A stretch of DNA of 35,626 nt, taken from the IMG/VR virus record IMGVR_UViG_3300014720_000006, positions 1 through 35,626 of that record; one strand, written 5' to 3'. This document shows positions 1 through 35,626 of this stretch, piece by piece (the first letter of the stretch is position 1; each line of letters starts with the position of its first letter). Made by a program: the position numbers and the translations under genes. The DNA comes from a virus. Below the pieces are notes generated by a model. It worked only from the letters and a program-made list of their open reading frames with translations. It did not search any database and was not told where the DNA came from.

Positions 1-123
1 GCTGAAGAACCTTCCTCCGCTCATGCCGACAAGCGTCATCAGAAAACATCGTTATTCGAATCAGACTGAGAACGGACAAAACAAGCTGAGCCCTTCGGCC
101 AACCGATGGAAGCTTAGATCAAA
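1..123. repeat. Terminal direct repeat, left copy
   Basis: The first 123 bases are identical to the last 123 bases of the window. A reading frame that enters the right copy continues in frame through the left copy and on to a stop at 175, so the two copies are the same locus seen twice. This is what a circular contig cut at an arbitrary point looks like, or a genuine short terminal repeat. The location inside a gene favours assembly overlap or a permuted genome over a true physical end. Confidence 0.95.
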
Positions 124-175
124 AACATTTCAAGGGGTCGCGCAAGCTATGGCGAGCCAGTGGGGAAAGTTATGA
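1..175 (+). CDS. 3' part of DNA methyltransferase-like gene that crosses the join
   Basis: This is the carboxy-terminal continuation of the gene that starts at 35100. The frame enters at base 2 (Leu-Lys-Asn-Leu-Pro-Pro) and ends at TGA 173-175. Joined across the 123-bp repeat the protein is 192 residues. The stop overlaps the ATG of the next gene at 172 as ATGA, so the two are translationally coupled. The tail residues visible here (an LPPL segment and a final AxAMASQWG) match the usual ending of this phage protein family as I know it. Confidence 0.85.
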   Translation, partial: LKNLPPLMPTSVIRKHRYSNQTENGQNKLSPSANRWKLRSKTFQGVAQAMASQWGKL

Positions 176-411
176 AACACTACCTAACACGTCACGTTAT
201 TTACACTCTTCCAAGCCGAGGCGAGCGTCAGCTTGTGAACTCCATCACCCAAGTCATCGATGAGACTGCGCTGCGTCAGTTGATAGCGGAAACGGTACTA
301 GCAGGGCACGCTATTAGCGGAGGCTCAACTGTGCTTCGGTATCATGACAGGGTCCAGTCAGGGACCGATATGGTCTATTTAGAGGGCGTCATCACCTGGG
401 AGGTGGCATGA
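172..411 (+). CDS. Hypothetical phage protein, 79 aa
   Basis: The start at ATG 172 is chosen over an upstream GTG at 160 because GGGGAAAG lies just before it and it overlaps the previous stop as ATGA. The protein begins MKHYLTRHVIYTLPSRGE and has no transmembrane segment or cysteine motif that I recognise. It reads as a small soluble alpha/beta protein. Its own stop overlaps the next start as ATGA (408-411), so it sits in the middle of a coupled trio starting with the methyltransferase-like gene. Function unknown. Confidence 0.75.
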   Translation: MKHYLTRHVIYTLPSRGERQLVNSITQVIDETALRQLIAETVLAGHAISGGSTVLRYHDRVQSGTDMVYLEGVITWEVA

Positions 412-653
412 GTCTTGCGTATGACTTCGGTCGTCATAAGGGGCGAGTGGACGCGCTGAAGGAGTTTCTAAAAACTTCGCCCGATAATCTCCGAAAGAGC
501 CTGGCAAGGGATCTCCTCGAGAAGGAGAGACCAATTGCCCAGGCGGTTCTTAAGCGCTTCATGTCTACCCCGACCGCTCAAGACTTGGGGGCCTACCACG
601 ATGGTTATGATTTTGGGTGGAAAGAAACATTCAACGTTATCAATAGGTTGTAA
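408..653 (+). CDS. Hypothetical phage protein, 81 aa
   Basis: The ATG overlaps the preceding stop (ATGA). The protein is soluble and charged, starting MSLAYDFGRHKGRVDALKE, with a predicted helical middle (about residues 14-50) and an aromatic glycine-rich tail (YHDGYDFGWKETF). The related-looking YDFG motifs near both ends (YDFGR and YDFGW) are curious and may mark a short internal duplication. It closes the first gene cluster; a promoter-like sequence and a structured leader follow. Function unknown. Confidence 0.75.
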   Translation: MSLAYDFGRHKGRVDALKEFLKTSPDNLRKSLARDLLEKERPIAQAVLKRFMSTPTAQDLGAYHDGYDFGWKETFNVINRL

Positions 654-672
654 ATTGTGGATAACTTTACTA

Positions 673-699
673 TTGACGGATTTTCAAAAGTATGATAAT
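673..699 (+). promoter_or_regulatory. Candidate sigma70-type promoter
   Basis: TTGACG at 673-678 and GATAAT at 694-699 each match the consensus hexamers at five of six positions. The spacer of 15 bases is short. It lies in the AT-rich start of the only sizeable intergenic gap in the early block, just after the stop at 653, and would drive the genes from 868 onwards. Transcription would begin about 706, just before the large hairpin. Confidence 0.45.
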
Positions 700-720
700 T
701 CGTTGTTAGAAACGCAGATA

Positions 721-770
721 GGTGGAGAGAGAGGGGTTGAGCGTCTAGGGGCCGCTCCCCCCTCTCCACC
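721..770 (+). promoter_or_regulatory. Long imperfect RNA hairpin in the 5' leader
   Basis: The arms 721-729 (GGTGGAGAG) and 762-770 pair over 9 bp, then GGGG 733-736 pairs with CCCC 758-761, then GAGC 739-742 pairs with GCTC 754-757. This gives 17 pairs with two bulges (AGA and TT) on the 5' side only and an 11-base loop (743-753). No T-run follows, so it is not a standard terminator. It would be a structured leader or attenuator-like element about 100 bases upstream of the gene at 868. The region 771-867 is purine-rich and holds no gene that I can support. Confidence 0.6.
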
Positions 771-867
771 CGAGAGTGAAAGAGAAGAAGCAAGAGCTAC
801 GATAGACGAAAAGGGGAGGGGAAAAGACGGACTGAGCCCCCGAGGGTAGTACGTTCTTTTGAATACT

Positions 868-1122
868 ATGAGTAAAAAGCTCAACTATAAGAATCTGAAT
901 AAGAAACGCTCGGAAGCAAGCGAGAAGCAGGAACTCTTTCTTGCTGAGATCCGGGAGCGTGCAGCGCGTCGGATCACTAGCACTGGCCGTTCCGCTTGGG
1001 ATGAGCTGCGCGAGAAGTACGAGTTCAAGATTAAAAGCCAAGGCTACCGCATCGCGTACTTAGAGAAAAAGGTTGCCGAACTCGAGGCGCGGCTCAAAGC
1101 TGAAGACGGGGTGGTTCTCTAA
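868..1122 (+). CDS. Small basic coiled-coil protein, 84 aa
   Basis: The protein is rich in Lys, Arg and Glu. Residues about 50-80 form a likely coiled coil (YRIAYLEKKVAELEARLK). The start is uncertain: ATG 868 has no clear ribosome site and an in-frame TTG at 859 is possible. The stop TAA overlaps the next ATG as TAATG at 1122. The coiled coil suggests oligomerisation, and the basic N-terminus may touch nucleic acid; both are inference. It is the first gene after the structured leader. Confidence 0.65.
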   Translation: MSKKLNYKNLNKKRSEASEKQELFLAEIRERAARRITSTGRSAWDELREKYEFKIKSQGYRIAYLEKKVAELEARLKAEDGVVL

Positions 1123-1577
1123 TGCCTTATATTTGTTCACTGTGTCATGGTTCTGGGTTTGTGCTCGCGCATTCAAAGACTGAAGAAGCTTCCGAGGCCC
1201 CGTTCGCCTTCCGCTGCGAGTGTAGCGTTGGGCGGGCCAAGGGTCAGACTGGGATTCCCTTGTGGTCGAAACGGTACGCTGCAGGGTACGACCCCAATTT
1301 AAAGCCCGCCGAGAAGGTTGAGATAATCTCAGTAGCTAAGGCTCAGGCTATGCCGTCCTCGCCTGTTATAAATGAACCTCAAGCGCCTGAGACGGTTTTG
1401 GACGCTGACAGTTTGGTTGCCCTTCAGGGATGCGTTGATTCTGCCAAGGCTGGGGCTCAACTGGGTAGCCTTCCAGCGTTTAGGGAACTCGTCGTCAAGT
1501 TTGGGAAGGACCCTGTGCTCGCAGCCGTTCGCAGTCTCAGGCTCGAGGCCGCGACTCCGAAAGTGGGTGGGGCGTGA
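1122..1577 (+). CDS. Zinc-ribbon-like protein, 151 aa, paralogue of the gene at 2710
   Basis: The N-terminus carries CSLCHGSGF (Cys5, Cys8) and a second pair CEC near residues 32-34, a likely metal site, followed by GIPLWSKRYAAGYDPN. The same order occurs in the protein encoded at 2710-2985, so the two are duplicates. The remaining C-terminal part (about residues 70-151) is extra and helical. The CxxCxGxG pattern resembles DnaJ-type zinc ribbons but no J domain is present. It is coupled to both neighbours (TAATG at the start, GTGA at the end). Function unknown; possibly a nucleic-acid or protein adaptor. Confidence 0.75.
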   Translation: MPYICSLCHGSGFVLAHSKTEEASEAPFAFRCECSVGRAKGQTGIPLWSKRYAAGYDPNLKPAEKVEIISVAKAQAMPSSPVINEPQAPETVLDADSLVALQGCVDSAKAGAQLGSLPAFRELVVKFGKDPVLAAVRSLRLEAATPKVGGA

Positions 1578-1744
1578 GTAAACAGCTCGACGGGGGTACT
1601 CAGCTGCAAATCTGCCCAGAGTGTCACGTTGCCGTGCTCCGAGTGCTTGAGGACACTCCGCTTGCCAGGCTATCAAAGTGCCCGACCTGTGGTTTCATGG
1701 TGATCGTTAGAAAGCCACAAAGCGAGGGCCCAAAGGGTCAATAA
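1574..1744 (+). CDS. Zinc-ribbon micro-protein, 56 aa
   Basis: A GTG start overlaps the previous TGA (GTGA) with a G-rich ribosome site just upstream. The protein has two cysteine pairs, CPEC at residues 14-17 and CPTC at 36-39, spaced as in a rubredoxin-like or treble-clef zinc ribbon. It overlaps the end of the oppositely oriented phosphoesterase gene by 38 bases. Too small for an enzyme; more likely a zinc-stabilised binding module. Two CPxC pairs at this spacing are unlikely by chance, which is the main support. Confidence 0.65.
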   Translation: MSKQLDGGTQLQICPECHVAVLRVLEDTPLARLSKCPTCGFMVIVRKPQSEGPKGQ

Positions 1745-2654
1745 TCCCGACCCCTTGCGTCCAGTCCGTGATCTTTTGCGGCGTATAACTCAAGCCTTTG
1801 CTCGCGGGGTCGGCAAGGTAGCCACAGTTTAGCTCGAAGTAAGTCTTGCCGCGAATATGTTTAAACGCCACGCCCCCCCTGTGGGAGTGTCCGACTACGG
1901 CGTTGTGCATCATGTAGCTTGCATGGTCCCCTAGTTTGGTGCGGTAGCCATGCAGAAAGGCAATGCCGTCGATAATGAGTTCCTCGCGGTGGTCGGCGAT
2001 GAGTTCAACGCCGGGGAAGGTGAAGAAGCGATCAAGCTCGATAAACACTTCAAGCGCAGGCGCGACTTCGAGGACGCGCTTTAACGGTCGAATGTCATGG
2101 TTTCCGCGGAGCTGTATTTTCCGGGCCTGTGGCGCAAGCTTCCCGATCTCCGCCCACATGGCTTTTGCGTTCTCGAAAGACTTTTCAATCTCTCCCTTTG
2201 GAGTGAAATGCATTTGGCTTGTGGGGAACTTAGACCACGAAAGCATATCGTGAAGGTCGCCCATCTGGATCACTACCGTGGGCTTGATCTGCTCTATGAT
2301 GCGGTAAACGCGCTCGAGTGCCCTTGGATCGCAGAACGGGTGATGAGTGTCTCCCAGGCACACAATCGTGTTCTGAATCGGTACAGGGGCTTCTACGGGC
2401 TCGAGGGGCGGGCGCGCCTGCTGTAGCTCCAAGTGCTCGTCAATGTTTCGACGCATGAACGGCGTACGGTCGCGCTTGCGAGGGTGATAGCTCTCAAGGC
2501 CCGCAGCTTGAAGCATCGCTGAATAACCGCCAAAAGCTTGTCTGATTTTGCTGCGGCTATTTGCAACTTGGTCGTCAAACTCATCCCGCGTAGGCGTTCG
2601 GCCCAGCTCAACCGCAAGTTGTTTTAAAATAACAATAAGTTCGTGGGCGTCCAT
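1707..2654 (-). CDS. Metallophosphoesterase with N-terminal homing-endonuclease-type repeat
   Basis: The calcineurin-like core has all the expected metal motifs, numbered from ATG 2654: GDTHH 101-105, GDLHD 132-136, GNHD 184-187, LHG 234-236 and GHSH 255-258. Such enzymes hydrolyse phosphomono- or diesters, including nucleic acids in SbcD/Mre11-type members. Residues about 17-53 (GRTPTRDEFDD through AMLQAAGL) resemble the small DNA-binding repeat found beside HNH homing endonucleases. The 315-residue form starts at ATG 2654; a TTG four codons earlier is open and neither has a clear ribosome site. It is the only leftward gene in the early block. Probably a DNA-directed phosphoesterase; substrate unknown. 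Confidence 0.85.
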   Translation of the reverse strand: MDAHELIVILKQLAVELGRTPTRDEFDDQVANSRSKIRQAFGGYSAMLQAAGLESYHPRKRDRTPFMRRNIDEHLELQQARPPLEPVEAPVPIQNTIVCLGDTHHPFCDPRALERVYRIIEQIKPTVVIQMGDLHDMLSWSKFPTSQMHFTPKGEIEKSFENAKAMWAEIGKLAPQARKIQLRGNHDIRPLKRVLEVAPALEVFIELDRFFTFPGVELIADHREELIIDGIAFLHGYRTKLGDHASYMMHNAVVGHSHRGGVAFKHIRGKTYFELNCGYLADPASKGLSYTPQKITDWTQGVGIIDPLGPRFVAF

Positions 2655-2657
2655 GTC

Positions 2658-2684
2658 TTGACACAAGCGTGTCTGTATTACATT
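2658..2684 (+). promoter_or_regulatory. Candidate promoter for the gene at 2710
   Basis: A perfect TTGACA (2658-2663) is followed after 15 bases by TACATT (2679-2684). It lies in the short gap between the divergent genes starting at 2654 (leftward) and 2710 (rightward). The stretch TGTATTAC here recurs just before the gene at 3394. The short spacer lowers confidence. Confidence 0.4.
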
Positions 2685-2709
2685 GCTTGGCGCAAGGAGT
2701 ATCTTATCA

Positions 2710-2985
2710 GTGTGTAGTTTATGCCTTGGAACGGGCTATGTTCTCTGTCGCTTTAAGAAAGCCGACATTCCTACAATCCCATTTGCATTTCGTTGCGGTT
2801 GCACAATAGGCCGGTCAAAGTCCACAACCGGCATTCCTTTATGGAATCAACGATATGAGAGAAATTACGAGCCCATTCGATCTTTGGCTTATGATCGTCC
2901 CGATGAGGTTTTGCCAGAGGCCGTTGTATCGGTAGTTAAAGCCGAGCCAAGCCTTTCTGCGTCCGAGGATGCACTCCCATGGTAA
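2710..2985 (+). CDS. Zinc-ribbon-like protein, 91 aa, paralogue of the gene at 1122
   Basis: I chose GTG 2710 because AAGGAG (2694-2699) sits 10 bases upstream and because it aligns the start with the paralogue; an in-frame TTG at 2683 is possible. The protein has CSLCLGTGYVLC near its start and RCGC about 20 residues later, then GIPLWNQRYERNYEP, matching the first part of the 151-residue protein motif for motif. It lacks that protein's long C-terminal extension. The phosphoesterase gene and a micro-protein gene now separate the copies. Function unknown. Confidence 0.75.
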   Translation: MCSLCLGTGYVLCRFKKADIPTIPFAFRCGCTIGRSKSTTGIPLWNQRYERNYEPIRSLAYDRPDEVLPEAVVSVVKAEPSLSASEDALPW

Positions 2986-3071
2986 TTTGCGCGTGCAGAG
3001 GGAGTGTGGTAGACTCAACATTGCTATATCCCTGCGCATTTTGCCGGGGACGAATTACTCGAGGAGAGACT

Positions 3072-3293
3072 ATGGCCGATTATAGTGAGGAAAAAGGTAA
3101 GGAACTTAAAGGCTCGGGCGGACGTGACGCCGCTTCGTACAAGTCTGAAACGGGCGGCGCAGCAGGCGCAAAGAAGCAAGATAAGCTTGCAGGCTCTGCC
3201 CCCGAGTCTAAAAAGAAAGATGAAAGCGCCTATAAAGCAGCGGCAGTCGTGCAATGCCGCTGCTTTATTGCACGACGAAAGCAAGTCTGTTAA
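3072..3293 (+). CDS. Hydrophilic Lys/Gly/Ala-rich protein, 73 aa
   Basis: ATG 3072 has a strong ribosome site (GAGGAGAG) 4 bases upstream. The protein is low-complexity and charged (MADYSEEKGKELKGSGG), likely disordered. The same frame is open back to an ATG at 2979 overlapping the previous stop; that longer form would add CAC and CAFC cysteine motifs, but its ribosome site is poorer. A 12-bp hairpin (3234-3266) lies inside the last part of the coding region, and the last residues (QCRCFIARRKQVC) are partly dictated by it. Moderate confidence that it is a gene; function unknown. Confidence 0.55.
   Translation: MADYSEEKGKELKGSGGRDAASYKSETGGAAGAKKQDKLAGSAPESKKKDESAYKAAAVVQCRCFIARRKQVC
3234..3266 (+). 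terminator. Strong hairpin inside the 3' end of the 3072 gene
   Basis: AAAGCAGCGGCA (3234-3245) pairs perfectly over 12 bp with 3255-3266 around a 9-base loop. The 3' arm ends in TTT followed by ATTG, so it has only a weak U-tract. It could be a terminator, an RNA-processing site or a translational brake for the gene it lies in. Confidence 0.55.
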
Positions 3294-3324
3294 TTCTGCC
3301 TTTGGCAAGGATGACGTGAGTAAG

Positions 3325-3356
3325 GGGAACCGGGAGCAATCTTGGTTCCCTTTTTT
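3325..3356 (+). terminator. Rho-independent terminator
   Basis: GGGAACC (3325-3331) pairs with GGTTCCC (3344-3350) around a 12-base loop, followed directly by TTTTTT (3351-3356) and ATTT. It ends the transcript carrying the gene at 3072 and separates it from the promoter at 3359. Confidence 0.85.
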
Positions 3357-3358
3357 AT

Positions 3359-3387
3359 TTGCACGGCCGTATTACTGTGTGTATTAC
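3359..3387 (+). promoter_or_regulatory. Candidate promoter giving a leaderless transcript for the RHH gene
   Basis: TTGCAC (3359-3364), a 17-base spacer and TATTAC (3382-3387) form a plausible sigma70-type promoter immediately after a terminator. The ATG of the RHH gene is at 3394, only 6 bases beyond the -10 box, so the start codon would be at or next to the first transcribed base. No ribosome site precedes that ATG, which fits leaderless translation as known for lambda cI from pRM. Confidence 0.5.
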
Positions 3388-3393
3388 CTTCGC

Positions 3394-3570
3394 ATGAGCA
3401 AAAAAGTGGTTTGGTCGATTCGGGTCGATAAAGAGGACTTAGAGCAGGCACGTAAGCTTGGACTAAGTTTATCTGAACCGATTCGCCAGTACATGAAGCT
3501 GCTCGTTTGGAAACACTCACCCAAAGCTAAGTTGAAGGAAAAACCACAATGGAAAATCGAAACCAAGTAG
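3394..3570 (+). CDS. Ribbon-helix-helix DNA-binding regulator, 58 aa
   Basis: Residues about 4-36 fit the MetJ/Arc fold: a beta strand (VVWSIRV), a helix (KEDLEQARKLG), a turn, and a second helix (LSEPIRQYMKLLVW). A basic tail follows. Such proteins bind operator DNA as dimers through the beta strands and commonly act as repressors. The gene starts a transcript of its own (promoter 3359-3387) and overlaps the RecT-like gene by 22 bases, so it may control that recombination operon. It is the only clear transcription-factor candidate in the genome. The start at ATG 3394 lacks a ribosome site. Confidence 0.75.
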   Translation: MSKKVVWSIRVDKEDLEQARKLGLSLSEPIRQYMKLLVWKHSPKAKLKEKPQWKIETK

Positions 3571-4370
3571 CTGTCATCCCGCTTGATCAAGTCGAGCGGA
3601 TGGCAGTTGCGTTTGCCAAGTCTAATTTGTTTGGAATTAAAACCCCGGAGCAAGGCGTTGCGCTTATGCTTATTGCGCAGGCTGAGGGAATGCACCCAGC
3701 TATTGCTGCCCGGGATTATCACGTCATTCAGGGGCGCCCTGCGCTTAAAGCCGATGCAATGCTAGCGCGGTTTCAAGCCGCAGGTGGGAAGGTAACGTGG
3801 GATGCATATACTGACAGTGAAGTGCGGGCCAGCTTTTCTCATCCTCAAGGTGGAACGGCCACCGTCGGCTGGACTATTGCTCAAGCTAAAAACGCTGGAC
3901 TTACTGGCAAGGATGTTTGGAAACAGTACCCTAGGGCGATGCTTCGTGCACGTGTTATTTCTGAAGGGATTCGCACCGTTTATCCCGGTGTATCTGTTGG
4001 CGTTTATACTCCTGAAGAAATTGAGGACTTTGATTCCAAGCCAGCGACGAAAGAAGTCGAGTCCGTACCGGTACAGGCCAGTCCTGTAGAGCAGCCGAAA
4101 AAACCTGTCGTCATCCCGAAGCCAGTAGATCCAGAGAAACGTGCGGCGCTTGAGCAGCTCAAGAAATCGGCTTGGTCGAAAGAGCAGTTGACGAGCTACG
4201 CAAAAGCGGCGTGGAATGCAGCATCTAGCGCAGAGTTAAAGACCGACGAGCTTAAACTCCTCGCTCAGGTCGCTACGTCTGTGACATTTGACGTTGCGAT
4301 GGCGGAGCAGCAGGCGATCTCTGAAGCAGTCGCGCAAGCGGGCCTCAACTTTGACGATCAGGTGCTCTAA
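3549..4370 (+). CDS. RecT-like single-strand annealing recombinase
   Basis: The protein of 273 residues has the layout of phage RecT-family annealing proteins: a short N-terminal part, then EQGVALMLIAQAEGMHP, DYHVIQGRPALKADAML (residues about 56-72), WTIAQAKNAGLTGKDVWKQ and a final core segment RAMLRARVISEGIRTVYP (about 128-145). The C-terminal third is Pro/Lys-rich linker plus helices and probably binds partners. It would anneal complementary ssDNA during replication or repair. GAAGGA lies 10 bases before the ATG. The usual partner exonuclease is not adjacent; the VRR-NUC protein at 5537 or the phosphoesterase at 1707 could substitute, which is speculation. Confidence 0.8.
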   Translation: MENRNQVAVIPLDQVERMAVAFAKSNLFGIKTPEQGVALMLIAQAEGMHPAIAARDYHVIQGRPALKADAMLARFQAAGGKVTWDAYTDSEVRASFSHPQGGTATVGWTIAQAKNAGLTGKDVWKQYPRAMLRARVISEGIRTVYPGVSVGVYTPEEIEDFDSKPATKEVESVPVQASPVEQPKKPVVIPKPVDPEKRAALEQLKKSAWSKEQLTSYAKAAWNAASSAELKTDELKLLAQVATSVTFDVAMAEQQAISEAVAQAGLNFDDQVL

Positions 4371-4633
4371 TGCGCTGCCTAAAGTGTAAAGAGATCGCAA
4401 AGGTTTGCCTCGAGAACGGATGGATGCACTTTAAATGCAAACGTCACCGACTGATTGAACAGGAACGCGCCGAGGAAGCTCGAGCACTTGCAGCCTTCGG
4501 TCGGCTTGAGGTGACAGGAAACGAGTACAAAGAAGCTCTCGAGCGCAAACTCGTTGAAGGTGATTATAATGCGAACTTCGATGCCTACTGGTGGGACTAC
4601 GATACCAATAGGCATTTAAGCGGAAACTATTAA
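4370..4633 (+). CDS. Zinc-ribbon protein with helical and acidic tail, 87 aa
   Basis: Start and previous stop overlap as TAATG. The N-terminus has CLKCK (Cys3, Cys6) and a second group Cys13 and Cys23 (FKCKRH) that could complete a metal site. A charged helix (about residues 25-65) and an aromatic acidic tail follow (FDAYWWDYD). Being coupled to the recombinase gene suggests a role in DNA recombination or replication, by context only. The tRNA gene begins 5 bases after its stop. Confidence 0.7.
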   Translation: MRCLKCKEIAKVCLENGWMHFKCKRHRLIEQERAEEARALAAFGRLEVTGNEYKEALERKLVEGDYNANFDAYWWDYDTNRHLSGNY

Positions 4634-4638
4634 GGGTT

Positions 4639-4713
4639 TGGGGGGCAGCATGATGGTCATGCACCACACTGTTAATGTGGCCTATGTGGGTTCGAGTCCT
4701 ACCCCCCCAGCCA
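4639..4713 (+). tRNA. tRNA-Asn (anticodon GUU), CCA encoded
   Basis: A full cloverleaf can be drawn. The acceptor UGGGGGG (4639-4645) pairs with CCCCCCA (4703-4709). The D stem is GCAU/AUGC (4648-4651, 4659-4662) and the anticodon stem CCACA/UGUGG (4664-4668, 4676-4680) has loop CUGUUAA, so the anticodon at 4671-4673 is GUU. The T stem is GUGGG/CCUAC with loop UUCGAGU; the discriminator is G and CCA is encoded at 4711-4713. Position 8 is C instead of the usual U, which may weaken the U8-A14 tertiary contact. It lies within the early transcript and is followed by a terminator. Confidence 0.93.
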
Positions 4714-4763
4714 ATACACTCGAGGGATGGGCTCTCGAGATGCCCTCAAGTGGGGCTTGTGGT

Positions 4764-4803
4764 CCCCGGAGCGAGACTAACGATCCCCGCTCCGGGGTTT
4801 TTT
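4764..4803 (+). terminator. Rho-independent terminator after the tRNA
   Basis: CCCCGGAGCG (4764-4773) pairs perfectly with CGCTCCGGGG (4788-4797) around a 14-base loop and is followed by six Ts (4798-4803). It would end the recT-tRNA transcript; the genes from 4816 would need read-through or their own promoter, which I do not see. Confidence 0.9.
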
Positions 4804-4815
4804 AGGGGGGGCTAT

Positions 4816-4977
4816 ATGCCACTGAAAAAGGGTTATTCAAAAGCTACTGTGAGCGGGAACATCCGCGAAATGATGGGCGCAGGTTATCCGCAGAAGCAGG
4901 CCGTCGCAGCCGCTTTAAATACTGCGCGCAAGAGTAAGAAGAAGACCGCCAAGAAGAAAGCGGCAAAGCGGAAATGA
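4816..4977 (+). CDS. Small Lys-rich phage protein, 53 aa
   Basis: ATG 4816 follows a G-rich ribosome site (AGGGGGGG). The protein begins [20 protein letters not shown], contains the motif [17 protein letters not shown] and ends in a run of Lys/Ala repeats. Short basic proteins with a KQAxAxAL helix are widespread in phages and have no assigned function as far as I know; nucleic-acid or capsid binding is a guess from charge. An open frame extends upstream to 4675 but would cross the tRNA and terminator, so the short form is right. ATGA overlap with the next gene. Confidence 0.8.
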
Positions 4978-5069
4978 CGCTTGAGCACTTGGCTGGTCTA
5001 GCTGCCTACACAGGCTTTATCGGCCTAGTGATAGTTTTTTTGAAAGGTAAAGGTAGATGCGATGAATAA
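4974..5069 (+). CDS. Single-span membrane micro-protein, 31 aa
   Basis: The ATG overlaps the previous TGA (ATGA). The peptide starts [19 protein letters not shown] and continues hydrophobic to residue 23, then ends with a positively charged tail (KGKGR). This is a classic small membrane peptide with the charged end inside. It overlaps the next start by 8 bases. Superinfection or membrane-related roles are possible but not shown. Confidence 0.5.
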
Positions 5070-5214
5070 TGAAAAAGAAGCGATCCGGCTGCGAGAGTGG
5101 CTCGAGCTGATCTCGAACGGGCCGCATAGCCACCCAGCGCGAGGGCAATTCGCAGAGCCTTGTGACTCAGAGTGCCCTGTGTTCAACGCGAAACGCGCCT
5201 TGGAGGGGGAATGA
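5062..5214 (+). CDS. Hypothetical protein, 50 aa, with paired cysteines
   Basis: It starts at ATG 5062 after an AAAGGTAG-like ribosome site and its TGA overlaps the next ATG (ATGA at 5211). The sequence [20 protein letters not shown] is followed by HSHPARG and CDSEC (residues 34-38), so histidines and two cysteines could bind a metal. It is framed by translational coupling on both sides, which is the main evidence that it is real. Function unknown. Confidence 0.6.
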   Translation: MNNEKEAIRLREWLELISNGPHSHPARGQFAEPCDSECPVFNAKRALEGE

Positions 5215-5432
5215 CCCACGTCACGAAGCTGGTAAAAGTTAAGCCTGACGATCTTATCAAGATGGCGCAGGCACTTAAGTCGCAAGCAATGGACTTTGCT
5301 TACCCTGGCGAAGTCGTCATGCTCCCGCTCACTGGCGAAATCACACTTCTCTATGAGCCTGAGGAGGAGTTTTGCAAGCCACTCACTCGTCTGGGCTATT
5401 CAGCCGGGGGGGCGAGTGCCGGGGAGAACTGA
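5211..5432 (+). CDS. Hypothetical protein, 73 aa
   Basis: A very strong ribosome site (GGAGGGGGA) directly precedes ATG 5211, which is preferred over a start at 5172. The protein is acidic to neutral and soluble (MTHVTKLVKVKPDDLIKMAQ) with a proposed beta-rich middle (EVVMLPLTGEITLLYEP). No known motif is visible. It overlaps the following zinc-ribbon gene by 17 bases. Confidence 0.7.
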   Translation: MTHVTKLVKVKPDDLIKMAQALKSQAMDFAYPGEVVMLPLTGEITLLYEPEEEFCKPLTRLGYSAGGASAGEN

Positions 5433-5616
5433 TCTGTGCAAGTGTAAAATGTGTGGGCGCACGATGAGCATCAATCGCTTCGAGATCTGTCGGGATTGCC
5501 GCTCTCGGAAGTGTAAAAAGTGTGGGCGAACGACTTCTACGGAGCTGTGCGGACGCTGCGGGGCACGGGACAAAGAACGTCGATCACGTCTTCAAGACAA
5601 CGTGCTACTAAGCTAA
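5416..5616 (+). CDS. Zinc-ribbon protein with four CxxC pairs, 66 aa
   Basis: I place the start at GTG 5416 behind GGGGGG; the frame is open further upstream but those residues are a shadow of the previous gene. It has CKMC, CRDC, CKKC and CGRC, enough for two zinc sites, separated by basic residues (RTMSINR, RTTSTE), then a basic tail. Tandem ribbons of this kind usually bind nucleic acid or hold protein contacts. Its end overlaps the end of the leftward nuclease gene by 80 bases (5537-5616), an unusually deep convergent overlap. Confidence 0.7.
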   Translation: MPGRTDLCKCKMCGRTMSINRFEICRDCRSRKCKKCGRTTSTELCGRCGARDKERRSRLQDNVLLS

Positions 5617-5965
5617 TTGCTCCTAATTTTCCCATGGTTTCGAGGAACTCTTTCTGCTCAGGCCGAAGGGTTCCTCGTTTCGTTTTGACTTCTATGCAGA
5701 GCATTTTGCCCTGCCAAATGCCGATTATATCAGAGGACCCCTTTTCGCTGAACTTTGAGTGGTTAGCTCGGAAACACTTCCGCACCGGATCGTAGGTGCC
5801 CATTGATTTATTCTTCCAAGCCTTGCAGCCCGGAAGAAGGTTCAGCCACTCGAGGATGAGTTTCTCAATGTCTTTCTCTTTGAGGTCCCGCGAGTCGTTC
5901 GCTAAGACTGTCGATTTTGGCTTCGATTCTCTCGAGCCGCCTCTCTTGCGTAACCAGTCGCTCAC
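5537..5965 (-). CDS. VRR-NUC-type PD-(D/E)XK nuclease, 142 aa
   Basis: The catalytic signature is KGSSDIIG (Asp79) followed by IEVKTKRG (Glu92, Lys94) and RPEQKEFL (Gln104), as in the VRR-NUC family of restriction-endonuclease-fold nucleases. The family includes phage proteins and eukaryotic FAN1. In phages it is usually linked to replication or recombination and probably resolves or trims DNA structures. The start is GTG 5965 with AAAGGA upstream, so the first third overlaps the preceding gene by 101 bases in another frame. It is the last gene of the late operon, an odd place for a DNA-processing enzyme. Confidence 0.82.
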   Translation of the reverse strand: MSDWLRKRGGSRESKPKSTVLANDSRDLKEKDIEKLILEWLNLLPGCKAWKNKSMGTYDPVRKCFRANHSKFSEKGSSDIIGIWQGKMLCIEVKTKRGTLRPEQKEFLETMGKLGAISLVARCLEDVIDVLCPVPRSVRTAP

Positions 5966-6077
5966 GGGCTGCGTCCTTTACTTCAAATGTTTCGTAGGCC
6001 CATCCGACCATTGCAGCACCCCCGCCAAGCACTGTGGCAAGAGTGAGGATAAGCTGAATGATCGCTGACTCTTTCAT
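5865..6077 (-). CDS. Membrane-anchored coiled-coil protein, 70 aa (spanin- or XhlA-like)
   Basis: Residues about 5-28 are a hydrophobic span (IIQLILTLATVLGGGAAMVGWAY) and residues about 36-65 a charged coiled coil (RERLVTQERRLERIEAKIDSL). One N-terminal span plus a periplasmic coiled coil is the layout of inner-membrane spanins and of XhlA-type accessory lysis proteins. It overlaps the preceding gene by 4 bases (ATGA) and lies close to the lysis genes. Its assignment as i-spanin is inference. Confidence 0.65.
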   Translation of the reverse strand: MKESAIIQLILTLATVLGGGAAMVGWAYETFEVKDAARERLVTQERRLERIEAKIDSLSERLAGPQRERH

Positions 6078-6625
6078 TTTTTAACCTTCGGCCAAAGTAG
6101 TTTTTCCGCTTCTTCGGTGTCTCGAAGGCCAGTTAGTTGTTCAAGTCTCTCCTCGTAAGGAAAGTCTGTTTCCTTCTTCCAGGATTTAATCACGTCGCTT
6201 AAATGCTGATAGCGCGTTTGATCCTTCTTTTGTCCTTTAAAATGTCCTTTTAGCGTTTGGCGTTTATCGCCTCGAATGTCTTCTTTCGCGTGAAGCAATT
6301 CATGAGCTGCCACGTCTGCTCGAGCTGATCCTAACGATGGGTCGATAACTATCTCTCGAGTAGATGGCTTGTAAGCACCAGCGGCTTTTCTCCCTGGAAC
6401 ATATTGAGACATTCCTGGATCTTGCCATTTAATCGGCACTTGTTTCCCAGTAATCCCAGTTTGCCCACGCAAACCTTCAATCAATAACTGAAGTCTTTCC
6501 TCTCCAGGGATACCTTTAAACGCATCTGACGACTTAGGCGGCAACACCATTTGTTGCTTCGCTAGTTCCGCAAGAGCACGGATTCTTTCTTCCTGCGCTT
6601 CTAGGGTGTCGTCTAGTTCGGCCAT
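6074..6625 (-). CDS. Putative HExxH metallopeptidase, 183 aa
   Basis: The sequence AAHELLHAKED (His108, Glu109, His112) is the HExxH zinc-binding motif, preceded by a strand of the kind seen in metallopeptidases (STREIVIDPSLGSARADVA). A third ligand is not certain; Glu or His residues in the helical C-terminal half (such as HLSDVIKSW) are candidates. The N-terminus is a short coiled coil. No signal peptide is seen, so it may be cytoplasmic or packaged in the virion. Domains like this occur in large phage polyvalent or internal proteins. It sits between the lipoprotein and the spanin-like gene, suggesting a lysis or envelope role. Confidence 0.65.
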   Translation of the reverse strand: MAELDDTLEAQEERIRALAELAKQQMVLPPKSSDAFKGIPGEERLQLLIEGLRGQTGITGKQVPIKWQDPGMSQYVPGRKAAGAYKPSTREIVIDPSLGSARADVAAHELLHAKEDIRGDKRQTLKGHFKGQKKDQTRYQHLSDVIKSWKKETDFPYEERLEQLTGLRDTEEAEKLLWPKVKK

Positions 6626-6626
6626 A

Positions 6627-6881
6627 TTATTTCACGCACCTGGTCGCCATATAGTTGAGCATTTTTTGAAAGTCGGCTTGCCTAAGAGAGATGTATCCAT
6701 CGGCTCGAGCAAACGGGATAAACTCAACATTGTTGTCTGGGTCGCTGCATTGCAGGCCACCAGAGTTTACATCTACGAGACAGACCGTGACTTTAGGTCC
6801 AGATCCGCAGGCGCTAGAGCCTACGGATAAGGCGAGCAATGTCACCAGCAGCAGCTTGTTTTTGTTCAGGAGTTTTTGCAT
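6627..6881 (-). CDS. Lipoprotein-like small protein, 84 aa (candidate outer-membrane spanin)
   Basis: The start at ATG 6881 has GAAAGG upstream and is better than the TTG at 6896. Residues about 1-25 form a signal peptide (MQKLLNKNKLLLVTLLALSV) ending SSAC, close to a lipobox although the -3 residue is Ser rather than Leu/Val. The mature part is short, with two further cysteines. Its first 68 bases lie inside the end of the preceding gene in another frame, as Rz1 is embedded in Rz. That architecture supports an o-spanin reading but is not proof. Confidence 0.6.
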   Translation of the reverse strand: MQKLLNKNKLLLVTLLALSVGSSACGSGPKVTVCLVDVNSGGLQCSDPDNNVEFIPFARADGYISLRQADFQKMLNYMATRCVK

Positions 6882-7035
6882 TTTTGGCCCTTTCAAAGAC
6901 TTCAGCAGAGTCTAGGATAAACTTAGCCGGATCATCGCCGAAAGTAGCTTTTAGCCAACCAGACAATTCTGAAATAAGTTTCACAATCGCAGGCAACGCT
7001 TTCAGGATTTGAAAGATCCCCAGCAATGCGCTCAT
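6814..7035 (-). CDS. Small lysis-cassette protein, 73 aa, amphipathic N-terminus
   Basis: ATGA overlap with the previous gene. The N-terminal helix (ALLGIFQILKALPAIVKLISELSGWL) is hydrophobic but broken by lysines, so it may be membrane-associated or amphipathic. The rest is a soluble, charged helical domain. Its tail overlaps the lipoprotein gene by 68 bases. Candidates are an antiholin, a small holin or the inner partner of the lipoprotein; I cannot decide. Confidence 0.6.
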   Translation of the reverse strand: MSALLGIFQILKALPAIVKLISELSGWLKATFGDDPAKFILDSAEVFERAKNAKTPEQKQAAAGDIARLIRRL

Positions 7036-7220
7036 TCAAGCGGTGGCTTTCTCGAAAACTTGCTCAGGAAGTCCACAATCGCTTTCAAAGCTTTCTCAGG
7101 TTGTTCGCCAGGAATGAGCAGACAAATGCTTATTACGGCGCTTAAAAGCCCGATAATCGCGGATAAGACCGCAGGGCCTTTCTCAATAACCATTTGAAGA
7201 ACGTGCATTAAGCCTTCCAT
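7032..7220 (-). CDS. Holin-like membrane protein, 62 aa
   Basis: ATG 7220 is preceded by AAGGGGTGA, and a GTG at 7229 overlapping the previous stop is an alternative. One long hydrophobic segment (AVLSAIIGLLSAVISICLLIPG, residues about 17-38) is followed by a charged C-terminus. It lies immediately after the transglycosylase, the usual place for a holin that lets a signal-less endolysin through the inner membrane. A class with a single clear span would be class III-like. Confidence 0.6.
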   Translation of the reverse strand: MEGLMHVLQMVIEKGPAVLSAIIGLLSAVISICLLIPGEQPEKALKAIVDFLSKFSRKPPLE

Positions 7221-7225
7221 AGCTA

Positions 7226-7720
7226 TCACCCCTTTGATGCGGCCTTTAAATCTGCAAGGTAGCCGTTCACCTTGTCTACATATTGCTGGTTTTTATACTT
7301 GCCGTCCAATCCCTTGATCGGACTTCCAGCGTTATAGGCAGCCAACAAGTCATCCTTTTGACTGTATTTCTTTGCTAAGCGTTTCAGTAGTAAAGCGCAG
7401 TAGGTAAGATTTACCTTAGGCTCGAGCATTTGAAAGATCGGGCCCTTAAGTCCAAGCTCTCGAGCGACAGCACCCATCACCTGCGTTAGGCCCCAGCTAG
7501 TCATTTGCATGACCGTCTCTGTGGCTTCAGTGATTCGGTTGTCTTGAGCGTGTTCTTTTGGCTGGAAAAGATATTTGTAGTGAGGCTCAAAGCGAACTGC
7601 AAAACGATTACCTGACGATTCTGTTTGGACAATAGCGGCCAGGATAGACGCAGGGATGTTCTGCTCATCTGCTACGCTGTCGATCACGTCCCACGGAAGT
7701 TTTTGAATCCACGGCGTCAC
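7226..7720 (-). CDS. Lytic transglycosylase (SLT-type), 164 aa, likely endolysin
   Basis: The fold signature is complete: catalytic Glu34 in QTESSGNRF, the SWGLTQVMG motif at 75-83 and AAYNAGSP at 127-134, as in Slt70/MltC-type lysozyme-like domains that cleave the glycan of peptidoglycan to 1,6-anhydro products. There is no signal peptide, so export needs a holin, and small hydrophobic proteins follow. The gene is coupled to the end of the giant internal virion protein gene (4-base overlap), so a virion-associated role in cell entry is also possible. Confidence 0.85.
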   Translation of the reverse strand: MTPWIQKLPWDVIDSVADEQNIPASILAAIVQTESSGNRFAVRFEPHYKYLFQPKEHAQDNRITEATETVMQMTSWGLTQVMGAVARELGLKGPIFQMLEPKVNLTYCALLLKRLAKKYSQKDDLLAAYNAGSPIKGLDGKYKNQQYVDKVNGYLADLKAASKG

Positions 7721-10700
7721 TGTGTAAACCTCACCATTCTGGCAGCTAATGGTTCACTGGCCTTCGGCATCCCAGCCTCGAGGAGATCCGCAAGGAGAGG
7801 ACCCTCGATAAACCCACTTTTCACCTGCATGGAAGCCCGAGCCTTTTTAATCGAAGGCAATGAACTTGCCATAATGTCTCGATTCACCGATTCGATACTT
7901 GCTTGAGAAATCTCCGTCACCTTTTGCTGCCTCACCTGGTCGGCCAGTTGAGCCACTTGTTCAGCGATTTGAATCGAAAAAAGATTTGAGTCGGGAAGCG
8001 CCCGCATCAGTTTCTCATAGCTATAGATCCCGTTCATTTCTGATACGCGACTCAGAATGGATTTTAAAACGCGCCCGCTTCCATAATCCATGTAAGCGCC
8101 CATCAAGGTTCCAAAGCCCTTCATAAACTCTCCAAGGCCTCGAGCCGACGCACTAGCTGCAGGGTCTGACAGCTTGATTGCATTAACTACCGCGCTCATC
8201 ACTCTGCTGTAGAGCTGAACAGCCCGAGAGCCTCGAGCGCGACTCGTTTCGAGTGCGGCCTGCAGCTTAAGATTTTTAAATAACCGCTCCGCCTGTTTTG
8301 GATCTCCAAAGCCAAACGCCTTAAAAAACTCGGCAATTTGTTTGTCTTCTAGCTGCGCTAAAGCCCTGGCCATTCTGATAACCGGATCAGAGATAGGCCC
8401 GTCTGGGTTGCGAATAATCTTTAAAACAATATTTTCACCAGATTCTTTGCCCTTAAAGGGATCGTAGGCGTCCTTCCAGCGATTAAACTTTTGCTCGGCT
8501 TCAATGCCAGCTTTAACAGCAGCCCCAAGATCAGCAGTATGTTCAAGAGTGCTTTGTTGAACTCTGAAGCGGATAGATTCTGGATGAGAAAGGTTTGCGA
8601 TTTGGTTTCTAAGCGCAATTATTGCTTCCAAGTCGCTTTCGGGGACAATCCCAAGATTTCTCATGACCGCAGCGTTAAAGTCTTTTGACTGTATAAGGTC
8701 GATCATGCCCTCCATCTCTCGAATGGATTTCATTGCCGGCAATTGACTTTCAAGCTCTCTCAAAGTTGCTGGGTCACTAGCGGTTAAAAGATCGGCTTTA
8801 GCCTGAGCAGCCTCTTCAGCATAGGGGATCTGAGCCTGAATGCGCGCTCGCGCCTTAGGATCATTTGTATTTTTGAGGTCATCAAGTAGTTGATTTAGAC
8901 GGATTACCTCTGGAAGTCGGCTTTTTGCGATTTCAAGATTCGATCCTTTAGCAGCCTCTTGAGCCACTCTGAACTCGGATAAAATCTGTTTGATTGGGCG
9001 TCCGCTTAAGCGCTCCAAGTCATCAAGGATTTGTTGCGCCCTAGGATCAGTTGCGGCTTGTTGAATAACGGATTTGATTTTGCTTGGAGTGTTTAGTTCT
9101 CGTTCTGCAATCTCTCGAACAAACCTAGTCGCCTCAGCAACGGGAGGCATTTTTTCTGCGTATTCTGGGAACTCTTTTCGCAGGTAATCGGCTAATCTGA
9201 ACCGGATGCCATCAATAGATGCCTGGCCCTGCTCCATATACTTTGTTTTTAAAGTAGGAGCTAAATCCTTGCTAAAGTCTTGAGTTATAGCCTTTAGCTT
9301 GGCTGCAAGCATTCGCTCTTCTGGCATTGCAAGAGCACGCTTGTAGATGTTTTGAAGCATCCTAATGTTTGATGCGGCACCCGTCGCAATTCCTCCGCCA
9401 GCACTTGCTTTTGCGATTTCTGCCTGAATCGCATCTAACAATACTTTTTTATCAACAAATACATCGTCTGGGAGGGCGTTAATCGCCTCTTGAGAAAGCT
9501 CTCCTGATCTCGCTTTAACCTCGCCAACCGCATTACTGATTTCGTCGATATATTTCCCAGCACTAAACGCTTTGGTTTGCTCGGTTAACGCCCTTTCAGC
9601 AATTTTAGCCTCTGTTCTGGCCCCTCCAACCGCACGAGCTTTTGAGAGTTCAAACTCTTCTTTAGTAAACTTAGCTTTTCGTTCCGCCGGAGCTAAAACC
9701 TCTTCCTTGAGTCCCTCTTTTTCTTTCTCAAGTTGGCCACCTTTTCTTTCAAGGTCATTTATTTTCTTTTGTACACGCTCTTTCAAAATACCAAGTTCAG
9801 CCTCTGCACGCGACAGCTTGATGGCTTCATTTTCTTTTGCCATCTTTCGAGCTGTTTGCAGTACATTTTCAGCTTCTTTGATTTTTGTCTTAGCAGCTTC
9901 AAGGCTTGCTTCTGACCCAGAGTACCCTTTTTCTAAGTAGTCTTTAATTTCTTTCAATCCGTTTACGAGATTTTTATCGCTTGGAAGAGCATCGACGGCT
10001 TGTTTATTGGCGAGATACTCGGCTTGAGTTTTTGGTGGGACTCCAAAAAGCGTCTGGTAAATCCTTTGAGCACCAGGGCTCATCCCGATTTCACCAAGCT
10101 TAGACTTTGCAGCCATCACACCAGCAACGCCAGCGCCAAGCGCAGGTGCAGCCACGGCTGGGAAAGCGGTTCCCATTCCTACTCTCAAAGCTACCTGCTC
10201 AGGTGTTCCTTGAGCTCCCTTCACTCCTGCTGCTTCAGCAGTAGCACGGCCAGTTTCCTCACCAACGGACATTAGTGCGCCCGCTTTAGCTCCTGCCTTG
10301 CTAGTCTCAAGCAAAGCTTTTGGAAGAGTAACGGCAGCTCCCAGCTCTGTCCCAATTTTTGGAATTGCAGTCAGAGCTGTTCTAGCCGCTTTTTCAGCTA
10401 GTGATGCAGCTTGTGGGGCTTTGGCAATCGGGAGCGGAATACCAGCGGCGACCATTTCGGTCGTTCCCATCAGGGTAGGATATTCTTTTTCAATCCTCTT
10501 TTGCTTCTCATAGCCAAGAGCTACGCCCTGCTTCCATTGGTCAATGACGCTCTTTGCTGTGTCATATTGACCGTCCATCAAAAGTTGCCCAATATATGCC
10601 GCGCCCTCGAGTGGCTGAAAATAAACAGACTCAGAAGGGGGAAAAACGGATGTTGCTGCTTTACGAAACGTAGCGGCAGCGATTTCTGGCGCACCATAAT

Positions 10701-10848
10701 CGCCTTGAGGTCGTGGCGTTGGTGTGGCTTGCGATTCTCTAGCCTCGGCTTCTGCCAATTCTTTTTCTAAGGCTTCGCGTTCCTCAGCTTCTTTAAGTTC
10801 CTGGAGGAGAGCGGCTTCCTGCTGTTCCGTGGTGTTTGCCTCAGCCAT
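7717..10848 (-). CDS. Giant internal virion (ejection) protein, 1043 aa
   Basis: The protein is almost entirely helical, rich in Ala, Glu, Lys and Gln, with a charged N-terminal coiled coil (residues about 5-40), a hydrophobic Ala/Gly-rich stretch near residues 160-250 and a long coiled-coil region (about 305-410). Size, composition and position just after two other Ala-rich proteins and beside the transglycosylase match podovirus ejection proteins (such as T7 gp15/gp16 or P22 gp16/gp20), which leave the capsid and form a conduit through the envelope. No enzyme motif is obvious in it; the lytic activity seems to be the separate gene at 7226. CTCGAG sites are missing from its middle (8237-10606). 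Confidence 0.75.
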   Translation of the reverse strand: MAEANTTEQQEAALLQELKEAEEREALEKELAEAEARESQATPTPRPQGDYGAPEIAAATFRKAATSVFPPSESVYFQPLEGAAYIGQLLMDGQYDTAKSVIDQWKQGVALGYEKQKRIEKEYPTLMGTTEMVAAGIPLPIAKAPQAASLAEKAARTALTAIPKIGTELGAAVTLPKALLETSKAGAKAGALMSVGEETGRATAEAAGVKGAQGTPEQVALRVGMGTAFPAVAAPALGAGVAGVMAAKSKLGEIGMSPGAQRIYQTLFGVPPKTQAEYLANKQAVDALPSDKNLVNGLKEIKDYLEKGYSGSEASLEAAKTKIKEAENVLQTARKMAKENEAIKLSRAEAELGILKERVQKKINDLERKGGQLEKEKEGLKEEVLAPAERKAKFTKEEFELSKARAVGGARTEAKIAERALTEQTKAFSAGKYIDEISNAVGEVKARSGELSQEAINALPDDVFVDKKVLLDAIQAEIAKASAGGGIATGAASNIRMLQNIYKRALAMPEERMLAAKLKAITQDFSKDLAPTLKTKYMEQGQASIDGIRFRLADYLRKEFPEYAEKMPPVAEATRFVREIAERELNTPSKIKSVIQQAATDPRAQQILDDLERLSGRPIKQILSEFRVAQEAAKGSNLEIAKSRLPEVIRLNQLLDDLKNTNDPKARARIQAQIPYAEEAAQAKADLLTASDPATLRELESQLPAMKSIREMEGMIDLIQSKDFNAAVMRNLGIVPESDLEAIIALRNQIANLSHPESIRFRVQQSTLEHTADLGAAVKAGIEAEQKFNRWKDAYDPFKGKESGENIVLKIIRNPDGPISDPVIRMARALAQLEDKQIAEFFKAFGFGDPKQAERLFKNLKLQAALETSRARGSRAVQLYSRVMSAVVNAIKLSDPAASASARGLGEFMKGFGTLMGAYMDYGSGRVLKSILSRVSEMNGIYSYEKLMRALPDSNLFSIQIAEQVAQLADQVRQQKVTEISQASIESVNRDIMASSLPSIKKARASMQVKSGFIEGPLLADLLEAGMPKASEPLAARMVRFTQ

Positions 10849-11972
10849 TACTTTTTCCTCTCTCGAAGCCGTTCAAGGTCTTTTCGGATCTCAGCAGATG
10901 AGCGGCCTGCTTTAGGCGCTGGTGACGCCGCCGACTCAGGTGGGGCACTAGGCGCTGGCGCAGATTGTCTTTGTGCGGGCAGATTTGCTCCTTCACCGTA
11001 CTTTGACAGAATGCTTTCAATTTCTTTTTGTGTTCTGGCCGCTCGAGTTCTTGCTCGTTCTCCAGCGTTTTTAACCTGGCCTTTGAATAACTCCATGCTT
11101 CTTCCAAAGGCGGGTCCTGGCCTAGTTAGATTCGGCATGACATTAAACTGCAAGAACCGACCAACGCGATTGGCTTCTTCAACCCCAACCGCATCTCTGC
11201 CTTCCGAGCTGTTAAGAATCTTGAGCGAGTCAAGTCCGGCTTGAATTGCTAGGTCTTTTGGGATGTTTGGGTCGCTGATTTGCTGAAGCAACGTCTCTAA
11301 GGCAATCGCCGTTCCAGTCTGATTTGCATAACTCGTTGAAAACTGATCCACTATTTTCTTGTGGTGAGGTTGAAGCTTTAAAGACGGAGGAACGACTGGC
11401 TTAAGAGCCTTATATTGCTCCTCTTTTTGCCGTTCAGTAACAACGTCTTGCGTTCCAGATTCAGTAACTTTTTTACCCGATCCAAGCGCCTCGTAATAAG
11501 ATTTTTCCAAGCCCTTAAGGCGCTCTGCTTCAGACTCATAAGCCTTATACTCTGGGCGCAGTTTAAGGTTTTCAGCCTTTTGCTTGCGAATCTCTTCACG
11601 CTGTTTTTGCAAAGACTCGAGGCCTTCGGTTCCAGCTTTAGCTCCAGCAGCTAATCCCATTTCACCAGCGCCGATTCCTCCAGCCGCTTTTCCTAGGCCA
11701 TAGCCTACCAGGGCTGGGGCGAACGCGATCAAAGCTTCAGCCATTAAATCCCGCTCAGGACGCTCTAAAGCACCGCCCATCACTCCACTCAAAGCAGACT
11801 CTCGAGTAGCAAGGTCTTTTCGAGACTTTTCAACCAAGTCTTTTAAGGTAACTAGCCCACTAGGTTCTTCTACTCGAGTCTTTCCGCTTCTAATCTTTTT
11901 GTCTTCACTCGAAGCAAGCTGAGCGAGCGGAAGGTTTGCAAGATAATCTGCTGACGGTCCTTCGTTAGCCAT
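10848..11972 (-). CDS. Internal virion protein, 374 aa
   Basis: The protein has a low-complexity N-terminus, a glycine/alanine hydrophobic stretch (ALIAFAPALVGYGLGKAAGG, residues about 80-105), a coiled coil (about 115-155) and a Pro/Ala/Ser-rich disordered tail ending in a basic helix. Neighbouring genes have the same style. Start and stop each overlap the adjacent genes by one base, so the three ejection-protein genes are coupled. Probable ejection protein; no specific family recognised. Confidence 0.65.
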   Translation of the reverse strand: MANEGPSADYLANLPLAQLASSEDKKIRSGKTRVEEPSGLVTLKDLVEKSRKDLATRESALSGVMGGALERPERDLMAEALIAFAPALVGYGLGKAAGGIGAGEMGLAAGAKAGTEGLESLQKQREEIRKQKAENLKLRPEYKAYESEAERLKGLEKSYYEALGSGKKVTESGTQDVVTERQKEEQYKALKPVVPPSLKLQPHHKKIVDQFSTSYANQTGTAIALETLLQQISDPNIPKDLAIQAGLDSLKILNSSEGRDAVGVEEANRVGRFLQFNVMPNLTRPGPAFGRSMELFKGQVKNAGERARTRAARTQKEIESILSKYGEGANLPAQRQSAPAPSAPPESAASPAPKAGRSSAEIRKDLERLRERKK

Positions 11973-13066
11973 TAGACCACCTCTCCATTCTTACGGGTAA
12001 ACGGCTTCTCGCTTCCAAAGAAGTTGAACACTTTGATCCAGCTCTTCACAAGGGTCCTGGTAAAGAAGCCAGCACGCCCTTCAGCGCAGGCGACTACGGG
12101 CTGAACAAAAGTAGTATAAACCGCCTTGGCAACCATCGGGCTCTTGACCACATACGGACTCAAAGCTTCAGCTACGCAGTAGTAACCACGGCGCTCGATT
12201 ACGTTGCACCATTCGTCGCGGATCTTACGAGTGCCGTTTAGCTCACGAACAAACTGAGAGGCTCGAGGATGTTTAAACTCGAGGACTGCGCCAGGAGTCT
12301 TAGATGACAAAACAAGCTCCGAGGCTTCCGCCTCTCCAAGTCCAAGCAACGCAGTACTTGCAGCGACAACCATGCAGCACCCACCTGCGCCGGCAGCAGC
12401 AGCCCGCTGAGCGGCAGCAGTATCAGAAGCGGCCTGAAGGCCACGTTGCTGTCCAAGTTCGGCAGACGCCATTTGCATACGGGCCAGTTCACTTGATAGC
12501 CCACCAAACTGTTGTTGCTTCTCAATCTTCTCGCGCTCGCCAATATTCTTAGCAAACAGAGCTTGTTCAGCCCCAGCCCGCTGAAGCGCAGACTGTTCAG
12601 CTAGTCGCTGCCCTTGAGCAGCAGCGGCACCCCCACGCACCCCAGACTTTGCCTGTTGCGCTGCAAGTTGGCGTTGAGCCATCTGCGCTGCACGGTTTTC
12701 TGGAATAGCCATTTGGGCGCGCTGAGCAGCATACTCAGGGCTTCCGACCTGACGACGACGTAGAAGCTGAGAGAAGTCAAGTTTAGGGAGTTCTGGGACT
12801 CCTTGCATGGCGGCAGCAAGGGCGCTTTTATTCGACTGATCTCCGCGCTCGAGCGCAGCGATTCGTTGCGTTTCAAACTCAGCATAGCCAGGGCCTTGCG
12901 ATTGCAACGCCGCAATTTGTTGGCGCGTCATTTGGGCGCCAGCTTTATTTCCTGCTTTTTCTTGTTCAGTGGCCGAGTTTTGAAGCGAGGCAATACTTGC
13001 CTCGTGCCTCTGTTTCTTGCCCATCAGAGCATTATATTCAGCCTGCTGTTGCGGGGTCATTGCCAT
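11972..13066 (-). CDS. Internal virion protein, 364 aa, Gln/Ala-rich coiled coil with Cys-containing C-terminus
   Basis: Residues 1-230 are Gln/Ala-rich helices (MTRQQIAALQSQG and similar) with long coiled-coil potential. Then comes GAGGCCMVVAASTALLG, a short hydrophobic stretch with two adjacent cysteines, and a different C-terminal domain of about 130 residues with several cysteines and aromatic residues. The change of style at about residue 230 looks like a fusion of a coiled-coil virion stalk to a folded domain. The position next to the nozzle gene supports an ejection or head-tail role. Confidence 0.65.
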   Translation of the reverse strand: MAMTPQQQAEYNALMGKKQRHEASIASLQNSATEQEKAGNKAGAQMTRQQIAALQSQGPGYAEFETQRIAALERGDQSNKSALAAAMQGVPELPKLDFSQLLRRRQVGSPEYAAQRAQMAIPENRAAQMAQRQLAAQQAKSGVRGGAAAAQGQRLAEQSALQRAGAEQALFAKNIGEREKIEKQQQFGGLSSELARMQMASAELGQQRGLQAASDTAAAQRAAAAGAGGCCMVVAASTALLGLGEAEASELVLSSKTPGAVLEFKHPRASQFVRELNGTRKIRDEWCNVIERRGYYCVAEALSPYVVKSPMVAKAVYTTFVQPVVACAEGRAGFFTRTLVKSWIKVFNFFGSEKPFTRKNGEVV

Positions 13067-13070
13067 AAAA

Positions 13071-13415
13071 TTACCTCAAAATAACAAGTGTTAGCGTTAC
13101 AGGGCTCGAGCCTTCATTCTTCAGGTAGACGTACTCTGAAGTCCAAGCTGAATCCCCATCTCTCACCTGATAGCCAGTGCTCTTAAGGATCAGCTTCCCG
13201 GTGGGGATCACTCCGAGGTTGTGCTGGATCGGTAGCTCTTGGCCTGCCTCAATCGTAACCCGAGCTGTATAGGATTTGAAGTTATCCTTGAAGGTTAGCC
13301 GCTGCATGGCCGTGGTAATGTCTGTCAGGGTATTTGCCAGGAATACCTCGAGATACTGGATAATCTCCTGAGGAGTTGCCCCCACCCTAAACTTCTTAGG
13401 CCGCTGGATCTTCAT
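13071..13415 (-). CDS. Small virion-like protein, 114 aa
   Basis: The N-terminal helix region (GATPQEIIQYLEVFLANTL) is followed by an all-beta half (ARVTIEAGQELPIQHNLGVIP, then VTLTLVILR). The IQHNLGVIPTG element recurs in phage tail and fibre-related proteins. It sits 3 bases after the nozzle gene in the same operon. Probably a minor tail component; not assigned further. Confidence 0.6.
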   Translation of the reverse strand: MKIQRPKKFRVGATPQEIIQYLEVFLANTLTDITTAMQRLTFKDNFKSYTARVTIEAGQELPIQHNLGVIPTGKLILKSTGYQVRDGDSAWTSEYVYLKNEGSSPVTLTLVILR

Positions 13416-13418
13416 AGA

Positions 13419-16151
13419 TTAGACCTTCATTGCAGGCTGATACGGAGTCACCACCTCGAGCTCATAGCCAGTCACAACAATGTCAGTCTGAGGCTGGTCG
13501 TTTGCCAGGATAACCCGAATCGACTTAGCACGCCCGTTGCTTAACTTATGCTTAACAGATGAGTCTTGAGGGTCGCCGTAGAAGCTCCCATAAGGCGTAA
13601 CACCGTAACCGTCTGATCCGACCGACAGAGTAAACTCAGAGATGGGATTATCCGGCACAAAATTAAGCTCGGTTTGACAATCCAGTGTGAAATTGTTCGG
13701 AGTAATATCGGTCGTAAATACTCGTAATACCAAGTAATTTTTAAATACTGACGCCGATCCAAGAAAATCCCACGGGCTCTTATAGTAGGCCGTGATGGGG
13801 CTTGTATGATCGTTGTAATCGTAGAAAGTGTCAGTGTCTTGTCGACGCCATGAGATCGTTCTCAAAGCTCCATTTTCATCGACTCCGCGCTCTGTAAAAA
13901 GAACATCATCGCCGTAGCGCACAATCCCAGCGCCAGCGTTAATGGCTTCCCACTTAAGCCAAGCGTCTCGTGCGTAGTCATAAACAAGCAAAACACTACC
14001 GGCGTTACAGTAACGAACTCCTGCCACTTCAGTCTCTTTCGGCAAGAAAAGCAGGTACTTTTGCTCTTTGCGATCATGAAACGCCCATGATTTTTGCAGC
14101 CTAAAAAGCTGCTCGTCCGCTGTCGTGGGAGATTGTCGAAACAAAGGGTCGATCCGGCTCACAAGCGGTACTTCGTCAAACGTACCAAGCGAGCTAGGAA
14201 TTGCGGCCCCTGACATTTTCCTGGGCCCAATCGCCGATAGAAAGAAAATAACGCCTCGAATGTCTCGGACGCTTTGGTGCGCGACGCAGCCAATGTCATT
14301 GGTAATCTGGTCAAACCGTAGATTGCCGTCCGCCAAATCGCCAGAGATTGCGTGAATGGCTTCCTTTTGGAATACGATCAAAACTTCGTTTGACGGACTA
14401 ACCGCTGTGATTCGGTCGCCATCTAGGTTTCTGACAAGTTGTTGATTGTCTGGCGTCGGGAAGTATTCTGCGCCTTCAATGTCAGACCAAGCGACAATGT
14501 TAGGTTGTCCATCCAAACAGCCGGCGATGAGCAGATTCTGAAAGACCGTCAGGTATCGGGCCTTCGGGGGAGGCGAGCGATCTACTAAAGGGATCAGAAG
14601 GTCCACCCCCAGAGACGCATCAGCCGTTTTGTCCTGATAAACCTGAGTAGCTGCAAAGCTGTTGTTTGGGATCTGAGCTACCTCGAGCCACAAAGTCGGG
14701 CTCGTAGCCGAGGTTTCGTTCCGATAGATGCCAATTCTCAGATTTGCAGAAACGACAGCACCTGCCAAAATTGTAACAGGGCTACCAGCCACTGTAATAG
14801 AACCAGACGCCTTCGCAGTAATTTCTCGTTGCACATAAGTCTTTATCCCTACTGTGTCGTCATAGAAGTAGGCGGTATCGCCCACTTGAAGCGTGTGCAG
14901 CCCGGCGCCCCCGTCGTTTAGGTTAATGGTATTAACCGCAGTCTGAAGGCCTGTAGAAATCCCGCAGCCCGTACGAAAGCCTTGGCCCTGCGCCAAGTTT
15001 GTAAGGGTTACGTCTATCCGGCGTGGATTAGTCGACAGGATCTCATCGGCATCAGCAACCGTAACCGCAGCTCCGCCGACCGTAATCGACAAAGGGCTTG
15101 AGGAAACGCCTGTAACCGTTCGGGTAACAATAGACGCACTGACTGAATCATAAAACTCAACCGTGTCACCGTTCGCAATATCCGTGCCAGGCTCTACGTT
15201 AATCGTGTTAACCGTGGTCTGAGCGCCCTTGATAAGGGCTCTGTGCTGAGTGCTGATAGGCGTCGGGCTAGTTGAAAGATTGCCTTCGGTATAGTTTCCA
15301 ACCGAATCCACCTGAATGTAGCGGGCCTTGTAAACGTAGTTCCGTCCGACGAAGCCAGCAGCGTCTAAAACGTCAGCAGCGGTAACAGCCCCGCAGGTAG
15401 GCATTCCAGCACGATAGACTTGCGTCCCGTCGTACTTCTGGATCTCGTCCTTACCTGTTGCAATATACAACACATTCTGGACTTGGGCAGCCGAAGCGGG
15501 CTCAGCGTCCGCATCGTTCACAACCGCCATGCCACCAGCAAAAGGGTTAGCCTTAGCCTCAGTCACAGCCTCCCAATAGCCAGCTCTAAGCGTAAAGCCG
15601 TTTAAAGCGTCCTGGGTGATTGCGTTCTTAATATAGGCCGCAGGGATCGTGGTTAAGCCCGTGATCGTTGCAGCCCAATCTGGAAGCGCATCAATGGCAT
15701 TCCGAAGCTGCTGACAGGTATAGGGCGTAGGCTCGTCAACCCCAAGTCCCAAGCCCTGGTCTAAGTCAATGTTTACACCTGCGGTCAAAACTGCTCGGTA
15801 TTGATTTGTAGTCTGGTCAAAAAAAATCGAAACGACCGCTGACGGCTCAGCGCCAGAATAAGTAATGGCAATATTTGTCTCTGACCACCGCTTAAGCCCT
15901 GACGATACCGATAGAAGCTCAGGGACCTCGTTTCCGTTCTCGTCGATCCGATTATAGACAAACGTCCCAAGAGGACCGCCATCCTCTGCATGAGGCGCAG
16001 TCCCTTTCCGCTTAACCAAACTTCCGACCGGGTTAATATCCAGGTTGGAAATGTCTGTTGCGTACTTCTCAGGGTAGTTAAGGTCCGAGGACTTGAGGTC
16101 AAACCCAAAGAAGTTCTTGTATCTTTTGATAAACTTATTTGGGCTAGGCAT
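13419..16151 (-). CDS. Tail nozzle / tail tubular B-like protein, 910 aa
   Basis: The N-terminus (NYPEKYATDISNLDINPVG) matches the start of podovirus nozzle proteins, where the first strand of a beta-propeller-like ring forms. The repetitive all-beta body and C-terminal beta domain fit T7 gp12 or P22 gp10-like subunits. A duplicated Ig-like or beta module is inserted at residues about 309-373 and 400-470 (both with TVNTIN, GDT and YF/FYD motifs). The preceding gene encodes the adaptor, as expected. Assignment rests on order, size and fold style. Confidence 0.75.
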   Translation of the reverse strand: MPSPNKFIKRYKNFFGFDLKSSDLNYPEKYATDISNLDINPVGSLVKRKGTAPHAEDGGPLGTFVYNRIDENGNEVPELLSVSSGLKRWSETNIAITYSGAEPSAVVSIFFDQTTNQYRAVLTAGVNIDLDQGLGLGVDEPTPYTCQQLRNAIDALPDWAATITGLTTIPAAYIKNAITQDALNGFTLRAGYWEAVTEAKANPFAGGMAVVNDADAEPASAAQVQNVLYIATGKDEIQKYDGTQVYRAGMPTCGAVTAADVLDAAGFVGRNYVYKARYIQVDSVGNYTEGNLSTSPTPISTQHRALIKGAQTTVNTINVEPGTDIANGDTVEFYDSVSASIVTRTVTGVSSSPLSITVGGAAVTVADADEILSTNPRRIDVTLTNLAQGQGFRTGCGISTGLQTAVNTINLNDGGAGLHTLQVGDTAYFYDDTVGIKTYVQREITAKASGSITVAGSPVTILAGAVVSANLRIGIYRNETSATSPTLWLEVAQIPNNSFAATQVYQDKTADASLGVDLLIPLVDRSPPPKARYLTVFQNLLIAGCLDGQPNIVAWSDIEGAEYFPTPDNQQLVRNLDGDRITAVSPSNEVLIVFQKEAIHAISGDLADGNLRFDQITNDIGCVAHQSVRDIRGVIFFLSAIGPRKMSGAAIPSSLGTFDEVPLVSRIDPLFRQSPTTADEQLFRLQKSWAFHDRKEQKYLLFLPKETEVAGVRYCNAGSVLLVYDYARDAWLKWEAINAGAGIVRYGDDVLFTERGVDENGALRTISWRRQDTDTFYDYNDHTSPITAYYKSPWDFLGSASVFKNYLVLRVFTTDITPNNFTLDCQTELNFVPDNPISEFTLSVGSDGYGVTPYGSFYGDPQDSSVKHKLSNGRAKSIRVILANDQPQTDIVVTGYELEVVTPYQPAMKV
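14742..15227 (-). repeat. Tandem ~70-residue beta module inside the nozzle protein
   Basis: Two segments of the nozzle protein share the same series: TVNTIN, a short loop, GDT, an aromatic pair before Asp, a strand with T(R/Y)(T/V), S(I/L)TV(A/G)G and a final AVT/PVT strand. They cover residues about 309-373 and 400-470. Their likely role is an external decoration of the nozzle, analogous to Ig-like insertions in other virion proteins. Confidence 0.55.
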
Positions 16152-16153
16152 AG

Positions 16154-17089
16154 TTATGGATAGTAGTCCTCAACACCAAGAAATTGAACATCGAGCAGTG
16201 GGATGCGATCAGGATCTCCGTCCGGTTCAGCAAACGCAAGTCTAAGAGTTTCCTGCACTTTAGACAGGATCTGACTAATCTGAGCCGAGTCAGTTTGAGA
16301 GTCGCGCATCAGAATCCGCAGGTTACAATACTCGAGCAGGTACTTTTCACAGACTTCAGGAAGCTCTGAGTTAGTCGAGGCAAAGTCACCAGCGCACGCA
16401 TAGTTCCCAAGAGCAATCGTCTCGCCCGCTTGAAACGTAAAGCCAGGCTCAACCGTTACGATGCCCGTAACCGAATCAATAGCCGTCACGGGAATAGAGC
16501 GCATTTGAATAGCGCCATTCCGGTCCACCACCGACATAAAACCCTGCTCAACAATCGCGTCAGCGTCATCTGGGACCGTATCAATCGTCAGAGCCGTGAT
16601 TGAACTCCCAGACAGCGTAACCGCAAGAACCGTGCCACGACGTACATCAAACTTTGGGATAGCCTTTTGATAGCTCCAGCGTATTAGGCCAGCCTGCTGT
16701 GGTCTTGGCTGAACCAGGATCTCGCTGCCTCTGCGGATATAGAATGCAGGGTTTCCAGCCTGAGTGTTAAGTCGCTCTTTAATCTGGCCCTTCTTTAGGA
16801 TGTAGTAATCCGTGTCGACGCCTGAGCAGCTATACTCAATCTGGTCAATCCGAGTGCCAAGATACAGATCTCGAGGAACACTGTATGCTTCCTGGCTTTG
16901 CACCGCAGTCTGCACTTTATAGGCAGTCAGGATGCTAGGGAACGTGCTCTGAAGGATAGAATGGATCTCCTCCTGGCCGTCATTCAGGTACTGAAGAAAC
17001 TCAACATCCTGAATGCCAGCGGTCGCGGTAAACTCCTGGTTTTCCGTCGCTCGTCGGCTTGCCGTAATGAGAAGATCAACCCTACGCAT
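16154..17089 (-). CDS. Head-tail adaptor (tail tubular A-like), 311 aa
   Basis: The helical start (QDVEFLQYLNDGQEEIHSIL) is the helical bundle typical of podovirus adaptors that dock under the portal. It is followed by a beta-rich insertion (VRRGTVLAVTLSGSSITAL and VTAIDSVTGIVTVEPG) and a final helix (CEKYLLEYCNLRILM). It stands directly upstream of the nozzle gene as in P22 gp4/gp10 and T7 gp11/gp12. TGAGGAATAA before the ATG is a good ribosome site. Confidence 0.75.
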   Translation of the reverse strand: MRRVDLLITASRRATENQEFTATAGIQDVEFLQYLNDGQEEIHSILQSTFPSILTAYKVQTAVQSQEAYSVPRDLYLGTRIDQIEYSCSGVDTDYYILKKGQIKERLNTQAGNPAFYIRRGSEILVQPRPQQAGLIRWSYQKAIPKFDVRRGTVLAVTLSGSSITALTIDTVPDDADAIVEQGFMSVVDRNGAIQMRSIPVTAIDSVTGIVTVEPGFTFQAGETIALGNYACAGDFASTNSELPEVCEKYLLEYCNLRILMRDSQTDSAQISQILSKVQETLRLAFAEPDGDPDRIPLLDVQFLGVEDYYP

Positions 17090-17356
17090 TTATTCCTCAG
17101 ATTCTGCGGCCTTCTGGCCCTTCATCTTAGCGATAATCAACGCAACCTTGCCCTTGTCTGGGCCTGCGCTTTCCTCTCCGTCTTCTTCCACGCCCTCTTC
17201 TTCAGACTCCATACCTTCTTGGTCGGTCGCCATTTCAACCAAGTGCTCAACCGAGCTGCCCGATTTATCAGCGATAGACTGAAGTTTGCTCACCAACATC
17301 TTAGCCTCTGCCATGTCCTTTTCTGACATTGGCTTGTGTTCCATTTTTTCCATCAT
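17090..17356 (-). CDS. Acidic hypothetical protein, 88 aa
   Basis: I choose the ATG at 17356, which overlaps the previous stop as ATGA with GGAG 9 bases upstream, over the ATG at 17365. The protein is Met-rich at the N-terminus (MEKMEHKPMSEKDMAEAKM) and has a poly-acidic linker (ESEEEGVEEDGEES). It is paired with the very basic product of the preceding gene, so the two could neutralise each other; that is inference. Function unknown. Confidence 0.6.
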   Translation of the reverse strand: MMEKMEHKPMSEKDMAEAKMLVSKLQSIADKSGSSVEHLVEMATDQEGMESEEEGVEEDGEESAGPDKGKVALIIAKMKGQKAAESEE

Positions 17357-17619
17357 TTGCTGCATCTCCAGCGTTTAAGGGCAGCGCCCTTTGGGGTTAA
17401 CTTGCCTTCTTTGCTCGTAGGGCCTGAGACTCCTGACATTCTAGCGCAAAAACTCCTACGGCGTGCTGCTCGAGCGCCGGAAGGATCTTTTTCGGTTACA
17501 GGTGCCTGAAGCTTAGATCCTGTCTCACGGTTCATCTTGGCCCGACCCTTGGCGCTTAAGCCTCCAGTCCGAGCGTGCTTCTTAGGATTGTATCCAATAA
17601 AGGGCTTTTTACTCTTCAC
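17353..17619 (-). CDS. Basic small virion-associated protein, 88 aa
   Basis: The protein is Lys/Arg/Gly-rich (HARTGGLSAKGRAKMNRETG) with two cysteines near SFCARMSG and a C-terminus KLTPKGAALKRWRC. The pattern 'LSAKGRA ... ETGSxL.AP ... FCARMxG' is conserved in my memory of phage structural operons, always without assigned function. High charge suggests DNA or acidic-partner contact in the particle. It is translationally coupled on both sides. Confidence 0.65.
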   Translation of the reverse strand: MKSKKPFIGYNPKKHARTGGLSAKGRAKMNRETGSKLQAPVTEKDPSGARAARRRSFCARMSGVSGPTSKEGKLTPKGAALKRWRCSK

Positions 17620-18101
17620 GAGGTTGCACCCCTGAACGAAGCCATAAGCTCCGCAAGTCCTCGATGAGTAGCGCGCCCTGCCCTAGACATATTTTCACGG
17701 CGAGATTTGCCATGCTGAAGCGCAGACTCTTGGCCTACTTTTGACTCAAGCTCTTTTTGGGCAGCTTGTTGTTCCATAGCTGCGCCTAAAGCTTTAGCTC
17801 CGCCTTTGATTAGCTCTGCCGTTTCTTCAGGGCTAAGGCCATCAGACTGTTTCTTTAAAAAATCTGTATTAGCCCCCAAAGAATACTGCCGTGGGGCTTG
17901 TTCAGTCATGGATACAGGCTTAGCTGCGAACTGACTTCCAAAAGTTGGCTCTTTAAGTCCTTCACTCATTGGAAACTCAGCCTTGCGACTTTTCTCAACA
18001 AGCTCAGAAAGAAGATTGGGGGTAATTCCTTCTTCTTGAGACTTATCCCCGTAACTTGTCATTCCCTTACGGCGCGAACTCATTGGATCAAAAGGATTCA
18101 T
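17616..18101 (-). CDS. Hypothetical virion protein, 161 aa
   Basis: ATG 18101 is used; a TTG at 18107 overlapping the previous stop would add two residues. The protein is soluble and mainly disordered to helical (LLSELVEKSRKAEFPM, then ELIKGGAKALGAAMEQQAAQ). The end, SRAGRATHRGLAELMASF, is basic. It is one of a run of small proteins between the short hydrophobic gene and the adaptor. No family recognised. Confidence 0.6.
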   Translation of the reverse strand: MNPFDPMSSRRKGMTSYGDKSQEEGITPNLLSELVEKSRKAEFPMSEGLKEPTFGSQFAAKPVSMTEQAPRQYSLGANTDFLKKQSDGLSPEETAELIKGGAKALGAAMEQQAAQKELESKVGQESALQHGKSRRENMSRAGRATHRGLAELMASFRGATS

Positions 18102-18103
18102 AA

Positions 18104-18331
18104 TCAACCCATCAGACTTTCGCGGTAAGCTTGAATAAGGCTCGAGAGTGCAGACGACTCCTTGCCCTGCTGCTCGGCAAGCTCTTCCTGCTGAGCTTTA
18201 CCCTGTTCCATAATAGCACTTTGCTCAGCCTGGTAGCGCGCACGTTTTCCAGCCCCGAGCGCACTAGCGAGCCCACTTAGCAGGCTTCCACCCACACCGA
18301 TTAAAGCTCCACCAATCAACGGATCTATCAT
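18104..18331 (-). CDS. Small Gly-rich hydrophobic plus coiled-coil protein, 75 aa
   Basis: ATG 18331 follows a near-perfect ribosome site (GGAGGT, spacing 3); a longer reading frame from 18391 would overlap the previous gene and lacks one. Residues 1-28 are a glycine-rich hydrophobic segment (PLIGGALIGVGGSLLSGLAS) and the rest a Gln/Glu-rich helix. This resembles short internal virion proteins that insert into membranes during ejection. Membrane insertion is inferred from composition. Confidence 0.65.
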   Translation of the reverse strand: MIDPLIGGALIGVGGSLLSGLASALGAGKRARYQAEQSAIMEQGKAQQEELAEQQGKESSALSSLIQAYRESLMG

Positions 18332-18332
18332 A

Positions 18333-18854
18333 TTACCTCCAGTCCACTTCCCACTGACCCCGGAATTGAGAGCCAGTGTAATAAAGTTCAACTAGGTCCA
18401 CCGCGCCATTGTCCTGTGTCAGGATAGGTGCTTGAGACTGTGGCCATTTGACAGATCCAGGGAAGAGCAGATCCCGAAAGACCGCGCCTTGGATCACCCA
18501 GAGCTTATAAACTCCGCCTGCCTGAGCATTAGACAACGTAAGCGTCACGTCGCCAGTAGCCAAGCTAAGGTCAAGCGTCTGAATGTTTCCAAGGTCGAAG
18601 TCTACGGTCTGAGTTGTTCCAGCAGGGGTAAGCGTTGCAGCCACTCCCAGAGCAATGTTCTTAGCAAGCTTCGCGGAAGTAACAGAGTTAGCGGCGTAGG
18701 AGTTGGTAACGAGCTGTCCGCCATCTCCCCCGCCCGTGTGCCTGTGCTGACTAATCTTGGTCCACGTTGTGTTTTTAAGCGTGGTCCCCCAATTATTCGT
18801 CCCTGTTGTGGGAAGAGTCAGCTCAATCCCAAGATTTAGTGTCTCGTAAGGCAT
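18333..18854 (-). CDS. Tail fibre-like beta protein, 173 aa
   Basis: The N-terminus (YETLNLGIELTLPTTGTNNWGT) and the motif SQHRHTGGGDG are typical of phage tail or fibre proteins, HxHxGG-like sequences often being metal-binding in fibres. The C-terminal half is beta-rich and ends GSQFRGQWEVDWR. The TAATG overlap with the preceding gene shows coupling. Third of the fibre-like genes clustered here; probably a small accessory spike or baseplate-like piece. Confidence 0.6.
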   Translation of the reverse strand: MPYETLNLGIELTLPTTGTNNWGTTLKNTTWTKISQHRHTGGGDGGQLVTNSYAANSVTSAKLAKNIALGVAATLTPAGTTQTVDFDLGNIQTLDLSLATGDVTLTLSNAQAGGVYKLWVIQGAVFRDLLFPGSVKWPQSQAPILTQDNGAVDLVELYYTGSQFRGQWEVDWR

Positions 18855-19321
18855 TAGACCCCCGGCTTCGGATATTTACTCTTCACTTCGAGTCGGCTTT
18901 GCATCAGCACGCCCAAGGCTGCTGGACCCCCGTCAAAGTAGGCGTTCATAAAGTCTTCCGGCGACGGGTACTCAGCCTTCCGCTTAGCAATGCACTCCGC
19001 AAGCTCATGCTGCGCCGTCACGTCTACGATTTCGACTGTGTATTCTGCGCGTAGTTTGACGTGCTTCTTAATAACCGCCGGGATTGCTTCCTGCACAATT
19101 TCACCAGCGTCATTCATTACCGCAGCAATCTCAGGCGAGACTTCTACGTCCACTTCTTCGAGTACGTCTGCTGAATCGTGTGGCTCGTCTGCTGGGATGA
19201 GGCGTTCTGCCTTCCCCCAAACGTCTGCTGCTACGCACTCAGCGATCCACGCAGTAGGATCTTCCAGCTGTGCGCCGTGCGTCTGAACACCTTCCAAGTT
19301 TTTAACGATTACTTTTTTCAT
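18854..19321 (-). CDS. Hypothetical protein, 155 aa, fibre-gene neighbour
   Basis: It has a beta-strand start (MKKVIVKNLEGVQTHGAQLED), an acidic middle and a helical end (YPSPEDFMNAYFDGG, then LGVLMQSRLEVKSKYPKPG). Similar YP(S/T)PEDF...RxxVKxKYPKP endings occur in phage proteins next to fibres, so it may assist fibre folding or form part of the tail. No catalytic motif is visible. Confidence 0.55.
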   Translation of the reverse strand: MKKVIVKNLEGVQTHGAQLEDPTAWIAECVAADVWGKAERLIPADEPHDSADVLEEVDVEVSPEIAAVMNDAGEIVQEAIPAVIKKHVKLRAEYTVEIVDVTAQHELAECIAKRKAEYPSPEDFMNAYFDGGPAALGVLMQSRLEVKSKYPKPGV

Positions 19322-19323
19322 GG

Positions 19324-21354
19324 TTAGTTACCTACTCGACTCCAAGAGAAGAAGTTAACACCAACGTCGATTGCAAGATTTACACTATTTGCGTTCAGGC
19401 ATCTCACTTCCACTGTATCTCCAGCATTTAACCTAAATGATTTAGTGAAATTAACTACTTGGCCATGAGCCGCTCCGTTGCCAAACTCAATCATTGCATA
19501 CTGAGTTGATCCAGATAGTGTTTCTGGCCCCGAGGTTACTTTAAACCCACCGGCTAAAACTTGGTTCGTAGAGTTTGAAACACTTTGCGTAGATATGGTT
19601 GAAGAAAACGAATAAACACCAGAAACCGGAGCGGTAAACACTGTACCGTTGAATGCCCCGTGCGAATCGTATTTTTTTGTCGCGTAAGGAATCGTCGCTT
19701 CTGATGAAGTAATCAGAGTTGCAGCAGTGTTCTCATATTTACCGGTTACACTCTCCGTCGCAGCGATAGCTGATGGGCCGGAGAGGCGGAAAATCGAAAG
19801 TTGTCCTTCACCAGCAAGGGTCGTATTGTTTGTAACTCTGATTGAGATGGTATCGCCAGCAACACAGTTAGGTATAATGGCAGTACCGCTACCTCGAACG
19901 TTGCTTGAGCCTATTGCAACGCCGAGCAGTCGGGCAAAAGACCCATTTCTAAAGACTTGAATAGCCCAAGAGTTGGCTCCATTGTCCCCAAGTACGGCAG
20001 ATACAACGTAATCACCTGGCACGCCGACCGTGTAAGCACTCCCACCCCAAAACCCATGAGAATCCTTTGCTGACGTAAAAGTTACGTCAGTAACGCTAGA
20101 AGTCACAGCCTGAGTGGCTGTTTTGGTCCCGCTGAAATCCACAACCCGCGTGTCCGTGTCGTTAGACATCTGAACGGTGGATGACCAGCCGAGGATGGGA
20201 ACGGTTGCTTTCACAGACCAGCGAGCGGACGCGCTTAGGTCTGCGATCTTGTAATAATCGTTTGCGCTCTCTTTTAAGAGGTACAAATAGCTGTTTAAAA
20301 CAATTACGCCTTGCCCCGGAGCAGTAGCCGTTGAAAACGTACCAAAGCCATCGGCGCGATAGCCACCGACCGTCGCCGTTAGCTTCGCAGTGTCGACAGT
20401 CAGTGCCGCCGGTATTCTTAAAGCAATATCTCCGGTCCCAGCAGCAGCCCCGCCGCTTCCGTTTTGAAAGGTAACCTGAACCTCAATTGAGTCGCCAACG
20501 CGACGATAGCGCCCCTGAGGATCTGTCTTTCCAGTCGCATTTAGAGTCGTTGCGTTTAGGAAGGTAGGCGTAAAGTCCACCCAATCCGTCACAGGAGCGC
20601 CGTATTGCACGGTCTGTGGGCCGACCACTACGTTATCAATCGCAAGCGAGTAGGCTGATGCACTTGTCGAGGCGACATGGAAGCAGAGGCGGTAAGTCTG
20701 TCCCGTTGCTTGCGTCTGGAAGGTAGCAATCTGCTTTAGCTTCGTGCCAGCCGTTCCAGACTGCACTTGATAGCCAGCGGGCTGAATCACGACAGGCGTG
20801 CCCGATGGATCAGCGATCAAATAAACCGTAACGTCGCCAGTCGAATACGTCCCGCTTAAGACTTCGTAGTCAAAGCTGACGGTCAAAACCTTGGCTTGAT
20901 CGGCAAGGTCAATCGTCATGTCAGTGGAAACACCTTCGCCCTGACGGTTTGCTGCGTCCTTCGTGAGGTTAAAGTCAGCAGCGCCGCGAAGAGGAGTAGA
21001 GGTCGAGCGCGTCCAAGTAACCGTAGGGCTGCCACCCGTGCCGTCAACAGGCGCAGTGCCAGCGGCGTCAGCGTAAGTGCTCCAGCCCGTCGTGTTAGTC
21101 GCAGCGGTCGGATTCGTGACGTAGTTAATGCCAGCTCCACCAGATCCTACTTCAGACCAGTTGGTTGAGCTTCCAGAGTCATTCTTACGGTACAGTTTAC
21201 TGCTCGTCGTATTGAGAAGCAGCGAGCCCGGACTTGCATCAACCGCTACTGAAGTTGGGTCCGTGGTTGAGCTAATAATATCAGCCCCACTGTTTAAGTT
21301 CAGCGTGCTTTTTAGCGTTTTGACTTTTTGACCAGCAAAGATTGTCGATGGCAT
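19324..21354 (-). CDS. Receptor-binding / tail fibre protein with two C1q-like domains, 676 aa
   Basis: Domains in order: a short N-terminal attachment segment (residues about 1-70, including KLYRKNDSGSSTNWSEVG), a carbohydrate-binding-module-like beta sandwich (about 75-250), a beta domain (about 255-400), then two C1q/TNF-like jelly rolls (about 410-525 and 540-674). The latter share KDSHG(F/A)xxG, a GxYxxS strand and GDT(I/V)xxR(V/C) motifs. Such trimeric heads bind receptors or sugars. The tandem C1q copies may reflect duplication. Likely adsorption role. Confidence 0.7.
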   Translation of the reverse strand: MPSTIFAGQKVKTLKSTLNLNSGADIISSTTDPTSVAVDASPGSLLLNTTSSKLYRKNDSGSSTNWSEVGSGGAGINYVTNPTAATNTTGWSTYADAAGTAPVDGTGGSPTVTWTRSTSTPLRGAADFNLTKDAANRQGEGVSTDMTIDLADQAKVLTVSFDYEVLSGTYSTGDVTVYLIADPSGTPVVIQPAGYQVQSGTAGTKLKQIATFQTQATGQTYRLCFHVASTSASAYSLAIDNVVVGPQTVQYGAPVTDWVDFTPTFLNATTLNATGKTDPQGRYRRVGDSIEVQVTFQNGSGGAAAGTGDIALRIPAALTVDTAKLTATVGGYRADGFGTFSTATAPGQGVIVLNSYLYLLKESANDYYKIADLSASARWSVKATVPILGWSSTVQMSNDTDTRVVDFSGTKTATQAVTSSVTDVTFTSAKDSHGFWGGSAYTVGVPGDYVVSAVLGDNGANSWAIQVFRNGSFARLLGVAIGSSNVRGSGTAIIPNCVAGDTISIRVTNNTTLAGEGQLSIFRLSGPSAIAATESVTGKYENTAATLITSSEATIPYATKKYDSHGAFNGTVFTAPVSGVYSFSSTISTQSVSNSTNQVLAGGFKVTSGPETLSGSTQYAMIEFGNGAAHGQVVNFTKSFRLNAGDTVEVRCLNANSVNLAIDVGVNFFSWSRVGN

Positions 21355-21376
21355 TTAAGTAGGTTCCCCTAGTTCA

Positions 21377-23101
21377 TCATCCGATGAAGTTAATAGCCAC
21401 AATACCAGATGAGATTGCAGTCGTTGAATCCAGACGCTTCAGGCTCACGCGAGTAGCGGCTGGAATAGCATGTTCAATGGTTTGGTCAGATCCCGGCCCC
21501 ATAATGAGCTGAAGCACTTCTACCCCAGCCCCCCCAGTATAAACTCCAATGAAAGCACCCGTAGTGTCGAGGAGCTGAAGCTTTTTAGTCGCCGCAGCGG
21601 TCGAGACGACCACTTGAGTAGGAAGCGAGGCACTTCCGGCAATGTTAGTGCTCGACGTGTCCAAGATTTCGGCATCGAGGAGGTCAATCACTGATAGAGT
21701 ATTAACGTCCACCTTGCCAATGGTGTTGGTTCCGGCTGGGATGGCGGACGCAAGGTCCACGTCACCGATGTTATTGTTGCCCGCTGGAAGGGCGGTCGAG
21801 ATAGTAACCGAACCCGTATCGCAGGCAGTCACCTTGCCGTTCAATGCACTCAAGGTCGCTTCAGTAGCAGCGCCCGCTGGAAGCGCGGACGAAGAGATCG
21901 TGACAGCGCCAGTATTGCACGCCGTTACCTTACCATTCAGTGCAGAAAGCGTGACCTCAGTAGCTGCTCCAGTGGGAAGCGGCCAGCTAGTCGCATCGAC
22001 CGTCAAACTTCCGCCGCCATCAGCAACATGAACATGACCAGATGCGTTTACTTCAACCGTTTGCTGTACGTTCGCGGAAGTGATACCTGCAATCACGAAA
22101 GACTTACTAGGGGCCGCAGTGCCGTCAATACCCACGCAGTCATCAATAAGCTCTACTGCTGTTTGAATAGCTGCGAGGGTTGCTTCCGTAGCTGCACCCG
22201 TTGGTAAGGCAGACGTAACCACGTCCACCTGAAGCTCACTGCCCGAAACACAACCAGCAAGAGCCGTGGTATCAGCTTCAACCGCAAGAAGCGTGGTTTC
22301 AGTCGCAGCGCCCACAGGAAGGGCCGAAGTCACCACATCAACCTGAAGCTCATTGCCGCTAACAGCGTTGTCCAAAAGCTCAACAGCCGTTTTAATGTCG
22401 GCAAGCGTCGCCTCGGTTCCAAGCGTAGAAACAGTAGCCTCAGTAGCCAAAGCCGCAACAGTGGCCTCAGTAGCCAGAGTTTGCAGCGTTGCTTCGGTTC
22501 CGAGAATAGAAACCGTTGCCTCGGTAGCCAGCGTGCCCAGAGTGGCCTCGGTAGCCGCGCCGGAGGGTAAGGCACTAGACAGTACATCAACCTGAAGCTC
22601 ACCAGCCGCATCGGTTTTAAGGACATGGACGTTAGTCCCGTCGTATCCACCTGCTACTTTTACCTGTGCAGGTAAAGCACCGCCATCAGGAGATAAAGCC
22701 TCTTCCACAATAACAGCGTTAACGTTGACGTTACCGTTTGCATCTACACTCGGATATTTATGCCTAAGAATCTCAAATGAGACGCCGCTTGCAATAGCGG
22801 ACGGAAGGTCTTCTGCCAGGTTAATTTCATTGGCAGAAACCGAAACAACTTTAATTTCTTTTCCAGACTGTGCGCCAGAGGTAAGGCGAATAACATCGCC
22901 TTCAAGCGCAGCATGAGCAGCAGCAACAATCATGCCCGCAGTGGTTCCGGCCTCAGTACTATCTGTTCCAACGGAATAAACAAACTGATGCGCCACGACA
23001 CTAGCGCCATTCTGCTCTTTGTGAACGGGCTCAACCGTTACAAATTGAATGTTAGTTCGTTCAAGTTTTTGTTGTGATGGATAACCACGAATTGCCGACA
23101 T
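21377..23101 (-). CDS. Repetitive fibre-like protein, 574 aa
   Basis: The N-terminal 130 residues are a folded beta-rich region. The centre is built from repeats: five copies of (A/P)LPxGAATExTL and, between residues 184 and 237, six tandem nine-residue units TEAT(L/V)xxL(A/G). The C-terminus is beta-rich with GVYTGGAGVEVLQLIMGPGSD. The ribosome site GGGGAGG is strong. The protein starts after an intrinsic terminator, so it may have its own promoter (TATAAG-like box about 40 bases upstream, weak). Probably a structural fibre or spike shaft, one of three in this region. Confidence 0.65.
   Translation of the reverse strand: MSAIRGYPSQQKLERTNIQFVTVEPVHKEQNGASVVAHQFVYSVGTDSTEAGTTAGMIVAAAHAALEGDVIRLTSGAQSGKEIKVVSVSANEINLAEDLPSAIASGVSFEILRHKYPSVDANGNVNVNAVIVEEALSPDGGALPAQVKVAGGYDGTNVHVLKTDAAGELQVDVLSSALPSGAATEATLGTLATEATVSILGTEATLQTLATEATVAALATEATVSTLGTEATLADIKTAVELLDNAVSGNELQVDVVTSALPVGAATETTLLAVEADTTALAGCVSGSELQVDVVTSALPTGAATEATLAAIQTAVELIDDCVGIDGTAAPSKSFVIAGITSANVQQTVEVNASGHVHVADGGGSLTVDATSWPLPTGAATEVTLSALNGKVTACNTGAVTISSSALPAGAATEATLSALNGKVTACDTGSVTISTALPAGNNNIGDVDLASAIPAGTNTIGKVDVNTLSVIDLLDAEILDTSSTNIAGSASLPTQVVVSTAAATKKLQLLDTTGAFIGVYTGGAGVEVLQLIMGPGSDQTIEHAIPAATRVSLKRLDSTTAISSGIVAINFIG
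22391..22552 (-). repeat. Six tandem 27-bp units (nine-residue repeats) in the fibre-like gene
   Basis: Encoded units are TEATLGTLA, TEATVSILG, TEATLQTLA, TEATVAALA, TEATVSTLG and TEATLADIK. The period is nine residues, not seven, so a regular heptad coiled coil does not fit. DNA copies vary at third positions but remain similar, so slippage or recombination could change the number. Confidence 0.8.
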
Positions 23102-23176
23102 AATCCTCCCCGTCCTTTTGGCGGATCTTAGTGTTATTAAACTTATACAGCCTTATTAAAACTAAACTAAAAGAAC

Positions 23177-23205
23177 GGGCCGGTAAACTATAAGCTTACC
23201 GGCCC
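23177..23205 (-). terminator. Intrinsic terminator between two fibre genes (possibly bidirectional)
   Basis: GGGCCGGTAA (23177-23186) pairs over 10 bp with 23196-23205 around a 9-base loop. In the leftward direction it is followed by GTTCTTTTAG, moderately T-rich; in the rightward direction by TATTTTTAATT. It splits the late operon after the 638-residue fibre gene, so downstream genes need read-through or an extra promoter. Confidence 0.8.
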
Positions 23206-23214
23206 TATTTTTAA

Positions 23215-25131
23215 TTAGACAACGTACCAAACATGAACGATGTCGCCTTCAACCAAGGCTTCTTCACCACCAGGACCAACGCTTGCCACGTTCCAAGTGA
23301 TGCGAGCGCCTGCGAGAGTGAAGTCATCGATCGGCGCAAGCCAGAGTCGATCCGGGTACACAAGCAACTTAGGAGTGCTGCCTGCTTTCGGAGCTGCGGC
23401 CAAGTCGATATATCCGTTGGAAATATTGCCTGCCGTAAGAGCGATACGCTCGTGAGACTCAACAGACGACTCAAGAGTTGCAACAGCAGTCTGAAGCGCA
23501 TCAATATCGCTCTCAGCCGTGTCCATGCGTCCCTCAAGCGCATCAATACCGCTTTCAGCGGTATCAACGCGGCTTACAAGAGCGGCAGTTCCGGTTTCGT
23601 CAGCAGCAATCCAGTCAGCAATCTCCTTCAGCGTATCAAACGCTTCTGGAGCCGCATCCACTACGGCTGCAATCGCATCGGCCACCTTTTTATCGACCGA
23701 TCCAACTACGGATGAGTCGCCATTTAAGGTATCGACTTGATCTTGAACCGCATCAAGTTGGCCTTTATTAACAGCGTCGGTTTCATCCGTACCGGCGGCA
23801 AGCTCAACGATCTTGACCGAGTTCATGTCAAGCTGGCGAGCTTTGACTTCAACCTTACCGCGAACTCCAGTTCCAGAAACCGCAGCGGTTTCAAAAACAA
23901 CATCACCACCGTTTACGTTGGCATTTAGGCCATAACCGTCTGGCTGAATATAAACCGAACGGCCTGCGCTATCTGGTCCAAAACTCGCAGCAGTAGAAGT
24001 CAGGTAAAGATCAGTTCCAGTCGATGCGTGAACATAGGCAAAGTTAAAGAACCATTGCTTGCCAAAGTCCCCAATATATCGACTATTCCCAGCATCTGGT
24101 TGAATACCAGCGGGAGAAACTGGCGAAAGATAAACTAGGTTTCCACCGTTGGTCGCTGATGCTTGAAGTCGCGGCACCGAGTCGTTGCTCAAATCAGCGT
24201 AAGCCGATGCGCCATTGACAGTTAGCGCATCAACAAAGCAGGAGTGCAGAAATAGAGAACAACGACGGTTAAAATCATTAACCGTAGCATTGGCAACAAC
24301 GGCACCGCCAAAGCGGCAGCCAGTGGCGACAAGGATAGTAGCCATCCCGCCGTTAGGATGTTGGTTCAGCGTAACCGTCGAAAAGTGGACGTTATCGACG
24401 TATGCACCAACATTAATCCCGCTTACCGTCATTGCGCCAAAAAACTGACACTGCTCGAACTGAGCTTGTGCAGTCGCGTTATTGTGGCCGTTCAACGCAA
24501 CGGTCGTGTTGAACAAAGTTTCGCGGCAATAGATTTTACCGGCAGCCGAGGTTACGGTTGCCCAGTTTAGATTGACAGCGCTTAAAATCGTGACTTTAGC
24601 GAAGCCAGAGCGATGATCTCCCGAGCCAGAAAAGTCAGAAGCTAATGATACTGCGCCAGTGATGCGAACTAGGCGAGCGTCTGCACCGATAACAAACACG
24701 TTGGCCTTGAGCGCAAGCCCAGAGCCTTCAGTGTAGTTACCCGGCGCAACGTGAATAGCGTATCGCTTGCTTGGGCTTGCATCGGTAATGCTTGCCAACG
24801 CAGCCGATACGGTTGCAAAAGGCTTTGCAAGCGAACCGTCCCCAGTAGAGTCATTGCCAGTAGCCGTTACATACTTGGATTGAGCAATGGAGATTGTTGC
24901 GCCAGCAATCGCAGCATCAACATATCCTTTGTGGGCAAGCTGGCTTGCTTCAGTAGGGTTTGCCGACACGTTCGGCATCTGCTCAAATTGCAGCTTGCCA
25001 TCAGCATCAATCTTAAGGATCGGAAGCTCAACGCCAGAGGCGTTTTGTCCAACTAAAGACTGGTTATTTAATAAACTAATCTTAGATCCGTCAACCTGAT
25101 CGGCCCCAATAAACTTTTTTCTAATTGCCAT
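23215..25131 (-). CDS. Tail fibre / tailspike with parallel beta-helix, 638 aa
   Basis: The start (MAIRKKFIGADQVDGSKISL) and NPTEASQLAHKGYVDAAIAG are typical of phage fibre N-termini. From residue about 86 (KYVTATGNDSTGDGSLAKPF) begins a right-handed parallel beta-helix that runs to about 320. A C-terminal coiled coil (about 480-560, VDTAESGIDALEGRMDTAES) and a small beta domain end it. Such proteins bind or cut surface polysaccharide; no catalytic residues can be named from sequence alone. It ends 10 bases before the terminator. Confidence 0.8.
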   Translation of the reverse strand: MAIRKKFIGADQVDGSKISLLNNQSLVGQNASGVELPILKIDADGKLQFEQMPNVSANPTEASQLAHKGYVDAAIAGATISIAQSKYVTATGNDSTGDGSLAKPFATVSAALASITDASPSKRYAIHVAPGNYTEGSGLALKANVFVIGADARLVRITGAVSLASDFSGSGDHRSGFAKVTILSAVNLNWATVTSAAGKIYCRETLFNTTVALNGHNNATAQAQFEQCQFFGAMTVSGINVGAYVDNVHFSTVTLNQHPNGGMATILVATGCRFGGAVVANATVNDFNRRCSLFLHSCFVDALTVNGASAYADLSNDSVPRLQASATNGGNLVYLSPVSPAGIQPDAGNSRYIGDFGKQWFFNFAYVHASTGTDLYLTSTAASFGPDSAGRSVYIQPDGYGLNANVNGGDVVFETAAVSGTGVRGKVEVKARQLDMNSVKIVELAAGTDETDAVNKGQLDAVQDQVDTLNGDSSVVGSVDKKVADAIAAVVDAAPEAFDTLKEIADWIAADETGTAALVSRVDTAESGIDALEGRMDTAESDIDALQTAVATLESSVESHERIALTAGNISNGYIDLAAAPKAGSTPKLLVYPDRLWLAPIDDFTLAGARITWNVASVGPGGEEALVEGDIVHVWYVV

Positions 25132-25150
25132 GGAAAACTCCTTTTTCCGT

Positions 25151-25228
25151 TTAAATTTCAGGAATTACTGGAACAGAGGGCTCAATAATTGGTTTAACAG
25201 GCGGAAGCGGAACCATGACTTTTCCCAT
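25151..25228 (-). CDS. Proline-rich micro-protein, 25 aa
   Basis: ATG 25228 is preceded by GGAG. The peptide MGKVMVPLPPVKPIIEPSVP continues to PVIPEI and then TAA. It has seven prolines and a hydrophobic-proline alternation. It fills the gap between the 128-residue gene and the fibre gene and ends 20 bases before the fibre start. Either a real peptide, a translational primer for the fibre gene, or chance. Confidence 0.45.
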   Translation of the reverse strand: MGKVMVPLPPVKPIIEPSVPVIPEI

Positions 25229-25253
25229 ATTTACTCCATTAAATAGTGGTTGT

Positions 25254-25640
25254 TTAATAAAATACTACCCGTAACTCGTCGCCGCTAGCAAGGATGCCGT
25301 CAAATCTTCCACCTGACCAACTCAAAACGTCGCCTGTAACGGTGAAGTCCAGTCCGTAGCGCAACGCGCCACCGCCATTCATTACGTCCACAATTGTTCT
25401 AGTCGGTTCGGTGGGGGTATCTGAAAGCGTCAATTCTTTGGCGGCTTCTTGAGCTGAGTCCAGCTCGAAATAATCAACAAGGTAACTAGATCCGACAGGT
25501 GAACCTGAAGTTAAAAGCTCGTATTCCGCGCCAGTGTCGTCTTTGAGATATAGCTTTTTGTTTGTCTTGGAATAGACAGACACCTGTCCCAGCGGTGGGG
25601 TGTCGTCCGAGGCAATGGTGGCTAGTCTTATTCGCGCCAT
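25254..25640 (-). CDS. Small fibre-associated virion protein, 128 aa
   Basis: It starts MARIRLATIASDDTPPLGQV and contains VYSKTNKKLYLKDDTGAEYEL, a pattern seen in the N-terminal or anchoring parts of phage tail proteins. A second beta half follows (GLDFTVTGDVLSWSGGRFDG). It belongs to a run of five small genes between capsid and fibre, all beta-rich, and may form a collar, head decoration or fibre adaptor. Unassigned. Confidence 0.6.
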   Translation of the reverse strand: MARIRLATIASDDTPPLGQVSVYSKTNKKLYLKDDTGAEYELLTSGSPVGSSYLVDYFELDSAQEAAKELTLSDTPTEPTRTIVDVMNGGGALRYGLDFTVTGDVLSWSGGRFDGILASGDELRVVFY

Positions 25641-25643
25641 AAA

Positions 25644-25859
25644 TTATAGTGGTAAGAGTAAAATAGTGCTGCCAGCAGCCAAAGTAATTTCCGCTGCACC
25701 TATGGTTGCTAGTCCGTTTATTAGCTCAAAGTTTACCCCACCTGGAAACTGCAACGTCCCAGATGTTACGGTTCCGCCAGCCCCACCACTGCCTCCAGCC
25801 GGTTCAACCTTTCTTAACTCAAAGTTGCCAGCAAGAGGTTCATAGACCAGCTTCCACAT
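25644..25859 (-). CDS. Hypothetical small virion protein, 71 aa
   Basis: Its ATG overlaps the previous stop by one base (TAATG). The protein is glycine-rich in the middle (GGSGGAGGTVTSGTLQ) with flanking beta strands and ends in a hydrophobic run (ITLAAGSTILLLPL). Composition suggests a flexible linker joining small beta segments. Placed with other small structural genes; function unknown. Confidence 0.55.
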   Translation of the reverse strand: MWKLVYEPLAGNFELRKVEPAGGSGGAGGTVTSGTLQFPGGVNFELINGLATIGAAEITLAAGSTILLLPL

Positions 25860-26149
25860 TATAGAATGCTCCAGTCGCTTATGAAGTTCTTGGTGGAGTC
25901 GGTATAGTTAATGGTAACCGTCCGAACGATGGCACTGTTCTTTCGGTAAATATATATCTCTTGTGTGGCTGACGCATAGCTAACCTGCGCTTCGTCATAA
26001 TCAGACGGAACGGCAGCCGTACCCACAATGATCGTTCCGCCAACAATGTTAGCGTCAAGTGCAACCTTGTCGCCAATGGCGGTGCCGGTTGCAATTTGCG
26101 CCTCATTCGGCCCAGAGTTTGATTGCGGGTAAAGGTCAATTCTACTCAT
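25859..26149 (-). CDS. Hypothetical beta-rich virion protein, 96 aa
   Basis: It has a 4-base overlap with the previous gene (ATGA). The C-terminal half has a strand pattern ATQEIYIYRKNSAIVRTVTI and INYTDSTKNFISDWSIL. Similar 'IYxYRxxxxVxTVTVxYTD' segments recur in phage structural proteins of this region in my recollection. Probably a capsid- or tail-associated protein. Confidence 0.6.
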   Translation of the reverse strand: MSRIDLYPQSNSGPNEAQIATGTAIGDKVALDANIVGGTIIVGTAAVPSDYDEAQVSYASATQEIYIYRKNSAIVRTVTINYTDSTKNFISDWSIL

Positions 26150-26511
26150 CGGCGCTTATCGTGGAATACGCTAAACACTACCGTTGCCGTGGTTGTTCCG
26201 CCAGTCAACGTCCAAGAAAACCTGACGTTGCCGTAAACCGGCGCGGTGTTAGCAATCTCTTTTAACATAATTCCGATAGCAGCAAGGCCAGCTCCGCCGC
26301 TCACGGTTTCAAGAGTTGCCGCCGTCTTCCAGTTTGTCTTGTTGGGCGAGTGTTGAAAGTTAACGCTCAGGCTAGTTCCTGCTCCTAGAGCACTGACTTC
26401 AACCGTTGGAATAAGGTCAGTTACGTACATCTCAAGGCTAAACGCTTCAGTCTGCCCGCTTGCGCCTGATATGCCGCCAGAAAACGCCACAACTTTATTT
26501 ACACTTGCCAT
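26146..26511 (-). CDS. Hypothetical beta-rich virion protein, 121 aa
   Basis: GGGAGA lies before ATG 26511. The protein has beta-sandwich-like strands (AFSLEMYVTDLIPTVEV, LSVNFQHSPNKTNWKTAA, VRFSWTLTGGTTTATVVFSV). It follows the tRNA-like element in the late operon. A head decoration or tail-completion role is possible. Confidence 0.6.
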   Translation of the reverse strand: MASVNKVVAFSGGISGASGQTEAFSLEMYVTDLIPTVEVSALGAGTSLSVNFQHSPNKTNWKTAATLETVSGGAGLAAIGIMLKEIANTAPVYGNVRFSWTLTGGTTTATVVFSVFHDKRR

Positions 26512-26527
26512 GATTCTCCCTAGTTAG

Positions 26528-26607
26528 GCGCGGAGATCGGAGTCGAACCGATGACTGGCTGGGAAGCGTCCTTGCTCCAACCCGCTCTACCGCTGAGCTA
26601 CCCCGCG
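26528..26607 (-). tRNA. tRNA-like element with aberrant anticodon arm (possible pseudo-tRNA)
   Basis: Three of the four arms are canonical on the minus strand. Acceptor CGCGGGG (26607-26601) pairs with CUCCGCG (26535-26529, one G-U pair). U8 and A9 are present, the D arm is GCUC/GAGC with loop AGCGGUA, and the T arm is AUCGG-UUCGACU-CCGAU. Between D and T arms lie 30 bases (26582-26553) that do not form a 5-bp stem with a 7-base loop. They fold instead into GGUUGG/CCAGCC plus an inner helix with loop AAGGAC, or a 16-base loop. No anticodon with U33 can be assigned and CCA is not encoded. It is transcribed with the late operon, between the 111-residue and 121-residue genes. Confidence 0.6.
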
Positions 26608-26618
26608 CCCATACTCTC

Positions 26619-26954
26619 TTAGTATTCGTCTGCGGCGTCAAAGCCTTGTACGATCAAATGAAAATCTGCGTCCTGATCGACACCAGCCGCATCATAAATG
26701 CGAACAGCGACGACCGAAGCCGAAGAGGATTCAATCGAAAGGACAAGGCCAGCAGCGCCATAAATCACGCTGCCAGTAGCAATCGCTTCACGGGCAAAAG
26801 GCTTAGCAAGCGTAATGCTAAAGCGGCCTTGAGCCGTTCTAGCAACCGATGCGTCTTTAGATCCGATCAGCAGGGAAGCACTTCCGCCCGTTCCATCTAC
26901 TTTGAAATGGAGCTGGCGAGGAAGGCGTTGTGGGGACTTGATTTCTCTCAACAT
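26619..26954 (-). CDS. Small virion protein, 111 aa, next to the capsid gene
   Basis: ATG 26954 has GGAGAA 7 bases upstream and is preferred over the start at 26999. The protein is a beta sandwich by pattern (RQLHFKVDGTGGSASLLIG, FSITLAKPFAREAIATGS, VVAVRIYDAAGVDQDADFHL). The tail (DADFHLIVQGFDAADEY) is common in phage proteins just after the major capsid gene. Candidate capsid decoration protein. Confidence 0.7.
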   Translation of the reverse strand: MLREIKSPQRLPRQLHFKVDGTGGSASLLIGSKDASVARTAQGRFSITLAKPFAREAIATGSVIYGAAGLVLSIESSSASVVAVRIYDAAGVDQDADFHLIVQGFDAADEY

Positions 26955-26977
26955 GGTTTGTTCTCCGTGGAACAGCA

Positions 26978-27001
26978 GGGTGAGGGCCGAAGCCCCCACC
27001 C
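26978..27001 (-). promoter_or_regulatory. Strong UUCG-capped hairpin after the capsid gene
   Basis: On the mRNA strand GGGTGGGGGC and GCCCTCACCC pair (10 positions, one A-G/C mismatch) around the very stable tetraloop UUCG. It begins 10 bases after the capsid stop. No U-run follows, so it is more likely an mRNA-stabilising or partial termination element that raises capsid mRNA relative to downstream genes. Confidence 0.6.
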
Positions 27002-27011
27002 GACCGGGTTA

Positions 27012-28220
27012 TTAGACAGCGAGGCCAGAGATCACGCCGTGGAAGCTTGGGACGATGTACGCCTCAAGGTATCCGCCGTAACGTGCTTCGTAGGCGTCCT
27101 GAGAAGCCGTACGAAGGAAGACAGAGCCGTCATCATCGAACCAGCCGAAGTCTGGGCGATGTTTGATCTCAAGGAAGTTGTCATTGAGCATGTACATGCG
27201 GTCTTCTTCCATGAACCGCTCTGGGAACACGCCCACAGGACCTGCCGAGGACATAAACTCCACGCCACGGAAGGACACCTTGCCTTGCAGCTCAGGAGAA
27301 CGGGGCTCGATGATGTATTGCTTTTGGTCTTCGAGCACGTTCAAGAGCTTACGGTACTGAGTGAACGAGGTGAGGATGAGGTTTGGCACCTTCCCGCACT
27401 TACGTTGGATCTCAAGCATCGTTTGGTTCATGATGTCTGGGGTCAGACCAGCTCCGCCTGCTGCAACCTGCGTTGCCTGCCAGCGACGGCCAACCGACAC
27501 GCCGTACTGAGAGCCAGAGGTTGCATCGAGCACGCCCTTAAGACCACTTGGGTCGTTATCTTTGGAGTTTTGCATATAGATAACATCGGTAGCAATCGGA
27601 GTATGCGCTCCAGAAATAAGGCTAAGCCGAACAACTCTGGTTGCTGGAGTGACTTGAGTAACTTCAAAAACTGACGACAATCCGCTAGAAAGATTGACGT
27701 AATCTTTTTCCTCGAAGTTTGCTTCTTTCCAGGTTGCTGCAGAGATAGTGACATCGTGTAATCCTGCAATCGGAAGACCGCTGATTGGGTCTAGAACTGC
27801 GGCAACCGCTTGGATCGTTCCAAGAGCGCCAGAGCCATCGTTGAACAGAGCTCGGCTCATGTTACGCATATAGGACTCAACGCCCTTTTGGACGGTGAAC
27901 TTGGTGAGTTCCACGAAAGCGCCTTCGTTGTTAGACGCAGCTTTGATCGACTCGCGGTCAATCTGGATCACGGAATACATTTTCTTAGCCGTGATCTGCG
28001 CGTCTTGGATTGCTGCATAGTTCGGGGTTGGGAGCGAGCCAGAGCCCACGCCGCCTGCGAACGAGGTCGGAACCGCAATGTCCATGCGCTTACCAGTGAA
28101 GTCGAAAGACTTCTTGGCACGGGCCAGGAGGACGTTTGCAGAGTTATAGGTATTTTCAGAAAGCTTGCCGTACTTAATCTTGAAGAGATTGGTAGCGGTC
28201 GTCAGATTAAACTGAGCCAT
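27012..28220 (-). CDS. Major capsid protein (HK97 fold), 402 aa
   Basis: Order (terminase, portal, scaffold, then this) and size fit the major capsid protein. The N-arm (residues about 1-60), E-loop-like beta segment and the P-domain helix (about 110-135, FTVQKGVESYMRNMSRALF) are visible. The C-terminal A-domain contains LTPDIMNQTMLEIQRKCG and the shell-forming strand region near FMSSAGPVGVFPERF. Cleavage by a protease is not implied because no prohead protease gene is seen. Ribosome site AAAAGGAAC precedes the ATG. Confidence 0.9.
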   Translation of the reverse strand: MAQFNLTTATNLFKIKYGKLSENTYNSANVLLARAKKSFDFTGKRMDIAVPTSFAGGVGSGSLPTPNYAAIQDAQITAKKMYSVIQIDRESIKAASNNEGAFVELTKFTVQKGVESYMRNMSRALFNDGSGALGTIQAVAAVLDPISGLPIAGLHDVTISAATWKEANFEEKDYVNLSSGLSSVFEVTQVTPATRVVRLSLISGAHTPIATDVIYMQNSKDNDPSGLKGVLDATSGSQYGVSVGRRWQATQVAAGGAGLTPDIMNQTMLEIQRKCGKVPNLILTSFTQYRKLLNVLEDQKQYIIEPRSPELQGKVSFRGVEFMSSAGPVGVFPERFMEEDRMYMLNDNFLEIKHRPDFGWFDDDGSVFLRTASQDAYEARYGGYLEAYIVPSFHGVISGLAV

Positions 28221-28233
28221 TGTTTAGTTCCTT

Positions 28234-29394
28234 TTAGAGATCGTCAAAGAACATCAAGTCTTTGCTTGGGTTTTTGACGGGGGTTTCAGCCGATGCCTTG
28301 CGGATCGACTTGCTGATCTTTTTCGCCAGTTTCTGCTCAGCCTCGCTCGTGTAGAGCTGCTCAATCACTGCATCAATCTCCTCGGGACTTGCCTGAGTTT
28401 GGATTGCGAGTGTTGCCAACTTTTCAACAAGCTTCTGGTCTTGAGCAAGCTCCGGGTTCTTCTCACCAAGACGAGTCTCGATCCGTGCAATCGTTTGCAT
28501 ATTCCGGTAATATGAACCGACTTGATCAGCGGAAAGGTCCTCGGGTTTGAATCCAAGCTGCACCAGCTCATCGTAACTCTTAACAAAAGCTGCCTTATCC
28601 ATTCCAGCCTTCTGCATGACAGTCTCAACCGAGGCTTCCAATTCTTTCATGGATTTGGCCGAGGCTTCAGCTTGTCGTGCGTCTTGCTGCTTCCTGCGAT
28701 AATAGGACAGCTCTTCTTCAAGAGCCTTTGCTTTACGTTCCTCAGGGGACAGTAACTGCGCCTCCTCAAGTTTAGCCTCAAGCTGACTCACAGTGTCCTG
28801 ATAGACCTGCGAGGGATCGAGTCCCAAGGGTTCGGCAACAGTCTCGATGAATCCGCGCAAGTCCTTCTTATTCACAAGAAGGTCATGAACCTGATCCACC
28901 ATTGACTTCATTTTGCCACGTTCTTGCTCGAACGCAGCTTTTTCTTTTTTATAGTCCGTGTAAATCTTATCTAAGTGCTTCTGCTGGGAATACCGCGCCT
29001 GAAGCTCAGACAGACTAACTTGCTCAACTTTTCCATCAATCTTAACTGGAAACTTAGCGTCCAGAGGAAGGTCAAAGGCTTCTTCCCCATGTTGGATCTT
29101 GAGTCGCTTGCTCTGGGCATCGGCCTTAACGTCTTCCTTGCCCTTTTCCTTTACCTTAGCGGCTTTAGTCTTCCCATCAGCGTCGGAATCGGAATCCTCT
29201 GCCTTTTCCTTTGCCTTGGCCCCTAGTTCCTTCTCAGCCGACTTCTCAGCCTTCAGATCCTCTTTGGCTTCGTTCTTGGCTACTTCGGTCTTGAAGTTAC
29301 TGACACTCTCGAGCTGCTCCCAGCTCACAGGGCTCTCGCCTCCTCCAGCTTCAATGGGTTGGGAGACATTGGCCGTGCTTTGCATTTCACTCAT
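28234..29394 (-). CDS. Capsid scaffolding protein, 386 aa
   Basis: The protein is highly charged and helical, with a Lys/Glu/Ala-rich disordered N-terminus (residues about 30-95), several coiled coils (about 140-175 and 205-260) and a basic C-terminus (KLAKKISKSIRK) of the type that binds capsid protein. It lies between portal and capsid genes, the standard place for scaffold, and starts 3 bases after the portal stop. No protease motif was seen. Confidence 0.85.
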   Translation of the reverse strand: MSEMQSTANVSQPIEAGGGESPVSWEQLESVSNFKTEVAKNEAKEDLKAEKSAEKELGAKAKEKAEDSDSDADGKTKAAKVKEKGKEDVKADAQSKRLKIQHGEEAFDLPLDAKFPVKIDGKVEQVSLSELQARYSQQKHLDKIYTDYKKEKAAFEQERGKMKSMVDQVHDLLVNKKDLRGFIETVAEPLGLDPSQVYQDTVSQLEAKLEEAQLLSPEERKAKALEEELSYYRRKQQDARQAEASAKSMKELEASVETVMQKAGMDKAAFVKSYDELVQLGFKPEDLSADQVGSYYRNMQTIARIETRLGEKNPELAQDQKLVEKLATLAIQTQASPEEIDAVIEQLYTSEAEQKLAKKISKSIRKASAETPVKNPSKDLMFFDDL

Positions 29395-29397
29395 TCG

Positions 29398-31647
29398 TTA
29401 CAGTCCTCGAGTTGGCTCAACAGGCCCTAACTGGCCCATTAGCTGAGTTTCGAGAGGAGGGGCTTCCGGCATAGCCTCTGCCTCGGGGATGGGTGATTTT
29501 GCCGGATTAGATGGAAGTTGGGTTGCCTGCAAAGGACTTGCTGGCGGCATGGGTTCTTGCATCATGCCCATAGGGACTTGCTCAGGTCCAGCAGGAGCTG
29601 GCGTAGGCATAATCAGATCGGCAGCCTTTACCCGGTAGAACATCGGGAACATTTCGAGCTGCATTAGCATCTGAGCAAATTTAGGGTTCACCTTTGCCTG
29701 CTCGAGCATGAACATTTCGTGCGTAAACACATGATCCACGAGGTTACGCTGCTTTTCTGGCTCAGTCTTATACTTGAAGCTAAACTCTTGAATCTGACGA
29801 GTGTGGACCTTCCAGTGCACAAGGTGATTCTCAAACTCCTCAGGGGCCATAGCCTCCGCTTCGTCAGGAGTCGCCTCAAGTAACTTTTCAGTCTCAGCTT
29901 CAGCGGATCTAACCGCAACAGTCGCTGCATCTACAAACTTATCAGACTGTGCAAGATCAAGCATATCAATAACTTGCTCGCCGGTGAACTTGTCAGGGAA
30001 ACGTTCTGAAAGATCGAGAAGAGTCTGCGTCCGTGCTGCGACCGACTTAGGCAGAGCGGAAGAGTTCTGAATCCGAATGTCATAGTCAGAGTTAAGGTCG
30101 GCAGCCTTAAAGAACTCCGTCATGTATTCGTTATTCTTACCTAATACCCGCACCAGGCGCTTGTCTGACTCGTCGTAATAGTCGTGCGCGACCGAGAGAG
30201 TCATCTCAGCTATCTGACGAATACACTCGTTCCACTTCAACACAAGCTCGTTATACCGCTCAGACTCCTGCTCAGAGAGGAACTGAAGCGCAACCCCTGC
30301 TTTAATACCGGGAGGCGGCTCACCTCGAGACACGCCAAAGACCCCGGAGATTTGTTGGAACTCCTCTTTAAGGTCAGCCCGGAACTTGAACACATCAGCA
30401 GGGACACTTTGAGCCACGGCAAGAGCAGGCGGCTGTGGCCCCTTATACTGCACAATCGTAATGTCATTCCCTAACTTCTGAATATCGGTAGATCCAGCCG
30501 GGACCATCCATTTCGGATGCGATACGAGCAGGATATTCCGCAGAATCATGTTCGTCAGGTTGTTATAGGTGCCCGTCAACCCTTTGATGACTTCAAAGAA
30601 GCTGTGGCCGTAAAGCTCGCCAGGGTAGTCAATGTCGGTAAACCGAACAAACGGAAGGCCCTGGTGCGAGTAAGGCGCCTCTGTATTCTCTAGGATACAG
30701 TCCTTTGTGAACTGAATGATCCGGCCCTTTTCCATGCCAGGCTGTTTCTTGGCAAAGAAGGTAAAGACCGTGCATTCATTCCGAACCGGGCGCAGTTCCA
30801 TCCGGTCATAATCATAGATCTGATCGTTATGCGTCTTAATCTGAGACGCCTTCTCAGGGTACTCGATCCGAAGAGTGTCGCAATTCACCTGCTTCTTCGT
30901 AAAACAATACTTCACCTGCTCAAGCCGTGGCTGCTTATCAAGCAGCACCTCAGGGCTAAGCTCAATTCGGTAGTCTACGTCACCCACTCGCACCGGGCGC
31001 TCGACAAACAGGGGCTTTCCAGACTCGCTTTTGCGCTGCGAGCCGTTCTCATCCATGAGCGGAATCTTAGCGCCGTGTTTTTTCTTCGCCTCAACATAGG
31101 CAGGGCTAAGCGGACCCATGTCCTCGTTCCAGTCGACAAACAAGTAGCTCTCGCCAGTAATCATGGCATGAGTCGCAAGCTCAAGTTGCAAGCGCCCCTC
31201 AAATTCTTGCTCGTACCAGATATGGTCTAAAAGCCCTTTACAGGCTTTAGCCGAAAGTTTGTCCTGTAGCTCATCGTTAGTCGGCAGGACAGCGACAGCG
31301 GGGCGGAACTTAATCAAACGGCTTGCCCGATTCTTCGTCAGGTCAAACAAATGGTTAGCGACAATTTTGCGTAAAAATGTCGACCGATCCGCAGCACGAT
31401 CTCGGTTCTCAGCGCGGGCCTCACTCTCCTGGTACTGAATGCCCTTATATAGCGCCAGGTTGCGCCTCTGAATCCGAATCCTAGGCTCATTCTCATGCTC
31501 GAGAAAGTGAAGCTCAGCCTGAAGCCAATTCAGGATTTCCTTCTCATTCGACGGGTCGTCCAGGTCTAGAGCGTAAATCGGCTTAGATGGCTGAGAGTAA
31601 ACCTTGTCAGAGTTCAAGTCGTCGAAAGAATAGGCAGTCGTGCTCAT
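29398..31647 (-). CDS. Portal protein, 749 aa (podovirus-like)
   Basis: Length and layout fit large podovirus portals: a clip/stem region, LYGHSFFEVIKGLTGTYNNLTNMILRN (residues about 350-376, a central helix) and VSRGEPPPGIKAGVALQFLSEQESERYNELVLKW (about 450-483), a long helix. The C-terminal 80 residues are Pro/Met-rich and probably disordered. It forms the dodecameric DNA gate and binds terminase and adaptor. AAGGTTAA precedes the ATG. It belongs to a family common in environmental podoviruses. Confidence 0.88.
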   Translation of the reverse strand: MSTTAYSFDDLNSDKVYSQPSKPIYALDLDDPSNEKEILNWLQAELHFLEHENEPRIRIQRRNLALYKGIQYQESEARAENRDRAADRSTFLRKIVANHLFDLTKNRASRLIKFRPAVAVLPTNDELQDKLSAKACKGLLDHIWYEQEFEGRLQLELATHAMITGESYLFVDWNEDMGPLSPAYVEAKKKHGAKIPLMDENGSQRKSESGKPLFVERPVRVGDVDYRIELSPEVLLDKQPRLEQVKYCFTKKQVNCDTLRIEYPEKASQIKTHNDQIYDYDRMELRPVRNECTVFTFFAKKQPGMEKGRIIQFTKDCILENTEAPYSHQGLPFVRFTDIDYPGELYGHSFFEVIKGLTGTYNNLTNMILRNILLVSHPKWMVPAGSTDIQKLGNDITIVQYKGPQPPALAVAQSVPADVFKFRADLKEEFQQISGVFGVSRGEPPPGIKAGVALQFLSEQESERYNELVLKWNECIRQIAEMTLSVAHDYYDESDKRLVRVLGKNNEYMTEFFKAADLNSDYDIRIQNSSALPKSVAARTQTLLDLSERFPDKFTGEQVIDMLDLAQSDKFVDAATVAVRSAEAETEKLLEATPDEAEAMAPEEFENHLVHWKVHTRQIQEFSFKYKTEPEKQRNLVDHVFTHEMFMLEQAKVNPKFAQMLMQLEMFPMFYRVKAADLIMPTPAPAGPEQVPMGMMQEPMPPASPLQATQLPSNPAKSPIPEAEAMPEAPPLETQLMGQLGPVEPTRGL

Positions 31648-31656
31648 GGTTTAACC

Positions 31657-31872
31657 TTACCCTAGGTTCTCAAAAATATCTTTGGTCAGACTATCGCGCA
31701 CGTCATCCGTCATTTTCTGGAACGTGCTGTCAGCCGGGACGTATTGGATCGAATGGGTAGACTTTTGCATCGCCTTAAGCTCAGTGGTCGCCCACCAAAG
31801 GGCCGCAAGCGTGAATATTTGGACCACGAACATGATTAAAAACCCTGCTGTCATCCACACCATTAGTTCCAC
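31657..31872 (-). CDS. Single-span membrane protein between terminase and portal, 71 aa
   Basis: Residues about 5-28 form a strong membrane span (WMTAGFLIMFVVQIFTLAALWW), followed by a charged soluble tail (TELKAMQKSTHS, then DVRDSLTKDIFENLG). It overlaps the terminase stop by 10 bases. Membrane proteins are unusual at this point of a head operon; it may be a minor virion or entry component or a holin-like factor. No family recognised. Confidence 0.65.
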   Translation of the reverse strand: MELMVWMTAGFLIMFVVQIFTLAALWWATTELKAMQKSTHSIQYVPADSTFQKMTDDVRDSLTKDIFENLG

Positions 31873-33284
31873 TCCATCTCATAATCATCCACGGGCTCAC
31901 CTGTTTCCGTAAACCCTGGGAAGTCGTCAGTGATTCGCGCCCCTCGGAAGTCTTCAGACTCCTCTTTGAGCACTTCGGTCGTCTTGACTAGACTATACTT
32001 GTCTGCGTCCAGGACATAGCGCAAGCAATCAATGGCATGATCGTTTTGCTTTAGAATCTTTCCCTTGTCGTCTTTGCGATAGTTCAATAGCTCCCACTTA
32101 AGCTTCTGACACCTGTCCGAAAGAACTAGGTTACCTGAGAGTAGCAGGTCTTTGATAAGCGACAACCCCGATACCTTGTCGGACTTCGACTTTTGAGTTG
32201 GCTCAAGCCCCTCTCCGAAGTGGTCTAGCATCTCGTTTGCAAACCACGTCTCGGCTTCGTCATATCCCTGACGCCACTCTTTCCGAGGCTGTAACTCGTT
32301 CCGTTTGGCTAGCGCACGATTCCCGATCTTTAAGACTGTCATCTCGCTCTGAGTCGTCTCGTAAATCTCGTCTAGGACGTACACCTTGCGGGAGTACGGA
32401 TTGATAGCGATAAACAGGCAAGCAAAGCACGAGGCACCGGCAGGATCTGCCCACCAGTACCAGTCTAGCTTCCTTGCATCCTTGGCTATCTCAGCAAGCA
32501 AGGCCCCGTGAGGTCTGACGTGCTTCGCAGGGTCAAACATGGGGAAGATTGTAGAAGCACCTCCGCGGACAAAAAGGGCCTCATATTCTCGCTCCCACTT
32601 GTCCCCCTCGCCTTTGAGATATAGCTCCGCCTTCTTCGTCTCGAGCCACTCCTTCGGGATGTGCGGGTTAGAGGACGTAGGGAAGCGGAAGAAGGCCTTG
32701 GCCGGATCCCTCAGGCACTCGGCGGCTAGATGCACGAAATGGTTCTCAGTCTCGGGTGGCGTACCGATCACAAACAAAGGCGCATCGTGAGCCGCTCGGT
32801 TTGGATCGAAGGCGTCGTGAAACTCAGGTCGGAAGTCTTTAAACTCGTCGTAGACAATGAGGCCTTTCGGCTTGACTCCGCGATAAGCGTCTACGTTGTC
32901 GGACCCATCTAGCTTGATAAATGAGCCGTTCTCAAACTCAATGCGACACTCGGTGTTATTGATCGCACGGACCCACTTGAGCGGCCCAAAGCTTTGAATC
33001 CGCCGAGACGCCCAAAGGATCTCCTTCGCTTGTTTTTGGTAAGGCGCGAAGTAGTAGTTCTCTGAGCCCGGGAACGTGTAGGCCCAGCGCCACAGTAGGT
33101 AACTCATGAGTTCGGTCTTGCCGAAGTTACGGCCACACTGCGCGAACACGAGGCGCTTGCGTTCCGCGAGTAGTGCGCGTCCGACCATGATTTGAGCCGG
33201 GTGCGGGTTCCAGGTAGAGTGCAGGGCCTCGAGGCCTTTAGCAATGCGGGCAAGCTCGAGAAGGGCGCGGTCCTTAGTTATCAC
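31863..33284 (-). CDS. terL: Terminase large subunit, 473 aa
   Basis: The ATPase half has the Walker A-like GRNFGKT (51-57), Walker B LIVYDE (142-147) and the coupling motif FVIGTPPETEN (171-181). The RNase-H-like nuclease half has ADPAG (Asp280), YDEAE (Asp342, Glu343) and NDHAIDCLRY (Asp415/Asp419). It pumps DNA into the prohead and cuts it. GTG start at 33284 with GGAG 7 bases upstream, overlapping the preceding gene by 11 bases. The nuclease is complete, so the packaging motor looks functional. Confidence 0.93.
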   Translation of the reverse strand: MITKDRALLELARIAKGLEALHSTWNPHPAQIMVGRALLAERKRLVFAQCGRNFGKTELMSYLLWRWAYTFPGSENYYFAPYQKQAKEILWASRRIQSFGPLKWVRAINNTECRIEFENGSFIKLDGSDNVDAYRGVKPKGLIVYDEFKDFRPEFHDAFDPNRAAHDAPLFVIGTPPETENHFVHLAAECLRDPAKAFFRFPTSSNPHIPKEWLETKKAELYLKGEGDKWEREYEALFVRGGASTIFPMFDPAKHVRPHGALLAEIAKDARKLDWYWWADPAGASCFACLFIAINPYSRKVYVLDEIYETTQSEMTVLKIGNRALAKRNELQPRKEWRQGYDEAETWFANEMLDHFGEGLEPTQKSKSDKVSGLSLIKDLLLSGNLVLSDRCQKLKWELLNYRKDDKGKILKQNDHAIDCLRYVLDADKYSLVKTTEVLKEESEDFRGARITDDFPGFTETGEPVDDYEMEWN

Positions 33285-33618
33285 TCGGTATCTCCAGCGG
33301 CGTCACGTCGACGGCCTTAGCGAATGGGTCGGCGTACAGAATCGCCTCGACCTCCTTTGGCGTGAGGGCGACCTGGACCTCGGTTACGGTCCCTGAGTGC
33401 TCGACTGCCTTGAGCTGGGCGCGAGTGTACTTGAGGAGTGCAGTGTAAGCCTGCAGGCGCTCGCCATCCTTTAGGTCTCCGAAGACGAGAAGCTCGAGCA
33501 CTGCGCGCAGATCTGCGTCGGGTCCCAGGTCCTTCCCTGTGAGTTCGTGCAGTATGTCGCGCACGGCTTCGATTGACGTGCGGCGCTTCTCTTTAGGCTG
33601 TCCCGGCGGGTGAGGCAC
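33274..33618 (-). CDS. Probable small terminase subunit, 114 aa
   Basis: GTG start overlaps the previous stop by one base (TAGTG). It is directly upstream of TerL. The N-terminus is basic (PGQPKEKRRTSIEAVRDIL), followed by helices (ADLRAVLELLVFGDLKDG, YTALLKYTRAQLKAVEH) and a C-terminal extension. Short helical proteins here usually recognise the packaging site. The sequence itself does not show the typical helix-turn-helix plainly, so this is by position; the AT-hook gene before it is a rival. Confidence 0.6.
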   Translation of the reverse strand: MPHPPGQPKEKRRTSIEAVRDILHELTGKDLGPDADLRAVLELLVFGDLKDGERLQAYTALLKYTRAQLKAVEHSGTVTEVQVALTPKEVEAILYADPFAKAVDVTPLEIPSDN

Positions 33619-33914
33619 TAAATACCCTTCGGAGGGCGTCCACGGCGTCGTGGGGCTTCGGTAGCGTCTAGCGCGGCGTCCACCAGGTCGACGGCTTTCT
33701 GAGTAGGCTCGAGGGCCTTGAGCATCGTCAAGAGATCGGGGAGTGGCCAGTCCTTGTAGCGGTTTTCAAGATAGTCGGCGCAGCGGGCTTTGATGATCGC
33801 GTGGATCACGTCCGTCAGGAGGGCGTGGTCAGGGCTAACGCCTAGTATCCGGGAGAAGTAATCGTCTGAGGTCTCGAGGTCGGCGCGGCAAGCTTCCAGG
33901 GTACGATGAAACAT
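33618..33914 (-). CDS. AT-hook DNA-binding protein, 98 aa, first gene of the late operon
   Basis: The C-terminus ends APRRRGRPPKGI, a textbook AT-hook (GRP flanked by basic residues) that binds the minor groove of AT-rich DNA. The rest is helical (LLTDVIHAIIKARCADYLENR). It opens the leftward operon and is coupled to the presumed small terminase. It could recognise the packaging region or regulate the divergent control region. An inverted repeat 10 bases upstream of its start (33924-33938) is a possible target. Confidence 0.65.
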   Translation of the reverse strand: MFHRTLEACRADLETSDDYFSRILGVSPDHALLTDVIHAIIKARCADYLENRYKDWPLPDLLTMLKALEPTQKAVDLVDAALDATEAPRRRGRPPKGI

Positions 33915-33923
33915 TTACATGGA

Positions 33924-33938
33924 GTGTATGTTATACAC
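33924..33938. promoter_or_regulatory. Perfect 15-bp inverted repeat, candidate operator
   Basis: GTGTAT (33924-33929), GTT, ATACAC (33933-33938). It lies 10 bases upstream of the first gene of the late operon, overlapping a leftward -10-like TATAAC. A DNA-binding dimer such as the RHH protein (3394) could use it to control late genes. No -35 box matches the consensus well, so the promoter itself is unsure. Confidence 0.5.
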
Positions 33939-33946
33939 GGTAAACC

Positions 33947-34132
33947 TTACAAGCGGAAAGCGCGGGGCGAGTGTTTTGGGGCGCACGAGGTCTGCCTTTT
34001 TTCATGGCCTAGTGCGTAAACATTATTTTGCGATTTTTTTTCCTCAATGATTTCAAGCACTCTCACACCTAACGCCCTGCATCCTTTCTTTAGAGCGCAG
34101 TCCTGGCACGGGTCCTGCTTATAGAAAGGCAT
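33947..34132 (-). CDS. Cys-rich small protein, 61 aa (uncertain)
   Basis: It has CQDC at residues 9-12, a later Cys18 and Cys50, and a basic tail. Its ATG (34130-34132) overlaps that of the rightward gene at 34131 on the opposite strand, so the genes share their start. It lacks a convincing ribosome site, and the other strand has one within it for the rightward gene. The remainder of the gap 33915-34130 contains a T8 run (34034-34041) but no clear promoter. Low confidence. Confidence 0.35.
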   Translation of the reverse strand: MPFYKQDPCQDCALKKGCRALGVRVLEIIEEKKSQNNVYALGHEKRQTSCAPKHSPRAFRL

Positions 34133-34316
34133 GAAACAAACGACCTACAAAAACGCAGACAACCAAGACGTGACTCTCTACACCACCCAGAATGGCGCTG
34201 TGACTTATATCGCAGAAACCGGGGACCTCTCCGTTTACTTTCGAAATGTCCACGGCGACTTAAGCTTCGCTTGCGGCGCCAATAGCCTCGAAGGCGCTCT
34301 CAGCCTGATCCAGTAA
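34131..34316 (+). CDS. Hypothetical protein, 61 aa, first gene of the rightward block
   Basis: ATG 34131 follows AGAAAGG. The protein (MKQTTYKNADNQDVTLYTTQ) is beta-rich by pattern and ends in a helix (NSLEGALSLIQ). It is closed by an intrinsic terminator 7 bases after the stop, so it is a monocistronic unit. Function unknown; its place at the divergent junction fits an early regulator or host-takeover peptide, which is only context. Confidence 0.65.
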   Translation: MKQTTYKNADNQDVTLYTTQNGAVTYIAETGDLSVYFRNVHGDLSFACGANSLEGALSLIQ

Positions 34317-34323
34317 CCCGATC

Positions 34324-34350
34324 GGGGCCCACGGAAGGGCCCCTTTATTT
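34324..34350 (+). terminator. Rho-independent terminator
   Basis: GGGGCCC (34324-34330) pairs with GGGCCCC (34337-34343) around ACGGAA, followed by TTTATTT. It stands between the 61-residue gene and the Gp88-type gene. The T-run is broken by one A, so read-through is likely. Confidence 0.8.
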
Positions 34351-34386
34351 CGCTCTCGTTCGTAATACAAACCAAAGGTGAACCAT

Positions 34387-34998
34387 ATGAAAACGTCATT
34401 TCTCTCGACAAACGAAAAGCTTTCTCGGTCCGGCATCTACTCTTGGGGGATCCCCGCTTATAAAGCAGCGAGCGGGATGATCACTTGCCCCGGCGCCAAC
34501 GCGTGCATTGCGGGGTGCTACGCTAAAAACGGACGTTACGTCATGCCTAACGTAAAAGCGGCTCAGGAGCGCCGACTAGCCTTGGCTCTAAGCGCCGACT
34601 TTGTGTCAGTCCTCTCGGCGGAGATTCAGGCGCGCAAGGTTCACAAATTGCGCGTGCATGATTCAGGCGACTTCTTTTCTCTGAAGTATCTGCAGGCATG
34701 GGCAGAAATCGCACGTCAGAACCCGAAGACTCTTTTCTACGCTTACACTAAAATGCTCCCGCTTCTCGATAATGTCGTTTTACCAGGCAATTTCGTCGTC
34801 ATTAAATCGGCCGGAGGGAAGTGGGACAACTTGATTGATCAGTCAAAAGACCGTCACTCTCGAGTATTCTCGAGTCAGTCAGAACTCATGGCGGCCGGTT
34901 ATGCTGACGTCACCAAACTTGATTCCCGTGCGTACGGGAAGAATCCTAAAATCGGTCTTGTCTACCACGGACCAAAGTCTAAGGCGTTCGCCGCATGA
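34387..34998 (+). CDS. Gp88-family phage protein, 203 aa
   Basis: ATG 34387 has AAAGGTGAA upstream; a GTG at 34378 is less suited. The motif CPGANACIAGCYAKNGRY (Cys34, Cys40, Cys44) and HDSGDFF (91-97), then YAYTKMLPLL, are the signature of the mycobacteriophage gene-88 family, widespread in phages. The three spaced cysteines look like a metal or iron-sulphur site; the biochemical role is unknown to me. It is followed by a tiny membrane gene and the methyltransferase-like gene, all coupled or close. Confidence 0.8.
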   Translation: MKTSFLSTNEKLSRSGIYSWGIPAYKAASGMITCPGANACIAGCYAKNGRYVMPNVKAAQERRLALALSADFVSVLSAEIQARKVHKLRVHDSGDFFSLKYLQAWAEIARQNPKTLFYAYTKMLPLLDNVVLPGNFVVIKSAGGKWDNLIDQSKDRHSRVFSSQSELMAAGYADVTKLDSRAYGKNPKIGLVYHGPKSKAFAA

Positions 34999-35081
34999 TT
35001 CTAGACCCCACCCACCTAGGGGAAGCCCTGGCAGTCATTGCCGGGGTCCTCCTCATGCTTTCCGTCCTGATTGACGTATAA
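34995..35081 (+). CDS. Membrane micro-protein, 28 aa
   Basis: ATG overlaps the Gp88 gene stop (ATGA). The peptide MILDPTHLGEALAVIAGVLL continues MLSVLIDV, essentially one transmembrane helix. It lies between two well-supported genes, so translational coupling makes expression likely. Function unknown. Confidence 0.5.
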   Translation: MILDPTHLGEALAVIAGVLLMLSVLIDV

Positions 35082-35099
35082 CTAACAAAGGGGCCGATT

Positions 35100-35626
35100 A
35101 TGAAAGTTCTCATTGCCTGTGAGTTTTCCGGTATCGTGAGGGACGCTTTTTCTGCTCTTGGGCACTCCGCTATGTCTTGTGATCTTTTGCCTTCCGAAAC
35201 TCCTGGAAGGCATCACCGAGGGGACGTTCTCGAGGTACTCTCTGACGGGTGGGATTTAATGATCGCGCATCCTCCTTGCACCTATCTTTCGGTAAGCGGC
35301 ATGCACTGGACAACTCGAGGTTTGCGAGACTCAAAGCTGACTGAAGACGCACTCAGCTTCGTGAGGCTTCTTCTTGACGCACCGATTCCGCGAATTGCTT
35401 TAGAGAATCCGGTTTCAATAATCTCCACACGAATCAGAAAGCCGGATCAGATAATTCAACCATGGCAATTCGGGCACGATGCCAGCAAGAAAACATGCCT
35501 CTGGCTGAAGAACCTTCCTCCGCTCATGCCGACAAGCGTCATCAGAAAACATCGTTATTCGAATCAGACTGAGAACGGACAAAACAAGCTGAGCCCTTCG
35601 GCCAACCGATGGAAGCTTAGATCAAA
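35100..35626 (+). CDS. C5-cytosine-methyltransferase-like protein, 5' part (continues at 1-175)
   Basis: AAAGGGG precedes ATG 35100. The protein starts MKVLIACEFSGIVRDAFSAL (motif I-like) and has AHPPCTYL (Pro-Pro-Cys 58-60, catalytic-loop motif IV) and RIALENPVS (Glu-Asn 102-103, motif VI). It is only 192 residues when joined across the window ends, shorter than full C5-methyltransferases (300 or more) and lacking an obvious target-recognition domain. The family is very common in phages. It may modify phage DNA or be a degenerate relative with another role. Confidence 0.75.
   Translation, partial: MKVLIACEFSGIVRDAFSALGHSAMSCDLLPSETPGRHHRGDVLEVLSDGWDLMIAHPPCTYLSVSGMHWTTRGLRDSKLTEDALSFVRLLLDAPIPRIALENPVSIISTRIRKPDQIIQPWQFGHDASKKTCLWLKNLPPLMPTSVIRKHRYSNQTENGQNKLSPSANRWKLRS
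35504..35626. repeat. Terminal direct repeat, right copy
   Basis: Identical to 1-123. The two copies let the methyltransferase-like frame close, so about 35,503 bases are unique. Confidence 0.95.

Follow-up and report, generated by a model that had tools for sequence, protein, structure and literature searches.

RNase P and the 3′ tRNA nucleases naturally act on a complete tRNA body, and a tRNA-like fold can set the ends of a message, as mascRNA does in the nucleus for MALAT1. Downstream of the capsid genes of phage T7, an intrinsic terminator, T-phi, is found. The M3 and C4 RNAs of phages are small RNAs that are recognized mainly through a partial acceptor/T-like fold. These phage RNAs with a tRNA-like part, namely phage M3 RNA and the C4 RNA of P1 and P7, are known to be processed by RNase P (PMC11143913). 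In mitochondrial tRNA punctuation, a tRNA fold located between messages likewise sets their ends, although these tRNAs are organellar and functional. The element described here occupies the spacer behind the capsid genes of a viral contig of 35,626 nt (IMG/VR record IMGVR_UViG_3300014720_000006), the whole of which is referred to as the window.

The tRNA-like element and its surroundings

The element and its neighboring genes all lie on the minus strand and comprise the following features.

27012..28220 (-): major capsid (head) protein gene (phrog_14242, E 3.5e-22)
26619..26999 (-): gene of 126 aa directly upstream of the element, after the capsid gene
26608..26611 (-): 5′ flank TGGG, which could lengthen the acceptor stem to 11 bp (from the sequence and a family-wide tendency, relatedness uncontrolled)
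26529..26607 (-): tRNA-like element, core cloverleaf, 79 nt
26601..26607 (-): acceptor stem, 5′ side CGCGGGG; all seven pairs covary among relatives
26584..26598 (-): D arm, GCTC-AGCGGTA-GAGC
26593 with 26553 (-): tertiary pair G15 with C48; the 15-48 pair covaries in relatives
26553..26583 (-): D-to-T interval of 31 nt, holding the extended, apparently non-decoding hairpin
26577..26582 with 26557..26562 (-): outer helix GGTTGG/CCAGCC of the extended arm
26564..26573 (-): inner hairpin AAG-GACG-CTT of the extended arm, predicted from relatives
26536..26552 (-): T arm, ATCGG-TTCGACT-CCGAT
26529..26535 (-): acceptor stem, 3′ side CTCCGCG
26525..26528 (-): 3′ flank CCTA, which would pair with the 5′ flank TGGG (from the sequence and a family-wide tendency, relatedness uncontrolled)
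26146..26511 (-): gene of 121 aa directly downstream of the element; weak match to a major tail protein family (phrog_9522, E 1.5e-4)

The first-pass annotation, which was made from the sequence alone, had reported canonical acceptor, D and T arms, and these were confirmed for an element at 26529–26607 (minus strand) whose acceptor stem is 7 bp long, or up to 11 bp with the flanks. It had also stated that the 30 bases between the D and T arms cannot form a 5+7+5 anticodon arm; indeed none fits, but the interval comprises 31 nt (tRNA positions 26–48), in contrast to 23 nt normally. The GGUUGG/CCAGCC helix that it had drawn is correct, and RNAfold agrees with the AAGGAC loop that it had placed on a further helix. 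The folding energy of the element is −38 kcal/mol (z = −2.5), a value equaled by none of 200 shuffled sequences.

The Rfam tRNA model RF00005 matches the element at 41.3 bits (cut-off 29, in a search of a short stretch) and leaves the anticodon arm unmodelled; its absence from the hits for the whole window is an effect of filtering. ARAGORN reports “tRNA-??? (agca)” with a misfitted arm and no isotype; when introns are allowed, it forces a 9-nt intron to obtain a tRNA-Lys(ctt) whose loop carries G at position 33. The isotype check proposed in the first-pass annotation thus gave no standard call with a normal loop. A search of the spacer in the window for an intrinsic terminator (a hairpin followed by a U tract) found none. 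Elsewhere in the window, an ordinary tRNA-Asn(gtt) is encoded at 4639–4713 (plus strand), behind a RecT-like gene; it scores 49.7 bits and contrasts with the late element. The gene at 1707–2666 (minus strand) encodes a 319-aa protein that contains a homing-endonuclease-associated repeat (PF18780) and a calcineurin-like phosphoesterase domain (PF00149).

Conservation and covariation of the tRNA core

A search with the capsid protein identified 79 related viral contigs, to which a profile search added more, and the same spacer carries a tRNA-like element in many of these contigs. Searches of cultured phages with the DNA and with the capsid protein gave no match, and the exact arm pattern of the element in the window was not found in viral contigs. 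ARAGORN labels the relatives' elements as Pro, Leu, Ala, Arg, Ser, Val, Phe or unknown and leaves others undetected, and such scattered calls are expected because the arm is not an anticodon arm.

The 33 distinct versions were aligned with an almost gap-free core. Changes on both sides of a pair were observed in all seven acceptor pairs, four of the five T-arm pairs and two of the four D-arm pairs, and also in the tertiary 15-48 pair, which is G-C in 24 versions and A-U in seven. Across the alignment, 99.1% of the core cells are paired, in contrast to 72.2% in shuffled sequences, and this pairing has been kept through 146 double changes. The covariation score of the core is 0.727 as compared with 0.209 in shuffles, a contrast that is inflated by related sequences, and with at most 0.149 in slid versions, a control that preserves relatedness. 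Since the covariation lies far above both controls, the element in the window is more than a chance resemblance, and the comparison of sequences shows a tRNA core that is under selection as an RNA fold. The acceptor and T arms are thus conserved and covary at the related loci, where the first-pass annotation had suggested looking.

The 3′ end of the core is less tRNA-like. CCA is encoded in just three of the 33 versions; CC is present at positions 74–75 in 27, although the flanks there often pair with each other. Flank pairing that lengthens the acceptor stem has a mean score of 6.35 as compared with 4.82 for re-paired flanks (p = 0.0008), in a comparison in which relatedness is uncontrolled and the 3′ flank of one version (L033) was mis-cut. 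A run of eight T behind the acceptor stem is found in L040 and L069 alone.

The replaced anticodon arm

Across the versions, the D-to-T interval is 29–33 nt long, mostly 30–31 nt. Among 34 versions, just zero to three of the five pairs form at the canonical position of the anticodon stem, and U33 is missing from all but two. By contrast, an outer helix of at least five contiguous pairs is present in 26 of the 34, as compared with 3.0 expected after shuffling. In a group of eight versions that aligns without gaps, covariation extends from the outer helix to an inner helix with a GACG cap (88.9% paired; score 0.635, as compared with 0.324 in shuffles). GACG occurs in 24 of the 34 versions, and one sub-group carries a CGCGGCA loop in its place. 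It therefore seems that the decoding arm is swapped for a longer hairpin unable to read codons, which is usually extended and often capped by GACG. A class II tRNA was rejected as an explanation, because no version among the 34 combines at least four arm pairs with U33.

The inner arm sequence is nearly invariant within the sub-group to which the window belongs, so that the GACG hairpin of the window is assigned by analogy. Comparison with relatives favors an inner AAG-[GACG]-CUU hairpin over the AAGGAC loop.

Placement and evolutionary history

In the 30 versions in which distances could be measured, the core begins 7–13 nt behind the upstream stop codon, and 11–23 nt separate its end from the next start codon. 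On the capsid tree, the element is confined to a single clade (support 99), and its distribution requires three changes. It is present in 35 of 38 scorable clade members, the exceptions being L038, L046 and L044. At the identical spot, L038 and L046 carry an intrinsic terminator, in which a run of eight T follows a 14-bp hairpin (z about −4), and the capsid spacer of L044 contains a 15-bp hairpin (z −5.5). Distant relatives that lack the element frequently carry an intrinsic terminator at this position; in others the spacer is short, and several show no structure of any kind at the site. Within the family, distances between elements track those between capsid proteins (Mantel r 0.48, p 0.0005).

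The gene directly behind the element is one of two unrelated genes that alternate among members, starting with MA[SA]V... or, as in L003, L011, L021 and L024, with MTIQQNFQQ.... This alternation right behind the element implies that gene exchange has a joint there. The contig of L037 (30,613 bases) carries a tRNA-like element at both ends (41–119 and 30527–30605), and the two copies probably reflect terminal redundancy of a circular or permuted genome or assembly.

Similar elements at other loci

The contig of L044 encodes an extended-arm tRNA-like element with a 29-nt interval elsewhere (L223:4197–4273, minus strand), where it precedes a replication-initiation gene (phrog_270) on the same strand by approximately 150 nt. 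Outside the capsid family, phages L166/L172 and L190 carry tRNA-like elements with GACG in an extended arm, located between a replication-initiation gene and the small terminase gene. The elements of L044, L166/L172 and L190 do not fit a role at the capsid boundary, and a trans-acting or more general role is therefore kept in consideration.

A broader pattern, consisting of a class I D arm and an interval of 28–34 nt, matched at least 120 stretches of viral contigs, including at least 85 distinct elements with at least six acceptor and four T-arm pairs in varied phage contigs (L229–L342). Among the 85 listed, 23 can be read as tRNAs with inserts (7.5 expected) and five as class II tRNAs. One element with an abnormal arm sits in a tRNA array (L337), and another, in a different phage, lies 32 nt downstream of a major head gene (phrog_10; L278, near 2237–2297, minus strand) and thus likewise behind a capsid gene. 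Other elements follow a tail-like gene (L301), precede terminase genes (L258, L308) or are located near integrases (L256, L273). The broad set is mixed, and only part of it need be of the same kind as the family element. GACG was rejected as a universal motif of such phage elements, since it occurs in 13 of the 85 as compared with 24 of the 34 in the family.

In bacteria, the same pattern gave four matches in 587 genomes, from two phyla, whereas a pattern with the normal interval length matched 99 of 99 bacterial genomes. One of the four matches spans an assembly gap, two lie in what looks like chromosomal DNA and the last lacks a family match in its vicinity; the four therefore do not establish a prophage origin. 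It is tempting to speculate, at somewhat less than an even chance, that these elements represent a widespread and largely phage-specific class of tRNA-shaped RNAs, in which the anticodon arm is rebuilt as a longer non-decoding hairpin and which serve as RNA devices for punctuation or mimicry, hidden among odd or mistyped tRNAs.

Possible roles of the element

The explanation that fits best, to which we give an even chance, is that the element acts in cis as a transcript boundary after the capsid genes, cutting and blocking being taken together. A non-decoding, L-shaped tRNA mimic, presumably co-transcribed within the late mRNA, would mark the border that separates the capsid genes from the virion gene behind them. 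It may be cut out by host tRNA-processing enzymes, with RNase P acting at the 5′ end and another nuclease releasing the 3′ end, or the folded element may block 3′-5′ exonucleases. The capsid message and the downstream message would then have separate fates, and the boundary would either define where the capsid message ends or reduce downstream expression. Owing to its altered arm, the RNA would stay out of translation, yet its core would still be recognizable.

The fixed position and strand of the element and its replacement by terminators or hairpins argue for such a cis-acting boundary. The covariation of all core arms and of the tertiary 15-48 pair also counts in its favor, as does the processing of phage M3 and C4 RNAs by RNase P. 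Its retention while unrelated genes alternate downstream is counted on the same side, as are the capsid-tracking distances together with the terminators of distant relatives, and the extended hairpin, held to its narrow length range in all versions, is counted for a boundary mimic that does not decode. The acceptor-T-arm stack, a feature of RNase P substrates, is present in the element. On the other hand, flanks that lengthen the acceptor stem, and in doing so pair with the CC behind it, should hinder RNase P, and because of this tendency a stable barrier is equally possible. The element found elsewhere in the L044 phage, the other contexts of similar elements in unrelated phages, the scarcity of encoded CCA and the structureless sites of several distant relatives stand against a cis boundary. 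The first-pass annotation had suggested that a tRNA mimic might serve RNA processing between the capsid-side genes; this proposal fits best of its three and gains support from nested relatives that carry terminators at that very site, but the second location in one relative leaves room for a trans role.

According to that alternative, which is unlikely but deserves serious consideration, the element is an excised, stable small RNA that occupies host tRNA-handling proteins (processing or CCA-adding enzymes, synthetases or a tRNA-targeting defence), and the late operon is merely a strong source. Conservation of the entire tertiary core, beyond that of a mere stable hairpin, is consistent with such a mimic, as are the position upstream of the replication-initiation gene in the L044 phage, whose capsid spacer contains a plain hairpin, and the other contexts of related forms in unrelated phages. 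However, a trans role does not need a position that is fixed to the base of the clade, or terminators and hairpins where copies have been lost; the arm and its loop vary so widely that nothing but the tRNA body stands out as a shared target, and a decoy for anticodon nucleases would need the anticodon loop that the element lacks.

The remaining explanations have little probability. A functional tRNA whose anticodon loop carries an insert or a small intron, and which is either spliced or read as an unusual tRNA, would account for the ARAGORN intron call in the window and for the excess of readable elements in the broad set, but excision restores a decoding loop in just three of the 34 family versions (2.3 expected), U33 is nearly always missing, the forced intron leaves G33 in the window, and the outer and inner helices covary as a single extended hairpin; this reading, raised in the first-pass annotation, is disfavored and very improbable. 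Equally improbable is a feature of the DNA itself, for example a conserved recombination joint, which would suit the two alternating gene starts behind the element, since compensatory changes in every arm show that selection acts on the RNA fold and not on the identity of the DNA. The decay of a tRNA gene acquired from a host, also suggested at first, would agree with the odd or mistyped ARAGORN calls; it is excluded for practical purposes by the maintenance of core pairs throughout a deep clade and is refuted by the covariation in every arm, unless the alignment is an artefact.

Comparison with known systems

If the cis-acting boundary is correct, a natural RNA keeps the whole tRNA body and abandons decoding at a site where relatives use a terminator, and tRNA mimicry is linked to the control of virion gene expression. 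The results also suggest that some phage genes called as “tRNA-Pro” or “tRNA-Ser,” or called without an isotype, are perhaps non-decoding and should be excluded from codon-usage arguments. A description of such extended-arm phage tRNA-like elements was not found in the open-access literature on extended anticodon stems, phage tRNA-like RNAs and tRNA punctuation.

The element shares with class I tRNAs (RF00005) the acceptor, D and T arms, G18G19, the T-loop motifs, the 15-48 pair and a variable loop of 4–5 nt. It differs from them in that the 17-nt anticodon arm is replaced by an extended arm of approximately 25 nt without U33, which would not permit decoding, and in that CCA is mostly not encoded. 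As compared with the M3 and C4 RNAs, the element is a complete cloverleaf core in an operon spacer, and its cleavage there is only proposed. Mitochondrial punctuation and mascRNA resemble it by analogy only. Intrinsic terminators of capsid genes occupy the same genomic place and replace the element in L038 and L046; by contrast, the element in the window is a four-way junction with no U tract.
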